Shown in pieces: positions 1 through 64,000 of a stretch of 64,000 bases of DNA. Every line of letters starts with the position of its first letter. The first letter of the stretch is position 1. The stretch is from Sphingobacteriales bacterium (GTDB lineage: Bacteria; Bacteroidota; Bacteroidia; Chitinophagales; LD1): NCBI GenBank assembly GCA_018262795.1, contig JADFDM010000006.1, positions 1 to 64,000 of the forward strand, read 5' to 3'. The translations under genes and the position numbers were made by a program. The notes under the pieces are model-generated. The model searched no databases and was not told the DNA's origin. It saw only the letters and a program-made list of their open reading frames with translations.

Positions 1-322
1 TGTAGGTAGTAGTGCCGCCAATACATTGGGGCGTGGTGCCTGCGGTCACAGTGCCCGCACTCGCGTTAGGTGTTACTACATAAGGTTTTGAGGCGGTTTT
101 TGTGCCGCCACAGCCGCCTGTAACGGTGTAAGTAATGTTAGTATTGCCCGCAGTTAAGGCGGTCACTAAGCCCGATGAATTGACCGAAGCGACAGAGCCG
201 TTGCTGCTGCTCCATGCACCCGTGCCTCCACCTAATACCACTCCTGCTACGGTGTAGGTAGTAGTGCCTCCAATACATTGGGGCGTGGTGCCTGCGGTCA
301 CAGTGCCCGCACTCGCGGTAGG
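1..322 (-). repeat. 252-bp (84-codon) tandem repeat, one full unit plus start of the next
   Basis: The segment at 1-80 recurs at 253-332 with only a few mismatches, giving a period of 252 bp, exactly 84 codons. One complete unit runs from 322 down to 71 and the next begins at 70. The encoded unit starts PTASAGTVTAGTTPQCIGG and contains W-S-S-S-N-G-S-V-A-S-V-N, the core of bacterial Ig-like (Big2) folds. The array runs off the left edge, so copy number is unknown. Confidence 0.9.
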
Positions 323-3300
323 TGTTACTCTAACTTTAATACTCGCTGTTTGATACAAAGACTTTACCTGCGTGGCCGTGAGTGAAGTATTGAAAATTTT
401 CAACTCATCTATTATGCCCGGGAAAGTTTCATTTATTCCATTACTTCTTGGACCCACTGTAACAGGTGCAGTATTTGCTGATCTTGCATGGGTAATACTA
501 GCAATAGCAGCACTACCCACCAATGCCCCATCTACATACATATTAAAGTTTGTGCCATCGGCCACCGCCACAATGTGGTGCCACTGATTCAATGAAGGCT
601 GATTGATAACCTGGATATAGGAACCGCCAGGATTTCCGCCAACGTTTGCTCCCATAATAGCTACAAAACCGCCACTATAAGACCAAATACCGGCCGTTGA
701 GTTACTCCAGCTACCACCTGTTGCCTTGTTTACCAACACAGAATAATTGGTCCATGCAGTTGGGTACGCCCATACGGATATTGTAAAATTATTTGATGTG
801 CCGAATACGTCAGTGGATAGCTGTGAAGTATTCGGAATTGTAATCTTATCGGTAGATGCGCTGAACTGATACCCCTTAGAATTAATTCCAGCTGCAAGAG
901 TTGCGCCTGTAACCGTTCCATCATTGCCGTTGATCATATCATCCGCATCCGCATCAAATGGGTGCCATGCAATTAATCCGGAAGTAGGCGGTGCGCTGGC
1001 ATTGCAGCCTTGCGGAGACTGAGGGATGACCGTATAGGTTTGATCCGTAGTAGGCGATGCCGTAACCGTAGCACCTGCGGTGGTATTTAAACCCGTAGCA
1101 GGGGACCACGTATAGGAGATGGATTGATTAAGGGGAGCTGTAGATGTCACGAAAGCGGGGGTGCCGGCTGCAAAGGTTCCGGTACAGCTTTTCCCTGATG
1201 CATCAAAAATTTGTCCTCCGGTAACTTCATCCATTCGCCAATAGCCTGCCAAACCGGCTGTTCCCGGAGCAACAGTGGTGTTCTTGTTATTCTGAATCTC
1301 GGCTGTAGTTCGGGCGACATTCCAAATTCGCACTTCATCTATTTCCCCATCGTAATTGCCGGCATATCCGGCACCGATTAAAACAGGGCTGCTGCCTGCT
1401 GTGGCGGCAGTATAAGATGGCGTACCGGTAGCGGTAAGCACCCCATTAATATACCAACGCAGTTGATTGTTGGTTAGATCTCTTACAAGCGCAATATGAT
1501 TCCACACTCCCACAGTAAGCGCTGTGCCACTGCCAAATCCCTGATAGGGAGTAGTGTTGGAACCCGCAGTTCCCCAATAATAATTCAGAGTACCATCTAT
1601 TTCCTGTGTAATGGTTCCCTCTCCGCCATAAGCTTTATTGTACGGGTTTCTACGGTCGGAGAAATTATTAGGTTTTAGCCACATCTCTATGGTCTGGTTG
1701 CCTGTGATTTGCAAGGAGGGAGGGCTGCCCATATTCACGTTCATTCCGCTCCCATCAAAGGAAAGTGCATGGCCGGCTAAACTGCTGGCTGCGGTCAGTT
1801 GCACCGAACTTCCGGAGCAAAATGAAGTTGGGCCTGATGTGGTAATCACAGGTGTAGAAGGAGGCTGATTGACTGTTACGGTAGCATTTTTGCAAGAAGT
1901 AGTGTTACAAGTACCCACAGCCCTCACATAGTAATCGGTAGTGGTGGTGGGAGAAACACTTACCGAAGCTCCCGTTCCTGCTGAGGATCCCCCGCAAGCC
2001 CCGGCATTCCATTGCCAGGTAGCTCCTGTTCCCAATCCGCCATTTACATCAAATCCATTTAATAAATCCTGAATACTCGGTTCCGTTCCGTCCACTACAT
2101 CAATTCTCGGGTAAACCCATCGTTGTCTCGAACTGGCATCATTGCTATAATAAAGATAAGTTCTAAGGCTTGCAGTTGTGGTTCCTGGCGTCCATTTAAA
2201 ATCGCTGGAGGTAGAACCAATTTTTCCGCTGGTGGTTGTATAGAGTCCCGACTCAGGGTTGATAGTGGTTCCTGTGTATGGTGCCGGATTTATAAATCCT
2301 ACTACCAACACCCAGTCACCTACCGGCAATTCAGAACTTGTAGGTGGGGAGGAGGAATACCAGAAATAAGGATTCCCATTACTTGCACCACTTAGAGTAG
2401 TTACATTTCCAAGATTTGTTTGGCAACCTAAATAGAAACGTCCGCTGGCTCCCACTACAGTTCTGTTAACCCAAACTGAATATCTATAAGTTTTTGAGTT
2501 ATCAATGGGTACTTGCGATCCATTCCAACCGCCATCTGCATTCCCATCGCCACTTGGTCTAGCTTCCCAAACTACGGTGGAATTACCCCACGGGTCGGTA
2601 CCATTTATTAAAGCGTTTTCGGTATTCACCGTCCAATTAGGGCTAAAGCCCGTGGCGTTGGTTTGGCCTGCCGTCCAGGTACTTCTATCTATGGAGCCTC
2701 CTGTGGCGATGCCGGAGTTAACGGTTAAGGTGGAAGACCCTCCGCTACAAATACCCCCCGGGTTTGCGGTGGCGGTCAATACAACCGAAGGCCTTTGCAC
2801 TGTTACGGTTCCACTTTTACAAGCAGTTGTATTGGTACATCCACTGGTTCCTACCCTGCGCACATAATAAGTAGTATTGGCCGTGGGCGCTACAGTAATG
2901 GAACTTCCTGTACCCAAAACACTTCCGCTACCACATCCATCTGCATACCATTGATAGCTGGCACTGGTGCCGTTAGAGCCTCCCGATGCGGTAAGCGTAA
3001 CCGGGCTACCCGCACAAATGGTTCCTGTGCCTGAAATACTGGTGGGGGCTGTTGGAGCTGAATTTACCGTTACATTAACAGCAGGGGAAACGGCCGTACA
3101 CCCATTGTTATTAATAACAGATCGAACATAAAGAACAGTGCCACCACTTTGTGAGGATGTCCAAGAAGCAGGGTTATTGGTTTGCCATGAACCTGACCAA
3201 GTACCACCGGTGCCGCCCCATTGATATTGAAAATAGTTAAAACTACCTTTACTAAAGCCAGAAGCTGAATAGCCCACACTGCTTCCTAAACATACCGAAC

Positions 3301-5278
3301 CGCCCGATCCGGGGGTTTGAGTTACAGAGCCGGGAATAGGAGTATTATTCCCATAGGTCAAAACAGCAGAAGTGCTGGACCAAGTGCAGCTCCCTCTACT
3401 TGCCTCTACGCTCATACTTGTAGAGGTACCGGAGAACCAATTTGTATTATTTCCGGTTACTGTGCCACCGGTTCCGTTTGAAACTATTCTAACTGCATTA
3501 ACATTTGAAGGGTAGCTCCATGATAAATGATAATAAGTATTTGCAGAAATGGTTACACTTCTATAGGCTCCCGAACCTACCCTGACGGTGCCATTGCTAC
3601 TACACCCACTTGGTACAGTAGGTGCCGGAGATGAACTGCCTTCTGAAGCAATTTTGTAGCCTGAGGGATCATAAGTTACAACAATATATGGCGCATAAGT
3701 AGTGCCGTAGTACCAACCATAAATGTACATGTAATTAGTCCCTGAATTAATAGTTTCCTGATAAGCTACACCAAAAGTGCTATTCGCCATTATATCTGTA
3801 GTAGCCGTTCCCCATAAAGCAACACTGTTTCTACCGGTAGCTCCAGGGCCGTTGCCCATATAATAAGATGTTCCGGCTGTTTCGGCTGACCAAAGGGTAG
3901 CACAACTTGTAGTATAAGCCCCTGCCTTTCTGAAAGCAATAGAAGGAGTGGTAGTACCAGAACCATCATTATAATAACTAAAAACTATGCTACCTACACA
4001 AGAACCACTAGGGATGGTACTGGTGAGGAAATACGCCCAACCATTAGGGTACGAGTATGGATACGAAATATAATCTCCGAGATAGCTATATCCGCCATAA
4101 CAAGTAGAACTGCTGGCCGAAAAACCGGAGTAAGGATTAACAGCATAATTATAAATGTTTACAGAGGGGTCAATTACCACAGGGTAAGCCCGTTGAGCAT
4201 CATTTAACCAAGCAACTGGAACGTGAGTTTCAAGATAAACGCCTCCTGATGCTGGCACTACTTTCATGGAGCCGTCAATACGTCCGGGGCTTGCATTTGC
4301 GTTTTGGCTTACCGTTGGGTTCTGTTCCTTAATTACCGGATTCAGAATGTCCATCATAAAGTTACCGTGGTTATCTAAAACCACAAATCCGGTTTTGTTA
4401 ACTACGTCTCCGCAGTTGGGGCAATCTGCCTCTTTTCTTGATACCACTTTCCATCCTTCGGGAAGTTTTAAAAACTCTCGGCAAACCAAAGTTGAATTAT
4501 TATTGCTGCTGTTGATGAATGCAGGTTTTTGGTTTAATACAATTTCATGATCAACTCCGGTGCTGCGTACTATAATTTGGTCGTCTGCAAAAGGATATGC
4601 TCCCTTGTAAGTAATCTTATTGTCATCCACCGTAGCTACCGCCTGGTTATCGGCCTCCATAATGTCTGACTCTACACCAGTTGGCGATACCATCCACATT
4701 TTGTTCTCCGCTCCTAATAGCACTTCCCCAGACGGTAATTTTATTAAATGCCCTTGGTTGACAGAATTTGAAAAATAGAGTTGGTATTTGTTCTCGGTAA
4801 CCGCTAAGGGGAATTTGAAATTTAAACCATTGGGGGTTGGTCTTATATCCGTCCGTATATCTTCCCAAGCAGAGGTCCCAGTCTTTCTATAATGCAATTC
4901 AGCCTGTGAAATAACTGCTGTTACTTGACCATTGCTGTTTAAAAAATGTTTGGAAACAGCATCGCGTTTCGAAAGAATTTCTTGCTCGGGTTTAAACCCA
5001 TAAAACATACCGCCCTCGCGCCATTTCGAATCCAATACAGAACGTTTTTCGGTAGCAATTACCTTATCCGAATTTGAATTTTTAGCAGTGCTGATTTCGC
5101 TGTTTTGCTCTTCGGAAGCGGAGGAATTCGTAGCAGTTACCGCTTCTTCTCGCGATGCTGCTTGTGGCGTTTGGCTAAATCCCCGTTGCGCAAAGCCCAT
5201 CATCCATAGAAATAAAATCAAGGTAGCTGCCTTACAAGTAGTTGGGAATGCCGGGAGGAACTTGTAGTTCTTATTCAT
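1..5278 (-). CDS. Giant secreted multidomain protein, 5' part (3' end outside window)
   Basis: The frame is open from the ATG at 5278 to the window edge (about 1759 codons); I found no stop in the stretches I read codon by codon. The N-terminus is signal-peptide-like, with a hydrophobic stretch at residues 15-35. Residues ~60-400 form a non-repetitive module ending near a short-chain phrase, YPVVIDPSVNIYNY. Then come Ig/PKD-like beta-sandwich modules with the recurring pattern CxGSxVTL...YQW...YYVR. Residues ~1166-1326 and ~1463-1639 each look like a LamG/concanavalin-fold domain (first one starts ALSFDGSGMNVNMG; both contain W-H-H-I or W-N-H-I phrases). After residue ~1650 a tandem 84-residue Big2-like repeat begins. 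By analogy with similar Bacteroidota proteins this is probably exported by the T9SS and surface-attached, but the C-terminal sorting domain would lie outside the window. Confidence 0.85.
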   Translation of the reverse strand, partial: MNKNYKFLPAFPTTCKAATLILFLWMMGFAQRGFSQTPQAASREEAVTATNSSASEEQNSEISTAKNSNSDKVIATEKRSVLDSKWREGGMFYGFKPEQEILSKRDAVSKHFLNSNGQVTAVISQAELHYRKTGTSAWEDIRTDIRPTPNGLNFKFPLAVTENKYQLYFSNSVNQGHLIKLPSGEVLLGAENKMWMVSPTGVESDIMEADNQAVATVDDNKITYKGAYPFADDQIIVRSTGVDHEIVLNQKPAFINSSNNNSTLVCREFLKLPEGWKVVSRKEADCPNCGDVVNKTGFVVLDNHGNFMMDILNPVIKEQNPTVSQNANASPGRIDGSMKVVPASGGVYLETHVPVAWLNDAQRAYPVVIDPSVNIYNYAVNPYSGFSASSSTCYGGYSYLGDYISYPYSYPNGWAYFLTSTIPSGSCVGSIVFSYYNDGSGTTTPSIAFRKAGAYTTSCATLWSAETAGTSYYMGNGPGATGRNSVALWGTATTDIMANSTFGVAYQETINSGTNYMYIYGWYYGTTYAPYIVVTYDPSGYKIASEGSSSPAPTVPSGCSSNGTVRVGSGAYRSVTISANTYYHLSWSYPSNVNAVRIVSNGTGGTVTGNNTNWFSGTSTSMSVEASRGSCTWSSTSAVLTYGNNTPIPGSVTQTPGSGGSVCLGSSVGYSASGFSKGSFNYFQYQWGGTGGTWSGSWQTNNPASWTSSQSGGTVLYVRSVINNNGCTAVSPAVNVTVNSAPTAPTSISGTGTICAGSPVTLTASGGSNGTSASYQWYADGCGSGSVLGTGSSITVAPTANTTYYVRRVGTSGCTNTTACKSGTVTVQRPSVVLTATANPGGICSGGSSTLTVNSGIATGGSIDRSTWTAGQTNATGFSPNWTVNTENALINGTDPWGNSTVVWEARPSGDGNADGGWNGSQVPIDNSKTYRYSVWVNRTVVGASGRFYLGCQTNLGNVTTLSGASNGNPYFWYSSSPPTSSELPVGDWVLVVGFINPAPYTGTTINPESGLYTTTSGKIGSTSSDFKWTPGTTTASLRTYLYYSNDASSRQRWVYPRIDVVDGTEPSIQDLLNGFDVNGGLGTGATWQWNAGACGGSSAGTGASVSVSPTTTTDYYVRAVGTCNTTSCKNATVTVNQPPSTPVITTSGPTSFCSGSSVQLTAASSLAGHALSFDGSGMNVNMGSPPSLQITGNQTIEMWLKPNNFSDRRNPYNKAYGGEGTITQEIDGTLNYYWGTAGSNTTPYQGFGSGTALTVGVWNHIALVRDLTNNQLRWYINGVLTATGTPSYTAATAGSSPVLIGAGYAGNYDGEIDEVRIWNVARTTAEIQNNKNTTVAPGTAGLAGYWRMDEVTGGQIFDASGKSCTGTFAAGTPAFVTSTAPLNQSISYTWSPATGLNTTAGATVTASPTTDQTYTVIPQSPQGCNASAPPTSGLIAWHPFDADADDMINGNDGTVTGATLAAGINSKGYQFSASTDKITIPNTSQLSTDVFGTSNNFTISVWAYPTAWTNYSVLVNKATGGSWSNSTAGIWSYSGGFVAIMGANVGGNPGGSYIQVINQPSLNQWHHIVAVADGTNFNMYVDGALVGSAAIASITHARSANTAPVTVGPRSNGINETFPGIIDELKIFNTSLTATQVKSLYQTASIKVRVTPTASAGTVTAGTTPQCIGGTTTYTVAGVVLGGGTGAWSSSNGSVASVNSSGLVTALTAGNTNITYTVTGGCGGTKTASKPYVVTPNASAGTVTAGTTPQCIGGTTTY

Positions 5279-5645
5279 GCGGTTCAGTTTAAAAGCATTT
5301 TAAAGCCAAAAAATCTATTCGATTTTTTGGCTTACGAAAAGCTGTTTATTCAATATGTAATGGGGCAATTTGTAATGATAAACCGCCCAAGTGAGATAAC
5401 CCTCTCACTAAACTTAATGCCTTACGGGGCAAATGTCAAGCCTAATTATGTTCCGAAAATAATTTTTTTGCGGAAATGCACGGGTTACACACCTAAAAAA
5501 CACGTTTAAAAATTTTTGATTTCTCGGTTATTCCTTTTTCAAATGACCGTTTTCCAATACAATCCTTCAAAAAAACTATACGGTAAAGAGGACGGTTTTG
5601 TTGCAAATCGGTTGCCCGTTGCCCGTTGTCGGCATCATTTAAGAG
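5279..5645. other. Intergenic leader region with two hairpins
   Basis: This 367-bp gap between the acylphosphatase stop and the giant gene's start holds no convincing gene. It contains a perfect 13-bp hairpin at 5303-5333 (arm AAGCCAAAAAATC, loop TATTC), 25 bases upstream of the giant gene's ATG, and a 7-bp hairpin at 5390-5409 (AGTGAGA/TCTCACT). A short gttgccc duplication lies near 5608. Either hairpin could shape the giant gene's 5' leader; neither has a good terminator T-run. Confidence 0.55.
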
Positions 5646-5921
5646 TTACCCTCTTCTTATTTCAAAGTCCGTGAAATTCTGAATCACATCTTCCTGCACA
5701 CTCACCTTTTCCACTACCGCATTCTCTGACCCGTGATGGCACCAATCCACCAAGCGATGCACCGCTTTCTCCTCCCCTTCTGCTTCAATATATACACTGC
5801 CATTTTCCAAATTCAACACATAGCCTTTCACTCCCAGCAAGTCGGCCATTTGTTTAGTCGCTGCCCGAAAATATACGCCTTGCACCTTTCCACTCACCGT
5901 TACCTTGAAGTGTTTGTTCAT
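5646..5921 (-). CDS. acyP: Acylphosphatase
   Basis: A 91-residue cytoplasmic enzyme that hydrolyses the carboxyl-phosphate bond of acyl phosphates. The family signature GKVQGVYFR is at residues 11-19, with the phosphate-binding Arg19, and the second catalytic residue is Asn37 in GYVLNLENG. Length matches the family (~90). It is a single-gene unit transcribed away from the neighbouring small exported gene at 6040; the two starts are 118 bp apart, leaving room for divergent promoters. Nothing unusual is seen. Confidence 0.93.
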   Translation of the reverse strand: MNKHFKVTVSGKVQGVYFRAATKQMADLLGVKGYVLNLENGSVYIEAEGEEKAVHRLVDWCHHGSENAVVEKVSVQEDVIQNFTDFEIRRG

Positions 5922-6039
5922 AGCCGCAAAGCAAACTCTTTTCCATAATTACAAAAAAGTATTTCAAGCGGAATCGCCTGCTGTTCAAATTCTAGAACCC
6001 TATCTCCAGGGAGTAACTTACAATGTTTATACTTGCACC

Positions 6040-6582
6040 ATGTTTAGGCGATTAGGGGCTTTATTTACCTTAACCATTTTATTACTTGGCACCGGAGGAT
6101 ACTACCCCCTGTTTGTAAAAATGATGCAATGGCGAATCAGGGAGCAGATGGAACATACCCTCAGTAAATCTTTACCGGATAATCAACTAACGTTAATAAC
6201 CATTTCCAATGATCAGTTAAATGACCTTCACTGGACGCGGCAGGGAAAAGAATTTGAATATCGCGGTCGCAGATATGATGTAGCTCGGAGTGTGCTGTCA
6301 AAAGATGTCACCAAATATTACTGCATCGAAGACTCTAAAGAAACTTTGTTATTTGCCAATTTGGATGCTTTAGTACGCAAAGAAATGTCGAGCAAAAGCA
6401 GCGAGACTAACCGCATAGGGAGAGACCTGTTGAGTTTATTCTCCTCCTTATTATTTACACCGATCTCACATTTCAGAATTTACAACTCCCCGTTAGCACT
6501 TGGTTTGCACCCCAGGTATTTGCCCTACATTTCTGAAGGGCACTGCAACATCTTCAGCCCTCCGCCCGAGTTAGCGGCCTAA
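6040..6582 (+). CDS. Small exported protein, paralogue of the gene at 42368-42892
   Basis: 180 residues; function not recognised. I start at the ATG at 6040 because it places a hydrophobic segment (residues ~4-20) at the N-terminus; the frame is open further upstream but that part is not signal-like and overlaps acyP. It resembles the 174-residue protein encoded at 42368-42892: an F-x-Y-x-G-R-x-Y-D core near residue 70, then Y-C-[IL]-E-D-[ST]-K-E-[ST]-L-L, and a C-terminal F-x-P-P-P-[ED] tail. It lies 155 bp upstream of the TonB receptor/HmuTUV-like genes in the same direction, so a role in the same uptake system is possible but unproven. No cysteine pair or catalytic motif stands out. Confidence 0.7.
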   Translation: MFRRLGALFTLTILLLGTGGYYPLFVKMMQWRIREQMEHTLSKSLPDNQLTLITISNDQLNDLHWTRQGKEFEYRGRRYDVARSVLSKDVTKYYCIEDSKETLLFANLDALVRKEMSSKSSETNRIGRDLLSLFSSLLFTPISHFRIYNSPLALGLHPRYLPYISEGHCNIFSPPPELAA

Positions 6583-6737
6583 TTTTTTTCGCTTGACAGA
6601 AAACTGCTTCAAAACCGGGGCAGCAGATAAGTATATCAATAGCCTGCAATGGCTCATGATGTCGGGACTTTTCGTCTTCTAAAGTGTATAGCGCGCGAGT
6701 AGCCTCCGATGATTTAATAATGTAAAATCAAAAAACA

Positions 6738-9110
6738 ATGAAAAGAATATATCTCCTACTAATTTCACTTCTCACTTTGCTCCATGTATTTTCTCAGAGC
6801 AATACCTTAAATGGAAAAGTGATGGATGCAGATGGCAAAAAACCTTTGTCAGGAGCTTCCGTAACGATTTCAGGAAAAGTAGTGGCCACGACTGATAACG
6901 ATGGATCATTTTCAGTTCCCTGCGAAGGCTCTGTCACACTTACTATCAGTTACTTGGGTCACGAAACTTACACGAAGTACATTGACAACTGTAAGGAAGC
7001 CATCCACATTACACTTCCTGCCAGCACTAAAAATTTAACTGCCGTAGAAATAACCGCCAACTCTAACAAGGAGTTGATTTACCAGCCGGTTTCTATTACC
7101 AAAATGGGAGCCACCGAGTTAAAACGCGGTTGGGGTTTGTACTTAGATGATGCTATCAATACCAATGTTCCCGGTGTGTTTATGGAAAAGCGCGCGGTTT
7201 CATCGGGTCAGCAATTCAATATTAGAGGGTATGGGAATGGCACCGGATTCAAAGGGGCAAACAACAATTTTGACGGACAGGGTTCAAAGGTGTATCTCAA
7301 CGGTATTCCGATTACCGATGCCGAAGGCATTACTACTTTAGATGATATTGACTTTTCCACGGTTGGAAATGTAGAGGTAACAAAGGGGCCTGCCGGTTCA
7401 CTTTACGGACTCGCTATAGCGGGTGTCGTAAACCTCGAAACCATAAAACCCAAACCTGGAGAAACGTCCATAGGTCAGGATTTAATGTTTGGAAGTTATG
7501 GCTTGCAGAACTATACTACCCGTTTTTCTATGGGAACTAAAAAAGGGTCCGTTTTGGCTACATACGGGCATCAGAAATCAAACGGATACATGGATTCTCA
7601 CACGGCTTCGCATAAAGACTTTGTAAACGTTATCGGTGAATTCAGACCGGATGAAAAGCAAACAGTTGGCGGCTATTTCGGATACAGCAACAGCTACGAC
7701 CAACGAGCGGGGGAATTAACCATCGGCCAATACGACACCTTAGATTACTCCGGCAACCCGAGATACATCAAAAACGATGCGCACTCCGCATTAACCAGTT
7801 TTCGCGGTGGAGTGAATTATAAATATGCTATCAATAAGCATTTCTCCCACACCACTACCGTATTTGGTACCGGAGTATTTAATACCTCTAGTTCTGCTGC
7901 TGGGTGGACCGATAAAAACTCCGTGAACTTCGGTTTGCGCTCTACTGTTAATGTAGATTACGACTTCAAAAAAGGATTTGGATTAAGTGCTATTGTAGGT
8001 ACCGAACTGCAACAACAGTTAGCACAAACCATTGGCTACACCATGGTAGCAGACAGTGCTAACTTACCCGGATACAATAAGATTGGAACCATGAAAAGCA
8101 ATGCTTTCGCAAAAGAAGGCACTTGGTCTTTTATCTCTGAAATTACTTTAAGAATGCCTTTTGATTTTGATTTGACGTTTGGTGCCGGGGTTAGCTCTAT
8201 GAAGATCAACATAGACGATCGTTTCTATTCTTCTACCAGCACTAATCCTACTTCGTATGGGGCATCTTACAAGAATTTATTCTCTCCTAAAGTAGCCTTA
8301 AACAAAGTCTTCAACAAACAATACTCCGTTTACTTTGCTTACACCAGAGGATACAAAGCACCGGTTAGTTCAAACATCTTTATTGCTGCCACCGGTGATA
8401 TAAACACCGGATTGAAAGCAGAAATGGGAGATCAGTTAGAACTAGGTACAAAAGGATCGGTGTTAAACAATCGTATTAATTACAGCGTAGCAGTTTACGA
8501 TGCTATGTTTAAAAATAAAATGACCACAGTGGCAGTTCCCTTAGATAGTACAACTACTGCTTATACTTATACGGCTAATGGCGGTGGGCAAACCGATATT
8601 GGTGTAGAGGCATCTATCAAAGCAGTGGCGTACGAATCTCCTAAGGGTTATGTAACGGTTAGCCCTTTCGCAAATATTTCTTACTCCTATTTTCGTTATA
8701 AAGATTTTCACTGGGAGGCATTGAATTCTTCCAAAACGGATAAAGTAATAACCGATTATAGTGGTAAACCCGTGGGCGGGGTATCGCCCATCGTTGCCAA
8801 TGTGGGAATTGATGTAAACAGCCCTAAATACGGACCCTACTTTCATATGACCTATTCTTATAGAGACGCTATGCCAATCACTTCAGACGGAGCGAACATG
8901 ACCAACCCATACCATCTATTGAATATGAAAATTGGCTACGAACATATCTTCTTTAAACATTTGAAGGTGAATGCTTATTTTGGGGTAAACAATGTTACCA
9001 GCAGCCAATACTACTATATGGTCTTTGTCAACCAAATGCCGGATGCGTATTTACCGGCTCCGCGAAAAGCTAATTTTTACGGAGGTTTAGGTTTGACAGG
9101 AATTTTCTAA
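6738..9110 (+). CDS. TonB-dependent outer-membrane receptor
   Basis: 790 residues. A signal peptide (residues 1-19, ending VFSQ) is followed by a carboxypeptidase-regulatory-like domain (~22-100), typical of Bacteroidota receptors, then a plug domain (~110-240, with V-Y-L-N-G-I-P-I-T-D and V-E-V-T-K-G-P) and a ~550-residue beta-barrel ending in F. It imports a bound ligand across the outer membrane using TonB energy. The genes directly downstream encode an HmuTUV-like binding protein, permease and ATPase, so haem or an iron chelate is the most likely substrate. No SusD partner is present, which argues against glycan uptake. Ligand identity is inference. Confidence 0.93.
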   Translation: MKRIYLLLISLLTLLHVFSQSNTLNGKVMDADGKKPLSGASVTISGKVVATTDNDGSFSVPCEGSVTLTISYLGHETYTKYIDNCKEAIHITLPASTKNLTAVEITANSNKELIYQPVSITKMGATELKRGWGLYLDDAINTNVPGVFMEKRAVSSGQQFNIRGYGNGTGFKGANNNFDGQGSKVYLNGIPITDAEGITTLDDIDFSTVGNVEVTKGPAGSLYGLAIAGVVNLETIKPKPGETSIGQDLMFGSYGLQNYTTRFSMGTKKGSVLATYGHQKSNGYMDSHTASHKDFVNVIGEFRPDEKQTVGGYFGYSNSYDQRAGELTIGQYDTLDYSGNPRYIKNDAHSALTSFRGGVNYKYAINKHFSHTTTVFGTGVFNTSSSAAGWTDKNSVNFGLRSTVNVDYDFKKGFGLSAIVGTELQQQLAQTIGYTMVADSANLPGYNKIGTMKSNAFAKEGTWSFISEITLRMPFDFDLTFGAGVSSMKINIDDRFYSSTSTNPTSYGASYKNLFSPKVALNKVFNKQYSVYFAYTRGYKAPVSSNIFIAATGDINTGLKAEMGDQLELGTKGSVLNNRINYSVAVYDAMFKNKMTTVAVPLDSTTTAYTYTANGGGQTDIGVEASIKAVAYESPKGYVTVSPFANISYSYFRYKDFHWEALNSSKTDKVITDYSGKPVGGVSPIVANVGIDVNSPKYGPYFHMTYSYRDAMPITSDGANMTNPYHLLNMKIGYEHIFFKHLKVNAYFGVNNVTSSQYYYMVFVNQMPDAYLPAPRKANFYGGLGLTGIF

Positions 9111-9123
9111 ACTCAATAACCAC

Positions 9124-9158
9124 AAACAGAACTGCACTAAAAAGCAGTTCTGTTTTTT
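9124..9158 (+). terminator. Intrinsic terminator / attenuator between receptor and ABC genes
   Basis: A perfect 12-bp stem (arm AAACAGAACTGC at 9124-9135, complementary arm 9144-9155) with an 8-base loop runs into a T-tract at 9153-9158. It lies 12 bases upstream of the next ATG, so it either ends receptor transcription or partly attenuates the ABC transporter genes, keeping receptor output higher. Confidence 0.85.
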
Positions 9159-9170
9159 AAAACTAACGTG

Positions 9171-10055
9171 ATGAGAAGAATAATGATTATAGTGATTACC
9201 GCTGCCTTGTTGACTGGATGCGGTCGGTTTGAAAAAAAAGATAAAACCAGCAGTACGAACAATCGCATTGTCTGCATCTCGAAACAGTACAATGAAATTA
9301 TTTGGGAATTGGGAGCCGAGCAAAATATTGTAGGTGTTGACCTGTCGAGTATTTATCCACCTGCGGTGCAGAAGCTACCTACCGTGGGCTATCACCGCGA
9401 TTTAAGTGTGGAAGGAATTCTCTCTTTAAAACCCGATTTGATCATTCACGATAATAACGTGGGGCCCGAAAGTGTAATGCGACAGATAAGTGAATTGAAA
9501 ATCCCTATCAAATCTTTTGCAAAAGACACTACAAACACCATAGAAGGAACCGAAGCGCTTATTCATGAAATAGGAGCTTACTTTCACAGAGAACATGAAG
9601 CTGATTCGCTTTGTAAGATATTAGATAGCCAAATGAACACTGCTTTAGAAAATGCAAAGTTATATACCGATACTCCTAAAGTTGCCATCCTCCATTATGG
9701 AAGAATTGGTGCAGGAAAATTTCTGTTGATGACCAGCCATAGCACGGCAGCCAAAATTGTAAACTGGGCGGGTGGAAAGATAGCAATGAGCAGCGAAAAA
9801 GGAATGATGCCACTTTCAGCAGAAGTATTTTCACAGAGCAATCCGGATATTATTCTGGTAACTGATTTTGGTTTTGATAAATTAGGTGGAGAGGAAAAAA
9901 TAATGGAATTGCCAGGAGTAGCCGAAACCAATGCGGCAAAGAATCACCGCATCTACAAAGTGTGGGAACAAGATTTGGTTTACTTAGGCCCGCGCACCGG
10001 TCAAATTATTTTGAACTATCAAAAACTATTGCACGGCAATGCCTCTGCTCAATAA
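9171..10055 (+). CDS. hmuT: Haem/iron-type ABC transporter substrate-binding lipoprotein (HmuT-like)
   Basis: 294 residues from the ATG at 9171 (a GTG three bases earlier is possible). A lipobox LTGC places the lipidated cysteine at residue 17. The rest follows the helical-backbone TroA/BtuF fold. Late phrases such as T-A-A-K-I-V-N-W-A-G-G, P-L-S-A-E-V, P-D-I-I-L-V and Y-L-G-P-R-T match the HmuT haem-binding branch better than cobalamin-binding BtuF. It would deliver the ligand from the periplasm to the HmuU-like permease, whose start overlaps its end by 17 bases. Substrate haem rather than siderophore or cobalamin is a moderate-confidence inference. Confidence 0.85.
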   Translation: MRRIMIIVITAALLTGCGRFEKKDKTSSTNNRIVCISKQYNEIIWELGAEQNIVGVDLSSIYPPAVQKLPTVGYHRDLSVEGILSLKPDLIIHDNNVGPESVMRQISELKIPIKSFAKDTTNTIEGTEALIHEIGAYFHREHEADSLCKILDSQMNTALENAKLYTDTPKVAILHYGRIGAGKFLLMTSHSTAAKIVNWAGGKIAMSSEKGMMPLSAEVFSQSNPDIILVTDFGFDKLGGEEKIMELPGVAETNAAKNHRIYKVWEQDLVYLGPRTGQIILNYQKLLHGNASAQ

Positions 10056-11073
10056 TCGCTATATTAAATCAGAGGGAATACTTTTTGCACTCCTCCTTCT
10101 CAGTTTGTTGCTGTCTATCTGCCTCGGAGCAGTGAGTATTAGCATCCCTGAAATATTTTCATCGCTCTCAAAGTGTTTTACGCACCCTGAAAGCATGACG
10201 CTGAACGAAAGAATATTTATGAATATCCGATTGCCCCGCGCGCTCTTGTGTTTAATAGTTGGGGCAAGTTTAGCTGTAGGCGGAGCAATGATGCAAGCAC
10301 TGTTTCGCAACCCAATTGTAGAACCCGGATTGATAGGAACCAGCAGTGGCGCGGCTTTTGGAGCAGCCTTGTATTTTGTGATGGGAGTAGTATTTGAATT
10401 AGGCGATAATGAGTGGACCTTACCAATTGCCGCTTGCATGGGCGGATTGTTTTCTACGGCTCTGGTTTTTTTGCTTTCACAATCGAAACAAAGCGGTAAA
10501 AGTTCGATAGTAGCCTTGTTGCTTACCGGCATTGCAGTCAATGCTTTGTTTATGAGTGGAGTCGGTTTTCTATCGTACGTTGCCCGCGACCCACAGGCGC
10601 GCTCCATTACCTTTTGGGGACTTGGTTCGCTCACCGGTGCCAACTGGCATTCGGTCACAGTAACCGGTATTACTACGGCAGTTTGTGTGATAGCCGGATT
10701 GCGTTATTCAAAACATTTGAACGCTTTAATGCTGGGCGAAGATGAAGCCCTCTTTTTGGGCGTAAATGTGAACCGCTTAAAAGTAATTGTGGTTTTAATC
10801 AATGTAATTATGGTAGCCGTGGCAACTGCCTTTGTAGGGGTCATCAGTTTTGTGGGACTGATTGTTCCGCATTTATTGCGCATTATGAATGGCTCTGATA
10901 ATCGCTATTTAATTCGCAACAGCGTTTTGCTCGGAGGTATTATTCTCAGCCTATCCGACCTTACTGCGCGAATGATATTGCGCCCCGCTGAATTACCCAT
11001 TGGCATTGTTACTTCGGTGATTGGCGTGCCGGTATTTATCATTCTGCTGCGCAGAAAAAATTATTTCTTCTGA
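10039..11073 (+). CDS. hmuU: FecCD-family ABC permease (HmuU-like)
   Basis: 344 residues, strongly hydrophobic, with about nine to ten predicted membrane segments. FecCD landmarks are present: R-L-P-R-A-L near residue 67, G-A-x-x-Q-x-x-F-R-N-P (~85-95), and G-x-I-x-F-V-G-L-I-V-P-H (~275-287). It forms the inner-membrane channel for the ligand held by the preceding lipoprotein. The ATG at 10039 overlaps the upstream gene and the ATPase starts one base after its stop, indicating translational coupling in one operon. Confidence 0.92.
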   Translation: MPLLNNRYIKSEGILFALLLLSLLLSICLGAVSISIPEIFSSLSKCFTHPESMTLNERIFMNIRLPRALLCLIVGASLAVGGAMMQALFRNPIVEPGLIGTSSGAAFGAALYFVMGVVFELGDNEWTLPIAACMGGLFSTALVFLLSQSKQSGKSSIVALLLTGIAVNALFMSGVGFLSYVARDPQARSITFWGLGSLTGANWHSVTVTGITTAVCVIAGLRYSKHLNALMLGEDEALFLGVNVNRLKVIVVLINVIMVAVATAFVGVISFVGLIVPHLLRIMNGSDNRYLIRNSVLLGGIILSLSDLTARMILRPAELPIGIVTSVIGVPVFIILLRRKNYFF

Positions 11074-11074
11074 T

Positions 11075-11851
11075 ATGTTGACGGCAAAAAACATAACCTA
11101 TCAGATTGGCAGGAAAAAATTGTTGGACGATGTTTCGGTAGAGTTTGAAACGGGAAAATTAAACCTCATCATCGGCCCGAATGGTGCCGGGAAATCAACA
11201 CTCATAAAAATTCTTTGCCAACAAATTAAACCACAACAAGGAGAAGTTTTTTACGGAACCAAAAATGCGAAAGAGTATTCGGTACTGCAGTTAGCCCAAA
11301 TGCGTTCGGTGCTTTCACAAAATATTGAATTAGCTTTTCCACTTACCGTAAAGGAAGTAGTAATGATGGGAAGATATCCGCACTTTACCGGTATTGCAAC
11401 GCAGCAAGATGTAGTAGCCTGCAATGAAGCCATGCAGCTTTTTGATGTTTGGGATATGGCGAATAGAAATTACATGACTTTAAGCGGTGGAGAAAAACAG
11501 CGAGTGCATTTTTCAAGGGTAACCGCACAAATCTGGTATCCCGCAAAAGATAATTGCCGGTATTTAATGCTCGATGAACCCTTAACTTTTTTAGATGTGC
11601 ATTATCAGTTTCATTTTATGCATAAAATCATTGAGTTGTTACAAAACAGTGATATAACAGTGGTGGGTGTAGTTCACGACCTTAATCTAGCAGCAAAATT
11701 TGCCGACCATATAGTGTTGCTCAACCAAGCCAAAGTATTGGCAAGCGGAAACAAAGAAGAAGTCTTGATAAAACAGCATATCAAAACTGCCTATCAGTTA
11801 GAGCCGGTGGTTCATAGAGACAAAGAAGGAATGTATTTGTTCTTTGAGTAA
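11075..11851 (+). CDS. hmuV: Haem-type ABC transporter ATP-binding protein (HmuV-like)
   Basis: 258 residues. Walker A GPNGAGKST lies at residues 34-42, the ABC signature LSGGEKQR near residue 135, Walker B YLMLDEP near 165, and the switch histidine follows in V-V-H-D-L-N. I start at the ATG at 11075, one base after the permease stop; an upstream in-frame ATG at 11021 would read through the permease end and is unlikely. Length matches HmuV. A short insertion (AQIWYPAKDNCR) after the signature is typical of HmuV proteins. It energises haem/iron import with the two preceding genes. Confidence 0.9.
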   Translation: MLTAKNITYQIGRKKLLDDVSVEFETGKLNLIIGPNGAGKSTLIKILCQQIKPQQGEVFYGTKNAKEYSVLQLAQMRSVLSQNIELAFPLTVKEVVMMGRYPHFTGIATQQDVVACNEAMQLFDVWDMANRNYMTLSGGEKQRVHFSRVTAQIWYPAKDNCRYLMLDEPLTFLDVHYQFHFMHKIIELLQNSDITVVGVVHDLNLAAKFADHIVLLNQAKVLASGNKEEVLIKQHIKTAYQLEPVVHRDKEGMYLFFE

Positions 11852-11969
11852 AATCGTTAGGCATTAATCGGCAAGAATCATAACACTGCTTCTGTTTCAG
11901 TTAACGGAAGATTTGTTATAAACTTATTTTTCTGCATAGTGCGCGGAATCCTTTTTTACTTTCAACCCT

Positions 11970-12854
11970 ATGAAAAAAATATTATCGCTAATTCTTCTGA
12001 TAGCAGGGGTAAACATTTTTGTATCCGCATCGGATCATACAACGGCAGACTCCACCCATCAAATCAGCATTCTTACCTGGAATATTAAAATGCTGCCGCG
12101 TGGTGCAACGTTTCTACATCATCATCCTATAAAGCGAGCGAAGCTAATCCCGGCTGAGTTGATGAAAATATCACCGGATGTAATTGTGTTTCAAGAATCG
12201 TATGATGGCAAAGCGGTGCGAATGCTTCGCAAAGCATTAAAGACGATGTATCCTTACAACGAAGGATTTCAGAACCGAAAAGTAATTACCTACAAACGTG
12301 CCGGTGGGGTACTGATGTTCAGCAAATACCCCATGAAAGAAATTGAGAGTATAAAATATTCGATGTTGGCCGGGATTGATAAACCCGCTGCGAAAGGAGC
12401 CATGTTGGTAGAAGTAGAATATCCGGCTAAGAAATTTCAAGTGTTGGGGACCCACATGCAAGCCGGTCATGGCCCGGAGATAAAGTTGAGTCAGTATAAA
12501 GATGCCGCTAATCTATTGAAGCGACATCAAACGGAGGGAGTACCACAATTTGCCTGTGGCGATTTTAATACGCGCAAGAGCGATACCACTCTATATCCAA
12601 AACTATTAGAGGATTTGCAGATGGAGGATGGGGCTATTTCTTCAGCGTTGAAGTGTACCAGCGATCACCTGCTGAATGACATGGATAATTACAACCCTAC
12701 CAAGCGAAACCTAATTGATTATGTTTTTTTTAAACCAAATGGAGTGCATCCGACAAGTATATCGCGTAGTGTGCTTCGCTTTACTCAACGGTGGAGCAAA
12801 AAACATCAAGATCTCTCTGACCACTTTGCAGTGGAAATGAAAATGAAGTTGTAG
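11970..12854 (+). CDS. Secreted endonuclease/exonuclease/phosphatase (EEP)-fold hydrolase
   Basis: 294 residues with a signal peptide (1-20). EEP landmarks in order: T-W-N-I near residue 35, Q-E near 74, H-x-Q near 160, G-D-F-N near 195, and a C-terminal S-D-H-F. These form the metal-binding and catalytic set of a phosphodiesterase fold shared by DNase I-like nucleases, sphingomyelinases and inositol phosphatases. An exported member could act on lipids or extracellular nucleic acid; the sequence does not decide. It stands alone, 118 bp after hmuV, and ends at a shared bidirectional terminator. Confidence 0.87.
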   Translation: MKKILSLILLIAGVNIFVSASDHTTADSTHQISILTWNIKMLPRGATFLHHHPIKRAKLIPAELMKISPDVIVFQESYDGKAVRMLRKALKTMYPYNEGFQNRKVITYKRAGGVLMFSKYPMKEIESIKYSMLAGIDKPAAKGAMLVEVEYPAKKFQVLGTHMQAGHGPEIKLSQYKDAANLLKRHQTEGVPQFACGDFNTRKSDTTLYPKLLEDLQMEDGAISSALKCTSDHLLNDMDNYNPTKRNLIDYVFFKPNGVHPTSISRSVLRFTQRWSKKHQDLSDHFAVEMKMKL

Positions 12855-12870
12855 CCTATAATCTCCTAAA

Positions 12871-12906
12871 CAAAAATGGCATCCTTTAAACAAGATGCCA
12901 TTCTCT
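12871..12906. terminator. Bidirectional terminator between convergent genes
   Basis: Perfect 9-bp stem AATGGCATC/GATGCCATT at 12875-12883 and 12894-12902 with a 10-base loop. Pyrimidine-rich on the plus-strand exit, and on the minus strand the stem is followed by TTTTG. It lies between the convergent EEP hydrolase and rhodanese genes and serves both. Confidence 0.7.
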
Positions 12907-12926
12907 TAAAATCATAAAATACTTTT

Positions 12927-13238
12927 TCAGCAGGGGACATTTCTCCATCCTCCGGCATCGTGCACATCATTAATACCCGCTTTACCGAGAATCTGTTTCG
13001 CGCTTGAACTGCGCGCTCCGGAAGCACAGCATAGTACCACCGGCTTATTCATCGCTTTAATCTCATTTACCTTATGAGAAAGTTGCTTTAAAGGAATGTT
13101 TCGGGCACCGGTCGGATGTCCTCCCGCAAACTCGGCCGGAGTTCTTACATCAATAATGACCGCCCCTTTTTCAATGGCTTCTTTAATAGCCGGGCTGTCA
13201 CCGGTTGAAAGCCCTAATAATTTTGTCAGAAAACTCAT
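12927..13238 (-). CDS. Single-domain rhodanese
   Basis: 103 residues. The active-site loop CASGARS places the catalytic cysteine at residue 71 (Cys70 adjacent), after the D-V-R-T-P signature near 30. Rhodaneses carry sulfane sulfur as a cysteine persulfide. It is the last gene of a minus-strand run arsR - methyltransferase - thioredoxin - rhodanese/thioredoxin - rhodanese with gaps of 6 to 29 bases. No signal peptide, so cytoplasmic. It ends in a free cysteine, which is unusual and could be redox active. Confidence 0.92.
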   Translation of the reverse strand: MSFLTKLLGLSTGDSPAIKEAIEKGAVIIDVRTPAEFAGGHPTGARNIPLKQLSHKVNEIKAMNKPVVLCCASGARSSSAKQILGKAGINDVHDAGGWRNVPC

Positions 13239-13262
13239 ACTTACATTTTATTTAACAGTGAA

Positions 13263-13985
13263 TTAATTACTAAACTTTTTTACCTGCTCTACTAAGGTGG
13301 CTTCATCCGTCAGACCCATATTGCGCCATACTTCTTTTCCATCCTTATAGATCAGCAACAACGGAATCCCCGTAATATTCATCGTGGTAGCCACCGTTGA
13401 ATTCTTATCTACGTCAATATCCAACAGTTCGACTTTATCCGGATTGTTCTTAATTACTTTTTTCACTATCGGCTTCAGAATTTTGCAAGGGCCGCACCAT
13501 ACTGCATTGAAATCAACCAACACCAACTTATCCGATTTTATTTTCTTCAGATACTCATCGAAATTCATTCCTCCGGCCACTTCTCCGCCACCCTCTACCT
13601 CCACCGGTTTTTTGGCACTCATCCAAGCTGTAATTCCCCCTTCCAAATTATGCACGTCAATAAACCCATTTTTGATAGCCCACTTAGCAGCACTGCTGCT
13701 TCTGCCGCCTGAAAGGCAATAGAGGTACGTGGGTTTTGACTTGTCCAACTGATTCATCTTTTGCTCAAAATCATCGCCATTCAGGTTGATATTGGTAGCC
13801 CCTGAAATGCGCTTTTCGGCATATTCTTCCGGGGTTCTAACATCAATCAATTGAATTCCTTTGTCGTGAATTGCTTTATCAAATTCATTTGCATTCATGT
13901 TCTTTACTCCTTGCCCATTGCTGTTGCAGGAGGTTAAACTGAAGGTGATAAGCAGTAAATAAAAAATACTCTTGATGGTGGCCAT
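13263..13985 (-). CDS. Rhodanese-thioredoxin fusion lipoprotein
   Basis: 240 residues. A lipobox (SLTSC) gives lipidated Cys20. A rhodanese domain (~30-125) has active loop CLSGGRS with Cys90, then a thioredoxin domain (~140-240) has WCGPC with Cys164 and Cys167. The pairing suggests the thioredoxin half reduces the persulfide formed on the rhodanese half, at the membrane in the periplasm. It lies 6 bases downstream of a thioredoxin gene and 24 bases upstream of another rhodanese, within one operon. Substrate unknown. Confidence 0.92.
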   Translation of the reverse strand: MATIKSIFYLLLITFSLTSCNSNGQGVKNMNANEFDKAIHDKGIQLIDVRTPEEYAEKRISGATNINLNGDDFEQKMNQLDKSKPTYLYCLSGGRSSSAAKWAIKNGFIDVHNLEGGITAWMSAKKPVEVEGGGEVAGGMNFDEYLKKIKSDKLVLVDFNAVWCGPCKILKPIVKKVIKNNPDKVELLDIDVDKNSTVATTMNITGIPLLLIYKDGKEVWRNMGLTDEATLVEQVKKFSN

Positions 13986-13991
13986 TTGTTT

Positions 13992-14294
13992 TTAGTTTAT
14001 GTGTTGATTAATAATCTGCTCTAAGGCATTAGCCGGCAGCACTCCGCTCTGTCGCCATTTTATCTCCCCTTTGCGAAATAGAATTAAAGTGGGCACTCCG
14101 CTAATTTGGTAAGCCGAAGCTATTTCGGGGTTGCGATCCACATCAATTTTAAGGATGCGCGCTTTGTCGCCAATTTTACCCGCCAATTCATGAAGTATCG
14201 GCCCCATCATTTTACAAGGGGCACACCATTCCGCGCTAAAATCTATCAGCACCGGGGTGTCGGAATTGATAATGTCTTGAAACTTTCCTGTCAT
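13992..14294 (-). CDS. Thioredoxin
   Basis: 100 residues with redox site WCAPC at 23-27 and cis-proline in G-V-P-T. Cytoplasmic. It is closely related to the thioredoxin at 16984-17325: both share the phrase KWRQSGVLP near the C-terminus, which differs from housekeeping thioredoxins, so the two appear to be specialised paralogues. It sits between the methyltransferase and the rhodanese-thioredoxin lipoprotein. Confidence 0.92.
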
Positions 14295-14323
14295 AACGTT
14301 TTATTTATTGATTGCCAATTATT

Positions 14324-14938
14324 TTACTTCTTAACTAAATGGATAAATAATTCTGCTCCGCTTCGTGCCGGATGAGAATTATAGCAATCTTCAAAAACCT
14401 TGAAGTTGAAATACGGTTTAAATAGCTGCTTGTATTCTTCCGCAGAACCACCGAACGGAGGCCCCTCCTTTTCAAATTTCTTGCTGAAAAGCAAGCCGAC
14501 CAATTCCCCTCCTGTTGGTAGCAATTCGCTCATCTTAGCGACATACTTAGCACGGAAAGGAAGATACAGCGTGCAGAAAAAAGTTTGCTCCAAAATCAAA
14601 TCAAACTCCCCTTTCAGATCAAAGAAATCGGAACAAATAACCTGAATAGACCGGTTCAATGAAGCAGCAAATTTCTTCTTTAGTTTTTCAGTTAATGTAG
14701 GAGAAATGTCCACCACGGTCACGTTGGTAAATCCGTTTTGAAGCAGGTATTCCGCTTCGTACGTGTTCCCACATCCGGGAATTAGGATGCGAATATTTTT
14801 ATTCTCCAAACTATCTATATACGCCTTTATCGGTGGCGACACCATTCCCATATCCCACCCGGTCTGGTTTTCGCGCCAACGAGTGTCCCAAAAGTTAGCA
14901 TCCAATTTTAGCTCTGAATTTGTGTTCTTAGTTTCCAT
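14324..14938 (-). CDS. TPMT-family SAM-dependent methyltransferase
   Basis: 204 residues. The N-terminal F-W-D-x-R-W-x-x-x-x-T-G-W-D is the signature of the thiopurine S-methyltransferase family; the SAM-binding glycine loop follows as L-I-P-G-C-G-N (~50-58). Bacterial TPMT-like enzymes methylate thiols and the anions of selenium and tellurium. Here it starts 8 bases after an ArsR-type regulator gene and precedes thioredoxin and rhodanese genes, consistent with a chalcogen or thiol stress role (inference). Confidence 0.88.
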   Translation of the reverse strand: METKNTNSELKLDANFWDTRWRENQTGWDMGMVSPPIKAYIDSLENKNIRILIPGCGNTYEAEYLLQNGFTNVTVVDISPTLTEKLKKKFAASLNRSIQVICSDFFDLKGEFDLILEQTFFCTLYLPFRAKYVAKMSELLPTGGELVGLLFSKKFEKEGPPFGGSAEEYKQLFKPYFNFKVFEDCYNSHPARSGAELFIHLVKK

Positions 14939-14946
14939 TTGTCAAA

Positions 14947-15258
14947 TTACATGTTACAGTCACACTTCTCAATACATTTCACCACTTCCACCAAACTCAT
15001 TTCGCGCAGGGAATAGTATATATTCTGCCCGTTTCGCTCGGCTTTCAACAAGCCTTTAATTTTCATATTCGCCAAGTGATGAGAAAGTAGCGATTGCTCA
15101 CAGCCGGTTACCCCCATTAATTCATTCACATTCATAGGGCCGTTTTTATCTAACAACTCAATCACTGCTAAACGAGTCGGGTGAGCTATCGTTTTAAAAA
15201 TATAAGCAGCCTTCTCTAACTTCTTTTTGTCAGGTAAAATCATGGTTGAATTCCTCAT
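14947..15258 (-). CDS. ArsR/SmtB-family transcriptional repressor
   Basis: 103 residues from the ATG at 15258 (the next ATG at 15243 is also possible; an earlier in-frame ATG at 15297 would cover the operator-like palindrome). Winged helix with A-H-P-T-R-L (~25-30), recognition helix around C-E-Q-S-L-L-S-H-H-L (53-62), and a wing ending in I-Y-Y-S-L. Cysteines at 53, 95, 99 and 101 could sense metal, metalloid or persulfide. First gene of the operon running to 12927, which it probably autoregulates. Confidence 0.9.
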   Translation of the reverse strand: MRNSTMILPDKKKLEKAAYIFKTIAHPTRLAVIELLDKNGPMNVNELMGVTGCEQSLLSHHLANMKIKGLLKAERNGQNIYYSLREMSLVEVVKCIEKCDCNM

Positions 15259-15281
15259 AGCTTCTAACTTTATACAAATAA

Positions 15282-15297
15282 ATGAACATAGTTTCAT
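15282..15297 (-). promoter_or_regulatory. Candidate ArsR operator
   Basis: Inverted repeat ATGAA-N6-TTCAT at 15282-15297, overlapping a second one, TGAACA-N9-TGTTCA (15283-15303). It lies 24 bases upstream of the arsR start. ArsR/SmtB proteins bind this kind of A/T-rich dyad containing TGAA/TTCA. Proposed by inspection only. Confidence 0.4.
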
Positions 15298-15348
15298 TGT
15301 TCAATGCCGAGTTCTTCCTTTTTCCATAAGTTAACAGCTTAGCTTTTA

Positions 15349-16230
15349 TTAATAGTGTTGACTTTTTCGAAATTCATCTGGGGAGTAACCGGTATATTTT
15401 TTAAAGAAACGGCTGAAGTAAGCATTGTCTTCAAAGTGAAGATCGTAGGCAATTTCAGCGATGGTCATCGCGCTGTTGGCCAATAGTCTTTTCGCTTCCA
15501 GTATTACGCGATCGCGAATCATTTCACCGGCAGGCTTTCCCACGGTAGATTGGCACAAAGCATTCAAGTGATTGGGAGTAATGAATAGCAACTCCGCATA
15601 TTCTTTCGGTAGTTTCTTATGGCGGAAATTTTGTTCAATTAAACTCTCAAAATTTCGCAGCAGGATATAATTGTAACGAGCCGTTGGCGTTTTTTCGGCC
15701 GGCTTGCAAGCCCTCGCAAGGGTAATGAGTAATTGCAACAACAATGCCCGCAAACTATCGGCTCGGTATTCCATATCCGCCTCATATTCCTGCATCATGC
15801 GCAGCACTAATTTATCTACCTCTCCCTTTACATCTTTTGTCAAGTCCATTGCTGACCGGTTGGTCAATGAATTAAAAAAAGGGAACTCGCTTAAAAAGTG
15901 TGGATTGTGACAAACTGAGGTGAAAAAACTACCATCAAAATTAATAATGTACCCATCCGCATCGGGCGACAAGTCCCATTGATGAATTTGCCCGGGAGCT
16001 AAAAAGTGCACTTGCAATGGCTTTATCTCATAACTTTCAAAATCAACGTGGTGCTTGCCTTTCCCTTTAGTGATATACAATAGTTGAAAGAATGAATGGC
16101 GATGCGGAAAAATAATATCCGAATGTTCCTTCCGAAACTTAGGGAGTTTCAGCACCAATAAATCTGTGAGGCAATTATCAGAGCCTAACAAATTACAGAT
16201 ACTATAAACAGGAATATTGCCCATGACCAT
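15349..16230 (-). CDS. AraC-family transcriptional regulator
   Basis: 293 residues. N-terminal cupin-type effector domain (~35-110, with H-R-H near residue 44), then a C-terminal double helix-turn-helix (~190-290) with the classic second-helix phrase I-A-Y-D-L-H-F-E-D-N-A-Y-F-S-R-F-F-K-K and G-Y-S-P-D-E-F-R. An alternative start two codons downstream (ATG) is equally good. It lies 35 bases downstream of the osmC gene on the same strand and probably controls local genes; ligand unknown. Confidence 0.92.
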   Translation of the reverse strand: MVMGNIPVYSICNLLGSDNCLTDLLVLKLPKFRKEHSDIIFPHRHSFFQLLYITKGKGKHHVDFESYEIKPLQVHFLAPGQIHQWDLSPDADGYIINFDGSFFTSVCHNPHFLSEFPFFNSLTNRSAMDLTKDVKGEVDKLVLRMMQEYEADMEYRADSLRALLLQLLITLARACKPAEKTPTARYNYILLRNFESLIEQNFRHKKLPKEYAELLFITPNHLNALCQSTVGKPAGEMIRDRVILEAKRLLANSAMTIAEIAYDLHFEDNAYFSRFFKKYTGYSPDEFRKSQHY

Positions 16231-16265
16231 TGAAGGTAATTAAACCGATTTCTTTATACTCTATT

Positions 16266-16709
16266 CTATAGTGCTTCCGAAATTACTATTTGTGGATTCA
16301 TCGTAACTTTAGAACTGATAGAATTTGTGATCAGGCAAGCCGCCTCACTCTTTTGTAGAATTCTCTCGGCTCTTTCGCGGTCGCTTTCATTCACAATAGC
16401 AACGGTTGGTTGCAAAATGATTTCTGACATCTTGAATTTCCCTGCTACCTGCTCCAACTTTCCTTTACTCTTTACATCAAAGGCGGTGAACTCTAATTTT
16501 GAGTTTTCAGCAATAGCGAGAAAGGTAGTCATAAAACACCCGCTTACAGCAGCCGTAAACAAATGTTCGGGAGACCAAATTCCTTCCATCCCTTTTGGAA
16601 ATTGGGGCGGAGTAGCAACCGCTACATCTTCATTCAATTCGGGAGATTGCATCATCCCTTTTCTGTCGTGTTGCCAGGTAACATTTACCTCATAAAAATG
16701 TGGATCCAT
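16266..16709 (-). CDS. OsmC-family peroxiredoxin-like protein
   Basis: 147 residues. The two peroxidatic/resolving cysteines of the family are at 58 (S-G-C-F-M-T) and 125 (A-A-C-L-I-T-N-S). OsmC/Ohr proteins reduce organic hydroperoxides and some act on persulfides. Upstream of the AraC gene and between two thioredoxin/rhodanese clusters, so thiol stress is the probable context. Confidence 0.92.
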   Translation of the reverse strand: MDPHFYEVNVTWQHDRKGMMQSPELNEDVAVATPPQFPKGMEGIWSPEHLFTAAVSGCFMTTFLAIAENSKLEFTAFDVKSKGKLEQVAGKFKMSEIILQPTVAIVNESDRERAERILQKSEAACLITNSISSKVTMNPQIVISEAL

Positions 16710-16863
16710 TTTATTTTTTTTGTGTGATAAAAAATTTATGAAAGAATAACTATTAAACTATGTGGCTTGTATAATCCGAGAGGCATTTCAACTTTGCTGC
16801 TGCGAAAAAATATCGAAGAACAAACCACTTACTATGGCACGAAAACGTGTTACGAAGGAGAGA

Positions 16864-16932
16864 GGAAAAAATGGGGCAGGTTCCTAACGCACAACCAACA
16901 AACCACCAATAATTAAAACCCAAACCTGCCCC
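16864..16932 (-). terminator. Probable terminator with long loop
   Basis: A perfect 10-bp GC-rich inverted repeat (GGGGCAGGTT at 16873-16882, complement at 16923-16932) with a 40-base loop. Read on the minus strand it is followed by ATTTTTT, fitting a terminator for the thioredoxin operon ending at 16984. The loop is long for an intrinsic terminator. The rest of the 16710-16983 gap shows nothing else. Confidence 0.5.
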
Positions 16933-16983
16933 TTTATTACACCTCCATCAACAACAAACATTTTCTTATAAAGTTCACCACGC

Positions 16984-17325
16984 TCAGTTTTCTCCTATTT
17001 TACTCCTTGTATCCACGGTTGGCTTTACTGCACCATAAGTGGCAATTACCTGCTCTAACATTTCCACGGGAAGCACTCCGCTTTGTCGCCATTTTACTTC
17101 TCCGTTTACAAAGAGTAAAAGCGTAGGCACTCCTCTGATACTATACACTGTAGTCAGCAGCGGATTTTGGTCAATATCTATTTTGACAATTTCTGCACTT
17201 CCTTTTGTTTTTTCTTTCAGTTGATCTAAAATTGGTTCCAGCATCTTACAGGGAGCACACCAAGTGGCCGAGAAATCAACTAAAACGGGCTTCTCTGTTT
17301 TGAGTATTTCACTTAAAGTTTTCAT
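16984..17325 (-). CDS. Thioredoxin (second, cluster-type)
   Basis: 113 residues, redox site WCAPC at 22-26, cis-Pro in G-V-P-T. It shares the unusual KWRQSGVLP phrase with the thioredoxin at 13992 and has a short polar C-terminal extension (about 15 residues) that the other lacks. Last gene of a three-gene minus-strand set rhodanese - DUF2892 - thioredoxin; 74 bases separate it from the DUF2892 gene. Confidence 0.92.
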   Translation of the reverse strand: MKTLSEILKTEKPVLVDFSATWCAPCKMLEPILDQLKEKTKGSAEIVKIDIDQNPLLTTVYSIRGVPTLLLFVNGEVKWRQSGVLPVEMLEQVIATYGAVKPTVDTRSKIGEN

Positions 17326-17399
17326 ATCCTGATTTTATCGTGGTTTATCTATTCTTTATCCTCTAAAAATGCAGCCCTCCCTAACTCAGCAGGTACCAA

Positions 17400-17648
17400 T
17401 TATTTCGATTTAATTTCATCGAACACCACCTCTTGCTTGCCCTCAACTCGTCCATGATAGCGATTTGTTTGCGAGGCACAGGCCCCTCCATAAGCACAAC
17501 CCACATTCAAAACCGCCATTAAAGCATACAAAGCTCCCACTCCGGCAATCGCCCAATCATCTTTACTTGCAGCAAACCCTACAATTATAAGACCGGCTAT
17601 CAATCTCAGTATTCTTCCAAAATTCCAGTTGCTCAGAAAAGTTCTCAT
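17400..17648 (-). CDS. DUF2892 inner-membrane protein
   Basis: 82 residues with two hydrophobic segments (~13-28, ~32-50) and a Gly/Cys motif N-V-G-C-A-Y-G-G-A-C after the second. DUF2892 is the membrane part of YgaP, where it is joined to a rhodanese domain; here the rhodanese is the separate gene just upstream (9-base gap), so the two may form a split YgaP. The two cysteines (51 and 57) could relay persulfide. Function of the domain is otherwise unknown. Confidence 0.87.
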   Translation of the reverse strand: MRTFLSNWNFGRILRLIAGLIIVGFAASKDDWAIAGVGALYALMAVLNVGCAYGGACASQTNRYHGRVEGKQEVVFDEIKSK

Positions 17649-17657
17649 TTTGTTTAT

Positions 17658-17984
17658 TTAAGCATTTTCAAACTGATGGCTTACCGAGCCATCCCAAAAC
17701 ATTATTCCATCTGCCAAGTTATAGACTTTAGTAAACCCCTTTGATGCCATGATAGAACATGCAGTACCAGAACGGCTCCCGCTATGACAGTATAAGAGGT
17801 ATGTTTTCGTTTTATCCAAAACTTCAAGTTCTTGCATAAAATCGGGTGACATCAAGTTGAGATTTCTGGCGCGATGGATAAATCCTTCTTCAAACTCTCC
17901 AGGAGTGCGCACATCAATAATAACGGCATCCAACTCCTGTGCTTTGCTTTGAAATTCTGTGTTAGAAACATTTTCGTAATTCAT
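17658..17984 (-). CDS. Rhodanese (third), YgaP-type partner
   Basis: 108 residues. I-D-V-R-T-P at 23-28 and active-site loop CHSGSRSG with Cys66. Same strand as, and 9 bases upstream of, the DUF2892 gene, then a thioredoxin: a compact sulfane-sulfur carrier, membrane protein and reductant set. No signal peptide. Confidence 0.92.
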   Translation of the reverse strand: MNYENVSNTEFQSKAQELDAVIIDVRTPGEFEEGFIHRARNLNLMSPDFMQELEVLDKTKTYLLYCHSGSRSGTACSIMASKGFTKVYNLADGIMFWDGSVSHQFENA

Positions 17985-18117
17985 TCCTATCCTTTTGTGC
18001 TACAAAGGTCGCACATATATTAGAAGGAAGGTAGGACGGGGAAAGTTCTTTATTGCACTTTTTACTGATTAGCTGCCAAACAAATAAAGAAAGCAAAAAG
18101 CATTCGATGAGCTATTC

Positions 18118-20550
18118 TCAACTTTTGCGAATCGAAGCACCAAACTCAGTTTCATATTTGTGCATCAGACGATTCATCACCTTCTCAATTTCTTGATCAG
18201 TCAGAGTTTTATCAGGATGCTGAAACAGCAAACTGATAGCATAAGACTTCTTACCCTTTTCGATTTTATCTCCTTTATACACATCAAACAGAGAGATTTC
18301 GCGCAATAGTTTTTTTGATTCTGCAAAGGCCGCCTTTTCTATTGCTTCAAACGGCAAATCCTCTGCTACGATCATCGCCAAGTCGCGCTTCACGGTAGGG
18401 TATTTGGGCAATTCGCTGAAGGTCACTTTTTGAAACTGTGATTTTTCCCATAGGTAATCACGGTTCAGTTCGGCATAATATACCGCTTGCTTAATATCGA
18501 AGGAACGCAGTATTTTCTCGGATATAGTACCAAGCCGAGCAATCACATCTCCTTCATTTTTCAAAAGCAATGCAAAGGAAAAAGGGGCATCTTCTGAATA
18601 CTCTTGTTCAAGATAGTAATGGCCTAAACGATTTAGCAACTGCATGACGGTACTCTTGAGATGATAAAAATTATAGGGTTCACTTTTGCCTACCCAATTA
18701 TCTTCAATTGTATTTCCGGTAAACCACAAGGCAATGTGTTTTTGTTGGTTGTAAGAATCATTTATAGAATGATAAGTAGAACCAAATTCAAAAAGGCGCA
18801 TGTTCGACTGCTTGCGATTTTGATTATACGCAATTACTTCCAGCCCTGAATACAACATAGAAGTGCGCAATGAATCCAACTCAACGGTTTGGCTATTCAG
18901 CAATTTCACCTGCTGCTTCTGTAACTTCTCCTCCTTCTCAAATTTAGATTGAGTCACAGAATTAGTCCATATTTCATTTGCCCCCGCACCGGTGAGTAAT
19001 CCGGCCACTACGTTTTCTAATTTACCGGCATTCACAGCAGGGGTATAAGAAAGGTTTGATTTTAGTTGTTTCGGCAATGCAAAACTGTTGTAGCCATATA
19101 TCCGCAGAATCTCTTCTAGAATATCTGCTTCACGCTTCACATCTGTTTTAAAAGTTGGCACGCACAGTAACAAAGTATCGCTCTCCTCCTTTTCAATTTT
19201 AATTTCCAGATGTTGCAGAATTGCATCCACCGTTTCTTTCGGAATAGAGAATCCTGCCAAGCTACATATCCGAGCATAACTCACATTTATCTTCTCCCCA
19301 ATAATGGGTTTGGGATACACATCTATTATCTCAGAGGCAATACTTCCTCCACAAATTTCACAGATAAGCACAGCCGCTCTTTGTAATGCAGCGATGAGGA
19401 TGTTGGGGTCGCATCCTTTTTCAAAATGAGTGGCCGCATCGGTGCGCAGTTGATGTCGAGTAGAAGTTCTGCGGATGCCCGTAGCGGTAAAATAGGCACT
19501 CTCCAAGAAAACAGTTGTAGTAGAATTTGTTACACTGCTATCCTTCCCTCCGTACACTCCGGCTATGCACATTCCTCCCTGCTCATCGCAAATCATCAAA
19601 TCTTCAGCATGTAATTTTATCTCTTTGCCCTCTAAGGTTCTAAACACAGTTCCTTCGGCCAATTTTTTCACCGTTACTTTTCCCCCATTGATTTTGTCAG
19701 CGTCAAAAGCATGTAGCGGTTGTCCGTATTCATGTAAAACATAGTTGGTAATATCCACCACATTGTTTACCGGCTTCAGCCCTATCGCCTTCAATTTGTT
19801 TTTCAACCAATCGGGAGAATCAGACACGCCAATGTTTGAAATACTAATCCCCGAATAACGTGGACAAGCCTCCTCTTCTAAAACACTTACAGTGATTGGC
19901 CGGTTACCGATTGAAACACATTTAGGCAATTCTATTTCAGGCTTGGTGAATACCACTTGTGTGTGGTAGGATACGTTGAGTGCAGCCGCAAGATCTCGCG
20001 CTACCCCAATATGTGAATTCGCATCACTTCTGTTGGGAGTGAGTCCAATTTCCAAAACATAGTCTTTCTCCACCTTAAAGTAATCTGCGGCCTTCGTTCC
20101 TACTTGAACGGAAGATGGCAGAACCAAAATACCGGCATGGCTTTCTCCCAATCCCAATTCATCTTCGGCACAAATCATTCCGAAACTTTCTATTCCCCGA
20201 ATCTTCGCCTTCTTAATGAGTAGCTTTTCTCCGCCTGATGGATACAGAGTGCTTCCCACCATAGCTACTACCACCTTCTGGCCGGCAGCTACATTAGGTG
20301 CTCCGCATACAATTTGCAAATGCTCCCCGCTTCCAACATCAACTTTCGTTACAGAGAGTTTATCGGCATCCGGATGTTTGGCGCAGTCCTTTACTTCTCC
20401 AATCACAACTCCTTCCAGCCCTCCGGGAATAGTTTCAAAAATGGTAATCTCTTCTACTTCGAGGCCAACACCCGTTAATACTTCTGCTAAATCGTCAGGA
20501 GTGAGATTAAAATCAACGTATTGTTTCAGCCAGTTATAACTTATCTTCAT
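18118..20550 (-). CDS. pheT: Phenylalanine-tRNA ligase beta subunit
   Basis: 810 residues, normal for the family. Domains in order: N-terminal B1 region, EMAP-type tRNA-binding domain (~40-150), B3/B4 editing domain (~210-370), B5 (~400-475), catalytic-like core, and C-terminal ferredoxin-fold anticodon-binding domain (~715-810). It pairs with PheS to charge tRNA-Phe; pheS is not in the window, common in Bacteroidota. A TATATTTG -7-like box sits 8 bases before the ATG. Confidence 0.97.
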   Translation of the reverse strand: MKISYNWLKQYVDFNLTPDDLAEVLTGVGLEVEEITIFETIPGGLEGVVIGEVKDCAKHPDADKLSVTKVDVGSGEHLQIVCGAPNVAAGQKVVVAMVGSTLYPSGGEKLLIKKAKIRGIESFGMICAEDELGLGESHAGILVLPSSVQVGTKAADYFKVEKDYVLEIGLTPNRSDANSHIGVARDLAAALNVSYHTQVVFTKPEIELPKCVSIGNRPITVSVLEEEACPRYSGISISNIGVSDSPDWLKNKLKAIGLKPVNNVVDITNYVLHEYGQPLHAFDADKINGGKVTVKKLAEGTVFRTLEGKEIKLHAEDLMICDEQGGMCIAGVYGGKDSSVTNSTTTVFLESAYFTATGIRRTSTRHQLRTDAATHFEKGCDPNILIAALQRAAVLICEICGGSIASEIIDVYPKPIIGEKINVSYARICSLAGFSIPKETVDAILQHLEIKIEKEESDTLLLCVPTFKTDVKREADILEEILRIYGYNSFALPKQLKSNLSYTPAVNAGKLENVVAGLLTGAGANEIWTNSVTQSKFEKEEKLQKQQVKLLNSQTVELDSLRTSMLYSGLEVIAYNQNRKQSNMRLFEFGSTYHSINDSYNQQKHIALWFTGNTIEDNWVGKSEPYNFYHLKSTVMQLLNRLGHYYLEQEYSEDAPFSFALLLKNEGDVIARLGTISEKILRSFDIKQAVYYAELNRDYLWEKSQFQKVTFSELPKYPTVKRDLAMIVAEDLPFEAIEKAAFAESKKLLREISLFDVYKGDKIEKGKKSYAISLLFQHPDKTLTDQEIEKVMNRLMHKYETEFGASIRKS

Positions 20551-20557
20551 TGCAGCG

Positions 20558-20565
20558 CAAATATA
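20558..20565 (-). promoter_or_regulatory. Candidate -7 element abutting pheT start
   Basis: TATATTTG on the minus strand fits the Bacteroidota TAnnTTTG -7 box, 8 bases upstream of the pheT ATG; no clear TTG -33 box is seen at the expected distance. If real, the transcript would be nearly leaderless. Confidence 0.3.
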
Positions 20566-20619
20566 GGAGGTAGGTTTAGAGTTTAAAGCGGGAAGATTCT
20601 CCCGTGAAAGCGGGCATGG

Positions 20620-21495
20620 TTAAGGAATTACATTAATTTCCCTGGCCTGATATACTTCTTTAGAGTTTTGGTATTCGTGTACGTAGGCAACAATGTGCAT
20701 GTTTTCCGGCTTCCATGCAGCATCTAAAATGGTTTTATACACTCGCAAAACTACCCTACCTGCTTCGGTGGTCGTATTTACTGCATCACCCTGAACGTTA
20801 GTAATAAAAGCGCGCACCACATCTTTGTGAACATAAAAAGTATCAATCACAGTTCCATCTAATTGGGCGGTAACCATGTTACTTTCCGTTAGCGCAACGG
20901 TTAATTTATTCGGCTCCGTTACAGTCTGCGTATAATGAACTTCAGCAACTATAGTCAGCTCTCTATTAATGCTATCGTAGGAATCCCCTATCACGACATT
21001 CGCTTTAGGTGTTTCGCTCAATTGTTGAGTAGTATAGTTGATCCACTTATTTCTATCGAGCAAAATATGTGACTCTCCGCTAAATACTTTGCGATCAATC
21101 CCTGCGGCAGGCTCTAAACCTATCTGACCTAAGTAATCAAAAAGGCTTTGTGCATCCTGACTACGAAAATCCTGAACACTGAAAGAATAAGGTGCGCCTA
21201 AAGAGTTGATAGGGTGCAGACTGATAGAAACCACTCTGCCCGGATTTTGTGTTTTGATGGTTGCAATAGTGGTATGCCCTTGCGGACAATTAGGGCAGCG
21301 AACTCCGGTAAACTCCTCAATTAATACATTTTTTAAATCGGGAGTAGCAACAGGAGTTTCCACATAAGTGGTATCGGTCACTACGTTTTGGTTATTGCCC
21401 AAATTAATTTCAGGCCCTACTTCTTTGCAAGAATCTATTCCGCTGATCAGAAATAATATGCTCGCCATTAATAAAAAAGTGTGTTTTATTTTCAT
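20620..21495 (-). CDS. Omp28-like outer-membrane lipoprotein
   Basis: 291 residues from the ATG at 21495. The lipidated cysteine is probably Cys23 (the S-C-K-E context is a weak lipobox). Residues ~55-75 hold L-I-E-E-F-T-G-V-R-C-P-N-C-P, the CxxC segment of the Omp28-related family, which has a thioredoxin-like half and a beta-sandwich half. It lies 23 bases downstream of the DUF6029 barrel gene in the same operon, and divergent from a TlpA-like thioredoxin, suggesting an envelope disulfide or anchoring module. The role is not established. Confidence 0.88.
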   Translation of the reverse strand: MKIKHTFLLMASILFLISGIDSCKEVGPEINLGNNQNVVTDTTYVETPVATPDLKNVLIEEFTGVRCPNCPQGHTTIATIKTQNPGRVVSISLHPINSLGAPYSFSVQDFRSQDAQSLFDYLGQIGLEPAAGIDRKVFSGESHILLDRNKWINYTTQQLSETPKANVVIGDSYDSINRELTIVAEVHYTQTVTEPNKLTVALTESNMVTAQLDGTVIDTFYVHKDVVRAFITNVQGDAVNTTTEAGRVVLRVYKTILDAAWKPENMHIVAYVHEYQNSKEVYQAREINVIP

Positions 21496-21518
21496 TGCAT
21501 TTGTTTTCAGCAGCACTT

Positions 21519-23153
21519 TTAAAATGTTGAATTTACACCCACCTTTACTCCGCTGAAAGCCGGCTCCAATCGGCAAACGCCCCCGGTGCACACAATCCCC
21601 TCTACCTGTTTCACATAGCTGATAGTAAAGCGATGCGGCCCAATGGTATATCCGGCAAAAATCGAGTAGTAATGATTGGCATTGGGATTAACATCCGGGT
21701 TCGGTTTAAAATTCCACATGTCAGAAACTGCAAACGAAAAATGTGGCGCAAAGTTATATTCCAACAGCGCGTAAAGCCATTGCCCATAATCCTTTATAAC
21801 GTGCTGATACTGGAATTCAAATCGAAGGGAATGTTTGTGATTTATTTTATAGGTCAACTCTGCAAAAGGGGTGTAGGCATTCACCTCCGGGTCGCCTTCT
21901 TTTCGGTACAGGAACTTATTATACCTCGCATACTGGAATCCAAATTCCACCTCTATGCTCTTGATGGGTTTAAACAATGCTTGAAAATAGCTCTCAGCAA
22001 AAAATACTGTATCGGTAGGGTGGTACTTCTTCATCAAAAAATCGCGCACGTAAGAACCTTGAAAAGTAAAAGTCATTTTTCGATTAGGCGAGTAAATCAC
22101 TTCGGCACCAAAAGCCAGTTCGCGATTCTCCAGAGACGGTGCAAAATACCGAGCAGGCAAGCGCAATGAATTCTGTCGCGAAACTGGAGGTAAAAACGAA
22201 AGCATTCCGTCAAATAACGCCTCGGTAGGGTTAGGCGAAGTATGCAGATAAAAATTCTCTGTCCGCTTAAACTGGAACGTAATTCCAAAGCCCTTCTTTG
22301 AATAATTTAAGGTGGTATAAACACAATTTCCCGGAGCATTAATCAGCGAATCCTTAGCGTCTCTGATTTGATCTTTCTTAATAGCCTCGGTTGTTTTATA
22401 AGCACCTTCGGCATACCAGGTAAAATCTCCCGCAGTGAGTGTGTTATACACAGTGAAAGCGTAGGTATTATACTTGGGCACAAACCTTCCGGCTGTGTCA
22501 TAACTTTCTATAGTGGTCACTACCTGCTCTATCGTTTTTTGATCCATGCTGCGATTGACAACTCCAATTCCCGGAGCCAAAATCACCTTTTGCTTAATAT
22601 TGAAATTACCATCTGCATTAAAGCCCACAATGATGGGCTTCTGAATACTGAATTTTAGTTTCTGCACTCCCGTAAAGGCCTTCAACTTTAGCCAATCCTT
22701 TATGTTGTATTCCAATCGCAATCCCAACAAGGCATTATCTATTCCAAGCGCCCGTTCTTCGTAAGCTCGGTATATAATACCTGTGCCTATCTGGTCGTAA
22801 ATATATCCTCCTGTAATCGTCAGGTCTTTCACCTTCTTTTTAATGAAAAAATTACCCACCCCAACAGCCGTGTACGGAGTCGTGGGAATTCGCAGGATAG
22901 AATTGTAAAACATATCTAAGCGCACACCCGCTTCCAACTCATATTTGTCGTTAGTATAATTGAGGTTGAAAAAGGCATCGGCCCCCACTTTTAGGTTGTC
23001 GTAATGCGGCAAATTGGCTGCGCCTATCTTTTTATCACGAATAAAAAAGTTGGCGTTAGATTCTAAAGAACCTGAAAAATATCCCCACTGCGCTCCGGCA
23101 CTTCCGCATATTAGGAGGAACAAAGCAGCGTAAAAAACTTTGTATCTATACAT
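21519..23153 (-). CDS. DUF6029-type outer-membrane beta-barrel
   Basis: 544 residues from the ATG at 23153 (a TTG one codon earlier is in frame). Signal peptide ~1-20 ending S-A-G-A-Q, then a beta-rich sequence with aromatic alternation throughout, ending in a phenylalanine, typical of an outer-membrane barrel. It matches what I know of DUF6029 proteins. Co-transcribed with the Omp28-like gene. Substrate or partner unknown; the combination with Omp28 and TlpA-like genes hints at a conserved envelope unit. Confidence 0.8.
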   Translation of the reverse strand: MYRYKVFYAALFLLICGSAGAQWGYFSGSLESNANFFIRDKKIGAANLPHYDNLKVGADAFFNLNYTNDKYELEAGVRLDMFYNSILRIPTTPYTAVGVGNFFIKKKVKDLTITGGYIYDQIGTGIIYRAYEERALGIDNALLGLRLEYNIKDWLKLKAFTGVQKLKFSIQKPIIVGFNADGNFNIKQKVILAPGIGVVNRSMDQKTIEQVVTTIESYDTAGRFVPKYNTYAFTVYNTLTAGDFTWYAEGAYKTTEAIKKDQIRDAKDSLINAPGNCVYTTLNYSKKGFGITFQFKRTENFYLHTSPNPTEALFDGMLSFLPPVSRQNSLRLPARYFAPSLENRELAFGAEVIYSPNRKMTFTFQGSYVRDFLMKKYHPTDTVFFAESYFQALFKPIKSIEVEFGFQYARYNKFLYRKEGDPEVNAYTPFAELTYKINHKHSLRFEFQYQHVIKDYGQWLYALLEYNFAPHFSFAVSDMWNFKPNPDVNPNANHYYSIFAGYTIGPHRFTISYVKQVEGIVCTGGVCRLEPAFSGVKVGVNSTF

Positions 23154-23275
23154 CAATTGAAAATAAACAGGCGACTAATTTATGTTAATGGTTCATTAAT
23201 TAAAAATCGCTTAATTTGGTCAGGTTATTATTGGCACAGCGCTTGACATTATTCGGCAATCAAAAAAATCAAAAA

Positions 23276-23803
23276 ATGAGAAAATCAGGCATCGCCTTCT
23301 TTCTGTTAGCTCTAAGTTTAGCGGCCTTTACTCAAGAACCAAAAAAAGGAATTGAAAAAGTGTTAGGCGAAAAGACTCTCCCCGCTGTCACTCTTACAGA
23401 TATAAACGGCCAACAGGTAAACGTAGCCGACTATGGTAAATCCGGCAAGGTAACGGTACTGAGTTTTTGGGCTACTTGGTGTGTGCCTTGCAAAAAAGAA
23501 TTGACCAACATAGCCGACTTATATGACGAGTGGAAAGAGAAATATAATTTACAGATTGTGGCTGTTTCTATTGATGATTCACGCAGCACCACCAAAGTAA
23601 AACCATACGTAGATGGGCAGCGCTGGGATTACGATGTATTGTTAGACGTAAATCAAGACTTAAAGCGCGGACTCAACATACAGAGCGTTCCGTTTACAGT
23701 ATTGGTAAATGATAAAGGCAAAGTAGTTTATACCCATTCGGGCTATATAGACGGAGATGAATTTGTATTAGAAGAAGAAATCCAAAAGCTCAAAAAGAAT
23801 TAG
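23276..23803 (+). CDS. TlpA-like periplasmic thioredoxin
   Basis: 175 residues from the ATG at 23276, chosen because it gives a good signal peptide (1-20); the upstream in-frame start adds 20 unlikely residues. AhpC/TlpA fold with redox site WCVPC at 68-72, and P-F-T-V at the cis-Pro position. It would reduce disulfides or sulfenic acids in the periplasm. Divergent from the DUF6029/Omp28 operon (122 bp between starts). Its own operon is a single gene. Confidence 0.93.
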   Translation: MRKSGIAFFLLALSLAAFTQEPKKGIEKVLGEKTLPAVTLTDINGQQVNVADYGKSGKVTVLSFWATWCVPCKKELTNIADLYDEWKEKYNLQIVAVSIDDSRSTTKVKPYVDGQRWDYDVLLDVNQDLKRGLNIQSVPFTVLVNDKGKVVYTHSGYIDGDEFVLEEEIQKLKKN

Positions 23804-23850
23804 GGGATAAAAAAACAGTCGTTGGAAAAGAGACAATTGTTGCCGAGTAT

Positions 23851-24270
23851 TTATTGCGCGAAAAGTATTGCTCCAAACATCCGTTCTTTCACATTCAACA
23901 ACTCTATACTGTACATACTCCTATCTGGCGTAATAGCTACAGCAAGTTTCTCCACTTCATTTAATAGCGGGTTATCTGAATCCGGTCGCTTATGCTACTC
24001 ATGAAAAGAATCCGAAATAGATACCCGCAGATATGTTCGCAGGAACCAAAGCCGCACCGGTAGTCACTGCTATATAATAGCCTCCGGCACCTATGGAAGA
24101 ATCGAATGTGAGCAGAAGTTGCTGCGCCACACTTCCCAACACAGGATTTTTCTCTAATTCAAACTGTTGCGTACTGAAAGCCATTTTACTTGGTGCGGGA
24201 ATTAGTTCACTGCTTGCCACAATGTTTCCGGCAAAAAGTAGGAACAGAATAAAAGAATCAGAAAATTCAT
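23851..24270 (-). pseudogene. Degenerate small exported-protein gene
   Basis: The diesterase stop overlaps an ATG at 24270 (ATGA) that starts a signal-like M-N-F-L-I-L-L-F and stops after 22 codons. From the neighbouring frame a longer open stretch reads I-L-F-L-L-F-A-G-N-I-V-A-S-S and continues to 23999, and a third frame from ~23988 reads D-S-D-N-P-L-L-N-E-V-E-K-L to a stop at 23851. The three pieces are in the right order for one ~135-residue protein, joined by two frame changes and a stop. No family recognised. A coincidence of short frames cannot be excluded. Confidence 0.4.
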
Positions 24271-25145
24271 CGCAATACTTTGATAGCCCTGTTGGGATAA
24301 TCGGTAATAATACCATCTACCCCCATCGCTTTCAGCTTTATCATTTTCTTCTCACTCTCTACCGTCCACGGAACTATGCGAACATTCTTCGCATGACACT
24401 TTCGGATAAGTTTCCTACTCACGAGCAGGTAAATAGGACTGTAAGTAGTGGGAGTAAATCCGAGCCGCTTCAAATTCTTTTCAAAGGTTTTGAAATTAGC
24501 AATCAACAATCCAATGCGCACCGTAGAGTCTATCTTTTTTATCACCTGTAGTGAGCGCACATCAAAGGATTGAATGGTGCAATGAGAAAGAATATCCTTC
24601 TGCTTCACCAAATCATAAAGCATTTTCGCAATCACGGTCGGCATCGGATGCAGTCGGTTATCACCAGAAGGAGCCGATTTGATTTCAATGTTGTAATGAA
24701 TCTCAGGCAAGTGGTTAGTGTGGATGTAATTTTCTACACTGTCAATCACATCGCGCAGCAAGGGTTTATATGCCGCCATCTTCCGCTGTTCCGGAAATTT
24801 AGGATTGCCCCGCGAGCCGCAATCACACTTTTCAATTTCAGAATATTCCATGTGATAAAGCGTGTAGTTCTTTTTTGTGGCAGCCGTCACAGGCAAGCCG
24901 TTAGGAGCGTTGCAAATGGCAGGGTTTAAATGCGGATCATGGCTAACCAGCAACTGCCCGTCTTTGCTCACCATCACATCTAACTCAATGGAGTTGGCCC
25001 CGAGCTTTACCGCTTCTTTAAAAGCCACAATAGTATTCTCCGGATACAGCCCCCGACAACCGCGATGGCCTTCAATGTCGAATTGATTCTGCGAGTTAAC
25101 TCTTCCGGAAAAGAGCATCGCGGTAACAATGAAAAAGTATTTCAT
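24267..25145 (-). CDS. Glycerophosphodiester phosphodiesterase family protein
   Basis: 292 residues with a signal peptide (1-18). GDPD active-site landmarks: His27-Arg28 in E-G-H-R-G, P-E-N-T, Glu53/Asp55 in I-E-L-D-V, and His68 in S-H-D-P. It hydrolyses glycerophosphodiesters to sn-glycerol 3-phosphate and an alcohol, in the periplasm or outer membrane. Its stop overlaps the start of a decayed gene, hinting at an original two-gene operon. Confidence 0.92.
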   Translation of the reverse strand: MKYFFIVTAMLFSGRVNSQNQFDIEGHRGCRGLYPENTIVAFKEAVKLGANSIELDVMVSKDGQLLVSHDPHLNPAICNAPNGLPVTAATKKNYTLYHMEYSEIEKCDCGSRGNPKFPEQRKMAAYKPLLRDVIDSVENYIHTNHLPEIHYNIEIKSAPSGDNRLHPMPTVIAKMLYDLVKQKDILSHCTIQSFDVRSLQVIKKIDSTVRIGLLIANFKTFEKNLKRLGFTPTTYSPIYLLVSRKLIRKCHAKNVRIVPWTVESEKKMIKLKAMGVDGIITDYPNRAIKVLR

Positions 25146-25306
25146 CCAAAAATTTTTGCGAAAGATAAAATTACTTTGCGCAGCAACATTTTAGCAAAAG
25201 GAGAAACAGATGTCAATTCCGCAATAATACCAACTAAGGTGATTGCTATTCTCCCTCCTATTTCATGCCTCTATACATTGAAGCAAAAATAGCGGGGTGA
25301 ATAGTT

Positions 25307-25347
25307 GAATAAGTGGAGCAGCAGGGAAAGCGCTGCTCCACTTATTC
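25307..25347. terminator. Strong hairpin downstream of a lipoprotein gene
   Basis: Perfect 16-bp inverted repeat (GAATAAGTGGAGCAGC at 25307-25322, complement at 25332-25347) with a 9-base loop, 16 bases past the stop of the minus-strand lipoprotein gene. No T-run follows, so it may act as a transcript-stabilising end rather than an intrinsic terminator. Confidence 0.6.
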
Positions 25348-25363
25348 AGTGATTCCGACAGAA

Positions 25364-25840
25364 CTAAAACTCAAACTTCGCTCGCAAAGTACCTTGAGTA
25401 ATCGGCAACACATCATTAGGGTCGGTTTGGTTTACTAAGGTAGCGGTAAATGTTCCTTCCATCCACATATTCTGGTCATCTCGCTTACTCCAAATAAAAG
25501 AAGCCGCCCCTCCCGAAAGCATAGAAGAATAATTTACCCCATTCTTGTTCAAAGTAATCCAACTTTGGTCAGAAAAAGTTCCGCTTCCGGTATAAGTATT
25601 CGTACTCGTTCCGTTTAGGTGAAAACCCAAAGTAGAGTTTTCAGAAGGTAGGTCAAGTTGAATACTGGTAAAGCCATTTGTAAGATACACATAGACAGCA
25701 ACAGCGGTAAATGTGTGCATCGTATTCAGCCAGTAGGCCTGAGCTATAGGATCTAAACTAGTTTTTTTATTACAGGAAGAGTTCCCTGTAATTATTGCTA
25801 TCAGCAATACGCAAGTTAGAGTGATAATTTTCTTTTTCAT
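25364..25840 (-). CDS. Small lipoprotein, family not recognised
   Basis: 158 residues from the ATG at 25840 (an upstream in-frame start at 25885 adds 15 residues and weakens the signal peptide). Hydrophobic N-terminus with N-S-S-C at about residue 23, suggesting a lipoprotein. The rest is beta-rich and Ser/Thr/Asn-rich, possibly an outer-membrane-anchored beta-sandwich. Isolated on both sides. No function can be named. Confidence 0.7.
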   Translation of the reverse strand: MKKKIITLTCVLLIAIITGNSSCNKKTSLDPIAQAYWLNTMHTFTAVAVYVYLTNGFTSIQLDLPSENSTLGFHLNGTSTNTYTGSGTFSDQSWITLNKNGVNYSSMLSGGAASFIWSKRDDQNMWMEGTFTATLVNQTDPNDVLPITQGTLRAKFEF

Positions 25841-26002
25841 GATAGTGGTTTTTATGGTTAAATAATAAGTATAAACAACCAACACCTTTCTACCCTCAAT
25901 AAAATTTCATATTCTCTCGAAATCTTGCATAGGCTATGCGCTAAAGGTAATTCTTCTTTTAGAAATTGTATGGATTGTATTGGAGAAAAATAACTCCATT
26001 TT

Positions 26003-27238
26003 CTACTCGTACCGAAGTGCCTCTACAGGGTCTAAGTCGGCAGCACGATTGGCCGGGTAATAGCCGGCAGTAAGCCCTACGATAAACGTAAACACAATAC
26101 CGCCAAACACCCACTGATACGGAAAGATAAATCCTGCTTTCAGGAATACTCCCACTAAGTTTCCTATGAGGATACCGAGTACAATGCCAAGCATCCCTCC
26201 TATCTGACAGATAACAATTGCCTCGGTCAAAAACTGAATGCGAATAGCTTGTTTAGTAGCTCCCAGCGCCTTGCTGATACCAATTTCGCGAGTTCGCTCA
26301 TTCACACTCACCAACATAATATTCATCAATCCAATACCAGCCCCTATCAGCGTAAGTATGCCAATTACAATGGTAGCAATCTTTACATACACCAACTGGC
26401 TCAATATCTGGTCAGCTAATCGTTCACTTTTACCTATGTCGAAATCATTCTCATCAGTCAACCTTAGGTGACGGATGCCGCGTAGGATGCCTGTCGCTTC
26501 ATCAATAGCCATATCTAATTCAGTGGCATCTGATACCATGATGTTCAAAGCATAGGAAGCATCTTCCGTTGGAAAACTGTAGCGCACATTCAGCAAAGGA
26601 ATCATGGCCTGATTATCGGTGGCTATATTGCTGGCTCCTTTGGAGGCTAGGATGCCCACCACTTTATACTTCTTACTGCCCACACTTACTAATTTACCTA
26701 CAACACTATCATAGGGTTCAAATACTTTGGTTACCACATCCTTCCCCAGCAAGATCACATCACTCCCGTTCTCTATTTCTGTTTTAGAAAAGTTGCGCCC
26801 CTCTCCCACCGAATAGCCCGATACCTTGAGGTAGTTATCATCCACCCCAAACACTTTAACATTAGGATTCGTCTTTTTAGATTGATAAACGATGATAGCA
26901 GAAGTGTTGGCCACAACTGAAGAAGAGATGACTGCCGGGTAATGAAAGTTTTCTTTGAATTGCTGAGTCTGTTGTAGCGTAATGGAAGGATTTTCAGCCT
27001 TGCGATGCCTGTTCGGGCCACCATGCCTGCGTATATTTCCTTCACTGCGGATGGTAAAGGTATTAGATCCCATCTCCGAAAAACTACTTACCATTTTATT
27101 TCTAATTCCTTCGGTAGCAGTGAGAATGCCGATGAGAGCGGTGATACCAAGCATAATGATGGAAACCGTAAGCAAGGTGCGCAAAACATTGGTGCGTATT
27201 ACCCGTAGTGCTAACTTAATATTCTCCATCAAATTCAT
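26003..27238 (-). CDS. MacB/FtsX-type ABC permease (orphan)
   Basis: 411 residues from the ATG at 27238 (TTG three codons earlier and ATG three codons later are alternatives). N-terminal membrane helix (~18-42), a large periplasmic MacB-PCD domain, then three C-terminal helices in FtsX arrangement, ending D-P-V-E-A-L-R-Y-E, the usual end of this family. The ATPase and membrane-fusion partners it needs are not adjacent. A TATGTTTG box lies just before the ATG. Confidence 0.92.
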   Translation of the reverse strand: MNLMENIKLALRVIRTNVLRTLLTVSIIMLGITALIGILTATEGIRNKMVSSFSEMGSNTFTIRSEGNIRRHGGPNRHRKAENPSITLQQTQQFKENFHYPAVISSSVVANTSAIIVYQSKKTNPNVKVFGVDDNYLKVSGYSVGEGRNFSKTEIENGSDVILLGKDVVTKVFEPYDSVVGKLVSVGSKKYKVVGILASKGASNIATDNQAMIPLLNVRYSFPTEDASYALNIMVSDATELDMAIDEATGILRGIRHLRLTDENDFDIGKSERLADQILSQLVYVKIATIVIGILTLIGAGIGLMNIMLVSVNERTREIGISKALGATKQAIRIQFLTEAIVICQIGGMLGIVLGILIGNLVGVFLKAGFIFPYQWVFGGIVFTFIVGLTAGYYPANRAADLDPVEALRYE

Positions 27239-27388
27239 ACGCTGCAAACATATTCATTTCTTGTCGTTTGCAGTTTTATAAATCTGTGACCTAATCTTTT
27301 AATCATAATGTATTTATTCGGAAATAATTGTTCGGCTTGTTAGTTTCCGGAATAACCTTTAAGATTAAAATTTCTGCCCCAAAACGCT

Positions 27389-27432
27389 TAAAATAAAAGA
27401 GGCGAACTGTTCCGTTCGCCTCTTTTATTTTA
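27389..27432 (-). terminator. Terminator of the T9SS operon
   Basis: A 19-bp perfect stem (arms at 27389-27407 and 27414-27432, 6-base loop) with A-rich and T-rich shoulders, 12 bases after the gldN stop. It works on both strands but serves the gldK-N operon ending at 27445. Confidence 0.93.
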
Positions 27433-27444
27433 GCATTCGTATGA

Positions 27445-28266
27445 TTAATAATTCCAAAGGTCGTGCTCGAACGTAAACATCTGTTGTTTTATACGATCAC
27501 TTTCCAGTAAGGCATCAATACCTGTGGCGTACTCTTGAATTTGACGATCGTAAACATTGCTTTCTTTGTAAATGTAGCTTTCAAACATACGAGCTTCAAA
27601 CAAATCCTCCCAACTCAACCGAACTGCATCGTTCTTAGGATTAAACACTTCGTATTTAGCAAGGATGGGTCTTAGATCGGGATAGTACACCCAATACATG
27701 GTCATGTCTCCACGATAGTTACCCGATGCATCAAAGTCTTCCATTACCGGAGCAAGTCCGATAATACGAACCATCATAGTAGAGGTTTCTTCATCAAAAA
27801 ACCAATCTTCCTTTACCCGGTACTTTACGATTTTACCTGGGTCGAATTCGGTTTTTTGAATTACCTGAACCTCCTCCAAAGTAACCGGATCAATCTGCAT
27901 CACCGTATCGCTTCTTTCTCCCAGTCTCTTTACATCATCAATACTCATCACTTTCTTGAACTGGTCACCGTCTAATACGTTATTGTCGTAAACAGTCAAT
28001 TCCCCGTTCTTTGCAGCGGTATGAATGATTTCAGATAAAGGCTCCTGAGGGTACTTAAACGGCAGGTTCATTTTTTCGCGAACGTCAATAATTCTCCAAA
28101 TACGCTTTGCCCAAAATACATCCGCTTCGCGAACATAATCATACGGAATTACATCCTTTTCCTTGGTAGTAGTTTTAAGCCAAGCACCGTCTAAAGGCTC
28201 TTGCGCCATAACTGAGCCACCTACAAGTAAGGCTGCTCCAAAAATAACACTCCACTTCTTAACCAT
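27445..28266 (-). CDS. gldN: Type IX secretion system protein GldN/PorN
   Basis: 273 residues with a signal peptide ending at V-M-A-Q (~22). Periplasmic; with the lipoprotein GldK/PorK it forms the ring under the outer membrane in the type IX secretion and gliding machine. Family phrases R-I-W-R-x-I-D-V-R-E-K-M-N and E-x-R-x-F-x-S-x-I-Y-K are present. Last gene in porP-gldK-gldL-gldM-gldN order, 9 bases after gldM, and followed by a strong terminator. Confidence 0.96.
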   Translation of the reverse strand: MVKKWSVIFGAALLVGGSVMAQEPLDGAWLKTTTKEKDVIPYDYVREADVFWAKRIWRIIDVREKMNLPFKYPQEPLSEIIHTAAKNGELTVYDNNVLDGDQFKKVMSIDDVKRLGERSDTVMQIDPVTLEEVQVIQKTEFDPGKIVKYRVKEDWFFDEETSTMMVRIIGLAPVMEDFDASGNYRGDMTMYWVYYPDLRPILAKYEVFNPKNDAVRLSWEDLFEARMFESYIYKESNVYDRQIQEYATGIDALLESDRIKQQMFTFEHDLWNY

Positions 28267-28275
28267 GACTTTGTT

Positions 28276-29901
28276 TTATATGATGGTAAATGCAATCTGA
28301 CCTAACTTTCTTGGAAGTTTATCCGGACCAACTACCTTAATCTCATCAATGAAGATAATGTCTTTAGGTTTAGCTCTGTCAAGAAAGTTTTTCATTTGCG
28401 CATTAAATAATGGACCAGTACCTGCTGATTTGAAAATTTCTCCTTTAGAAGAAAATACCATTTCAAAACTAACCACATTGAATCTTGCCTCGAAGTCAAA
28501 ATTTTCCAAGAGAGCAACGATACCACTCTGCGACTTAATAGCACCGGGCTGTGTATTTCCTCCTCTGAGTTTACCTCCTAAAGTAGGAACCGGATCGGGA
28601 ATACGCTTAATGCGGAATTCCTTGCCGTCCATAAATTGTACTTTGCCATCTAACTTAGCAGATACGTTGATTTTACATTTACCAACAGCAGTTACTTTTG
28701 CAATGTACTGGCTAGGATTAGCAGGATCTTTAGATAATGTTCCTGCTCCTTCTATTGCAGCGGTTACATCATTCTGTCCTACTCCGGGAACTGAAATCTC
28801 CATAGGATTATCCACCCCAATGTATAGCACATTCATCTTAGTAGGAGAAACAACCACAGCTTTAGGTGCAGTTTGGTATTTACCCTCAAAAGGATAAAAT
28901 TTATATCCTCCGGTAGGATTCTTTACGCGAATAATTCCACCATAAGTTTTCTCCCCTGTTCCTGAACCCATTACCTCATACTTACCGAATCCTCCTTCTA
29001 CTTTTAATGGCGTGTTAGAGTACCCGGCCGGAAGTTCTTTATCACTTTCTACAGCGTCATAAGTTCCATCAGGATTCTTTTTAAATCCACCTAATGGCCC
29101 TAAAAATATTTCGGGTTGTTGTGTGGAATTAAAGGCTGCCAAGAAGATATCAGCTTTGTATTGTTGCCCACTTAAAATATAACTCGTAGGGGCAATTATC
29201 TTCGCTGCTAATTGGTCAAATTTAAAATCTGTTTCTCCAATTTTCTTGATTAAATATTCGATCACTACGCCTTCAGAAGCTACCACGTCATTCTCAAATT
29301 TGCTCAAAATGGTTAAAGCTGCCGTTGCTGGCACGTGATTAAAAGCAGCATATTCCCAAGCAACATTCTTATTATCCTTTGATCTTGGGATTTGATCCGT
29401 TAAAGGAAGTTTAAAATTTGCTCGGTCAGCAGGGTCAATTAGAGATAACAACTTCTCACGAGTGTCCACAATTCTCTTTTTAAGATCCTGACCTCTCAAG
29501 TTACCCTTATCCCCTTCTTCTACAAATAGCCTGGTTGCAATATCCAAGTTTTCTCTCTGCTGAAGGTCACCGGTTTCTTCATCAATTTTTGCCTCCGCAA
29601 TAATTTCATTTTTGTACATTTCCAAAACGCTATCTAAAGTTGCTGCAACTTTTCTAGCTTGCTGTGCCTTTGCATAAAAGGGGCCTGCCTTTGCTGCGTC
29701 TTGTTGCATCTGTTTTTCGAATGCTCTATATATGTCGCTATTTTTACCCGCTAACGATTTATTCGATGTCTGAAGGCCTTCATTTACCATGTGAAAGGCG
29801 TTTAGTACCTCGTTAGATACGTTCATGGCAAGAAGGGCTAACAACACGAGGTACATCATGTTGATCATCTTCTGCCTTGGGGTTTGTTTACCACCTGCCA
29901 T
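28276..29901 (-). CDS. gldM: Type IX secretion motor protein GldM/PorM
   Basis: 541 residues. Single N-terminal membrane helix (~13-30) with Arg9 just before it, the conserved Arg of the GldL/GldM proton-driven motor, then a long periplasmic part of stacked beta domains (D1-D4) reaching the outer-membrane ring. Phrases T-P-R-Q-K-M-I-N-M-M-Y and the C-terminal R-x-G-x-I-A-F-T-I are family-typical. It follows gldL by 70 bases and precedes gldN by 9. Confidence 0.96.
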   Translation of the reverse strand: MAGGKQTPRQKMINMMYLVLLALLAMNVSNEVLNAFHMVNEGLQTSNKSLAGKNSDIYRAFEKQMQQDAAKAGPFYAKAQQARKVAATLDSVLEMYKNEIIAEAKIDEETGDLQQRENLDIATRLFVEEGDKGNLRGQDLKKRIVDTREKLLSLIDPADRANFKLPLTDQIPRSKDNKNVAWEYAAFNHVPATAALTILSKFENDVVASEGVVIEYLIKKIGETDFKFDQLAAKIIAPTSYILSGQQYKADIFLAAFNSTQQPEIFLGPLGGFKKNPDGTYDAVESDKELPAGYSNTPLKVEGGFGKYEVMGSGTGEKTYGGIIRVKNPTGGYKFYPFEGKYQTAPKAVVVSPTKMNVLYIGVDNPMEISVPGVGQNDVTAAIEGAGTLSKDPANPSQYIAKVTAVGKCKINVSAKLDGKVQFMDGKEFRIKRIPDPVPTLGGKLRGGNTQPGAIKSQSGIVALLENFDFEARFNVVSFEMVFSSKGEIFKSAGTGPLFNAQMKNFLDRAKPKDIIFIDEIKVVGPDKLPRKLGQIAFTII

Positions 29902-29971
29902 TTTTTATTTTAGTTTTTTTGGGTTAAACCATTAATTTATCACTGTTCTCGAATAATGTTTATGTCAAACA

Positions 29972-30766
29972 TTATTGTGCCTTCATGGCAGATAGCATAT
30001 TACCATATATCTGATTCAACGATATCAGATTCTTGTTTAATGCCGCCAAATTTTCACGGTATTTAATAGCATCGGTAGCAGTTTCAGACAAAGCCTGCGC
30101 TGCTTCATTCAGATTGCCAAAGAATTTATTCATGGCTTTCAAGTGATTATTTGAATCTTGAAGTTCCAACTCATAGATAGCATTTAGTTGAGAAAGATTC
30201 TTCACCATCCCTTGTACCTGCTCGTGATATACTTTAGTAAACTCAGCGCCTTGCCCAATCTGACCTACTGCTGTGGTTGCACTCGCAGCAGCCTGTGCAA
30301 AAGAAGTGATTTGACCTGCGGCACTTTTCGCGCTTTTCGAAAAATCATTTGCCGCTACCGTAGCTTCTGTTAAATCATTGAGTTTACTTACGCTTTCGCC
30401 TAAAGAGTTAAAACCCTTACCTAAACTATTTATCAATTCGGGGCCAACTTTTGCATCGCTCAACATTTTATCTAATTGCTGGGTTAAAGGTTTGCCCCCT
30501 TTGTTGATTGGACCTTCACCTGCTAATTCAGGATATACTCTTTCCCATTCGTATTCATCATGCATAGCCTGCTGTGGCTCAAATCCAAATATAAAAAACA
30601 CAAGTACCTCAGTTCCCATGCCTACGATAAGCGCCAAATTAGCACCTGGCCAGTGCAAAATTTTGAAGAGCGCCCCTCCAATAACTATCGATGCACCAAA
30701 AGAGTACAGATAGTTTAGTAATGTTCTTGCTCTTAGAGTTGTTAAAGGATGCCTTTTAGCTGCCAT
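29972..30766 (-). CDS. gldL: Type IX secretion motor protein GldL/PorL
   Basis: 264 residues. Two N-terminal membrane helices (~17-36 and ~42-60) with the conserved buried Glu53 in G-M-G-T-E-V-L-V-F-F, the proton-channel residue of the family, then a cytoplasmic coiled-coil-rich tail (~90-264). GldL with GldM forms the inner-membrane rotary motor that powers type IX secretion and gliding. 105 bases follow gldK; no signal peptide, as expected. Confidence 0.96.
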   Translation of the reverse strand: MAAKRHPLTTLRARTLLNYLYSFGASIVIGGALFKILHWPGANLALIVGMGTEVLVFFIFGFEPQQAMHDEYEWERVYPELAGEGPINKGGKPLTQQLDKMLSDAKVGPELINSLGKGFNSLGESVSKLNDLTEATVAANDFSKSAKSAAGQITSFAQAAASATTAVGQIGQGAEFTKVYHEQVQGMVKNLSQLNAIYELELQDSNNHLKAMNKFFGNLNEAAQALSETATDAIKYRENLAALNKNLISLNQIYGNMLSAMKAQ

Positions 30767-30871
30767 AATTTCTGTTTTTTTAAAATTTAAGGGTTAACGA
30801 AAAAGAGTATTTAGTTTTGTTTTTAAAAACTTGAATAATTTATCGCAAAAAATGTGTCGTAAAACGTGATT

Positions 30872-32134
30872 TTAGTTGTCGGTGATATCTCTTCCTAAGA
30901 ATGTGGTAATACATCTGAATCCGACATAAGATTTTGCCGAGTCAGCATACTCCCAATGGCGAGTGCCGGTTTGGATATAGTAACCGATATCTTTCCATGA
31001 TCCTCCTCTTATTACTTTTCGCTTCATTGCTTCTGGCTCTGACTCCTGAGCATCGTAACGAATATCAGGGTTTAAATCGTGTATAAAGGAATAAGAGTTC
31101 TCATAAAAAGCGGAGGAAGTCCATTCTGCAACATTGCCGGCCATACAATATAAGCCATAGTCATTAGGCCAATAAGCATCTGCACGAACTGTATAAAAAC
31201 CACCATCCTCAGGATAATTACCTCTTCCTGGTTTAAAGTTAGCAAGTATGCAACCTTTTGTATTTCTTACGTAAGGGCCACCCCAAGGATAAGGGGACAA
31301 TTTCTTCCCGCCACGAGCGGCATATTCCCATTCAGATTCAGTAGGTAAGCGGAAAATGTCCATTAATGGTTCTCCGCGTGGAGTCTTATAATCTTCCCAT
31401 AGTCTCGTTCTCCAATAGCAGAAAGCATTCGCTTGTGGCCAAGTTACTCCTACAACCGGATAATCATCAAAAGCTGGGTGCCAAAAATAATTCCGAGTCA
31501 TTGGTTCATTGTAGGAGTAAGTGAAATCTCTTACCCAAACCAAAGTGTCGGGATACACATCCACCGATTCTTTATGAATAAAACTTGTTCTTGATTTTCC
31601 TCTGTTCTTTGTTAATGAAGCGGCTTTGTAGTCAAACCATTCATAATCATATTTCATTTTACTCAGATCAAGTTCTTTTCTTCCCCAAACTCTTTCTTCA
31701 GCAGGCAGATAAATATCTTCTAATTGTTCGTTTTTATTTTTCCCACCCCATTCAATTTTCTTATTCCAATCTACGGCCTCATTTCCATCGTCATCAGTGG
31801 TTACGTCACCTAACAGTTTATGAGCCACAGAGTCCCGAACATAATTAATGAACTGACGATACTCGTTATTCGTTATTTCCGTATCGTCCATGTAAAAGCC
31901 TACAATAGATACTTGTTTAGAACGTGCTTGATGGCTTGAGTTTACATCTTGATCACTAGGCCCAATATGTAAAACCCCAGAAGGAATAAAAACCATTCCA
32001 TACGGAGTAATCGGATTCCACTTAGGTCTATCAAGTTCACCTAAAAGTTGTCCGTTATAACCACCCTTGCAACTGGCAACAAAAAGCAAAACAATAACCG
32101 AAGCTTTGCCAAGAAGTCCATGTAATTTTTTCAT
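30872..32134 (-). CDS. gldK: Type IX secretion/gliding lipoprotein GldK/PorK
   Basis: 420 residues from the ATG at 32134, which gives a lipobox V-A-S-C with Cys22; an upstream in-frame ATG adds 33 unsuitable residues. The body is a formylglycine-generating-enzyme (FGE-sulfatase) fold (~40-415), with W-E-Y-A-A-R-G-G, N-V-A-E-W-T and R-G-G-S-W, but the fold is structural here. It rings with GldN/PorN under the outer membrane. It follows porP by 149 bases. Confidence 0.95.
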   Translation of the reverse strand: MKKLHGLLGKASVIVLLFVASCKGGYNGQLLGELDRPKWNPITPYGMVFIPSGVLHIGPSDQDVNSSHQARSKQVSIVGFYMDDTEITNNEYRQFINYVRDSVAHKLLGDVTTDDDGNEAVDWNKKIEWGGKNKNEQLEDIYLPAEERVWGRKELDLSKMKYDYEWFDYKAASLTKNRGKSRTSFIHKESVDVYPDTLVWVRDFTYSYNEPMTRNYFWHPAFDDYPVVGVTWPQANAFCYWRTRLWEDYKTPRGEPLMDIFRLPTESEWEYAARGGKKLSPYPWGGPYVRNTKGCILANFKPGRGNYPEDGGFYTVRADAYWPNDYGLYCMAGNVAEWTSSAFYENSYSFIHDLNPDIRYDAQESEPEAMKRKVIRGGSWKDIGYYIQTGTRHWEYADSAKSYVGFRCITTFLGRDITDN

Positions 32135-32283
32135 GTTTTTGATTTTGAAAGATTTCCCCGTTATTTTTAAAGTGCGTAAATATAAACAGTTTTTGTTTTC
32201 GCAAAAGTAATTGAAAAAAAATCGGTGAGGCATGTGTTAATAACGTTTCCCGCTCCCGTTTGTTTCGCTTTAATACTCCCCAT

Positions 32284-33258
32284 TCAATTAAATCTAGGGT
32301 TATAATAGTAGTACCCTTTTGCCTCTTTTTTCTTCAGTGAATAACGATAACTCAAACTTAACTCATGCGACCCCGTATTGAATTTACTCAGATACGATAG
32401 GTTGGCATCATACGAATATACTAATTGAAATCCTTTGTACCTAACTCCCAAAATTAACGCTAACGCATCAATTGTCTTTTTAGTGTATCCTCTAAACGAA
32501 ATTCCGGTTATGATATTGTTGATAATAGTGAAGTTGAGAGAAGCATCGGCCTGTACTTTTTTAAGATCTGATTTAATTAGTGCGGTCGGTTCGATTTGTA
32601 GCTTTTTACTTACTGTAAAATTGTACCCTCCTGAAAAAAAGATAGTTCGCGCAAAACTGACTTTACTCTTTCTGCTCCCCGTATAAATTGTAGCAGATGA
32701 CAGCACAATATGATTTAAAGCAACACCGGCAAAATATTTCGTGTTATTAAAATAGAGGCCTACCGAAAAATCAGGCGCAATACCATTTTGCAATGTTGAA
32801 GGTAACACTGCATCATTATGGTTCAATTGTCCGTTGTTATAATCCCCATCCGGTGCTCTTAACTTTGTTCCATCTATAGCTGTTTGAATAATTCCTCCCC
32901 CAAGCCCAACAGCCAAATTTCCCCATTTGAATTTTTTGCGATAATCATAGTTGAGAGAAATGTAGGTCGAACGTTGATAGCCAATTAAGTCATTGCTTAT
33001 TGTTAGCCCGATCCCTGAGGAAGCAGCATAAATGGGCATATTAAAATTAAACGCTTCAGAGGCTATAAAACGGCTGGCTAAGCTCACGTACTGGCTTCTA
33101 TGCAACAGAGAGAGTTCCACCACATCTTCACTACCCGCATAAGCAGGATTAAATAAATAGCGATTGTACATGTGCTGAGTAAACTGAGGTTCAGCCTGTG
33201 AACGAATTTCCTGAACCATTATTAGAGACAAAGCAAGAAGACAGTAATTGCGCAACAT
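32284..33258 (-). CDS. porP: PorP/SprF-family type IX secretion membrane protein
   Basis: 324 residues, signal peptide (1-20), then F-T-Q-H-M-Y-N-R-Y-L-F-N-P-A-Y-A-G, the family's N-terminal signature, followed by a beta-barrel. PorP links cargo or adhesins to the T9SS at the outer membrane. Its position immediately upstream of gldK reproduces the porPKLMN order seen in Porphyromonas gingivalis. The C-terminus is a basic/aromatic tail. Confidence 0.94.
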   Translation of the reverse strand: MLRNYCLLALSLIMVQEIRSQAEPQFTQHMYNRYLFNPAYAGSEDVVELSLLHRSQYVSLASRFIASEAFNFNMPIYAASSGIGLTISNDLIGYQRSTYISLNYDYRKKFKWGNLAVGLGGGIIQTAIDGTKLRAPDGDYNNGQLNHNDAVLPSTLQNGIAPDFSVGLYFNNTKYFAGVALNHIVLSSATIYTGSRKSKVSFARTIFFSGGYNFTVSKKLQIEPTALIKSDLKKVQADASLNFTIINNIITGISFRGYTKKTIDALALILGVRYKGFQLVYSYDANLSYLSKFNTGSHELSLSYRYSLKKKEAKGYYYYNPRFN

Positions 33259-33325
33259 ATTGGAACCATGAAAATAAACGAATCGGCAAAATCATTGCAT
33301 AAATCTCGTACTGAAAATTGATGTC

Positions 33326-34192
33326 CTATTTATTCGATTGTTTCAAATAGTCTTCAAGCGCTACCATAATATTAGGTGTATGTGGAAGTGGGGCCATAAT
33401 ATGCAACTTCAATTTTTTATCTAAAATGGCTCCAGCGGTGGTTACTCCATACGCAGCGATTTTTAGATCACCCTGCTTAAATTTCGGGAAACTATTAAAC
33501 AAAGATCTTATCCCAGTAGGACTGAAAAGCACCAGCATCTGAAATTTATTTATCTCCAGCGTCTTTAAGTTGTTAGGTACAGTTTTGTACATAATGCCCT
33601 CAGAAAAGTTAAAATGATTCGCCCTCATGAAAGAAGGAATTTCATCCTTTCTTACATCAGCGCAGATATAAAGAAAGCGCGTTGCATCGCGATGTTTAAT
33701 TAAAAGAAGACGAAGTTCTTTATTGCTACTCATATCTCCGAAAAACACTTTTCGCTTTCTATACTGTGTGTACTTCTGGAGGTATAATGCAATCGCTTCT
33801 GACGTACAGAAATACTTTGTTTCCTGACTCATTTTTACTCGCAGTTCTTCGCAAATACGAAAAAAATGATCAATAGAATTTCTGCTCGTAAAGATGATAC
33901 CGCTATAATCATTCAAGATGATCCGCTGCTTGCGAAACTCCTTTCCCGGCACTCCTTCAACAGTAATAAAAGGTAGAAAAGTGAACTTTACTTTGTACCT
34001 GGGTTCTAAATCTATATAGGGAGATCGCGTTCCTTCAGGAGGAGTTTGGGCAAGTAAAATATTTTTAATTCTCGTTTTGGGTTCGTGTGAGAGCAGGGAG
34101 GCAAAGTCTCGTTCCTGTTTCGGAGGTATAACGATGTGGACTTTGGAAGTTCCGGATAAAAAAGAAGCAGCACTCTTTTCAGGTGATATCAC
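33326..34192 (-). CDS. hemD: Uroporphyrinogen-III synthase (HemD)
   Basis: 288 residues if started at the GTG at 34192. The HemD fold itself runs from ~residue 43 (I-K-N-I-L-L-A-Q-T-P-P) to the end, with S-P-Y-I-D-L, F-T-S-R-N-S-I-D-H-F-F and a final domain around L-F-S-P-T-G. It cyclises hydroxymethylbilane to uroporphyrinogen III on the haem/corrin path. There is no ATG before the domain at a sensible place, and the frame is open for another ~47 codons upstream, running back into the lysine/alanine gene; this supports expression from a frameshift (see 34291-34318). The first 42 residues are basic and low in complexity. Alternative: independent GTG start. Confidence 0.85.
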   Translation of the reverse strand: MISPEKSAASFLSGTSKVHIVIPPKQERDFASLLSHEPKTRIKNILLAQTPPEGTRSPYIDLEPRYKVKFTFLPFITVEGVPGKEFRKQRIILNDYSGIIFTSRNSIDHFFRICEELRVKMSQETKYFCTSEAIALYLQKYTQYRKRKVFFGDMSSNKELRLLLIKHRDATRFLYICADVRKDEIPSFMRANHFNFSEGIMYKTVPNNLKTLEINKFQMLVLFSPTGIRSLFNSFPKFKQGDLKIAAYGVTTAGAILDKKLKLHIMAPLPHTPNIMVALEDYLKQSNK

Positions 34193-34290
34193 ATCAGCCT
34201 TTTTTCTGAGAGTGCTGCTACTGTTGGATGTTTTGCTACCCTTTACAACACGCTTCGGAGAAGTGGCTTTCGGAGTAACAGATCTTTTCG

Positions 34291-34318
34291 AAGTAGTTTT
34301 GCTACTTACTTTTTTTTT
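34291..34318 (-). other. Candidate -1 frameshift site (A AAA AAG) with hairpin
   Basis: On the minus strand a run of nine A then G ends the lysine/alanine gene, giving the heptamer A AAA AAG in the correct reading frame and a TAA directly after. This is the dnaX-type slippery sequence. Reading one base back joins the frame of hemD without a stop, through GTA at 34309. A 6-bp hairpin (AAGTAG/CTACTT) lies at 34291-34307, closer to the heptamer than is usual for a stimulator. A one-base length error in the A-run would have the same effect. Confidence 0.5.
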
Positions 34319-34473
34319 GCTGCTTTCTTCACCACTTTCTTAGCGGCTTTCTTCGCAGGCTTTTTAGCGGCTTTTTTCACTGCTTTTTTAGCCACTTTCT
34401 TTGCGGCTTTTTTCACCACTTTTTTGGCGGCTTTTTTTGCAGGTTTTTTAGCTGCTTTCTTTTTTGTTGCCAT
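34306..34473 (-). CDS. Lysine/alanine-rich histone-tail-like protein (possible N-part of HemD)
   Basis: 55 residues of KKAAKK, KKVVKK and KKPA blocks with no acidic residue: starts MATKKKAAKKPAKK and ends AAKKK. This resembles the H1-like basic proteins of many bacteria, which bind DNA non-specifically. It starts 3 bases after the DUF4271 stop and ends at TAA (34306) in a slippery A-run; the -1 frame is open into hemD, which would give a 382-residue fusion (55 + 39 linker + 288). Whether it works alone, fused, or both is unknown. Confidence 0.75.
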   Translation of the reverse strand: MATKKKAAKKPAKKAAKKVVKKAAKKVAKKAVKKAAKKPAKKAAKKVVKKAAKKK

Positions 34474-34475
34474 GA

Positions 34476-35354
34476 TTAAACAACTGTTTTGGTTAACAAT
34501 TTAAAGAGTAAAAATATCGGTGATATTTCGACTACACAAACGTAAAGAAAAAAATGATACACACTCTTATACATCATTTTATATCCTGTGGATAACCCTC
34601 TTACAACAAACATTACCAAGAAACCAAAAATCAGTAAAAACGTAATCGCAAAAATGAAATCAAAATATTTTTCGGGTGCCACATAAAAAATAAATAATGC
34701 TGGAATCAGCGCCAATCCTACTGTTTTACATACGATAGAAAAATTGAAGATATATTCATCGCTGATTTCCTTCACTTCAAACACATATCCTAACACGCGA
34801 ATTGCAATGATTTTAATAAGGTAAAAAAATGTGAATAAAATGATCAGAAAAAAAATGGAAGGAGCAGATTTAAGTGGGTCTGCTATGTAGTGGCGCAACA
34901 AAAAGAAATGAATGTACAAGCTTAGCACCACAATAAAATTCACATGCAACAGAAATGAAGAGAACGTCAACTCATCGGTTCGTGTTCTAAAAAACTGCAT
35001 AGCAATATTGCGATTAGCGAATGACTGTAGCATCTCCTCCAAATCCTTACCAAAGGCGGTTTTCACATAAGTAAGCAATGCGAGCAAAAAAAACAGAATG
35101 TACAGACCAACAGGATTTTTTGCTCCTTGTTTCATTTGCTGAACATCGTAAATCATCGTTTTATCCGTATCGGAAAGATAGAAAGGAATGTGGTTGCTTA
35201 GTTCAAGAGAATGCATCAATAACACAGCGTCTTTTTGTGATCTGGAAACAGTTGAACTGTCTATTGAATTTTGAGTCAAAGAATCTGTTTCGAGCCCGAA
35301 CATGCTGATCGGAAACAGCAGCAAAAAGAACACAAGAGTCAAATCACTTTTCAA
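34476..35354 (-). CDS. DUF4271 multi-pass membrane protein
   Basis: 292 residues from a TTG at 35354 immediately after the barrel gene's TAA; no better start gives the N-terminal hydrophobic segment (~5-20). Five to six further hydrophobic segments from ~85 onward. DUF4271 genes commonly sit next to hemD in Bacteroidota, as here, but the role is not known. Operon: barrel - DUF4271 - Lys/Ala protein - hemD, with gaps of 0 and 2 bases. Confidence 0.87.
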   Translation of the reverse strand: MKSDLTLVFFLLLFPISMFGLETDSLTQNSIDSSTVSRSQKDAVLLMHSLELSNHIPFYLSDTDKTMIYDVQQMKQGAKNPVGLYILFFLLALLTYVKTAFGKDLEEMLQSFANRNIAMQFFRTRTDELTFSSFLLHVNFIVVLSLYIHFFLLRHYIADPLKSAPSIFFLIILFTFFYLIKIIAIRVLGYVFEVKEISDEYIFNFSIVCKTVGLALIPALFIFYVAPEKYFDFIFAITFLLIFGFLVMFVVRGLSTGYKMMYKSVYHFFLYVCVVEISPIFLLFKLLTKTVV

Positions 35355-37127
35355 TTAAAAATAATTTACGTAGCCGAAATGGATTTTAGCCGATTTGATT
35401 GAAATCTTGTTGCTCAACTGTCTGCCCATTGCGTAGGTAATACCAAAAATTCCTGCCTTCGTTTCAATAGCAGCACCAACACCAAACCCAAAAGGGAAAT
35501 CAAAAGTTCCGTAGCCGATTCGTGTGTTCTCTACCATAGCAGAATTGAAGAAGGCGCTAAAGTAGGAGTTTTTAGAAAGTAGGAAACGGTATTCCAAATT
35601 GGCCATTAAGTAATAAGGAGTAAATATTGATTGATCATCAAAGCCTCGAAGCGAGTTGACTCCTCCCAGTCGGTATTTCTCATTTTCAAAAATATTTCGA
35701 CTGTAAAAATACCCTCCGTCAAACGATGTTTTAATAGTGTGCCTCGCTGCCAGCCGCCAGTATTTATCTATGGACAATCCCAACCTAAACTGAAAACTCT
35801 TTAGGCGGGTAGTGTCATAAAGGAAACTGAAATTTGTGGCTGTTACTTCATCATACAAGCCTACTATTGCATTGTTCTTTTTTATTTTTTTCACTCCTGC
35901 CGAAGCATTTACTTTTAGGATAAAGCCGGAGGTAGGATTAAATCGGTAATCTAACTTTTGAAGAAAATATTCTAGTGCAAATTCGTTCGTGTTAATATCA
36001 AGATTTTTAGGGAGTGTTCGGGCAGCTTTAATATAAGCAGTGTCCACATTCAGAATGATGGTGGTCTGTTGCTTTAGCGATGCTCGCAAATAACTGCTTC
36101 CGATAATCTGGTATTGAACACCATAATCTCCATGTAGATCTAAGTAGGTAGTGTCCCGTTTATAAAGTTGAAATTGCGCACTGATACCGATAGGCAAACC
36201 TAATAGATAGGGATAAGAAAAGTGTACATCGAGGGTTTGTGTTTTAGGTTGGAGTTTCTGCCATTGAACAAAAAACTCTTCGCCCAAACCAAAGGGGCTG
36301 AACAGATGTATTCGGGCATCACCGGTCACTAAAAGTTTCTTCCCCGAACTTCCGGGAAGTAAGCCTAAGAGAAAATTAAACTGACTCGCTTTTTTGTTTT
36401 TGAGGTAGAGGTTAATCGCTGCTTTACCATTTTGAAATTCGACAGTATGCGATTGTATCGGTTCCACAAACTGTAACTCCTTTAAGCGTTGGGACACCTT
36501 TGCCACATTCGATTCATTGTAAGGTCTTCCGGTTTTCAAACCGAGATAATTTTTCAGAAAAACTCGTTTCACTTTCGTTTGGCCAAAAATGCGAATGGTG
36601 TCTATTAATATAAGATCGTGCTTGTGGAGGTATATTTTTGCTCGGATATAGTTACCTGCCTGTTCAAAACTATCTAACCAAACAGTAGCAAACGGGTACC
36701 CCGTATTCTCACATTGGCGTAACAGCTTTTCTTTTACCTGACCAACTGCACTTATGCGTACCGGCTTTCCACTTAGCACTAAATTTCTAACTCCGGCAGA
36801 GGAGAGAAAACCTTGATCTACATTTCCATTGGATAAAATTAATTTCTGGAAGGGCTGCCCGACATACATATATATATGACAGTCCTCCGTATCCTTAACT
36901 ACACTATCTATAGAGGCCGCCAAGTAGCCGTGTTCGCGAATATCGTTGAACAACGTTTTCCATTCCTTCTCCCTCTTCAATGAATCTTTAAACTCAGGCT
37001 TATAAGAAAATGCTTTGGTGAAAAAAGTGGAGGGCTTATCAACGGCTTCTATCTTCAGTCGGTAATTTGGCTGCGCCAAGGAGCAAACAGAAACCAAAAA
37101 GAAAGCAGTAAAGGAAACAAACCTCAT
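35355..37127 (-). CDS. BamA/TamA-type outer-membrane barrel (POTRA + barrel)
   Basis: 590 residues from the ATG at 37127, the best signal-peptide start (ends at L-A-Q, ~20); the frame extends upstream only through unlikely sequence that overlaps hemW. N-terminal ~30-280 shows POTRA-like alpha/beta repeats, and ~300-590 a C-terminal Omp85-type barrel, with L-R-G-F near residue 510 (the lid-lock/IRGF motif position) and a final G-Y-V-N-Y-F. Shorter than BamA (~800), so a TamA-like or specialised Omp85. First gene of the hemD operon and divergent from hemW. Confidence 0.85.
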   Translation of the reverse strand: MRFVSFTAFFLVSVCSLAQPNYRLKIEAVDKPSTFFTKAFSYKPEFKDSLKREKEWKTLFNDIREHGYLAASIDSVVKDTEDCHIYMYVGQPFQKLILSNGNVDQGFLSSAGVRNLVLSGKPVRISAVGQVKEKLLRQCENTGYPFATVWLDSFEQAGNYIRAKIYLHKHDLILIDTIRIFGQTKVKRVFLKNYLGLKTGRPYNESNVAKVSQRLKELQFVEPIQSHTVEFQNGKAAINLYLKNKKASQFNFLLGLLPGSSGKKLLVTGDARIHLFSPFGLGEEFFVQWQKLQPKTQTLDVHFSYPYLLGLPIGISAQFQLYKRDTTYLDLHGDYGVQYQIIGSSYLRASLKQQTTIILNVDTAYIKAARTLPKNLDINTNEFALEYFLQKLDYRFNPTSGFILKVNASAGVKKIKKNNAIVGLYDEVTATNFSFLYDTTRLKSFQFRLGLSIDKYWRLAARHTIKTSFDGGYFYSRNIFENEKYRLGGVNSLRGFDDQSIFTPYYLMANLEYRFLLSKNSYFSAFFNSAMVENTRIGYGTFDFPFGFGVGAAIETKAGIFGITYAMGRQLSNKISIKSAKIHFGYVNYF

Positions 37128-37204
37128 TGGCACAAGATAAAGATAACGCGAATTCAAGAGTCTAATTTTACATTCGCAGTCATTCATTAAATAAGAACTC
37201 CACT

Positions 37205-38323
37205 TTGGCCGGCATTTACATACATATTCCATTCTGTAGGCAGGCGTGTCATTATTGCAATTTCTATTTTTCTGTTTCAAAGGGAAATAAGAGCCGATTC
37301 ATTCAGTCATTGCTCAAAGAAATTGAACTGACAAAAGATTACCTAGAAGGGGACCCCATTGAGACTATTTACATGGGCGGAGGCACTCCCTCTCAGTTAG
37401 AAACGGACGAATTGAAAATAATTTTTGAAAAGTTGCACAAGGTGTACGACTTGGGTAGATTGTTAGAGATGACCATTGAGGCCAATCCCGATGATTTGGC
37501 AACAGAAAAGGTCGCTGAATTAAGCAGTTTAAGAGGTTTAGGATTGAATCGCTTTTCCATAGGAATTCAATCTTTTCGAAACGAAGATTTAAAATACATG
37601 AACCGGGCACACCATGCAGAGGAGGCTGTATTATCCGTAAAGAAAGTGCAGGATGCCGGCTTTGAAAATATTACCATAGACCTCATATACGGAACGCCCA
37701 CTATGAACAATGAGCAGTGGTATGAAAATCTATCGAAGGCCTTTGCGCTCAAAGTGCCTCATATATCCTGTTATGGATTAACCGTAGAAGCCAAAACCAC
37801 TCTTGAGAAAAGGATTAAAAAAGGAGCGTGCCTCGGGGTGGATGAAAATCAATCGGCTACACAGTTTAGTATGCTAATGAACGAAATGAAAGCAAACGGG
37901 TATGAGCAATATGAAATTTCCAACTTTTCAAAACCGGGATGCCATGCTATTCACAACACTAACTATTGGCTCGGTAAAAAGTATTTGGGGCTGGGCCCTT
38001 CCGCTCATTCATTTAATAAAGCGGCACGCAGATGGAACGTATCCAATATTATCGGTTACGCTGAATGTGTAGAAAAGGGACATCTATCTTTTGAAGAAGA
38101 AATACTCAGTGCTTCGCAGAAAATAAACGAAAAGATAATGACTTCGCTCCGAACTAAATGGGGATTGAATGTGGCAGAATGTGACCCGAAAAGTGCCGAA
38201 CAAATTTTAACGGCTCTGCATCAAATCGAGCCCTCGAACTTTACTTTTGAAAATGAAACGGTAAAACTCACCGACAAAGGCAAACTGTTTGCTGATGCCA
38301 TTGCCGCACGACTCTTCATTTAG
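37205..38323 (+). CDS. hemW: HemW-type radical SAM protein
   Basis: 372 residues starting at TTG (37205); the protein reads MAGIYIHIPFC, the canonical HemW beginning, so TTG is the real start. Radical-SAM cysteines at 11, 15 and 18 (C-x3-C-x2-C), then G-G-G-T-P-S, and S-I-G-I-Q-S-F. HemW is the haem chaperone-like relative of coproporphyrinogen dehydrogenase. The C-terminal HemN-type domain (~260-372) is present. Divergent from the hemD operon: 77 bases between starts. Confidence 0.93.
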   Translation: MAGIYIHIPFCRQACHYCNFYFSVSKGNKSRFIQSLLKEIELTKDYLEGDPIETIYMGGGTPSQLETDELKIIFEKLHKVYDLGRLLEMTIEANPDDLATEKVAELSSLRGLGLNRFSIGIQSFRNEDLKYMNRAHHAEEAVLSVKKVQDAGFENITIDLIYGTPTMNNEQWYENLSKAFALKVPHISCYGLTVEAKTTLEKRIKKGACLGVDENQSATQFSMLMNEMKANGYEQYEISNFSKPGCHAIHNTNYWLGKKYLGLGPSAHSFNKAARRWNVSNIIGYAECVEKGHLSFEEEILSASQKINEKIMTSLRTKWGLNVAECDPKSAEQILTALHQIEPSNFTFENETVKLTDKGKLFADAIAARLFI

Positions 38324-38338
38324 AAAGGGCAATTCTTT

Positions 38339-38346
38339 TACCTTTG
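38339..38346 (+). promoter_or_regulatory. Candidate -7 promoter box for the DUF1015 gene
   Basis: TACCTTTG matches the Bacteroidota TAnnTTTG box, 20 bases before the ATG at 38366. No exact TTG is seen at the -33 distance, so this is only a weak candidate. Confidence 0.35.
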
Positions 38347-38365
38347 TTCTCGAAAAAATGTACCC

Positions 38366-39607
38366 ATGGCTATTGTAAAACCTTTTAAAGCAGTAAGGCC
38401 TTTGAGCCGGTATGCTGCTCATGTAGCATCTCTCCCTTACGATGTGATGAATACTGCTGAAGCCCGTAAAATGGCGAAAGAAAACTCTAACTCATTTCTT
38501 CATGTGAGCCGAGCCGAAATTGATTTGCCCAAAGCAACCGATGAGCACTCCAAAGCAGTGTATGAAAAGGCGGCAGAGAATTTTAAGAACATGATGAGCA
38601 GTGGGGTGCTGGTGCAGGATAAGGAAGATAGTCTATATATATACGCTCAGGAATGGAAAGGCCGCAAACAAATCGGCTTAGTCGCTTGCAGTTCGGTGGA
38701 GGATTATTTCAATGAGGTAATTAAAAAACATGAACTCACCCGACCCGAAAAGGAGAAGGATCGTATAAATCACATGCAAAGCGTGCAGGCTCACGTAGGC
38801 CCCATCTTCCTCACTTATCCTCATCATCTTACGGTAGATAAAATTATCAAGGACTTTACTGAAAGAAATGCTCCGGTGTATCAATTCAGAAGTGACGATA
38901 GGGTGACACATACTTGTTGGGTGATTACCGACAAAGCCATTATCGCTAACTTGGTTTCTATTTTCAAAAAGGAAATACCCTATACCTACATTGCCGATGG
39001 GCATCACCGCACCGCCTCGGCTGCTAAGGTGGGGAAAAAGTTAGCCGACAAAAACCCTCGCCACACCGGAAAGGAGGAGTATAATTTTTTCCTTTCTGTA
39101 TTATTCCCCGATAACCAACTACAAATTTTGCCTTACAACCGTTTAGTGAAAGACTTGAACGGAATGCAGCCGGATGATTTTATTGCGAAATTGGAGAAGA
39201 AATTTTATGTGCAGAGAAAGAAGTACGGCACAACACCTCTTGTACATTTCATCCGTATGTATTTGGATGGCGCGTGGTATTCGCTTACTCCGCATGACGG
39301 GGTCGTAAATGATGACAATGTGATTGACTCCTTAGACATCAATATTCTTCAAAATAATATTCTGAAGCCTTTGTTGGGAATAAAAGATCCGCGCACCGAC
39401 CATCGGATTGATTTTGTTGGAGGCATCAGAGGATTTAAAGAATTAGAGCAAAGGGTAGATGATGGTGAAATGAAAGTGGCCTTTTCACTTCACCCGGTGA
39501 GTATTGAGCAACTGATGCAGATTGCCGACAGCGGTAAAATAATGCCTCCGAAAAGCACTTGGTTTGAGCCGAAGCTGCGCGATGGCCTGTTCTCACATTT
39601 ATTTTGA
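38366..39607 (+). CDS. DUF1015 family protein
   Basis: 413 residues. N-terminal P-F-K-A-V-R-P and Y-D-V-M, then Y-I-A-D-G-H-H-R-T-A-S-A near residue 213, the family hallmark, and C-terminal F-A-L/F-S-L-H-P-V with M-P-P-K-S-T-W-F-x-P-K near the end. Usual length ~415. Family members are cytoplasmic, of unknown reaction; the conserved His-rich motif suggests metal or nucleotide chemistry. It follows hemW by 42 bases. Confidence 0.92.
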   Translation: MAIVKPFKAVRPLSRYAAHVASLPYDVMNTAEARKMAKENSNSFLHVSRAEIDLPKATDEHSKAVYEKAAENFKNMMSSGVLVQDKEDSLYIYAQEWKGRKQIGLVACSSVEDYFNEVIKKHELTRPEKEKDRINHMQSVQAHVGPIFLTYPHHLTVDKIIKDFTERNAPVYQFRSDDRVTHTCWVITDKAIIANLVSIFKKEIPYTYIADGHHRTASAAKVGKKLADKNPRHTGKEEYNFFLSVLFPDNQLQILPYNRLVKDLNGMQPDDFIAKLEKKFYVQRKKYGTTPLVHFIRMYLDGAWYSLTPHDGVVNDDNVIDSLDINILQNNILKPLLGIKDPRTDHRIDFVGGIRGFKELEQRVDDGEMKVAFSLHPVSIEQLMQIADSGKIMPPKSTWFEPKLRDGLFSHLF

Positions 39608-39689
39608 GAATAAAATTCTCCTCTTGCTTATTTCCTTATTCAGATCTTATCACCGAGTTTTGAATTTGGAGGCAACCGCTTAATTTCCT

Positions 39690-40082
39690 TCACCGCTTCT
39701 TACTCGCTGCCCAAGATACTACACACAAAATTCCGGTAATGGCTGTGGCCAACACCAGCAATTCCACCTGGCAGGCATTGAAAGGCTCTTGCGCTAACTC
39801 ACTGAAAAGGTGCAGCAGGTTGAAGGCCGTATAAACGATAGCTACCCCAAAGTGGATGCGGTACACTAACGCAACGGGTTTAAACATTATTACCAATGCA
39901 AAACCCATTGGCAATAGGTGCAGTGCCGTTTTTAGCAGCACCAAAGGCAGGCTTTCAATACCGATAGTGTTTGCCTCATTGCCAAAGCCGCAGAAGTTAT
40001 CGCTAACGTAATAGTCGTAATGCAGGACCATACACATCACAAACATCAGCCACAGCAAAATAATTTTAGTCTGATTATTCAT
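39690..40082 (-). CDS. Small multi-pass membrane protein, unknown
   Basis: 130 residues from the ATG at 40082; an upstream in-frame start would add 37 residues that overlap the M43 gene's terminator. About four hydrophobic segments (~5-20, ~42-60, ~72-88, ~105-122) and a C-terminal lysine/arginine tail. No family recognised. It is flanked by an intrinsic terminator on its upstream side, so has its own promoter. Confidence 0.65.
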   Translation of the reverse strand: MNNQTKIILLWLMFVMCMVLHYDYYVSDNFCGFGNEANTIGIESLPLVLLKTALHLLPMGFALVIMFKPVALVYRIHFGVAIVYTAFNLLHLFSELAQEPFNACQVELLVLATAITGILCVVSWAASKKR

Positions 40083-40130
40083 GGTCAGTTCTTTTTTGAA
40101 ATGACAAAATTCAATCAAAAGGCAGGCGAT

Positions 40131-40173
40131 AAAAAAAGCATTCAGAGGAGTCGGTCGGACACCTCTGAATGCT
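40131..40173 (-). terminator. Terminator of the M43 protease gene
   Basis: On the minus strand, a stem of about 16 bp with one mismatch (core AGCATTCAGAGG) is followed by T7, 13 bases after the protease stop at 40186. A textbook intrinsic terminator. Confidence 0.92.
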
Positions 40174-40185
40174 AAAGCAAAAGAT

Positions 40186-42297
40186 TTATTCAATCACCAA
40201 CTTCCTGCGCTGTGAGGAAGTAGCGGTTTGCACCTCTGCGAGGTACACTCCTTTTGCCAGTTCAGCAGTATTTATTTCAAAGCGGGTATCTCCTTCATTC
40301 ATCTGCCCGTTGAATACCTGTTGTACTTCTTTACCGGTCATATCGCGCAGGATTATTTTTACCTTACTGCTTTCGTTCAGGCTAATGTTTATCCACGCCT
40401 GATTTTGAGCCGGATTGGGATAAAGTGTCACCTCATTCAAACCGCTTGTTATCGTTGGAACATCCGATACCAGCGCATTGCCGATGTTCACATCATCCAA
40501 GTAAAAGTTGTTGCCTTTAATGGAGCTAAACACTTGAATCTTGAAACGAACATTGGATTGTTTCCAACTCGGCTGCAAGGTGAGTTTTACCTGTCGCCAG
40601 AAAGCCTGCCCTTGTGTAGGTACAAAGTATCCTTCGGAGTAACCGGCATTCACCACTGCGCTGCCTCCTTTTTTATAAAGAGGCACCCAACTGCCACCAC
40701 AATTCGCTGTAGCATACACTACCATTGAATCGGTGAGTGCATTAAAGTTTTGATTCCACGAGGAGAGGGAATAGTAAAACGAAAACTGCAAGTCGGCATT
40801 GGCGAGCGGGGTGAGGTCAAAGCCAGGAGTAATGACCTCATCAATATCATGATCGTTGTGCGACTCATAATTATTCAACAGAGCGCTGCCATTGCCCCAG
40901 TGCGAAGCATAATTTACTTGGCTGAAATAGGTTTGATTGTTATCGTAATTCACCGAAGCCCATTCATCTATATTAAACACATTGGAGTTTTCAAAATCTT
41001 CGTGAAAAGGAGCCTGATACGAAGCGTGGTCATTCGCCACATACACCAATGTATTGTTCTCCTTTGCACTGCTTCCCTGTGCATTGGTTACCGTTAGCTT
41101 AATCTGCTGCCAGCCGGGGACTAGAAATTGTACCACCGGATTTTTATCGGTAGAAATAGCCGGATTGCCGTTGGGAATTTCCCAGTAGTAAGTATCCACA
41201 TCTCCATTGGCAGTCGCATCTACTAAGGTGGTAGAACTGCCTAAACAGATGTACCGCTTAGTCGCGCCAAAGTCGGCCTTCGGAGCGCAAGGACTGTAAT
41301 TAGTATCGTCTGTGCCGGTGGTGATCAGGTTCGCGCTGCTGTAAAGATTATTCCGATCAGACTTATCAGAATTAAGCGCAGCTATCATCCGAATTTTTTG
41401 CCCTTCGGTAAACATCTTCGAGCAATAGGAGTAGTCCATGTAGTTCTGCACGTTTTCTACAATCGGAGGATTACAATATTTGAGGCCGAGGTTGCAACTG
41501 GTAGAGCCGCGAGTAATGGGAGTATCGTTCACATCATCGTCCCCACAAGCAACTCCCGGATTGTTGGTATCGCCCCAAGGATGTTTCAAATTCAGGTAAT
41601 GACCAATTTCGTGGGTGAGTGCGCGGCAGTTGGTAGTGTTTCCGGTGCCAATGCTGCCGATGTAGTTGCTCAAAATAATTACGCCATCGCGGTTGGGCAG
41701 GTTATACAACACATCTACTGAGCCGGGGTAATAAGCATAACCCGCTACTCCGTTTTCCATGCTGCGAACCACCCACACGTTCAAATATTTATCGCGCGGC
41801 CAGCCGTTCATTTTTGAGTAATCGTTTCCCATGTAAGTCTGCGAAGAATTGATCCGGTCAATGCCGTTGGTGCAATTTCCCCAAGGATCAATGTTGGCTA
41901 AACGGAACTCAATACCCACGTTGGCAATAATGGATTTAAAGCTCGCAATCACAGCCGCAGTATCGGGATTGCTTTTGTTGTAATCTTCATTTAAAATTCG
42001 CACCTCATCCAGCACCTGCGCATCCGAAATATTCTCCGGCCCGCCTTGATGAATGATATGGAATACCATCGGAATAATGTAGGGGCCCGAACGCGCATCG
42101 GGCTGGTAGTTGGCTTCAAAGTTTTTGGTAAACTGTTCCAACTCGGCTTCTTGTTGCAGAATTTCAGGATGCTCGGTAATCAGCTTTTGCCGTTCCGCAG
42201 AGCTTCCGCAAAAATGATCGGTTTGAGCCGGTGCTACAAAAACTGCTACCAATGCAAACAACGCAGGGCACACCCGTGAAAAAAGAATTCGTTTCAT
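40186..42297 (-). CDS. M43-type secreted metalloprotease, T9SS cargo
   Basis: 703 residues from the ATG at 42297 (an ATG 16 codons upstream is possible). Signal peptide (~1-24), then a catalytic domain with H-E-I-G-H-Y-L-N-L-K-H near 229, the HExxHxxGxxH-like zinc motif of the pappalysin/M43 family. A PKD domain (~360-440) and a jelly-roll-like domain (~450-610) follow. The final ~80 residues, with L-Y-P-N-P-A and a K-G-V-Y-L ending in V-I-E, form a type A sorting domain for the T9SS. Extracellular protease; substrate unknown. Confidence 0.94.
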   Translation of the reverse strand: MKRILFSRVCPALFALVAVFVAPAQTDHFCGSSAERQKLITEHPEILQQEAELEQFTKNFEANYQPDARSGPYIIPMVFHIIHQGGPENISDAQVLDEVRILNEDYNKSNPDTAAVIASFKSIIANVGIEFRLANIDPWGNCTNGIDRINSSQTYMGNDYSKMNGWPRDKYLNVWVVRSMENGVAGYAYYPGSVDVLYNLPNRDGVIILSNYIGSIGTGNTTNCRALTHEIGHYLNLKHPWGDTNNPGVACGDDDVNDTPITRGSTSCNLGLKYCNPPIVENVQNYMDYSYCSKMFTEGQKIRMIAALNSDKSDRNNLYSSANLITTGTDDTNYSPCAPKADFGATKRYICLGSSTTLVDATANGDVDTYYWEIPNGNPAISTDKNPVVQFLVPGWQQIKLTVTNAQGSSAKENNTLVYVANDHASYQAPFHEDFENSNVFNIDEWASVNYDNNQTYFSQVNYASHWGNGSALLNNYESHNDHDIDEVITPGFDLTPLANADLQFSFYYSLSSWNQNFNALTDSMVVYATANCGGSWVPLYKKGGSAVVNAGYSEGYFVPTQGQAFWRQVKLTLQPSWKQSNVRFKIQVFSSIKGNNFYLDDVNIGNALVSDVPTITSGLNEVTLYPNPAQNQAWINISLNESSKVKIILRDMTGKEVQQVFNGQMNEGDTRFEINTAELAKGVYLAEVQTATSSQRRKLVIE

Positions 42298-42367
42298 CTT
42301 CAAATAAATTGTTGAGGCAAAAAATTTAGTGTTTAATGTTTTCATAGTATTCTAAAGTAAGGGAAAT

Positions 42368-42892
42368 CTATTCATCGGGCGGAGGAAAGAAAACTAAATA
42401 GTGCCCTTGGGAAAGAAGCGCTTCGATTCCTGTGATTTTTATTTCCGTTACAGACAGGCTTAGAGAAAACAAGTGCTCTGCAGAAGGGGTAAAATCTTTT
42501 GCAAAATTCTTGATCAACTCCATGAAAGGAAGCCGATTTGAAGGATCTGTGCATGAGCCTTCGTCAAAAGTGGATTGAAGTAAATTTTTCAGCAAACTTT
42601 CTTTCGTGTCTTCAAGGCAATAGAACATATACCCCCCCTGCTGTTGTACCATTTTGGCGTAGTCATACATCCGGCCGAGGTATCGAAATTCAGATTCGCC
42701 ATTCGTTTGAAAAATATCGAGGTTGTTGAATTCCTCATCCGAAACAAACACTTTACTCAGCCCTTCTTCTTTCGCCAACTCTAAAGTCATTTCTGTTTTC
42801 ACTTCGTGTAAGACAGTAAAATAAAACGGGGCAACTCCGCTCATGTGAACCAGTGCCAAAGGGATGAGTAGTAATGGGAGAAAGCGTTTCAT
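42368..42892 (-). CDS. Small exported protein, paralogue of the gene at 6040-6582
   Basis: 174 residues with a hydrophobic N-terminus (~4-22). It shares with the 180-residue protein at 6040 the phrase [EF]-F-x-Y-x-G-R-x-Y-D, then Y-C-L-E-D-T-K-E-S-L-L, and a C-terminal F-F-P-P-P-D-E. It lies alone, 71 bases upstream of the M43 gene on the same strand, and possibly co-transcribed with it. Family not recognised; a small periplasmic protein is likely. Confidence 0.72.
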   Translation of the reverse strand: MKRFLPLLLIPLALVHMSGVAPFYFTVLHEVKTEMTLELAKEEGLSKVFVSDEEFNNLDIFQTNGESEFRYLGRMYDYAKMVQQQGGYMFYCLEDTKESLLKNLLQSTFDEGSCTDPSNRLPFMELIKNFAKDFTPSAEHLFSLSLSVTEIKITGIEALLSQGHYLVFFPPPDE

Positions 42893-43024
42893 TTCGATGC
42901 GGAGATAAATATAATAGGCTTTGGAGAAAAGACAGCGGTACTGATGAAAGAATAAAGAAACGAGAGTATCCGAAAACCCTTATCCGTCCGGTTAACAGAA
43001 AAGGACAACCGGCAACTGCTCAAA

Positions 43025-43056
43025 ACAAAAGCGCCCCGTATTTACGGAGCGCTTTT
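43025..43056 (-). terminator. Hairpin terminator downstream of tRNA-Gln
   Basis: A long palindrome, about 15 bp with one mismatch (ACAAAAGCGC arm at 43025-43034), 14 bases past the tRNA 3' end, with T-rich sequence after it on the minus strand. A suitable tRNA transcript terminator. Confidence 0.8.
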
Positions 43057-43069
43057 GTTTCTATTTTTG

Positions 43070-43140
43070 TTGCCCGAGAAGGATTCGAACCTCCACAAAC
43101 TGAACCAAAATCAGTTGTCCTGCCATTAGACGATCGGGCA
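43070..43140 (-). tRNA. tRNA-Gln (anticodon TTG)
   Basis: Cloverleaf: 7-bp acceptor TGCCCGA/TCGGGCA, anticodon stem ACTGA/TCAGT around loop TTTTGGT with anticodon TTG, and a T-arm GGAGG-TTCGAAT-CCTTC. The discriminator base is A at 43070; CCA is not encoded. No neighbouring tRNA. Confidence 0.95.
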
Positions 43141-43315
43141 AAAACATCCTTCTTTATTCAAAGGAGGTGCAAAAATAATTATCTCCTCCTCTTTTACAAG
43201 CGTCCACTCTCAATTTCGCAGATTGCTAAATAAAGTCAATGGCGTTTAATGCCCGAACTATAAAACCCCACTTTGCGGTAAATTGATATTTTTACGCCTC
43301 TCTAAATTTTGCTGA

Positions 43316-46300
43316 ATGCAGAAGTTCAAAAAACTCAATAACATCTTCGGATGGGCCGCTTTTATTTTTGCTGCGGTGGTGTATAGTATGACCATGGAAA
43401 GCAGCGGCAGTTTCTGGGATTGTGGCGAGTTTGTTTCCGGTTGTTACAAGTTGCAGGTGGTGCACCCACCGGGTGCTCCTTTCTTTTTGATGTTGGGTAG
43501 AATTTTCACCCTTTTTGCCAGCGACCCGTCTCATGTGGCCGTTACGGTCAACTTTCTAAGTGCATTAGCTACTGCCGGTGCGGTGATGTTTACTTTTTGG
43601 ACTACCACCGGGCTAGCCCGTAAAGTGGTGATGAAGGATGGCAACTACACCGATGGTAGAATACTAACCGTTATCGGAGCCGGACTTATTGCTGCTACTT
43701 CTTGCACTTTCCTCGATTCACTGTGGTTCAGTGCCGTAGAAGGAGAGGTATATGCCCTCTCTCAGTTCTTTATGTCATTTATTATATGGGCTATTGTGAA
43801 GTGGGATGCTGATGACAGCCGCTATGCCGATCATTGGCTGCTGCTGATTGCCTACATGACCGGCCTTTCTATTGGGGTGCACTTGCTTAGTTTGCTGGCG
43901 CTGCCTACCATTGCTTTGGTCTATTATTACAAGCGGTACAAAACCACTTTGACCGGTTGGATATTGGCTATTGGCGTGGGCTTCGTTATTCTCGGCATTT
44001 ACATGAAGTTCATTATTTCTTACACGCAGGCCTTCATGTCCAGCTTCGATAAGTTCTTTGTAAACACACTGAACCTGCCTTTCAACAGCGGAGTACTTTT
44101 CTTCTTTATTCTCTTGGTAGGAGCATTAGTAGGCGGCATCTACTATTCACACAAAGCCAAGAAGCGCGGGCTGAACCTCATCCTGTTGGGTCTTGCGTTT
44201 TCATACATCGGGTACCTGTCGTACCTCATGGTACCTATCCGTGCCTTGGCAAATCCGCCTATCAATATGAACAAACCGGACGATCCCTTTACCTTGCGTT
44301 CTTATGTTGATCGCGAACAGTATGGCGACCGTCCTTTATTCAGAGGCCCCGACTACACCGTTACTTCTTATGATATAGAAGACTACGTAAAAACCGGAGA
44401 GCGCTGGTACAAAGATGATAAGAATGGCAAGTACGCCTTTGGCGGTTACAAGCAAGATTACAAATTCCGCGATGATGTGCAGATGCTGTTTCCTCGTCTC
44501 GGCTTTTGGCAAGAGGAGGGAAAAAAAGCGGGGTACCGCGCTTGGCTGAATCCTGATTACAATGTAGTGAATCGAGGCACCAAGGAAGTGGTGAAAACTT
44601 TTCCACCGAGCGGCTTGCAACAAGCCACCGATTACGCCAACAGTTTAAACAAAGACGGAGGTAATACCTATTATGTGAAGGATGCTATTTCCTTTGGAGA
44701 TAATCTTCGGTACTTCTTCAAGTATCAGATTGGCTACATGTACTTCCGCTATTTTATGTGGAACTTCTCCGGTCGTCAAGATGATATTCAAGGAACCTAT
44801 GCCAATGACAATGGCCGGTGGATTTCGGGCATTCCCTTCATTGACAATTCGCACCTGTTCTTTACCCCTGAGTGGCCACAAGAGCATCTGTCTAAATCAA
44901 TGTTGGCGAATAAGGCTCGCAATAAATTCTTCATGATTCCTTTCATTATCGGACTCATTGGTTTGATATACACTTTGTATAAGGATGAAAAAACGTTCTG
45001 GATTATTATGGTGCTGTTTGGCACTACCGGTTTGTTGCAAATAGTGTATCAAAACGAGCCACCTATTGAACCTCGAGAGCGAGATTATGCGCAAGCAGGA
45101 TCTTTTCTCACTTACACCATCTGGATGGGATTTGGATTGATTGCCATCGTTGATTTGCTGCGAAAGCGATTACCCGAAATACCGAGCGTAGTAGCGGCTT
45201 TTCTGCTTTGCGCCTTAGCGCCTATACTGATGGGCTCGCAGGGTTGGGATGATCACACTCGCCACCACCGCTACACCGCTCGCGATTTTGCGATTGACTA
45301 CTTAGAATCTTGTGCTCCGAACGCTATCCTGTTTACACAAGGAGATAATGATACTTACCCGCTTTGGTATGCACAAGAAGTAGAAGGAGTACGCACCGAC
45401 ATTCGGATTATTAACCTCTCTCTGCTCGGAGTGGACTGGTACATTGACCAGTTGCGCTATAAGATGAACAATGCCGCACCGCTCAAACTATCCTTTACTC
45501 CTGAGCAATACTTAGGCAGCAATCGCGATATTGTGCGCTACAAGCAAGACCCTCGCATTCCCGATGGCACTCCGGTTGATCTGAAAAAAGTGATGCAGTT
45601 TATTGCCAGCGAAAATCCGAACGATAAGGTGTTCTATCAGAATGGAGAAAACGAGAACTACTTGCCTACTCATGATTTTTATATTGATGTGGATACTAAT
45701 AAGGTGAAAGAGATGGATATGATAGCGCCTGAAGATTACGGCAAGATGGTTTCGCGGATGGAATGGCACATTGACAACAGTGCCTTGCTGAAAAATGACC
45801 TGATGACCTTAGACATTGTGGCCAATAACCTGATGGAGCGCCCTATTTATTTCGCGGTGTCAGTAGCGCCTGATGCGTACCTCAATCTGGAGAAATATTT
45901 TGAGTTGGAAGGTCTTACTTATCGCATTGTTCCAAAGGTAAACGAAAGCAATTCGCCTTACAGCGCTCCGGTGCGCACCGATGCCATGTATCAGAACATG
46001 ATGACCAAGTTTAAATTTGGAGGCATTGAGGAGAATCCCAAGATTTACTTAGATGAAAACGTGTTGCGAATGACCGTGAACATTCGCGGTAATTTTGGAA
46101 GATTAGCCGAAGCGTTAATCGCAGAAGGGCAGAAGGAGAAAGCCGCCAAAGTGATTGATTACTCGCTAAAAGTGATGCCGGCAAGCAGAGTGCCTCATTC
46201 GGTGTTTGACTATTCGTACCCGGAGATTTATTACCAAGCCGGAGAGAAAGAAAAAGGGCATGCACTTTTGCAGGAAATGTTTGATAAAGCAAAAGACGAA

Positions 46301-46585
46301 CTCGATTACTATAAAACAGTTTATGCGTATGCGCTGTCTCAAGCACGCGAGTCGGGCGATATGGCCTACTATGCCAGTTTGCAACAAGGTAAGTTCATGG
46401 AAAGGCGCGAAGTGCGCGAACAACTCTACATCATGCAAGAGATGAACATGGATGCCAAGAAATACGACACGCCTGAATTTGCTGCAAAAATCGAGAAGGA
46501 ATTTACCGATTACCGAATGGCCTTTGTGCAAATGCCGCAGTCCGCAGGGCCGGCACCCGCACCGGGAGGAGGCGAAGCACAATAA
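43316..46585 (+). CDS. DUF2723 (GT117-type) membrane glycosyltransferase
   Basis: 1089 residues. N-terminal ~450 residues hold 10-12 hydrophobic segments; the D-C-G-E-F motif near 35-45, before the second segment, is the DUF2723/POMT-type catalytic motif (F-W-D-C-G-E-F). The C-terminal half is a large soluble domain with tetratricopeptide-like helices, ending in a proline/glycine tail. Bacteroidota proteins of this kind are thought to attach a sugar to exported proteins. No glycan operon is adjacent, only rlmB after a terminator. Confidence 0.92.
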   Translation: MQKFKKLNNIFGWAAFIFAAVVYSMTMESSGSFWDCGEFVSGCYKLQVVHPPGAPFFLMLGRIFTLFASDPSHVAVTVNFLSALATAGAVMFTFWTTTGLARKVVMKDGNYTDGRILTVIGAGLIAATSCTFLDSLWFSAVEGEVYALSQFFMSFIIWAIVKWDADDSRYADHWLLLIAYMTGLSIGVHLLSLLALPTIALVYYYKRYKTTLTGWILAIGVGFVILGIYMKFIISYTQAFMSSFDKFFVNTLNLPFNSGVLFFFILLVGALVGGIYYSHKAKKRGLNLILLGLAFSYIGYLSYLMVPIRALANPPINMNKPDDPFTLRSYVDREQYGDRPLFRGPDYTVTSYDIEDYVKTGERWYKDDKNGKYAFGGYKQDYKFRDDVQMLFPRLGFWQEEGKKAGYRAWLNPDYNVVNRGTKEVVKTFPPSGLQQATDYANSLNKDGGNTYYVKDAISFGDNLRYFFKYQIGYMYFRYFMWNFSGRQDDIQGTYANDNGRWISGIPFIDNSHLFFTPEWPQEHLSKSMLANKARNKFFMIPFIIGLIGLIYTLYKDEKTFWIIMVLFGTTGLLQIVYQNEPPIEPRERDYAQAGSFLTYTIWMGFGLIAIVDLLRKRLPEIPSVVAAFLLCALAPILMGSQGWDDHTRHHRYTARDFAIDYLESCAPNAILFTQGDNDTYPLWYAQEVEGVRTDIRIINLSLLGVDWYIDQLRYKMNNAAPLKLSFTPEQYLGSNRDIVRYKQDPRIPDGTPVDLKKVMQFIASENPNDKVFYQNGENENYLPTHDFYIDVDTNKVKEMDMIAPEDYGKMVSRMEWHIDNSALLKNDLMTLDIVANNLMERPIYFAVSVAPDAYLNLEKYFELEGLTYRIVPKVNESNSPYSAPVRTDAMYQNMMTKFKFGGIEENPKIYLDENVLRMTVNIRGNFGRLAEALIAEGQKEKAAKVIDYSLKVMPASRVPHSVFDYSYPEIYYQAGEKEKGHALLQEMFDKAKDELDYYKTVYAYALSQARESGDMAYYASLQQGKFMERREVREQLYIMQEMNMDAKKYDTPEFAAKIEKEFTDYRMAFVQMPQSAGPAPAPGGGEAQ

Positions 46586-46592
46586 TTCATAC

Positions 46593-46617
46593 AGCCCCTC
46601 TGCAAAGAGGGGCTTTT
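46593..46617 (+). terminator. Intrinsic terminator after the DUF2723 gene
   Basis: Perfect 8-bp stem AGCCCCTC/GAGGGGCT with 6-base loop and TTTT, 8 bases past the stop at 46585. rlmB starts only 11 bases after, so it needs its own signal or read-through. Confidence 0.88.
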
Positions 46618-46627
46618 AGTTTCAACT

Positions 46628-47386
46628 ATGAGCAATCATCCTTTTTGTTTCTTTGGTCGCAAGCCGGTGTTGGAAGCGCTGGTAGCCGGTAAGCGATTTG
46701 ATAAGATTTTATTGTTGAAGACTGCTGCCGGAGCCGATATCCGCGAGCTTCAGCGATTAGCCAAGGAGTCTGATATACCGGTGCAATTAGTGCCGCGTGA
46801 GAAACTCGACCATGTAGCAGGCAAGTATGCCAAACACCGCGAAGCCAATCACCAAGGGGTCATTGGTTTCCTTTCCATCATTGAATATCAACACATAGAG
46901 GATGTGATTGACCATGTGATTTCGCAGGGAAGGAACCCACTATTTCTGGTGCTGGATGGAATTACCGATGTTGGAAATTTTGGTGCCATAGCCCGTTCGG
47001 CTGAGTGCCTCGGAGCCGATGCTATCATAGTGCCCGCTCAGGGTTCGGCACAAATAAATGCCGAAGCCATGAAGGCCAGTGCGGGGGCGCTGAACAAAAT
47101 ATTTGTGTGCCGCGAAAAGAACTTGCTCACTGCCGTGAAACTGCTGAAGGCAAGTGGCCTCCGCATTTTTGGAACCGAGATGAAAGCGGCTCACAAAATC
47201 CATGAAGCCGACTTCACGATTCCCTGCGCCATTGTGATGGGATCTGAAGGGGATGGCATTTCAAAAGAAGTGATGAAACTGTGCGATGAAAATATTCTGA
47301 TTCCCATGAGCGGCACTACTGAATCGCTCAATGTATCGGTGAGTGCAGGAATTATTCTGTACGAAGTGATGAAGCAGCGGGGATAA
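46628..47386 (+). CDS. rlmB: 23S rRNA (guanosine2251-2'-O)-methyltransferase RlmB
   Basis: 252 residues. N-terminal substrate-binding domain (~6-80, starts F-F-G-R-K-P-V-L-E-A) and a SpoU/TrmH SPOUT domain (~95-250) with the three motifs: N-F-G-A-I-A-R-S-A, I-V-M-G-S-E-G-D-G-I-S and L-N-V-S-V-S-A-G-I. It methylates G2251 in the ribosome peptidyl-transferase centre. TrmH-type homologues are the alternative; the N-domain favours RlmB. Confidence 0.93.
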   Translation: MSNHPFCFFGRKPVLEALVAGKRFDKILLLKTAAGADIRELQRLAKESDIPVQLVPREKLDHVAGKYAKHREANHQGVIGFLSIIEYQHIEDVIDHVISQGRNPLFLVLDGITDVGNFGAIARSAECLGADAIIVPAQGSAQINAEAMKASAGALNKIFVCREKNLLTAVKLLKASGLRIFGTEMKAAHKIHEADFTIPCAIVMGSEGDGISKEVMKLCDENILIPMSGTTESLNVSVSAGIILYEVMKQRG

Positions 47387-47436
47387 GGTAGCGGTTGTAT
47401 TGCTAAGCTAAGACTGCATCAATGGGTCTATTGAAT

Positions 47437-48543
47437 TTATAGCACGAGATGTTTTTTCTCGCGTGGTTCTTCCTCAATATCCTTTTTAAATGGGTTGCAA
47501 ATAGAAAAAAGAACCGCTTTATTTTCATTGCAACCGAGCGGAAGGTTCTGCCTAAATACTTGCATAGATTCTTCAGGAACTATATCGTTCCATCTCATAT
47601 AATCCCATACCGTTTTTGCGCTGGCAATGGCTAAGTAATTTACAGAGCCGGTGGTGCCGCGATAGAAGTCAGTTACCTTTTTAAGGGCTTCGTTCACCGC
47701 CATTTTTTGAGTGAGCAATTTCAATGGCTGTTGCAACTGAGCCGAGAAATATTGGCGGTAGCTCTCAAACTGAGAGGATGAAAATTCGCTTTTCTTTAAA
47801 TCCTTACTCCATTGCCCTAACGCCAGGCGCACCGGAGTCAACTCATCGTTTAATTGCTGCTTTATCAGTTTCAACTCTGAATGAGAATAGTAAGTTAGAA
47901 TGGTCATATCGGGCATGGGAAACAAAACAATACCGGTATCTGCGGTAGTTGTTTCGAAGGGCTGCATGTTTATATTATTCTCTTTTACGAAGTCGAAGAA
48001 AGGATTCGTAAAAGCATATACCTCATCTTTATCGCCCCATTTATTTTTGAGAATTTCACTGTAAGGAGTATAATAGTCTTGATTGTTTTCGGGATGTTTG
48101 CTCGAAGTACACAAAAGTTTTAGCTCCTCTTCCTCCATCTTTATCAGTTCGGAAAGTCCACTGGGCTTTATCAAACTGCGGTAATAATTCATACAGTCTT
48201 CAAAAAGAGCATCCAACAATTTTTCACCCCGCTTGAGCAATACAATCTCAACTTTGTTTTTGTGCTTTCTGGCGCGAATTGATTTGATGTCGCGCATGAT
48301 TTGGCGAAATTCATCTAAGGGCATTGGCGGGTTAAGTTGCTCGCAGAATGTCTCAATACCTTTGATTTTTATGAACTGGTTATTATTGGCCGTTGCATAT
48401 TGATCTTCGAAATCAATCAATACATAGGTACTGCCTGAAATGATTACGGTATCGGCATATAAAAAGGCAACCCTAATGTTTTGCCCTTCGTGAGGCAAAA
48501 GGGTTTTAGCTTGGTCGCTGTAAATAGAGTTTATCTGCAACAT
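47437..48543 (-). CDS. Unrecognised 368-residue cytoplasmic protein
   Basis: No signal peptide and no membrane segment; acidic/lysine-rich with about equal helix and strand propensity. Residues ~110-160 and ~230-290 look helical. No catalytic motif recognised; the C-terminal tail is very acidic/basic, with E-E-E-P-R-E-K-K. Follows the gene at 48657-49145 by 113 bases on the same strand, possibly one operon. Its last ~8 codons carry a 24-bp sequence that recurs near the upstream gene's start. Confidence 0.72.
   Translation of the reverse strand: MLQINSIYSDQAKTLLPHEGQNIRVAFLYADTVIISGSTYVLIDFEDQYATANNNQFIKIKGIETFCEQLNPPMPLDEFRQIMRDIKSIRARKHKNKVEIVLLKRGEKLLDALFEDCMNYYRSLIKPSGLSELIKMEEEELKLLCTSSKHPENNQDYYTPYSEILKNKWGDKDEVYAFTNPFFDFVKENNINMQPFETTTADTGIVLFPMPDMTILTYYSHSELKLIKQQLNDELTPVRLALGQWSKDLKKSEFSSSQFESYRQYFSAQLQQPLKLLTQKMAVNEALKKVTDFYRGTTGSVNYLAIASAKTVWDYMRWNDIVPEESMQVFRQNLPLGCNENKAVLFSICNPFKKDIEEEPREKKHLVL
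47451..47474. repeat. 24-bp direct repeat, copy 1
   Basis: GTTTTTTCTCGC-N-TGGTTCTTCCT at 47451-47474, matching 49084-49107 at 23 of 24 positions. Here it lies within the 3' end of the 368-residue gene, in a different reading frame from the second copy. Confidence 0.8.
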
Positions 48544-48656
48544 GGCGCGGGTGTATTATTGCCAATATAATGAATGTTGCGTTTGTAGAAAAGGAGGAGA
48601 TGAATTATGAATTGCGGATTGGAAATTTCCTTCCTAAAAAAAACTTGTATCGTATT

Positions 48657-49145
48657 TTACTCTTCCGTGTTCAAATGCTCAAACTTAATAGTGAGCTTGC
48701 CGGGGGTGATGCCGATGTTTTTTACCAGCACAAATTTTTTGAGGTCGTTGCGGCCTATCCGATTGCCATAATCTTCAAAAGAATAGGTTATTTTTTGTTC
48801 ATCGGTGAGGGAGATAGAAGGCCCATTTATAGCCCCCCTGCGTGTGGTGGAGGCATAAATAATCAGGTTGCCGATAGCGCTCAAAGTAGCTGTGGAAGAA
48901 GGAGTGCCAAGTATGTTTTCGAGGTTCAATGAAACGGTTTTCCCCACCGGCACTTTGGCTTTGCGCACTCTGGTAGGCTTTGGCAGGCGATGGATGATAA
49001 GCGGGTGATAAACATATTGCCCCAGTTTAGTGGCACCGTGATGATATATCCGCTTAGCGGCTGCGATTACCTGCGCCATCGAGGTTTTTTCTCGCATGGT
49101 TCTTCCTTCGACCAGATTATTGAGTATTCCGACCAGATAAGTCAT
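48657..49145 (-). CDS. Unrecognised 162-residue protein
   Basis: Starts at ATG 49145; ATG at 49097 or 49079, or GTG 49157, are alternatives, giving 138 to 166 residues. The N-terminal ~25 residues include a heptad-like G-I-M-T-Y-L-V/G-I-L-N-N-L-V repeat, then a basic region, P-K-P-T-R-V-R-K-A-K-V-P-V-G-K, and a beta-rich C-terminal half. No family recognised. The heptad could pack as a helix; the arginine/lysine block could bind nucleic acid. Upstream of the 368-residue gene. Confidence 0.65.
   Translation of the reverse strand: MTYLVGILNNLVEGRTMREKTSMAQVIAAAKRIYHHGATKLGQYVYHPLIIHRLPKPTRVRKAKVPVGKTVSLNLENILGTPSSTATLSAIGNLIIYASTTRRGAINGPSISLTDEQKITYSFEDYGNRIGRNDLKKFVLVKNIGITPGKLTIKFEHLNTEE
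49084..49107. repeat. 24-bp direct repeat, copy 2
   Basis: GTTTTTTCTCGC-N-TGGTTCTTCCT at 49084-49107, in the 5' part of the 162-residue gene. 1633 bp from copy 1. The two copies encode different residues, so the match is at the DNA level. Confidence 0.8.
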
Positions 49146-49157
49146 AATTCCGACCAC
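49109..49157. repeat. Three imperfect 21-nt repeats
   Basis: The core CGACCA recurs at 49109, 49130 and 49151, exactly 21 nt apart, within longer similar units (TTCCGACCAGATAA-like). On the minus strand the period is seven codons, encoding the repeated G-I-[ML]-x-x-L-V. Confidence 0.75.
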
Positions 49158-49460
49158 GAATATTAAAATTTCTTACTCTTGCTTGCTTCTTAAAGTCAGA
49201 GGCGACAATGATTAACTCCGTTATTTATGGCGGAGGAAAGTCGCTATATACCATCCCGGCTTTAGCCATGACTGTTGTAGTGAGCAGGGTTAAAGCTATG
49301 GAGAGGCATTCTATTACCCCCAGCCTAAAGGCAGGAGTTAATGTGCGAAGAAACGTATAAATATTCCGCTGGAATTATAGGTGTAGCGACTCAGTTTATA
49401 AGCCTTTCGGGCGCAATGCAGCCAGCGAACGTTGCTTATTTAAAGCCGCAAGATTCTCCA
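49158..49460. other. Gene-free stretch, nothing assigned
   Basis: The 303 bases between the 162-residue gene and the YceI-like gene's stop have no credible coding frame and no RNA gene that I recognise. It may hold the promoter of the minus-strand gene pair. Confidence 0.5.
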
Positions 49461-50033
49461 CTATTCCCTCTTCAAAATAGATTGTTGAATATTCACCATC
49501 ACATCGGGGCTAAGGTTTTTGGCATTGTCCATATCTACCCCTAAATCGGGCAGGCTCAATCTGAAATTCAAAGTCAGGACGCACGAAATAGGGTCCCCTA
49601 CTACATGCCTCAACTCACCACTACCCTGTACTTTGTGCATTCCTTTTTCATTGATCAAGTATCCTTCAATGGCCAGCTTTTGGGTCTTGCTGTCGGTGGT
49701 ATTAATAAATTCAAGACTCAGCTTGCCTTTCAACTGCCAGTCTTTGTCAATCAGTTTTTTCTTCCACAGCTTATCTATCGAGTCAACACCCGTTTGTAAA
49801 GTAGCTAAATCGAGGTGGAGGATAAGAGAAGCATTGTCGTAGTTGAGATGCGCTCTTAACTGATTGCTATAGGCTTGGAACATCGAATCTTTATAAACAG
49901 CTCTGACCTCAATCAGTCCGTTTATGGTGCCATAAGCACCATTAAAGTCTTGGGAGTTGGCACTAGAAGCCCCTGTCGAAAACAAAAGAATTATAAGAAA
50001 GCGCAGCGTAGAAATAGATTTCATAGTATTCAT
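49461..50033 (-). CDS. YceI-like secreted protein
   Basis: 190 residues with a signal peptide (~1-28, ending A-N-S-Q). The C-terminal half follows a YceI-type pattern: K-T-Q-K-L-A-I-E-G-Y-L, M-H-K-V-Q-G-S-G-E-L, a strand pair and L-P-D-L-G-V-D. YceI proteins are lipocalin-fold barrels that bind isoprenoid or other amphiphilic ligands. The match is loose. 70 bases downstream of the HMA gene on the same strand, maybe part of that operon. Confidence 0.68.
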   Translation of the reverse strand: MNTMKSISTLRFLIILLFSTGASSANSQDFNGAYGTINGLIEVRAVYKDSMFQAYSNQLRAHLNYDNASLILHLDLATLQTGVDSIDKLWKKKLIDKDWQLKGKLSLEFINTTDSKTQKLAIEGYLINEKGMHKVQGSGELRHVVGDPISCVLTLNFRLSLPDLGVDMDNAKNLSPDVMVNIQQSILKRE

Positions 50034-50102
50034 TTTTAGCCCCCCTCCAAACCGGAGAATGGATTATAAGTTAACACTTTTATGTCGTTTTTGTTACAAT
50101 AT

Positions 50103-50324
50103 TTACGCTATTCGTTCAGCGGTATAGCCGGCACCCTTCATGGCTTCTACAATTTGCACCTCTGTCACGTTGCCCGAATATATTTTTAACTGCCGTTCAG
50201 GGCTGCTTAGGTCAACGGCCCAATTTCCCTCTCCTACTAATTGATTAAGCGGCTCGGTCACTTTAGTGACACAACCTTCGCATTTAAGAGAGGTTTTAAA
50301 CCGCATTGTTTCTATTTTATCCAT
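50103..50324 (-). CDS. Heavy-metal-associated domain protein, copper chaperone-like
   Basis: 73 residues with one HMA fold; metal site CEGC at Cys15-Cys18. Only 3 bases separate its start from the CopA stop, so it is a CopZ-like chaperone that passes Cu(I) to or from CopA. CxxC spacing is right for copper; the usual MxCxxC methionine is replaced by leucine-lysine (L-K-C-E-G-C), somewhat atypical. Confidence 0.92.
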   Translation of the reverse strand: MDKIETMRFKTSLKCEGCVTKVTEPLNQLVGEGNWAVDLSSPERQLKIYSGNVTEVQIVEAMKGAGYTAERIA

Positions 50325-50327
50325 GTT

Positions 50328-52562
50328 TTAAATTTTAGAAAATTTTAAACGCAAACTATTACTGACTACCGAAACCGAACTCATGGCCATCGCTGCCCCC
50401 GCTATCATAGGGTTCAGCAAAAAGCCATTTACCGGATACAGTATTCCGGCTGCCAGCGGAATGCCGATGAGATTGTAAATAAATGCCCAAAAAAGATTTT
50501 GCCGGATAAATGAAATCGTTTTTCGGGACAGCAAAACGGCTTTGGGCACGGCTCGCAAATCAGACGTAATCAAAGTCATCTTTGCTACATCCATCGCTAT
50601 ATCCGATCCTTTTCCCATCGCTATACTTACATCTGCTTGCGCCAGCGCTTCAGAGTCATTAATACCATCGCCTACCATCGCCACTATTTTTCCCTTTGCC
50701 TGAAGTTCTCTTACAAACATCGCCTTATCGGCCGGCAACACCTCCGCTTTGAAATTAGAGATGCCCACTTGCGCAGCAATAGCGGTGGCGGTTTGAGAGT
50801 TGTCGCCAGTGAGCATATACACCTCCATTCCCAATTCCTTCAATTCACGAATGGCTTGAGCAGAGGAAGTTTTTATTTGATCGGCAATCGCCACCACCGC
50901 CATTAATTCTGTAGCAGTGAAAAAACAAATCACCGTTTTGGCTTCTTGCTGCCAGGTCCTCATCCGAGCCTTCATTTCCGTTGAAATATCCGCTCCAATT
51001 TCAACGCACCATTTTGGGTTGCCGATGTAAAAAGCAGTTCCATCTATGGTCGCCTTTACACCTTTACCGGTTACACTTTCGTAGTGCTCTGTGGTGATGG
51101 AAGTTGATCTTTCCTTTAAGTACTCGACTATGGATTGCGCCAGCGGATGTTCCGATTTACGCTCTAAAGTAAACAAGGCATTTCGCAGAAAATCGCTTTC
51201 GGTCTTTACCCAAAATAAGTTGGTCACAGAGGGTTTGCCTTCAGTAATGGTTCCGGTTTTGTCGAGGATCACTGCATTTAATTTGCGAGCGGCTTCTAAG
51301 CTCTCTGCATCTTTAATAAGAATATTATTATCGGCTCCCTTCCCCACACCCACCATAATGGCCGTAGGGGTAGCAAGCCCCAAAGCACAAGGGCAGGCAA
51401 TCACCAACACTGTTACTGCGGTCAGCAAGCCATGCGTAAAACCGGCAGCACCTCCAAAAATAAACCAGCCCAAAAAAGTAAGAACGGAAATACTGATAAC
51501 TATCGGAACAAAGATGGCGGCAATTCTATCTACCAATTTTTGCACGGGTGCTTTACTGGCCTGCGCCTGCTGCACCGTTTTGATAATTTGTGCCAATAGC
51601 GTCTCTTCCCCTACTTTCTCCGCCTCAAATCGAAAACTTCCTTTCTGATTGATGGTTCCTGCAAATACTTTATCTCCTTTCTTTTTTTCGGCAGGCATCG
51701 GCTCTCCGGTAATCATACTCTCATCAATAAACGAGTTGCCTTCGGTGAGTGCGCCATCTACTGCAATTTTCTCACCGGGACGAACAATAACGATAGTCCC
51801 CACGAGCAGTTGTTCTATCGGCACTTCCATTTCTTGATCGCCATGCGCTATCAAAACTGTTTTAGGTCGAAGCCCCATCAACTTTTTAATGGCGGTAGAG
51901 GTGCCGGCTTTAGCGCGCTCCTCCAACAATCGCCCGAGCAAAATAAAAGTAATAACACCTGCGGCTGCTTCGTAATATACATGGGCCTCTAAATGACGAT
52001 TAGTCCAAAACTGCGGATAAAAGGTATTGAATATGCTGAACAAAAAAGCAATGCCCGTGCTGAGCGCTACGAGCGTATCCATATTCATAGAGCGGTGCAT
52101 TGCCTGTTTCCATGCGTTAATAAAAAAATCTTTACCGAACCAAAGCACCACCGGAGTGGCTAACAAGAGCATGATATAATCGGCATAAGGGATATTCATA
52201 AAAATCATGGCAATCAGCACCAGTGGGGTGGACAGTATTGCTGCGCCAATAAAGTTGTTTCTGAGTTTCACATAGCTTTGGTGTTGGGCTTTTTCCACCA
52301 TATCCTCCATGGACTCTGTCGCTTCCGCATCAGGAATCAACAAATCATACCCAACCGATTGGATAGACTCCTTCAGTTTTGTGGGGTTGGTTCGATCGAC
52401 TAAATACTCTACCCATACAGAGTTGCCGGCAAAATTTACCGAGGCATTTAGCACTCCCGGCTGCGCTTTCAAGGTGCTTTCTACGCTCACCGCGCAAGAA
52501 GCACAACTCATTCCTACCACCGGGAAAATACTATTCACTCCCTTTTGTTTTTCCTTCTGCAT
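50328..52562 (-). CDS. copA: Copper-translocating P-type ATPase
   Basis: 744 residues. One N-terminal HMA (GMSCASC, Cys20/Cys23), then eight membrane segments, the TGE actuator (T-G-E-P-M-P), transmembrane metal site CPC in A-C-P-C-A-L-G, phosphorylation D-K-T-G-T, S-E-H-P, and G-D-G-I-N-D-S. It exports Cu(I) from the cytoplasm. Directly followed by its HMA chaperone; both copper genes end a minus-strand operon. No regulator is adjacent. Confidence 0.97.
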
Positions 52563-52710
52563 ACTCTAAATATTCATTCACTTTTCTCCTTGAGTTCTCT
52601 CAAATCAGAGGAGGCGGGTAAAACTACAGCTATTCATCAAAGCGAGTGCCTAACGTTCATCATCTGCCAAAATCTCTTTATCATTAAACCATAAAACTGA
52701 ATCAACCAAT

Positions 52711-53508
52711 ATGAACTTTGAAAACAAAGTAGTCTGGATAACCGGTGCTTCTTCGGGAATTGGCGAAGCCTTAGCTTATACTTTCGCCAAGCGAAAAGCC
52801 AAACTCATTCTATCGGCCAGAAGAATAGATGAATTAGAGCGAGTAAAGAAAAACTGTCGGCTCCCCGAAGAAGATATATTGGTGCTGCCTTTAGATGTGG
52901 CGCAACACGACAAAGTTGAAGCAGCTGCTCAAACGGTATTAAAAACATTTGGCCGGGTTGATATTCTGATAAATAATGCCGGGCTAAGTCATTGGTCAAA
53001 AATCAATGATTTGAGTTATGAGGTTCTAAAGCAGATAATGGATGTAAATTTTATGGGAGGAGCCATGCTATCGAAAGCAGTGCTGCCTTCTATGTTGGAG
53101 AGAAAACAAGGAAACATTGTAGTGATCTCCAGCATACTGGGAAAGATTGTTACGGCAAAGCAGGCGGCCTACAATGCAAGCAAACATGCTATCCACGGTT
53201 TCTATGATACACTTCGCGCAGAATATGGCAAGCAGGGCATCCGAGTATTATTAGTGTGCCCCGGTTTTGTGAATACCAACGTGGCGAAGAACTCATTGAA
53301 TAAGCAGGGAGTTCCCATCAACAAAAGCAACAAGATGATTGAAAGCGGTTTAGATCCGCTATATGTTTCGGAGGTTATACTAAAAGCTATTGGAAATAAT
53401 ACCGAGGAAATTATTATTGCCGGAATAAAGGAGAAAGCAGCTGTGTGGCTAAAGCGCTTCTTCCCCGGAATCTTTTCAAAAATTATAGGCAACACAAAAC
53501 TGGTATAA
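52711..53508 (+). CDS. Short-chain dehydrogenase/reductase
   Basis: 265 residues. Classical SDR: NAD(P)-binding T-G-A-S-S-G-I-G at 11-18, N-N-A-G near 90, catalytic Ser in I-S-S, and Y-N-A-S-K near 152-156. Similar to DHRS7-like enzymes with a C-terminal hydrophobic helix; the last ~30 residues are aromatic/basic and may touch membrane. The following gene starts one base after its stop, so the pair is translationally coupled, suggesting fatty-acyl metabolism. Confidence 0.93.
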   Translation: MNFENKVVWITGASSGIGEALAYTFAKRKAKLILSARRIDELERVKKNCRLPEEDILVLPLDVAQHDKVEAAAQTVLKTFGRVDILINNAGLSHWSKINDLSYEVLKQIMDVNFMGGAMLSKAVLPSMLERKQGNIVVISSILGKIVTAKQAAYNASKHAIHGFYDTLRAEYGKQGIRVLLVCPGFVNTNVAKNSLNKQGVPINKSNKMIESGLDPLYVSEVILKAIGNNTEEIIIAGIKEKAAVWLKRFFPGIFSKIIGNTKLV

Positions 53509-53509
53509 A

Positions 53510-55312
53510 ATGTCTTCAAAATTTTATTCAAAAGAAAATCTCCGATTCCTTCTTCACGAAGTATTTCCGATGAAGGATTTATGCAGTACAAAACTTTATA
53601 GTGAACATACAGTCGAGAACTTTGACATGATTTTAGAAGCCGCTGATTCCTTAGCGACTCAGCATCTCCGACCTATTCTTCAGGAAATGGATAGAAATCC
53701 TCCCTATCTGGAAAATGGGAAAATAAAAGTTCACCCCAAGATGCGTTCGCTGATGAAAACCTTCGGAGAGGATGGCTGGATCAGCATGTCAGCCTCGCGG
53801 GAGTTTGGCGGACAGGAGTTACCGTTTACCATACTACAAGCTACCGCATTTATTATGGCTGCGGCTAATTACGATGTGATGGCTTATCCCTTCCTGACGA
53901 ATGGAGCCGCTCATCTGATTGAATCTTTTGCCACGAAAGAATTGCAACAAACCTTCATTCCTAAAATGTATGCCGGTGAATGGCAAGGCACCATGGCGCT
54001 CACCGAGCCTCAGGCCGGTAGTTCCCTATCTGATATTGTCACCTCCGCCACCCCTACTGCTGAAGGGCATTACCTGATCAAGGGGCAAAAGATATTTATC
54101 TCCTGTGGCGATCACGATGGCTGCGACAATATCGTCCACCTCATGTTAGCTCGAGTGCAAGGTGCCCTCGCAGGCACTAAAGGCATTTCGCTTTTTATAG
54201 TTCCGCAGCACCGCCCCGATGCAAACGGGAACTTATACCCGAATGATGTAAGCACAGCAGGTCTTTTCCATAAAATGGGTTATCACGGTGCTCCCATCGC
54301 ACACCTCATAATGGGCGAAAGGAACAATTGTCATGGTTATTTAGTAGGAGAATTGCACCGAGGACTCAGCTACATGTTTCAAATGATGAACGAGGCTAGA
54401 ATAGGAGTGGGCTTGCAGGCTACTTCTATTGCTACAGCGGCTTATTACAACTCCTTAGATTACGCCAACGTTCGTTTACAAGGGAGAAAACTATCCGACA
54501 AGGATCCCCTAAAACCGCAAATACCGATCATCGAACATGCAGATGTAAAGCGCCTATTGCTTTTTCAAAAAGCGATTGTAGAAGGTTCTTTAGCCTTGTG
54601 TTTGCAGGCCTGCCGTTATTATGATTTATGGATGAGCAGTGAAGGAGAAGAGAAAGAAAATAATTTTTTATTGTTGGAATTACTGACCCCGGTTGCAAAG
54701 AGTTATCCGGCTGAAATGAGCATTCTGAGCACCAGCGCAGGGTTACAATGCTTTGGCGGCTATGGGTTCACAAAAGATTACATGGCCGAACTCTTTTTCC
54801 GTGAAACACGCATCCATACCCTGCACGAAGGCACTACTGCCATACATGGTATGGATTTATTGGGCAGAAAAGTGATGGGGAACCATGGCAAAGCAACCAT
54901 GCTGTTAGTGCAAGAGGTGATGCGCGATATAGAAGTCGCACAAAAATCGGAACAGCTAAAACCCTATGCCAATGTACTGAGTAAAAAATTATTGAAGTTG
55001 CAGGAAGTAACGATGCACTTAATGGGACTCGCTCAAAGCGGGGGCGCTGAAGTATTCCTTTCGGATGCTTCTCTTTATTTAGAATTATTTGGTATTCTCT
55101 GCACCGCTTGGCAATGGTTAAAACAGGGGATCGCCACAGCGCAACTAAGACAAAATAGCCAACGAGAATATAGCCCTGAGTTTCTTGAATCAAAATGGTT
55201 GGCCTTGCAGTTTTTCTATGAATACGAACTTCCAAAAGCTGAAGGCTTGTTTATCCGCTTAAAAAGTTCTAACCACATCACAGTAAACGCCCGAGCCGAA
55301 GAAATTCTATAA
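53510..55312 (+). CDS. Acyl-CoA dehydrogenase (long, DmdC-like architecture)
   Basis: 600 residues, longer than standard (~380) because of a C-terminal extension. FAD/acyl-CoA site phrases M-A-L-T-E-P-Q-A-G-S-S near 160, the flavin region T-S-A-G-L-Q-C-F-G-G-Y-G-F, and catalytic Glu in H-E-G-T-T-A-I-H-G-M-D-L-L-G. The ~440-600 extension is typical of the 3-methylmercaptopropionyl-CoA dehydrogenase-like group. Substrate unknown; it is co-transcribed with an SDR. Confidence 0.93.
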   Translation: MSSKFYSKENLRFLLHEVFPMKDLCSTKLYSEHTVENFDMILEAADSLATQHLRPILQEMDRNPPYLENGKIKVHPKMRSLMKTFGEDGWISMSASREFGGQELPFTILQATAFIMAAANYDVMAYPFLTNGAAHLIESFATKELQQTFIPKMYAGEWQGTMALTEPQAGSSLSDIVTSATPTAEGHYLIKGQKIFISCGDHDGCDNIVHLMLARVQGALAGTKGISLFIVPQHRPDANGNLYPNDVSTAGLFHKMGYHGAPIAHLIMGERNNCHGYLVGELHRGLSYMFQMMNEARIGVGLQATSIATAAYYNSLDYANVRLQGRKLSDKDPLKPQIPIIEHADVKRLLLFQKAIVEGSLALCLQACRYYDLWMSSEGEEKENNFLLLELLTPVAKSYPAEMSILSTSAGLQCFGGYGFTKDYMAELFFRETRIHTLHEGTTAIHGMDLLGRKVMGNHGKATMLLVQEVMRDIEVAQKSEQLKPYANVLSKKLLKLQEVTMHLMGLAQSGGAEVFLSDASLYLELFGILCTAWQWLKQGIATAQLRQNSQREYSPEFLESKWLALQFFYEYELPKAEGLFIRLKSSNHITVNARAEEIL

Positions 55313-55315
55313 CAT

Positions 55316-55346
55316 AAAAAAGCCCGGTAATTAGCCGGGCTTTTTT
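55316..55346. terminator. Bidirectional terminator
   Basis: Perfect stem with arms AAAAAAGCCCGG and CCGGGCTTTTTT around a 7-base loop, 4 bases past the dehydrogenase stop and 20 bases before the end of the convergent PorE-like gene; it serves both. Confidence 0.93.
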
Positions 55347-55365
55347 ATTCGTACGATCAAGCTTC

Positions 55366-57450
55366 TTATTTCTTTTTACCGTAAGTAAATCCGGGACCGG
55401 TCTTTACTTCTTTTACAACTTCGCCATAATTTTCAAAGTCTGGAGCGTCTTCCGGTTTGTCAGGAATAACTTTGAACTCCACTCTTCTGTTGCGTGCTCT
55501 GCCTTCCGGATCATCTTCACCATTTGGCAATTCATTAGGCACAGCCGGCATTGTTTCTCCAAAGGCTTTCACCACGATTCTCTCATCGGCAATCGCTTTC
55601 TTCTTCACTAAGAATTTCTTAACCTCATCAGCGCGTCTTTGAGACAACTTCTCGTTGTATTCATCCGATCCTTTGCTGTCTGTGTACCCTTGCACCTCTA
55701 CAGAATAGGCGGGGTTCGCATTCAGCACTTGCACCACACTGTCAATTTGCTTTTGATAGAATTGAATCACATTGGATTTATCAAAGGCAAAATACACATT
55801 TGGTATTCTGATTTTTTTCTTCACTATTGGGTCTATGTAGAATATTTGAACGATAGTGTCGCGATCTTCATCTTCGGCTATAGTTAAATTATCAATAGCC
55901 GGCCAGTATCCTTCTTTGTTACCGTTCAACTTATAAGATGAACCGGGCTTCAATTCAAAGGTAAAGGGGTCAGCAGTTGTTTTGATGTTAGCCGCAAATT
56001 CAAAATTATTACCTGCCACAGTGTATAATGAGGCATCTACTCCGTCCACAGGAGTATTGGTAGCATCTCCACGCTTCACATAAATTCCTTTAAGTACCAC
56101 TTCCGGATGTATGGTCACCGTCCAGATATCATCGCAGCATGTTTGTCCGCGAGGGGAAGTAGTTCCCACACGGTTCGACACCATAAAGCCTTTGTTTGAT
56201 TTTTCATCTAATGCAAAGTACAAATCATCAGCAGCAGAGTTAATAGGCACTCCTGCGTTGATGACAGCCCCCCAATTACCCGGAGTTCCTACTGATTTGA
56301 ATACATCCAATCCTCCAAGAGAAGGATAACCATCCGATGAAAAATAAAGTGTCTTGTTTTTGTTATCGTAGAAGGGAGTTACCTCATTACCTGTTGTATT
56401 GATGGCTCCCGCGTTCTGCACGGCACCAAAAGTGCCATCGGTGTTCATTTTTGCATAGAAAATATCTAAGCCGCCTTTACTACCTTCTCTATCCGAAGCG
56501 AAGTAAAGAATATCATTGCTTTCTCCATCCACTCCAAAAGCCGGTTCTGTGGTGGTAGCCCCATCAATATTCAATGCGGTCAATTCCTCATCGGCTCCCC
56601 AAGTTCCATTCGCTTTCTTAGAGCGATAAAGTTTACAACGCATTCTGTTACCTATCAGATAATCAACACCGCACTTTGTAAATATAATAGTGTTCTCATC
56701 ACCACTTAGAATAGCATTTCCGGTATTGATGGTATCGTCATTGGGTGGCACTGATAATTCAGACCTGTTAATATATTGCTTCCCTGATTTTTCGGAAGTG
56801 AAAATAGAGGTATAGTGATTCGCCTTCGAATTTGACAGATTCACTGCTGTATCTGTTTTTTGCGAGCTGTAGATTACTCTATGATTCTTTAGAGGTTTGG
56901 GAGAGTAGTCTTGAAGGGTTGTATTAACGCCACCTTCTGTTTTCTCAATTTTAACTCTGGTAGGGTTGGCGATGAGAGCTAAAGCCGTATCGCAACCATC
57001 TAATTCCACTTTAGCTAAGGCTTTAAAATTTTCATCTTTCTTACCCAACTCTAATTTGAGATAATCTTGAAGCGTTTTCTTGGCATCTTCGTAATGCCCA
57101 TTCATTTTTTGCATTAAGCCTAAGTAATACATATCACTAGGGTAAGCTTCGTTATCTTTGGTGATAACCGCTTTGTAGTATTTTTCAGAAGATTCATAAT
57201 CTCTCAAGTAACGATTCACGGTACCCAACAAGTGAGGCACTTCAATTTTGTCTGGTTTGTCCTTGTACACATCTTCCAAATATTGAGCCGCGTTATAATA
57301 GCTACCCTCTTCCATTTTAACTCTTGCAATCTTGAGTTTCTTTCTCCACTTAACTTTAGAATACTTTTCAACGTTCTTCAACTGCGTTTCGTTCTGAGCA
57401 CCTGCGAAAAAAATCAGTGGCACAAGTGCTGCTAAAAGAAAATACTTCAT
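55366..57450 (-). CDS. PorE-like OmpA-family protein
   Basis: 694 residues. Signal peptide (~1-19), TPR-like helices (~25-165), a WD40/PD40-like propeller (~195-445, repeated Y-F-A-S-D and Y-F-S-S-D phrases), a carboxypeptidase-regulatory-like fold (~455-525) and a C-terminal OmpA peptidoglycan-binding domain (~565-665, Y-T-D-S-K-G, R-R-A-D-E-V). This is the PorE domain order; PorE anchors the T9SS/PorP to the cell wall. Downstream of PorP/SprF and the adhesin, its likely partners. Confidence 0.88.
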   Translation of the reverse strand: MKYFLLAALVPLIFFAGAQNETQLKNVEKYSKVKWRKKLKIARVKMEEGSYYNAAQYLEDVYKDKPDKIEVPHLLGTVNRYLRDYESSEKYYKAVITKDNEAYPSDMYYLGLMQKMNGHYEDAKKTLQDYLKLELGKKDENFKALAKVELDGCDTALALIANPTRVKIEKTEGGVNTTLQDYSPKPLKNHRVIYSSQKTDTAVNLSNSKANHYTSIFTSEKSGKQYINRSELSVPPNDDTINTGNAILSGDENTIIFTKCGVDYLIGNRMRCKLYRSKKANGTWGADEELTALNIDGATTTEPAFGVDGESNDILYFASDREGSKGGLDIFYAKMNTDGTFGAVQNAGAINTTGNEVTPFYDNKNKTLYFSSDGYPSLGGLDVFKSVGTPGNWGAVINAGVPINSAADDLYFALDEKSNKGFMVSNRVGTTSPRGQTCCDDIWTVTIHPEVVLKGIYVKRGDATNTPVDGVDASLYTVAGNNFEFAANIKTTADPFTFELKPGSSYKLNGNKEGYWPAIDNLTIAEDEDRDTIVQIFYIDPIVKKKIRIPNVYFAFDKSNVIQFYQKQIDSVVQVLNANPAYSVEVQGYTDSKGSDEYNEKLSQRRADEVKKFLVKKKAIADERIVVKAFGETMPAVPNELPNGEDDPEGRARNRRVEFKVIPDKPEDAPDFENYGEVVKEVKTGPGFTYGKKK

Positions 57451-57504
57451 AATGTATGTTTAGTTACTTTGGGTTAATCAATCAAATGTAGAATAGGATT
57501 TCGT

Positions 57505-58584
57505 TTAATATCTAGGATTAAATAGGTAGTTGTCTTCTTTCGGTGTAAAGATGTTACCTACATAGCTTAAGGTAATCTCAAAAGCCTGCGGCATATTCCC
57601 CCCTATGTTTTTGTAATCCTTATACTGTTGGGTCAAGTGAGCATCATAAGCAAAACCTGCCCGGAAGCCTTTCCATTCAAATCCAATTTTTGGAATAATC
57701 GTGTAGTTGCTCTTATTCAAGCGGTTCCATAAACCTAAATAGAATGTAGCTCTTTTACTTGGATCCGGATCTTTCTTCACATGAATGCCTGCGGTTAATC
57801 CGAAGTTAGTTTCACGTGCTTTTGCTTGTGTTTGGAAAAGGTAGCCCGGAATCAACACCGCAGCATCTTTAATATCAAACTCAAATCCTCCATGTAACGT
57901 ATGGCGTAAAGGAATTCTATAGGTCTGGGCGCTGTTCTGAATAAAATCTTGTTTGTACTGCGTAAGATTATTCAGTGAGTACCCGGTGTAGAACCGCATT
58001 CCCGTATGAAATTCTACTTTACCAAAAATACCCGCATTGAAAGCTCCTTTCATTTTGCTGCCGGTGGCTAAAGATTCTCCTGCCAAAGATGGATCGTAAG
58101 AAAATCCGGAAGGATTGCTTGGGTCAGAGTAGAAACCATCATGAAACTGCAACTTAGCAAAATCAGATTTATACATAATTAATCCTCCCTGAAAACCAAC
58201 TCCTAACTGAAAAATTGATTTAGGCCCAAAGCCCATGTTGTAGCCAACAGAAGCGAGTATCTGATTAATATTAAACGTTTTCCCATTTTGTTGATCGTTT
58301 ACAAACACAAGACCTACTCCTAAAGAGCCTTTCTTTATTTTTTCTCTTAGGAGTGAAAAATCAAGACTGACCGATGGAGTTGAAAAGGCCGGCTTACTTT
58401 GAGTGAGACCCGGCCATTGGTTCCGGTAGATACCGGTAATCCGATAGAAGCCGTTAAAGTTTCCCGTAAGTGCTGGGTTAAGAGTCAGGGGAGAGGCATA
58501 AAACTGCGAAAAGTGAATATCCTGAGCGTTCAGGCTAAAAATGCTCACCAAAAAAGCTACGATAACGTAGAGTCTTACTTTCAT
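57505..58584 (-). CDS. PorP/SprF-family protein, adhesin partner
   Basis: 359 residues, signal peptide ending L-N-A-Q (~21), then D-I-H-F-S-Q-F-Y-A-S-P-L-T-L-N-P-A-L-T-G, the PorP/SprF start signature, and a barrel to a C-terminal L-F-N-P-R-Y. It is a second copy in this window, distinct from the one upstream of gldK. SprF-type proteins help secrete or attach a partner SprB-like adhesin; here the partner is probably the adjacent 1672-residue protein (49 bases upstream). Confidence 0.93.
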   Translation of the reverse strand: MKVRLYVIVAFLVSIFSLNAQDIHFSQFYASPLTLNPALTGNFNGFYRITGIYRNQWPGLTQSKPAFSTPSVSLDFSLLREKIKKGSLGVGLVFVNDQQNGKTFNINQILASVGYNMGFGPKSIFQLGVGFQGGLIMYKSDFAKLQFHDGFYSDPSNPSGFSYDPSLAGESLATGSKMKGAFNAGIFGKVEFHTGMRFYTGYSLNNLTQYKQDFIQNSAQTYRIPLRHTLHGGFEFDIKDAAVLIPGYLFQTQAKARETNFGLTAGIHVKKDPDPSKRATFYLGLWNRLNKSNYTIIPKIGFEWKGFRAGFAYDAHLTQQYKDYKNIGGNMPQAFEITLSYVGNIFTPKEDNYLFNPRY

Positions 58585-58633
58585 GTGCTTGATTTATTAT
58601 TGAGGTTCAAAGAAAATAATTTTTATCAAATCG

Positions 58634-61600
58634 TTAATGCAAAAGTGTAAAAGAACCTGTCAGATTATAGTTGATATAACTCTGAGGGTTGTTTTGATCA
58701 GGGCCATTCAAGGTAATATAATAAATGTAAGTATCAGTTGGCTGTAATACACCACTCCAATAACCGTCCCAATCCGTATTTCCGTTAAACACTAACTGCC
58801 CCCATCTGTTATAAATCCTCATTTCAACAATTGTCCAAAAACTTTGCAAGGCAGTGGGAATGTATGGGCCGTAGGTATCATTCACGCCATCTCCATTAGG
58901 AGAAAAGGCATTTGGCATAGGGATTAATCCGGGAGGGATCACAGCCAAAGTAACGGTATCGTAAGCTATACAGCCATACTGCTGATCGGTCACCATTACT
59001 GTGTAAGTAGTGGTAGCAAGCGCATTTTGAACCGATGGTGATTTTTTAGTGGAATCATCTAAGAAAGAAGAGGGGCTCCATGAATAATCAAACACGCTGA
59101 CGTAACTGGTAGAAGTAACATCCAATCCTGCATTCTGCCCAACAAAAATAGTTCCGGTTGGTGGATCGGCTACAATAGCATCTACCGTTAGGCATCGCAA
59201 GTCTATACTCACATCATCGTTTGCGGTGCACTGATTATTATCAGTTACTGTTAATGCATAGATACCACTGACATTTACCGAAATACTTTGAGTAGAATCA
59301 TTGGTGGACCAAACATAGGTTCCAACCACATTAGAGGTAAGAATAACTGCGGTATCGCAGCCACAGATATTTTGATCGGCACCTAAATTCAATACCGGAG
59401 GATTGGTGCTTCCGATAGTGATATCTTTAGTGGAAGCACAACCATTATCATTGGCTGTTAAAGTATAAGTGCCTGCGGTATTTACTAACAGTGAATCTGC
59501 TACTACATGACCCGGCTCCCAAGTGTAAACAACTCCCGCCACAGGATTTACATGTAAAGTGACTCCCGTTTGCCCAACACAAATAGAGTCTGATGCAGCG
59601 ATGATATCAGCCGAAGGATGCTGAACAGCAATTACATGTGCGGTATCCTGCGCGTACAATACACAACCGTTTTGGTCGGTAGCCATGTAGGAATAATCTC
59701 CCGCCACGCTTACTCCTATCTGCTGTGAATTGCTTCCATTGGACCAGACATAAGTTACATAGCCGGGGTCGGCTGAAAGCATGATTGTATCCCCGATGCA
59801 AACCCCTGTATCGCCCGAAGGCTGTACTACAATTGGAGCTAAAACAAATTCACTGATATTGACGGTATCGGAATTGAAAGAACAAGTTCCATCATTAACA
59901 CGTACCCAATAGTTCTGTGAAGATGCCGTTTGGTTAGCGGTAGAAATAGAAGGTGTAGTGGCAGAGGTGGACCACAAATAAGTTAAATAAGGACCTCCCG
60001 TAGGAGAAAGAATCACTGAATCATTAGGGCATATAGTATCATTTTGACCTAACGTAATAGGGGCATGTTCTTTCACTGTTACTTGAATCGAATCATCTAC
60101 CCGACAACCTATTGAGTCAAAAGCGGTGACAAAATATTGGGTAGTAACAGCCGGAGTAGCGATTGGGTTTTGAGCACTATCGGAAGTTAAATCACCAGCG
60201 GGAGTCCAAGAGTAACTCACTCCATCACCGTTAAAAAATAATTGTGCGGTATCCCTTGGGCAAATAGTATCAGGACTAACACTTACAGTATATGGAAAAT
60301 TGCCGATGGATACCTTTACCGTGTCGTGTGTAGTACATCCGTTCGAGAAATTAGCTGTCAACACATAGTCCGTAGTAGTTGTTGGAGAGGCCACCGGTGT
60401 GAGAATCGTATCGCTGGACAATCCTGTGGATGGAGTCCATAAAATAGATTGCAACTGACTGCCCAATGTGATTGGAGAAAAACGAAATGCTCTGGCACCG
60501 GTAAAAGTGACATTCTGATTATTTGCACCCGGCACTGTAGTAGCCACGGTTCCTGTTGCATTTTCAACACCCATGGTGTAATTCCCAGAAGTAAAATTGG
60601 TTTGATGAAATTCAATATCTCCATCCTCATAGATCTGCAACTGACCATCCACAAATCCTGAGCCGCCATAAAAGAAAACATTATTGAAACGAATGACCAA
60701 AACCCGGTTTGGTGCCGTACCATTGACGAAATAACTGATAGTTCCGCCACTATTTAAATTAAGATCGTGCCAGAAGAACGCGATAATATTATTCGGTGTG
60801 TTGGTATTAGGAATTGCCGAAACCACAAAGGTACTATTACCCCCTGAAAAGGAAATAAAGCCATTCGTGCAGATATAGAAATTACTTACCGGTTGGCAAT
60901 AAAAGTCAAATGGAAAAGGCATTGGTATAGCCGGGGTAATTCCATCATCTAAGCCTCCTGTAAAGGAGGTGACGTTAGTCACAGTTCCTTGAGCAGTGAG
61001 TAAAGCATAAGGAATGGTCGCCACCGTATAGGCAGCAGAACAAACAGGTGCTGAAGGATGCAGCCATTCTCCATTTAACTGAATAGCATTACTGTTACAG
61101 ATAACCGTATCATTTCCGGCACTCACCAATACGGCAGAATCCACAAACAAATCTATCGTAGTATCTCCTTGGCAGGTTCCATCATCTATCATTACCGTAT
61201 AACTGACATTACCATTTACATTTACAGTGGGATTAGGCACAGCCGGAAGAATAGTTCCATCAGACCCTGTCCACGTGAAAGTGTAATTGCTCAAAGGTGC
61301 CACACACATAATAAAACGCATGTTGGGACGATTTTGCCCTAACACGGGAGTGGTTAACCCGGTGCATCCAGAGGAGGTTGATAAATCTCCATTATCCCAC
61401 AATACTGAATTGGGAAAGGAAGTGGTAGTATAGAAAACATTATCATAACCGCTCCAATTACTGTTATCATAGCAGATTTCCACTATGATGTTGGAAAATC
61501 CATCCCAATTAAAAGGGATATCCAAGGTGTGCGTATTCCAGCCGGTAGTAGTAGTGTAAGCCACCGGGTTAGTTACCTGAGACAGTCCCGACACAAATGA

Positions 61601-63652
61601 ACTTGGCAATTGACTTAGGGTAGTACAACCCATTTTAATAGTCAAGTCGTTATATGGTATGGTACTCGACTTCGATGCTATATTTAAAGCAATATCAGTA
61701 ATAGTACCGGCAGCAAGACCCATCGCTTGCAACTCCGAAGCTCTAAATAGATATTGAACTCTTCCATCATCCCAAAAGCCGGTGTAGGGGGTAGTATTAC
61801 TACTTGCATTGGCGGTACCTGAACCAATATCGGTAAGCACAAACTGACTCCCGGGTAAGCAAGGGTTTTGCGGATCGCTATTGGGGCCACACTCCACTGA
61901 CTTTACCACTGAGTTCAAAGTAACCGGTGAACCGGGGCAAACATAGTTGTCGGATGGGTTCACCACTATTTTAGGAGCTATTCCCTGTATCACAATCTGA
62001 ATGCTATCGTGAATGGTGCAACCACTGGCAGACTGCACGGTAACCTGATAAGTAGTAGTGGTAGTGGGTCTTACCACAGTGGACTGATCCACCGGGTTTT
62101 GAATTCCTGTGTTGACAGGTCCCCACAAATACGTAAAGGGCCCTTGCGAGGTAGGAGTAGGAGTTACTAATACAGAAGTACTGGCATTCAAACAAATGGT
62201 ATCATCAGGGGAGGAAGTACTAGTAGAGTAGGTGGGCACATTAAATATGGTGATCGTATCCCGATTCTTACATCCGCCCTGTAAATCACTTTGTACGTAA
62301 TAGGTAGTAGTGGTAGAAGGAGCAAAGTAAACAATAGAACTATCCGCATTAGCACTAATCATTCCGGTGGTAGGTGTCCAAGAGAAATGCGATCCTCCGG
62401 TGGCATACACCATTACGGGGCCCCCGCCCGTACAGTAGTATTTATCGGGACCCACTGTAGTACCGGGTAAAACGGTAATATCGTAAGTAAATAATTGAAG
62501 GCCGGTAATAGGACAGGCATTATCCTCAAACTGAACGGTAAAATATCTGAACCCTGTATCCGTGCCTAAAGGCATCCAGTTAAAGGTAACAAGCACGGAA
62601 TCTGGCCCTCCTACTTGGGTAGTAGTAAGTGTAGCTCCCGGTATGGAAGCCGCAATGTTAGAAGTAACAGTAACAGGTTGACCATCCGGATCTCTTACAC
62701 CAATAGTAAAGTTAACATTCTGTCCGGGGCAAACTCCCAAAGAGTTACAGTCCACCACTACACCACCCGATACATTTGAGTTGGTAAGGCAATTGCTCAC
62801 TATCGGAGCATTGTTCGAGCAGTTGATAATTACAATTTGAATATCCCGCATGGTAGTACCTATCAATTGTCCGTTTCGATATTCGCTAACTAACACATCC
62901 ACGACATAAACCCCTACCTGACTGGCCGTGAAAGTCATTTGACCCGTTTGAGGATCAAAATTAAAACCACCGTTGGTGGGCATAGGACTGGTGAAAGTGT
63001 AAGGTGCATTGTAAGGAATATTTCCGCCCAAATCGTCAATAGGAGGAATCAAAGAATACACTAAAGAATCACCGTCTGTATCTAATGCTCCGTGCGAATA
63101 GTTAACCGGTTGCCCTACACAAAAATAAGGAACCGGTAAGGAGGTAAAAGTAGGCGCACTTTCGCACGATACTAAGTTGCTGTTCAATGTTGCTCGCACC
63201 ATAAAGCCTTGCGAAGTAGCACTAACTATATTATTAGATTGGTTGCGACAGCAGTCGTCATAAGAAAAGGTATAAAGACCACAGCTTGGTTGCACCGTCA
63301 CCGTTCCTTCATAAACATATACCTGAACCCCGGGAAGGGAACCACCCTGACAGGTAGATAGTGCCGTTGGACAAAGTTGAGAAACTTCAATGCCGGAGGT
63401 TTGAGGATTAGCCGTGCAAGTGATTGTTTGCGTTCCGCAAGTGGAGGTGACATCTACAGGGATAGAAGTAGGGGCTGAAATACCGCTACAATCTCTATAT
63501 AGAGTAACAACTACCTGATATTGGTTTCCGCCTAAGCAATGAAAGGAGATATCGGAACCCATGATGTGCGAGGCAGATACGTTTGAATTCCCTGCTAAAA
63601 ACAATATGACCGCTAAAGCCAGTCTTGAAACAAGAGAAGATATTTTTTCCAT
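58634..63652 (-). CDS. Giant adhesin-like protein with gliding-type C-terminal sorting domain
   Basis: 1672 residues from the ATG at 63652 (the frame extends 12 codons upstream). Signal peptide (~1-27), then an N-terminal module (~28-270), Ig/PKD-like modules, a module at ~577-804 containing a jelly-roll-like fold, an NIDO-like beta-sandwich (~871-1061), and several further Ig-like repeats. The C-terminus (~1577-1672) has P-N-A-F-S-P-N-G-D-G-V-N-D and R-I-Y-N-R-W-G-Q-L-V-F: the gliding motility-associated C-terminal domain used as a type B T9SS signal. Followed by PorP/SprF and PorE-like genes, as in SprB-type loci. Function in adhesion or gliding is inferred. Confidence 0.93.
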   Translation of the reverse strand: MEKISSLVSRLALAVILFLAGNSNVSASHIMGSDISFHCLGGNQYQVVVTLYRDCSGISAPTSIPVDVTSTCGTQTITCTANPQTSGIEVSQLCPTALSTCQGGSLPGVQVYVYEGTVTVQPSCGLYTFSYDDCCRNQSNNIVSATSQGFMVRATLNSNLVSCESAPTFTSLPVPYFCVGQPVNYSHGALDTDGDSLVYSLIPPIDDLGGNIPYNAPYTFTSPMPTNGGFNFDPQTGQMTFTASQVGVYVVDVLVSEYRNGQLIGTTMRDIQIVIINCSNNAPIVSNCLTNSNVSGGVVVDCNSLGVCPGQNVNFTIGVRDPDGQPVTVTSNIAASIPGATLTTTQVGGPDSVLVTFNWMPLGTDTGFRYFTVQFEDNACPITGLQLFTYDITVLPGTTVGPDKYYCTGGGPVMVYATGGSHFSWTPTTGMISANADSSIVYFAPSTTTTYYVQSDLQGGCKNRDTITIFNVPTYSTSTSSPDDTICLNASTSVLVTPTPTSQGPFTYLWGPVNTGIQNPVDQSTVVRPTTTTTYQVTVQSASGCTIHDSIQIVIQGIAPKIVVNPSDNYVCPGSPVTLNSVVKSVECGPNSDPQNPCLPGSQFVLTDIGSGTANASSNTTPYTGFWDDGRVQYLFRASELQAMGLAAGTITDIALNIASKSSTIPYNDLTIKMGCTTLSQLPSSFVSGLSQVTNPVAYTTTTGWNTHTLDIPFNWDGFSNIIVEICYDNSNWSGYDNVFYTTTSFPNSVLWDNGDLSTSSGCTGLTTPVLGQNRPNMRFIMCVAPLSNYTFTWTGSDGTILPAVPNPTVNVNGNVSYTVMIDDGTCQGDTTIDLFVDSAVLVSAGNDTVICNSNAIQLNGEWLHPSAPVCSAAYTVATIPYALLTAQGTVTNVTSFTGGLDDGITPAIPMPFPFDFYCQPVSNFYICTNGFISFSGGNSTFVVSAIPNTNTPNNIIAFFWHDLNLNSGGTISYFVNGTAPNRVLVIRFNNVFFYGGSGFVDGQLQIYEDGDIEFHQTNFTSGNYTMGVENATGTVATTVPGANNQNVTFTGARAFRFSPITLGSQLQSILWTPSTGLSSDTILTPVASPTTTTDYVLTANFSNGCTTHDTVKVSIGNFPYTVSVSPDTICPRDTAQLFFNGDGVSYSWTPAGDLTSDSAQNPIATPAVTTQYFVTAFDSIGCRVDDSIQVTVKEHAPITLGQNDTICPNDSVILSPTGGPYLTYLWSTSATTPSISTANQTASSQNYWVRVNDGTCSFNSDTVNISEFVLAPIVVQPSGDTGVCIGDTIMLSADPGYVTYVWSNGSNSQQIGVSVAGDYSYMATDQNGCVLYAQDTAHVIAVQHPSADIIAASDSICVGQTGVTLHVNPVAGVVYTWEPGHVVADSLLVNTAGTYTLTANDNGCASTKDITIGSTNPPVLNLGADQNICGCDTAVILTSNVVGTYVWSTNDSTQSISVNVSGIYALTVTDNNQCTANDDVSIDLRCLTVDAIVADPPTGTIFVGQNAGLDVTSTSYVSVFDYSWSPSSFLDDSTKKSPSVQNALATTTYTVMVTDQQYGCIAYDTVTLAVIPPGLIPMPNAFSPNGDGVNDTYGPYIPTALQSFWTIVEMRIYNRWGQLVFNGNTDWDGYWSGVLQPTDTYIYYITLNGPDQNNPQSYINYNLTGSFTLLH

Positions 63653-63849
63653 AAAACGATTATGTGTCCGGAACGAGAATTGCAGCAAAAATAATTATTT
63701 AGTTAACACTGTTTAAGATAATCTAAAGAATTTCCACAATTAAGAGCCCGTTATTTTCTGCTGGCAAGAGCATTATGTTAATTATTCATTGCTAACTATT
63801 CATTGACAATTGCTGACGGGAATTGAACGCACCATATAACTGTGTGATA

Positions 63850-63880
63850 TTTGTTCAGATGTGTAAAGTTTATAGATTTG
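63850..63880 (+). promoter_or_regulatory. Bacteroidota-type promoter
   Basis: TTTG at 63850-63853, a 19-base spacer, and TAGATTTG at 63873-63880: a full match to the -33/-7 consensus (TTTG, TAnnTTTG) of the Bacteroidota housekeeping sigma factor. It lies 46 bases before the lipoprotein ATG at 63927. Confidence 0.85.
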
Positions 63881-63926
63881 CCACATTATTAAATAAACAA
63901 GCATTGCTTAACTAAAACCAAAAACC

Positions 63927-64000
63927 ATGAACAAGATTTTCAAAACATTCTTAGCTGTATTCGCATTTGTTACGGTAGCTTCCTTAATGTCCTGCACCAA
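63927..64000 (+). CDS. Lipoprotein gene, 5' end only
   Basis: The window holds only the first ~24 codons: M-N-K-I-F-K-T, a hydrophobic stretch and S-L-M-S-C-T, a lipobox with Cys23. An expressed, promoter-driven lipoprotein; nothing more can be said. Confidence 0.8.
   Translation, partial: MNKIFKTFLAVFAFVTVASLMSCT

Follow-up and report, generated by a model that had tools for sequence, protein, structure and literature searches.

Programmed slippage at a run of nine or ten adenines very probably joins a lysine/alanine-rich open reading frame (ORF), here called the tail, to the HemD-like ORF that follows it in a Sphingobacteriales genome. The window analyzed is the whole 64,000-nucleotide stretch of contig JADFDM010000006.1, in which the genes concerned lie on the minus strand in the order DUF4271 gene, Lys/Ala ORF, HemD-like gene, PorP/SprF gene, and gene for a protein with an FGE-sulfatase domain. 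Positions 30872-32233 and 29972-30766 presumably encode GldK and GldL, respectively. The features of the locus are as follows.

34476..35354, minus strand: DUF4271 gene, with its stop 2 nt ahead of the tail ATG
34537..34544, minus strand: TACGTTTG, an element resembling the Bacteroidota -7 promoter element TAnnTTTG
34306..34473, minus strand: Lys/Ala tail ORF of 55 aa in the zero frame, with a TAA stop at 34306-34308
34310..34318, minus strand: slippery run of nine adenines (A9)
34076..34309, minus strand: Ser/Thr/Lys linker, read in the -1 frame of HemD, uninterrupted by stops at all family loci, and with pN/pS below 1 in that frame only
34166..34219, minus strand: hairpin, with an outer stem pairing 34209-34219 with 34166-34176 and an inner stem within 34182-34199
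34190..34192, minus strand: GTG, the sole standard start codon in the HemD frame between run and core; not conserved
34157..34165, minus strand: T-rich tract (TCTTTTTTA) behind the 3' arm of the hairpin
33326..34075, minus strand: HemD-like core (PF02602)
32284..33258, minus strand: PorP/SprF type IX secretion gene (PF11751), downstream of the HemD-like gene

As had been predicted from this stretch, the 55-codon Lys/Ala ORF ends in GCA AAA AAA AAG TAA, placing A AAA AAG directly before the stop and the A9 run at 34310-34318. The HemD-like frame, which ends at 33326, is -1 relative to the Lys/Ala ORF and has no stop from a point upstream of the run, across the linker, and on into the core, and a -1 shift would give the expected product of 382 residues by arithmetic (1148 nt + 1). 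The statement that hemD lacks an ATG in a suitable place and has only a GTG also held, in that the GTG at 34192 is the only ATG, GTG, or TTG codon ahead of the core. The tail ORF has no Pfam match and is the sole match of its kind in its genome, where a search for further Lys/Ala ORFs returned none at an E value of 0.01 or less. No other A9 occurs on either strand of the window, for which shuffled sequences give 7.4 (standard deviation, 3.9). The whole genome contains 61 overlapping A9 matches; 30 loci taken from these represent 25 distinct runs, of which 14 lie in no ORF of at least 90 aa. At L172 (G000:C2:81607), an A10 run stands at the end of a 484-codon ORF and the start of a 399-codon ORF; this is probably an ordinary overlap, as the first ORF ends about where the run starts. 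The TAnnTTTG-like element TACGTTTG is a likely candidate for the promoter of tail and HemD, and most of the family loci compared carry it, or a close variant of TAnnTTTG, within the final part of the DUF4271 gene.

The family of the window was sampled with 30 genomes from four genera (g1 to g4), all of which carry the HemD-like gene. The whole junction was readable in 28 loci, and that of genome G004, truncated where its contig stops, was pieced together with another contig (L210) to give a 29th; G010 (L016) is excluded from this number, having an N gap directly behind its A9. (The gap in G010 spans two bases, and HemC in the same genome is found as two matches on contig 61.) All 29 readable genomes contain an uninterrupted A9 (24 genomes) or A10 (5 genomes) and a Lys/Ala ORF beginning MATK, with HemD always in the -1 frame, so that homologs from related genomes keep both the run and the frame relation of the original prediction, although the phase of the run varies. 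The run occurs in all three codon phases, namely, GCA AAA AAA AAG or AAA in g1 (16 of 28 loci), CCT AAA AAA AAA in g4 (7 of 28), and CAA or GAA AAA AAA A.. in g2 and g3 (5 of 28), and the tail stop falls 0 to 5 nt past the run in each of the 28 fully readable loci. An A_AAA_AAA or A_AAA_AAG heptamer is in phase at every locus with this out-of-frame arrangement (slip locus). Linkers in the family have 21 different lengths and tails have 19, indicating that the register has been held through many insertions and deletions. Relatives with a separate hemD and no slippery run are absent from the window's family. This conservation strongly supports the view that the Lys/Ala and HemD-like ORFs are joined in a programmed manner.

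The same data bear on two simpler accounts of the run. An error of sequencing or assembly at the homopolymer, or a difference in run length giving a constitutive fusion, had been raised as an alternative, and the run is indeed a homopolymer, with the N gap of G010 lying right behind one; however, all 29 readable family genomes agree on the -1 relation, and error was rejected as an explanation with near certainty. Homopolymers of this length are also slippery in replication, according to PMC1088944, which would allow phase variation, with replication changing the run length and toggling the fusion between cells. Against this, none of the 33 readable slip loci (29 in the family and 4 in family f4) has the length that would place both parts in one frame, and the A10 loci retain the -1 relation, making phase variation highly improbable.

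Another explanation is that the locus holds two separate genes, with a free tail and a HemD-like protein whose translation is coupled or reinitiated at an internal GTG, TTG, or ATG, the run and the frame being incidental. A standard start codon does occur somewhere in the linker at 27 of 28 family loci (ATG in 7, GTG or TTG in the other 20), and an ATG lies four codons ahead of the core in 4 of 4 f4 loci. However, the positions of these codons are not conserved among family loci, and L020 has no ATG, GTG, or TTG in the HemD frame ahead of the core. Furthermore, the g1 linker upstream of the GTG appears to evolve as coding sequence in the HemD frame, where pN/pS is 0.58 (0.44 to 0.76) compared with 1.07 and 0.90 in the other frames (15 sequences), and differences in the ungapped block number 203, 194, and 436 at the three codon positions. 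Constraint is weak in the part of the linker ahead of the hairpin (pN/pS of 0.70 [0.54 to 0.89] versus 0.93 and 0.92), and the g4 linker block is short and uninformative, another frame scoring lower than the HemD frame. The survival of the register through many indels and the in-frame fusions carried by relatives likewise count against two genes, an arrangement that we regard as improbable.

The ease with which such runs arise by chance counts against programmed slippage. When the Lys codons were redrawn at the AAA frequency of each tail, a terminal run of at least nine adenines arose in 42% of draws (mean of 29 tails), and 28% of draws gave such a run without another of at least eight. Three g4 tails use mostly AAG for lysine yet end in AAA AAA AAA, for which the chance is 0.019 to 0.025, and the runs that appear striking individually are only those of three or four g4 tails (0.02 to 0.08).

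In the wider order, the HemD-like gene is present in at least 388 of 396 genomes; the region upstream was inspected in a fetched subset of these loci, most of which, outside the window's family, show a short extension and no tail. A Lys-rich tail in frame with HemD was found at 19 loci, from f15, f18 (g21), f19, one f3 genome, and one f4 genus, and these in-frame tails show that tail plus HemD is a real architecture. L057 (f3) is ambiguous, being treated as tail-less in the hairpin test and as in-frame in the tree. The in-frame Lys-rich N-terminal tails of L038, L047, L053, L070, L085, and others reach approximately 200 residues. Among 67 named relatives (L102 to L168), only L103, from the window's family, has a Lys-rich out-of-frame ORF. 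As to the question raised earlier of whether the tail is fused or separate in relatives, it is a separate ORF, with HemD in the -1 frame, across the window's family and an in-frame fusion in some other groups of the order. The slip arrangement also occurs in genus g7 of f4, where a Lys/Ala ORF, an A9 run, and HemD in the -1 frame were found in 4 of 4 loci read, two of them cut at a contig end inside the tail; G097, a fifth genome of this genus (62% complete), had no match to the gene. In a tree of 60 HemD cores, slip loci fall into two separated groups on well supported branches. With the long-branched L085 omitted, an AU test did not reject the grouping of all slip loci in one clade (p-AU, 0.351), and a claim of convergence was dropped; the arrangement may have had two origins, with one origin also compatible with these trees.

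Granted that recoding takes place, the sequence pattern points to RNA polymerase as the probable agent, with a -1 shift by the ribosome a lesser but substantial candidate. The run is fixed at 9 to 10 adenines in all three phases, which favors length-dependent slippage by the polymerase, whereas the heptamer alone would suffice for a ribosome. On a faithful transcript, a programmed -1 shift of the ribosome at A_AAA_AAG or A_AAA_AAA would account for the in-phase heptamer at every slip locus and for the hairpin that accompanies the out-of-frame arrangement, as a stimulator would. It accounts less well for a run that never shortens to the seven adenines that would suffice, for a stem that lies 21 to 96 nt past the run, outside ribosome contact, and for the lack of a Shine-Dalgarno (SD)-like 4-mer in the upstream 25 nt at all 30 loci, although SD-like signals carry little weight in Bacteroidota. 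Nor is there excess structure that could serve as a close stimulator in the first 60 nt past the run at most family loci, with exceptions such as L015. As a full account of the locus, ribosomal frameshifting is rather doubtful. Of the programmed -1 frameshift first proposed, the joining of the two frames is upheld by conservation, while the ribosome is the less favored agent given A9 or A10 runs in three phases.

All slip loci examined, 30 in the family (L006 and L016 among them) and 4 in f4, have a long inverted repeat in the linker. Under a strict definition, the arms are 9 to 13 bp around 30 to 45 nt in the readable family loci and 14 to 17 bp around 6 to 10 nt in f4 g7. The hairpin was compared with 40 codon shuffles per locus in 26 family loci (omitting L006, L008, L016, and L024, which are cut or near-copies) and the 4 f4 loci; it exceeded all shuffles in 28 of these 30 slip loci and all but about 3% in L026 and L030. 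No hairpin stood out in the 19 in-frame loci (lowest fraction, 0.12) or in 24 other loci tested with 20 shuffles each (lowest fraction, 0.10).

Within g1, an ungapped alignment of 14 distinct sequences shows 99.2% of 238 cells paired, compared with at most 61% when the arms are slid. Five pairs have changes on both sides, giving a covariation score that was reached by 0 of 500 shuffles, whereas the number of pair types does not exceed that of shuffles (6 versus 7.7). There are no G-U pairs in the stem, which is compatible with quasi-palindrome correction, a process that could preserve perfectly matched arms even in the absence of selection. When 18 sequences drawn from all genera were aligned together with MAFFT, RNAalifold recovered only 5 pairs because the loops differ among genera, and covariation is more soundly counted on the ungapped g1 alignment of 14 rows. 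The letters of the inner loop stem, GG-C-UGAU / AUCA-CC (34182-34199), are nearly invariant in g1 and are largely common to g3 and g4.

A covariance model built from the 14 g1 sequences matches the hairpin at this position in all but one of the 30 family genomes, with strong matches in g1, g3, and g4 and weak ones in two g2 genomes (E values, 0.0066 and 0.014). G004 is matched twice, on overlapping contigs; in G024 the best match lies elsewhere at chance level, and the repeat is visible by inspection. The scan scored 150 of 1131 to 3383 first-look candidates per genome, and among those scored, one other place fell below 1e-3, a shorter hairpin at G016:C388:5915-5959 matched on both strands (E value, 6.9e-5). 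Searches against Rfam gave nothing above the gathering threshold and six subthreshold matches, and a simple terminator scan limited to loops of 3 to 8 nt did not call the hairpin, whose loop is far longer. Inversion of the approximately 32-bp segment between the arms is very unlikely.

The original prediction had placed a hairpin close to the heptamer; the conserved stem instead begins 90 nt past the run in the window. At the distances seen across family loci the hairpin is too far away to stimulate either type of slip directly: it is out of ribosome contact, and its RNA is not yet made while the polymerase is on the run, which suggests that it would act after the slip. A T-rich tract (at least 5 T of the 9 nt behind the stem) is present in 25 of 28 family loci and is lacking in g2 (3 of 3) and f4 (4 of 4). 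Termination at the hairpin is a reasonable conjecture for most of the family. It suits f4 poorly; there, a hairpin that blocks the ATG just behind the stem would fit better.

These elements suggest the following sequence of events. Transcription across the A9 or A10 run would produce a mixture of mRNAs through polymerase slippage. A faithful transcript would yield the Lys/Ala tail alone, ending at the stop 0 to 5 nt past the run; a transcript with one extra A would carry the ribosome through the linker into the core to make the tail-HemD protein (382 residues in the window); and a transcript with one A fewer would lead to a short dead end. The hairpin would silence the HemD-like part unless a ribosome had passed the slip. 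Where ribosomes leave at the tail stop, the hairpin could form and either end transcription at the T-rich tract or block internal initiation. In its most far-reaching and rather unlikely form, the locus would be a slippage-gated attenuator, in which an extra A added by RNA polymerase would decide, via the following ribosome, whether the hairpin forms and HemD is shut off. The run, the short Lys/Ala leader, and the hairpin would then form one device, which may have arisen more than once, with a plain in-frame tail-HemD fusion elsewhere in the order.

The HemD-like core scores 92.6 bits against PF02602, the HEM4 fold family, compared with a threshold of 27.5. The earlier reading of the gene as a heme pathway enzyme was not supported for this organism: HemC (PF01379) and HemE (PF01208), the two heme genes sought, had no matches in the window's genome (98.4% complete), and a role as heme enzyme was rejected there. 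In the family, all 30 genomes have the HemD-like gene, 9 have HemC, and 10 have a second HemD; the latter 10 include all 9 with HemC, located on the same contig with match starts about 1 kb apart, and in the two such loci examined hemC directly precedes hemD. The HemD-like protein falls below all NCBIfam cutoffs, but so do the hemC-linked HemDs of G008 and G024, although these score higher, and the NCBIfam score was dropped as proof that the protein is not HemD. The protein is probably not a heme enzyme in this organism and would be a HemD-fold paralog kept for another reason in a type IX secretion neighborhood. Judged by its composition, the Lys/Ala tail may bind nucleic acid or another polyanion.

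If the proposal is correct, a chromosomal programmed slippage has been kept across an uncultured Bacteroidota family and occurs in a second family, with the in-frame relatives serving as natural controls. It would tie recoding to a widespread HemD-fold protein near type IX secretion genes. What is new is the covarying hairpin that accompanies the out-of-frame arrangement, and its restriction to that arrangement allows a regulatory role to be tested. Such a gene would be expected to be split or mis-started by gene finders, and the name HemD is misleading with respect to heme synthesis.

Several parts of the locus have counterparts in known systems. The tail resembles the Lys/Ala-rich, histone H1-like tails of the AlgP type in its repetitive Lys/Ala/Pro composition, a likeness of composition alone for which no homology is claimed; here, unlike in AlgP-type tails, it is the N-terminal part of a HemD-like protein. 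The core shares its fold family, PF02602, with uroporphyrinogen-III synthase HemD but is found here without HemC and HemE, and 9 of 30 family genomes have a separate, hemC-linked hemD. In Escherichia coli dnaX, a -1 ribosomal frameshift occurs at A AAA AAG with a stem-loop a few bases downstream and an SD-like element upstream. The slip loci resemble it in having such a heptamer in phase and differ in that the stem is 21 to 96 nt away and no SD-like element was seen.

In a literature search that mostly excluded subscription papers, no paper joined uroporphyrinogen-III synthase, frameshift, and slippage, and none joined type IX secretion with HemD. Uroporphyrinogen-III synthase and type IX secretion co-occur in two papers, PMC10101095, where the context is a gene table, and PMC6994654, and nothing that would connect the two subjects emerged. 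PMC3711429 and the part of PMC5009743 searched do not mention hemD or uroporphyrinogen. Slippage on nine adenines in bacteria has been published (PMC5009743 and PMC1088944). As described in the former, polymerase slippage in Shigella spa13 extends a short ORF into a second frame, affecting what lies downstream. The locus described here likewise begins with a short ORF extended into a second frame, but the gene is different, the architecture is that of a tail and HemD, and a conserved downstream hairpin is not described in the passage on spa13. A parallel for the run itself is Thermus thermophilus dnaX, in which, according to PMC1088944, polymerase slippage on a sense-strand A9 gives two products. 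In Thermus dnaX the zero frame encodes the longer product, whereas here the short tail would come from the zero frame and the domain with a catalytic fold from the slipped frame.
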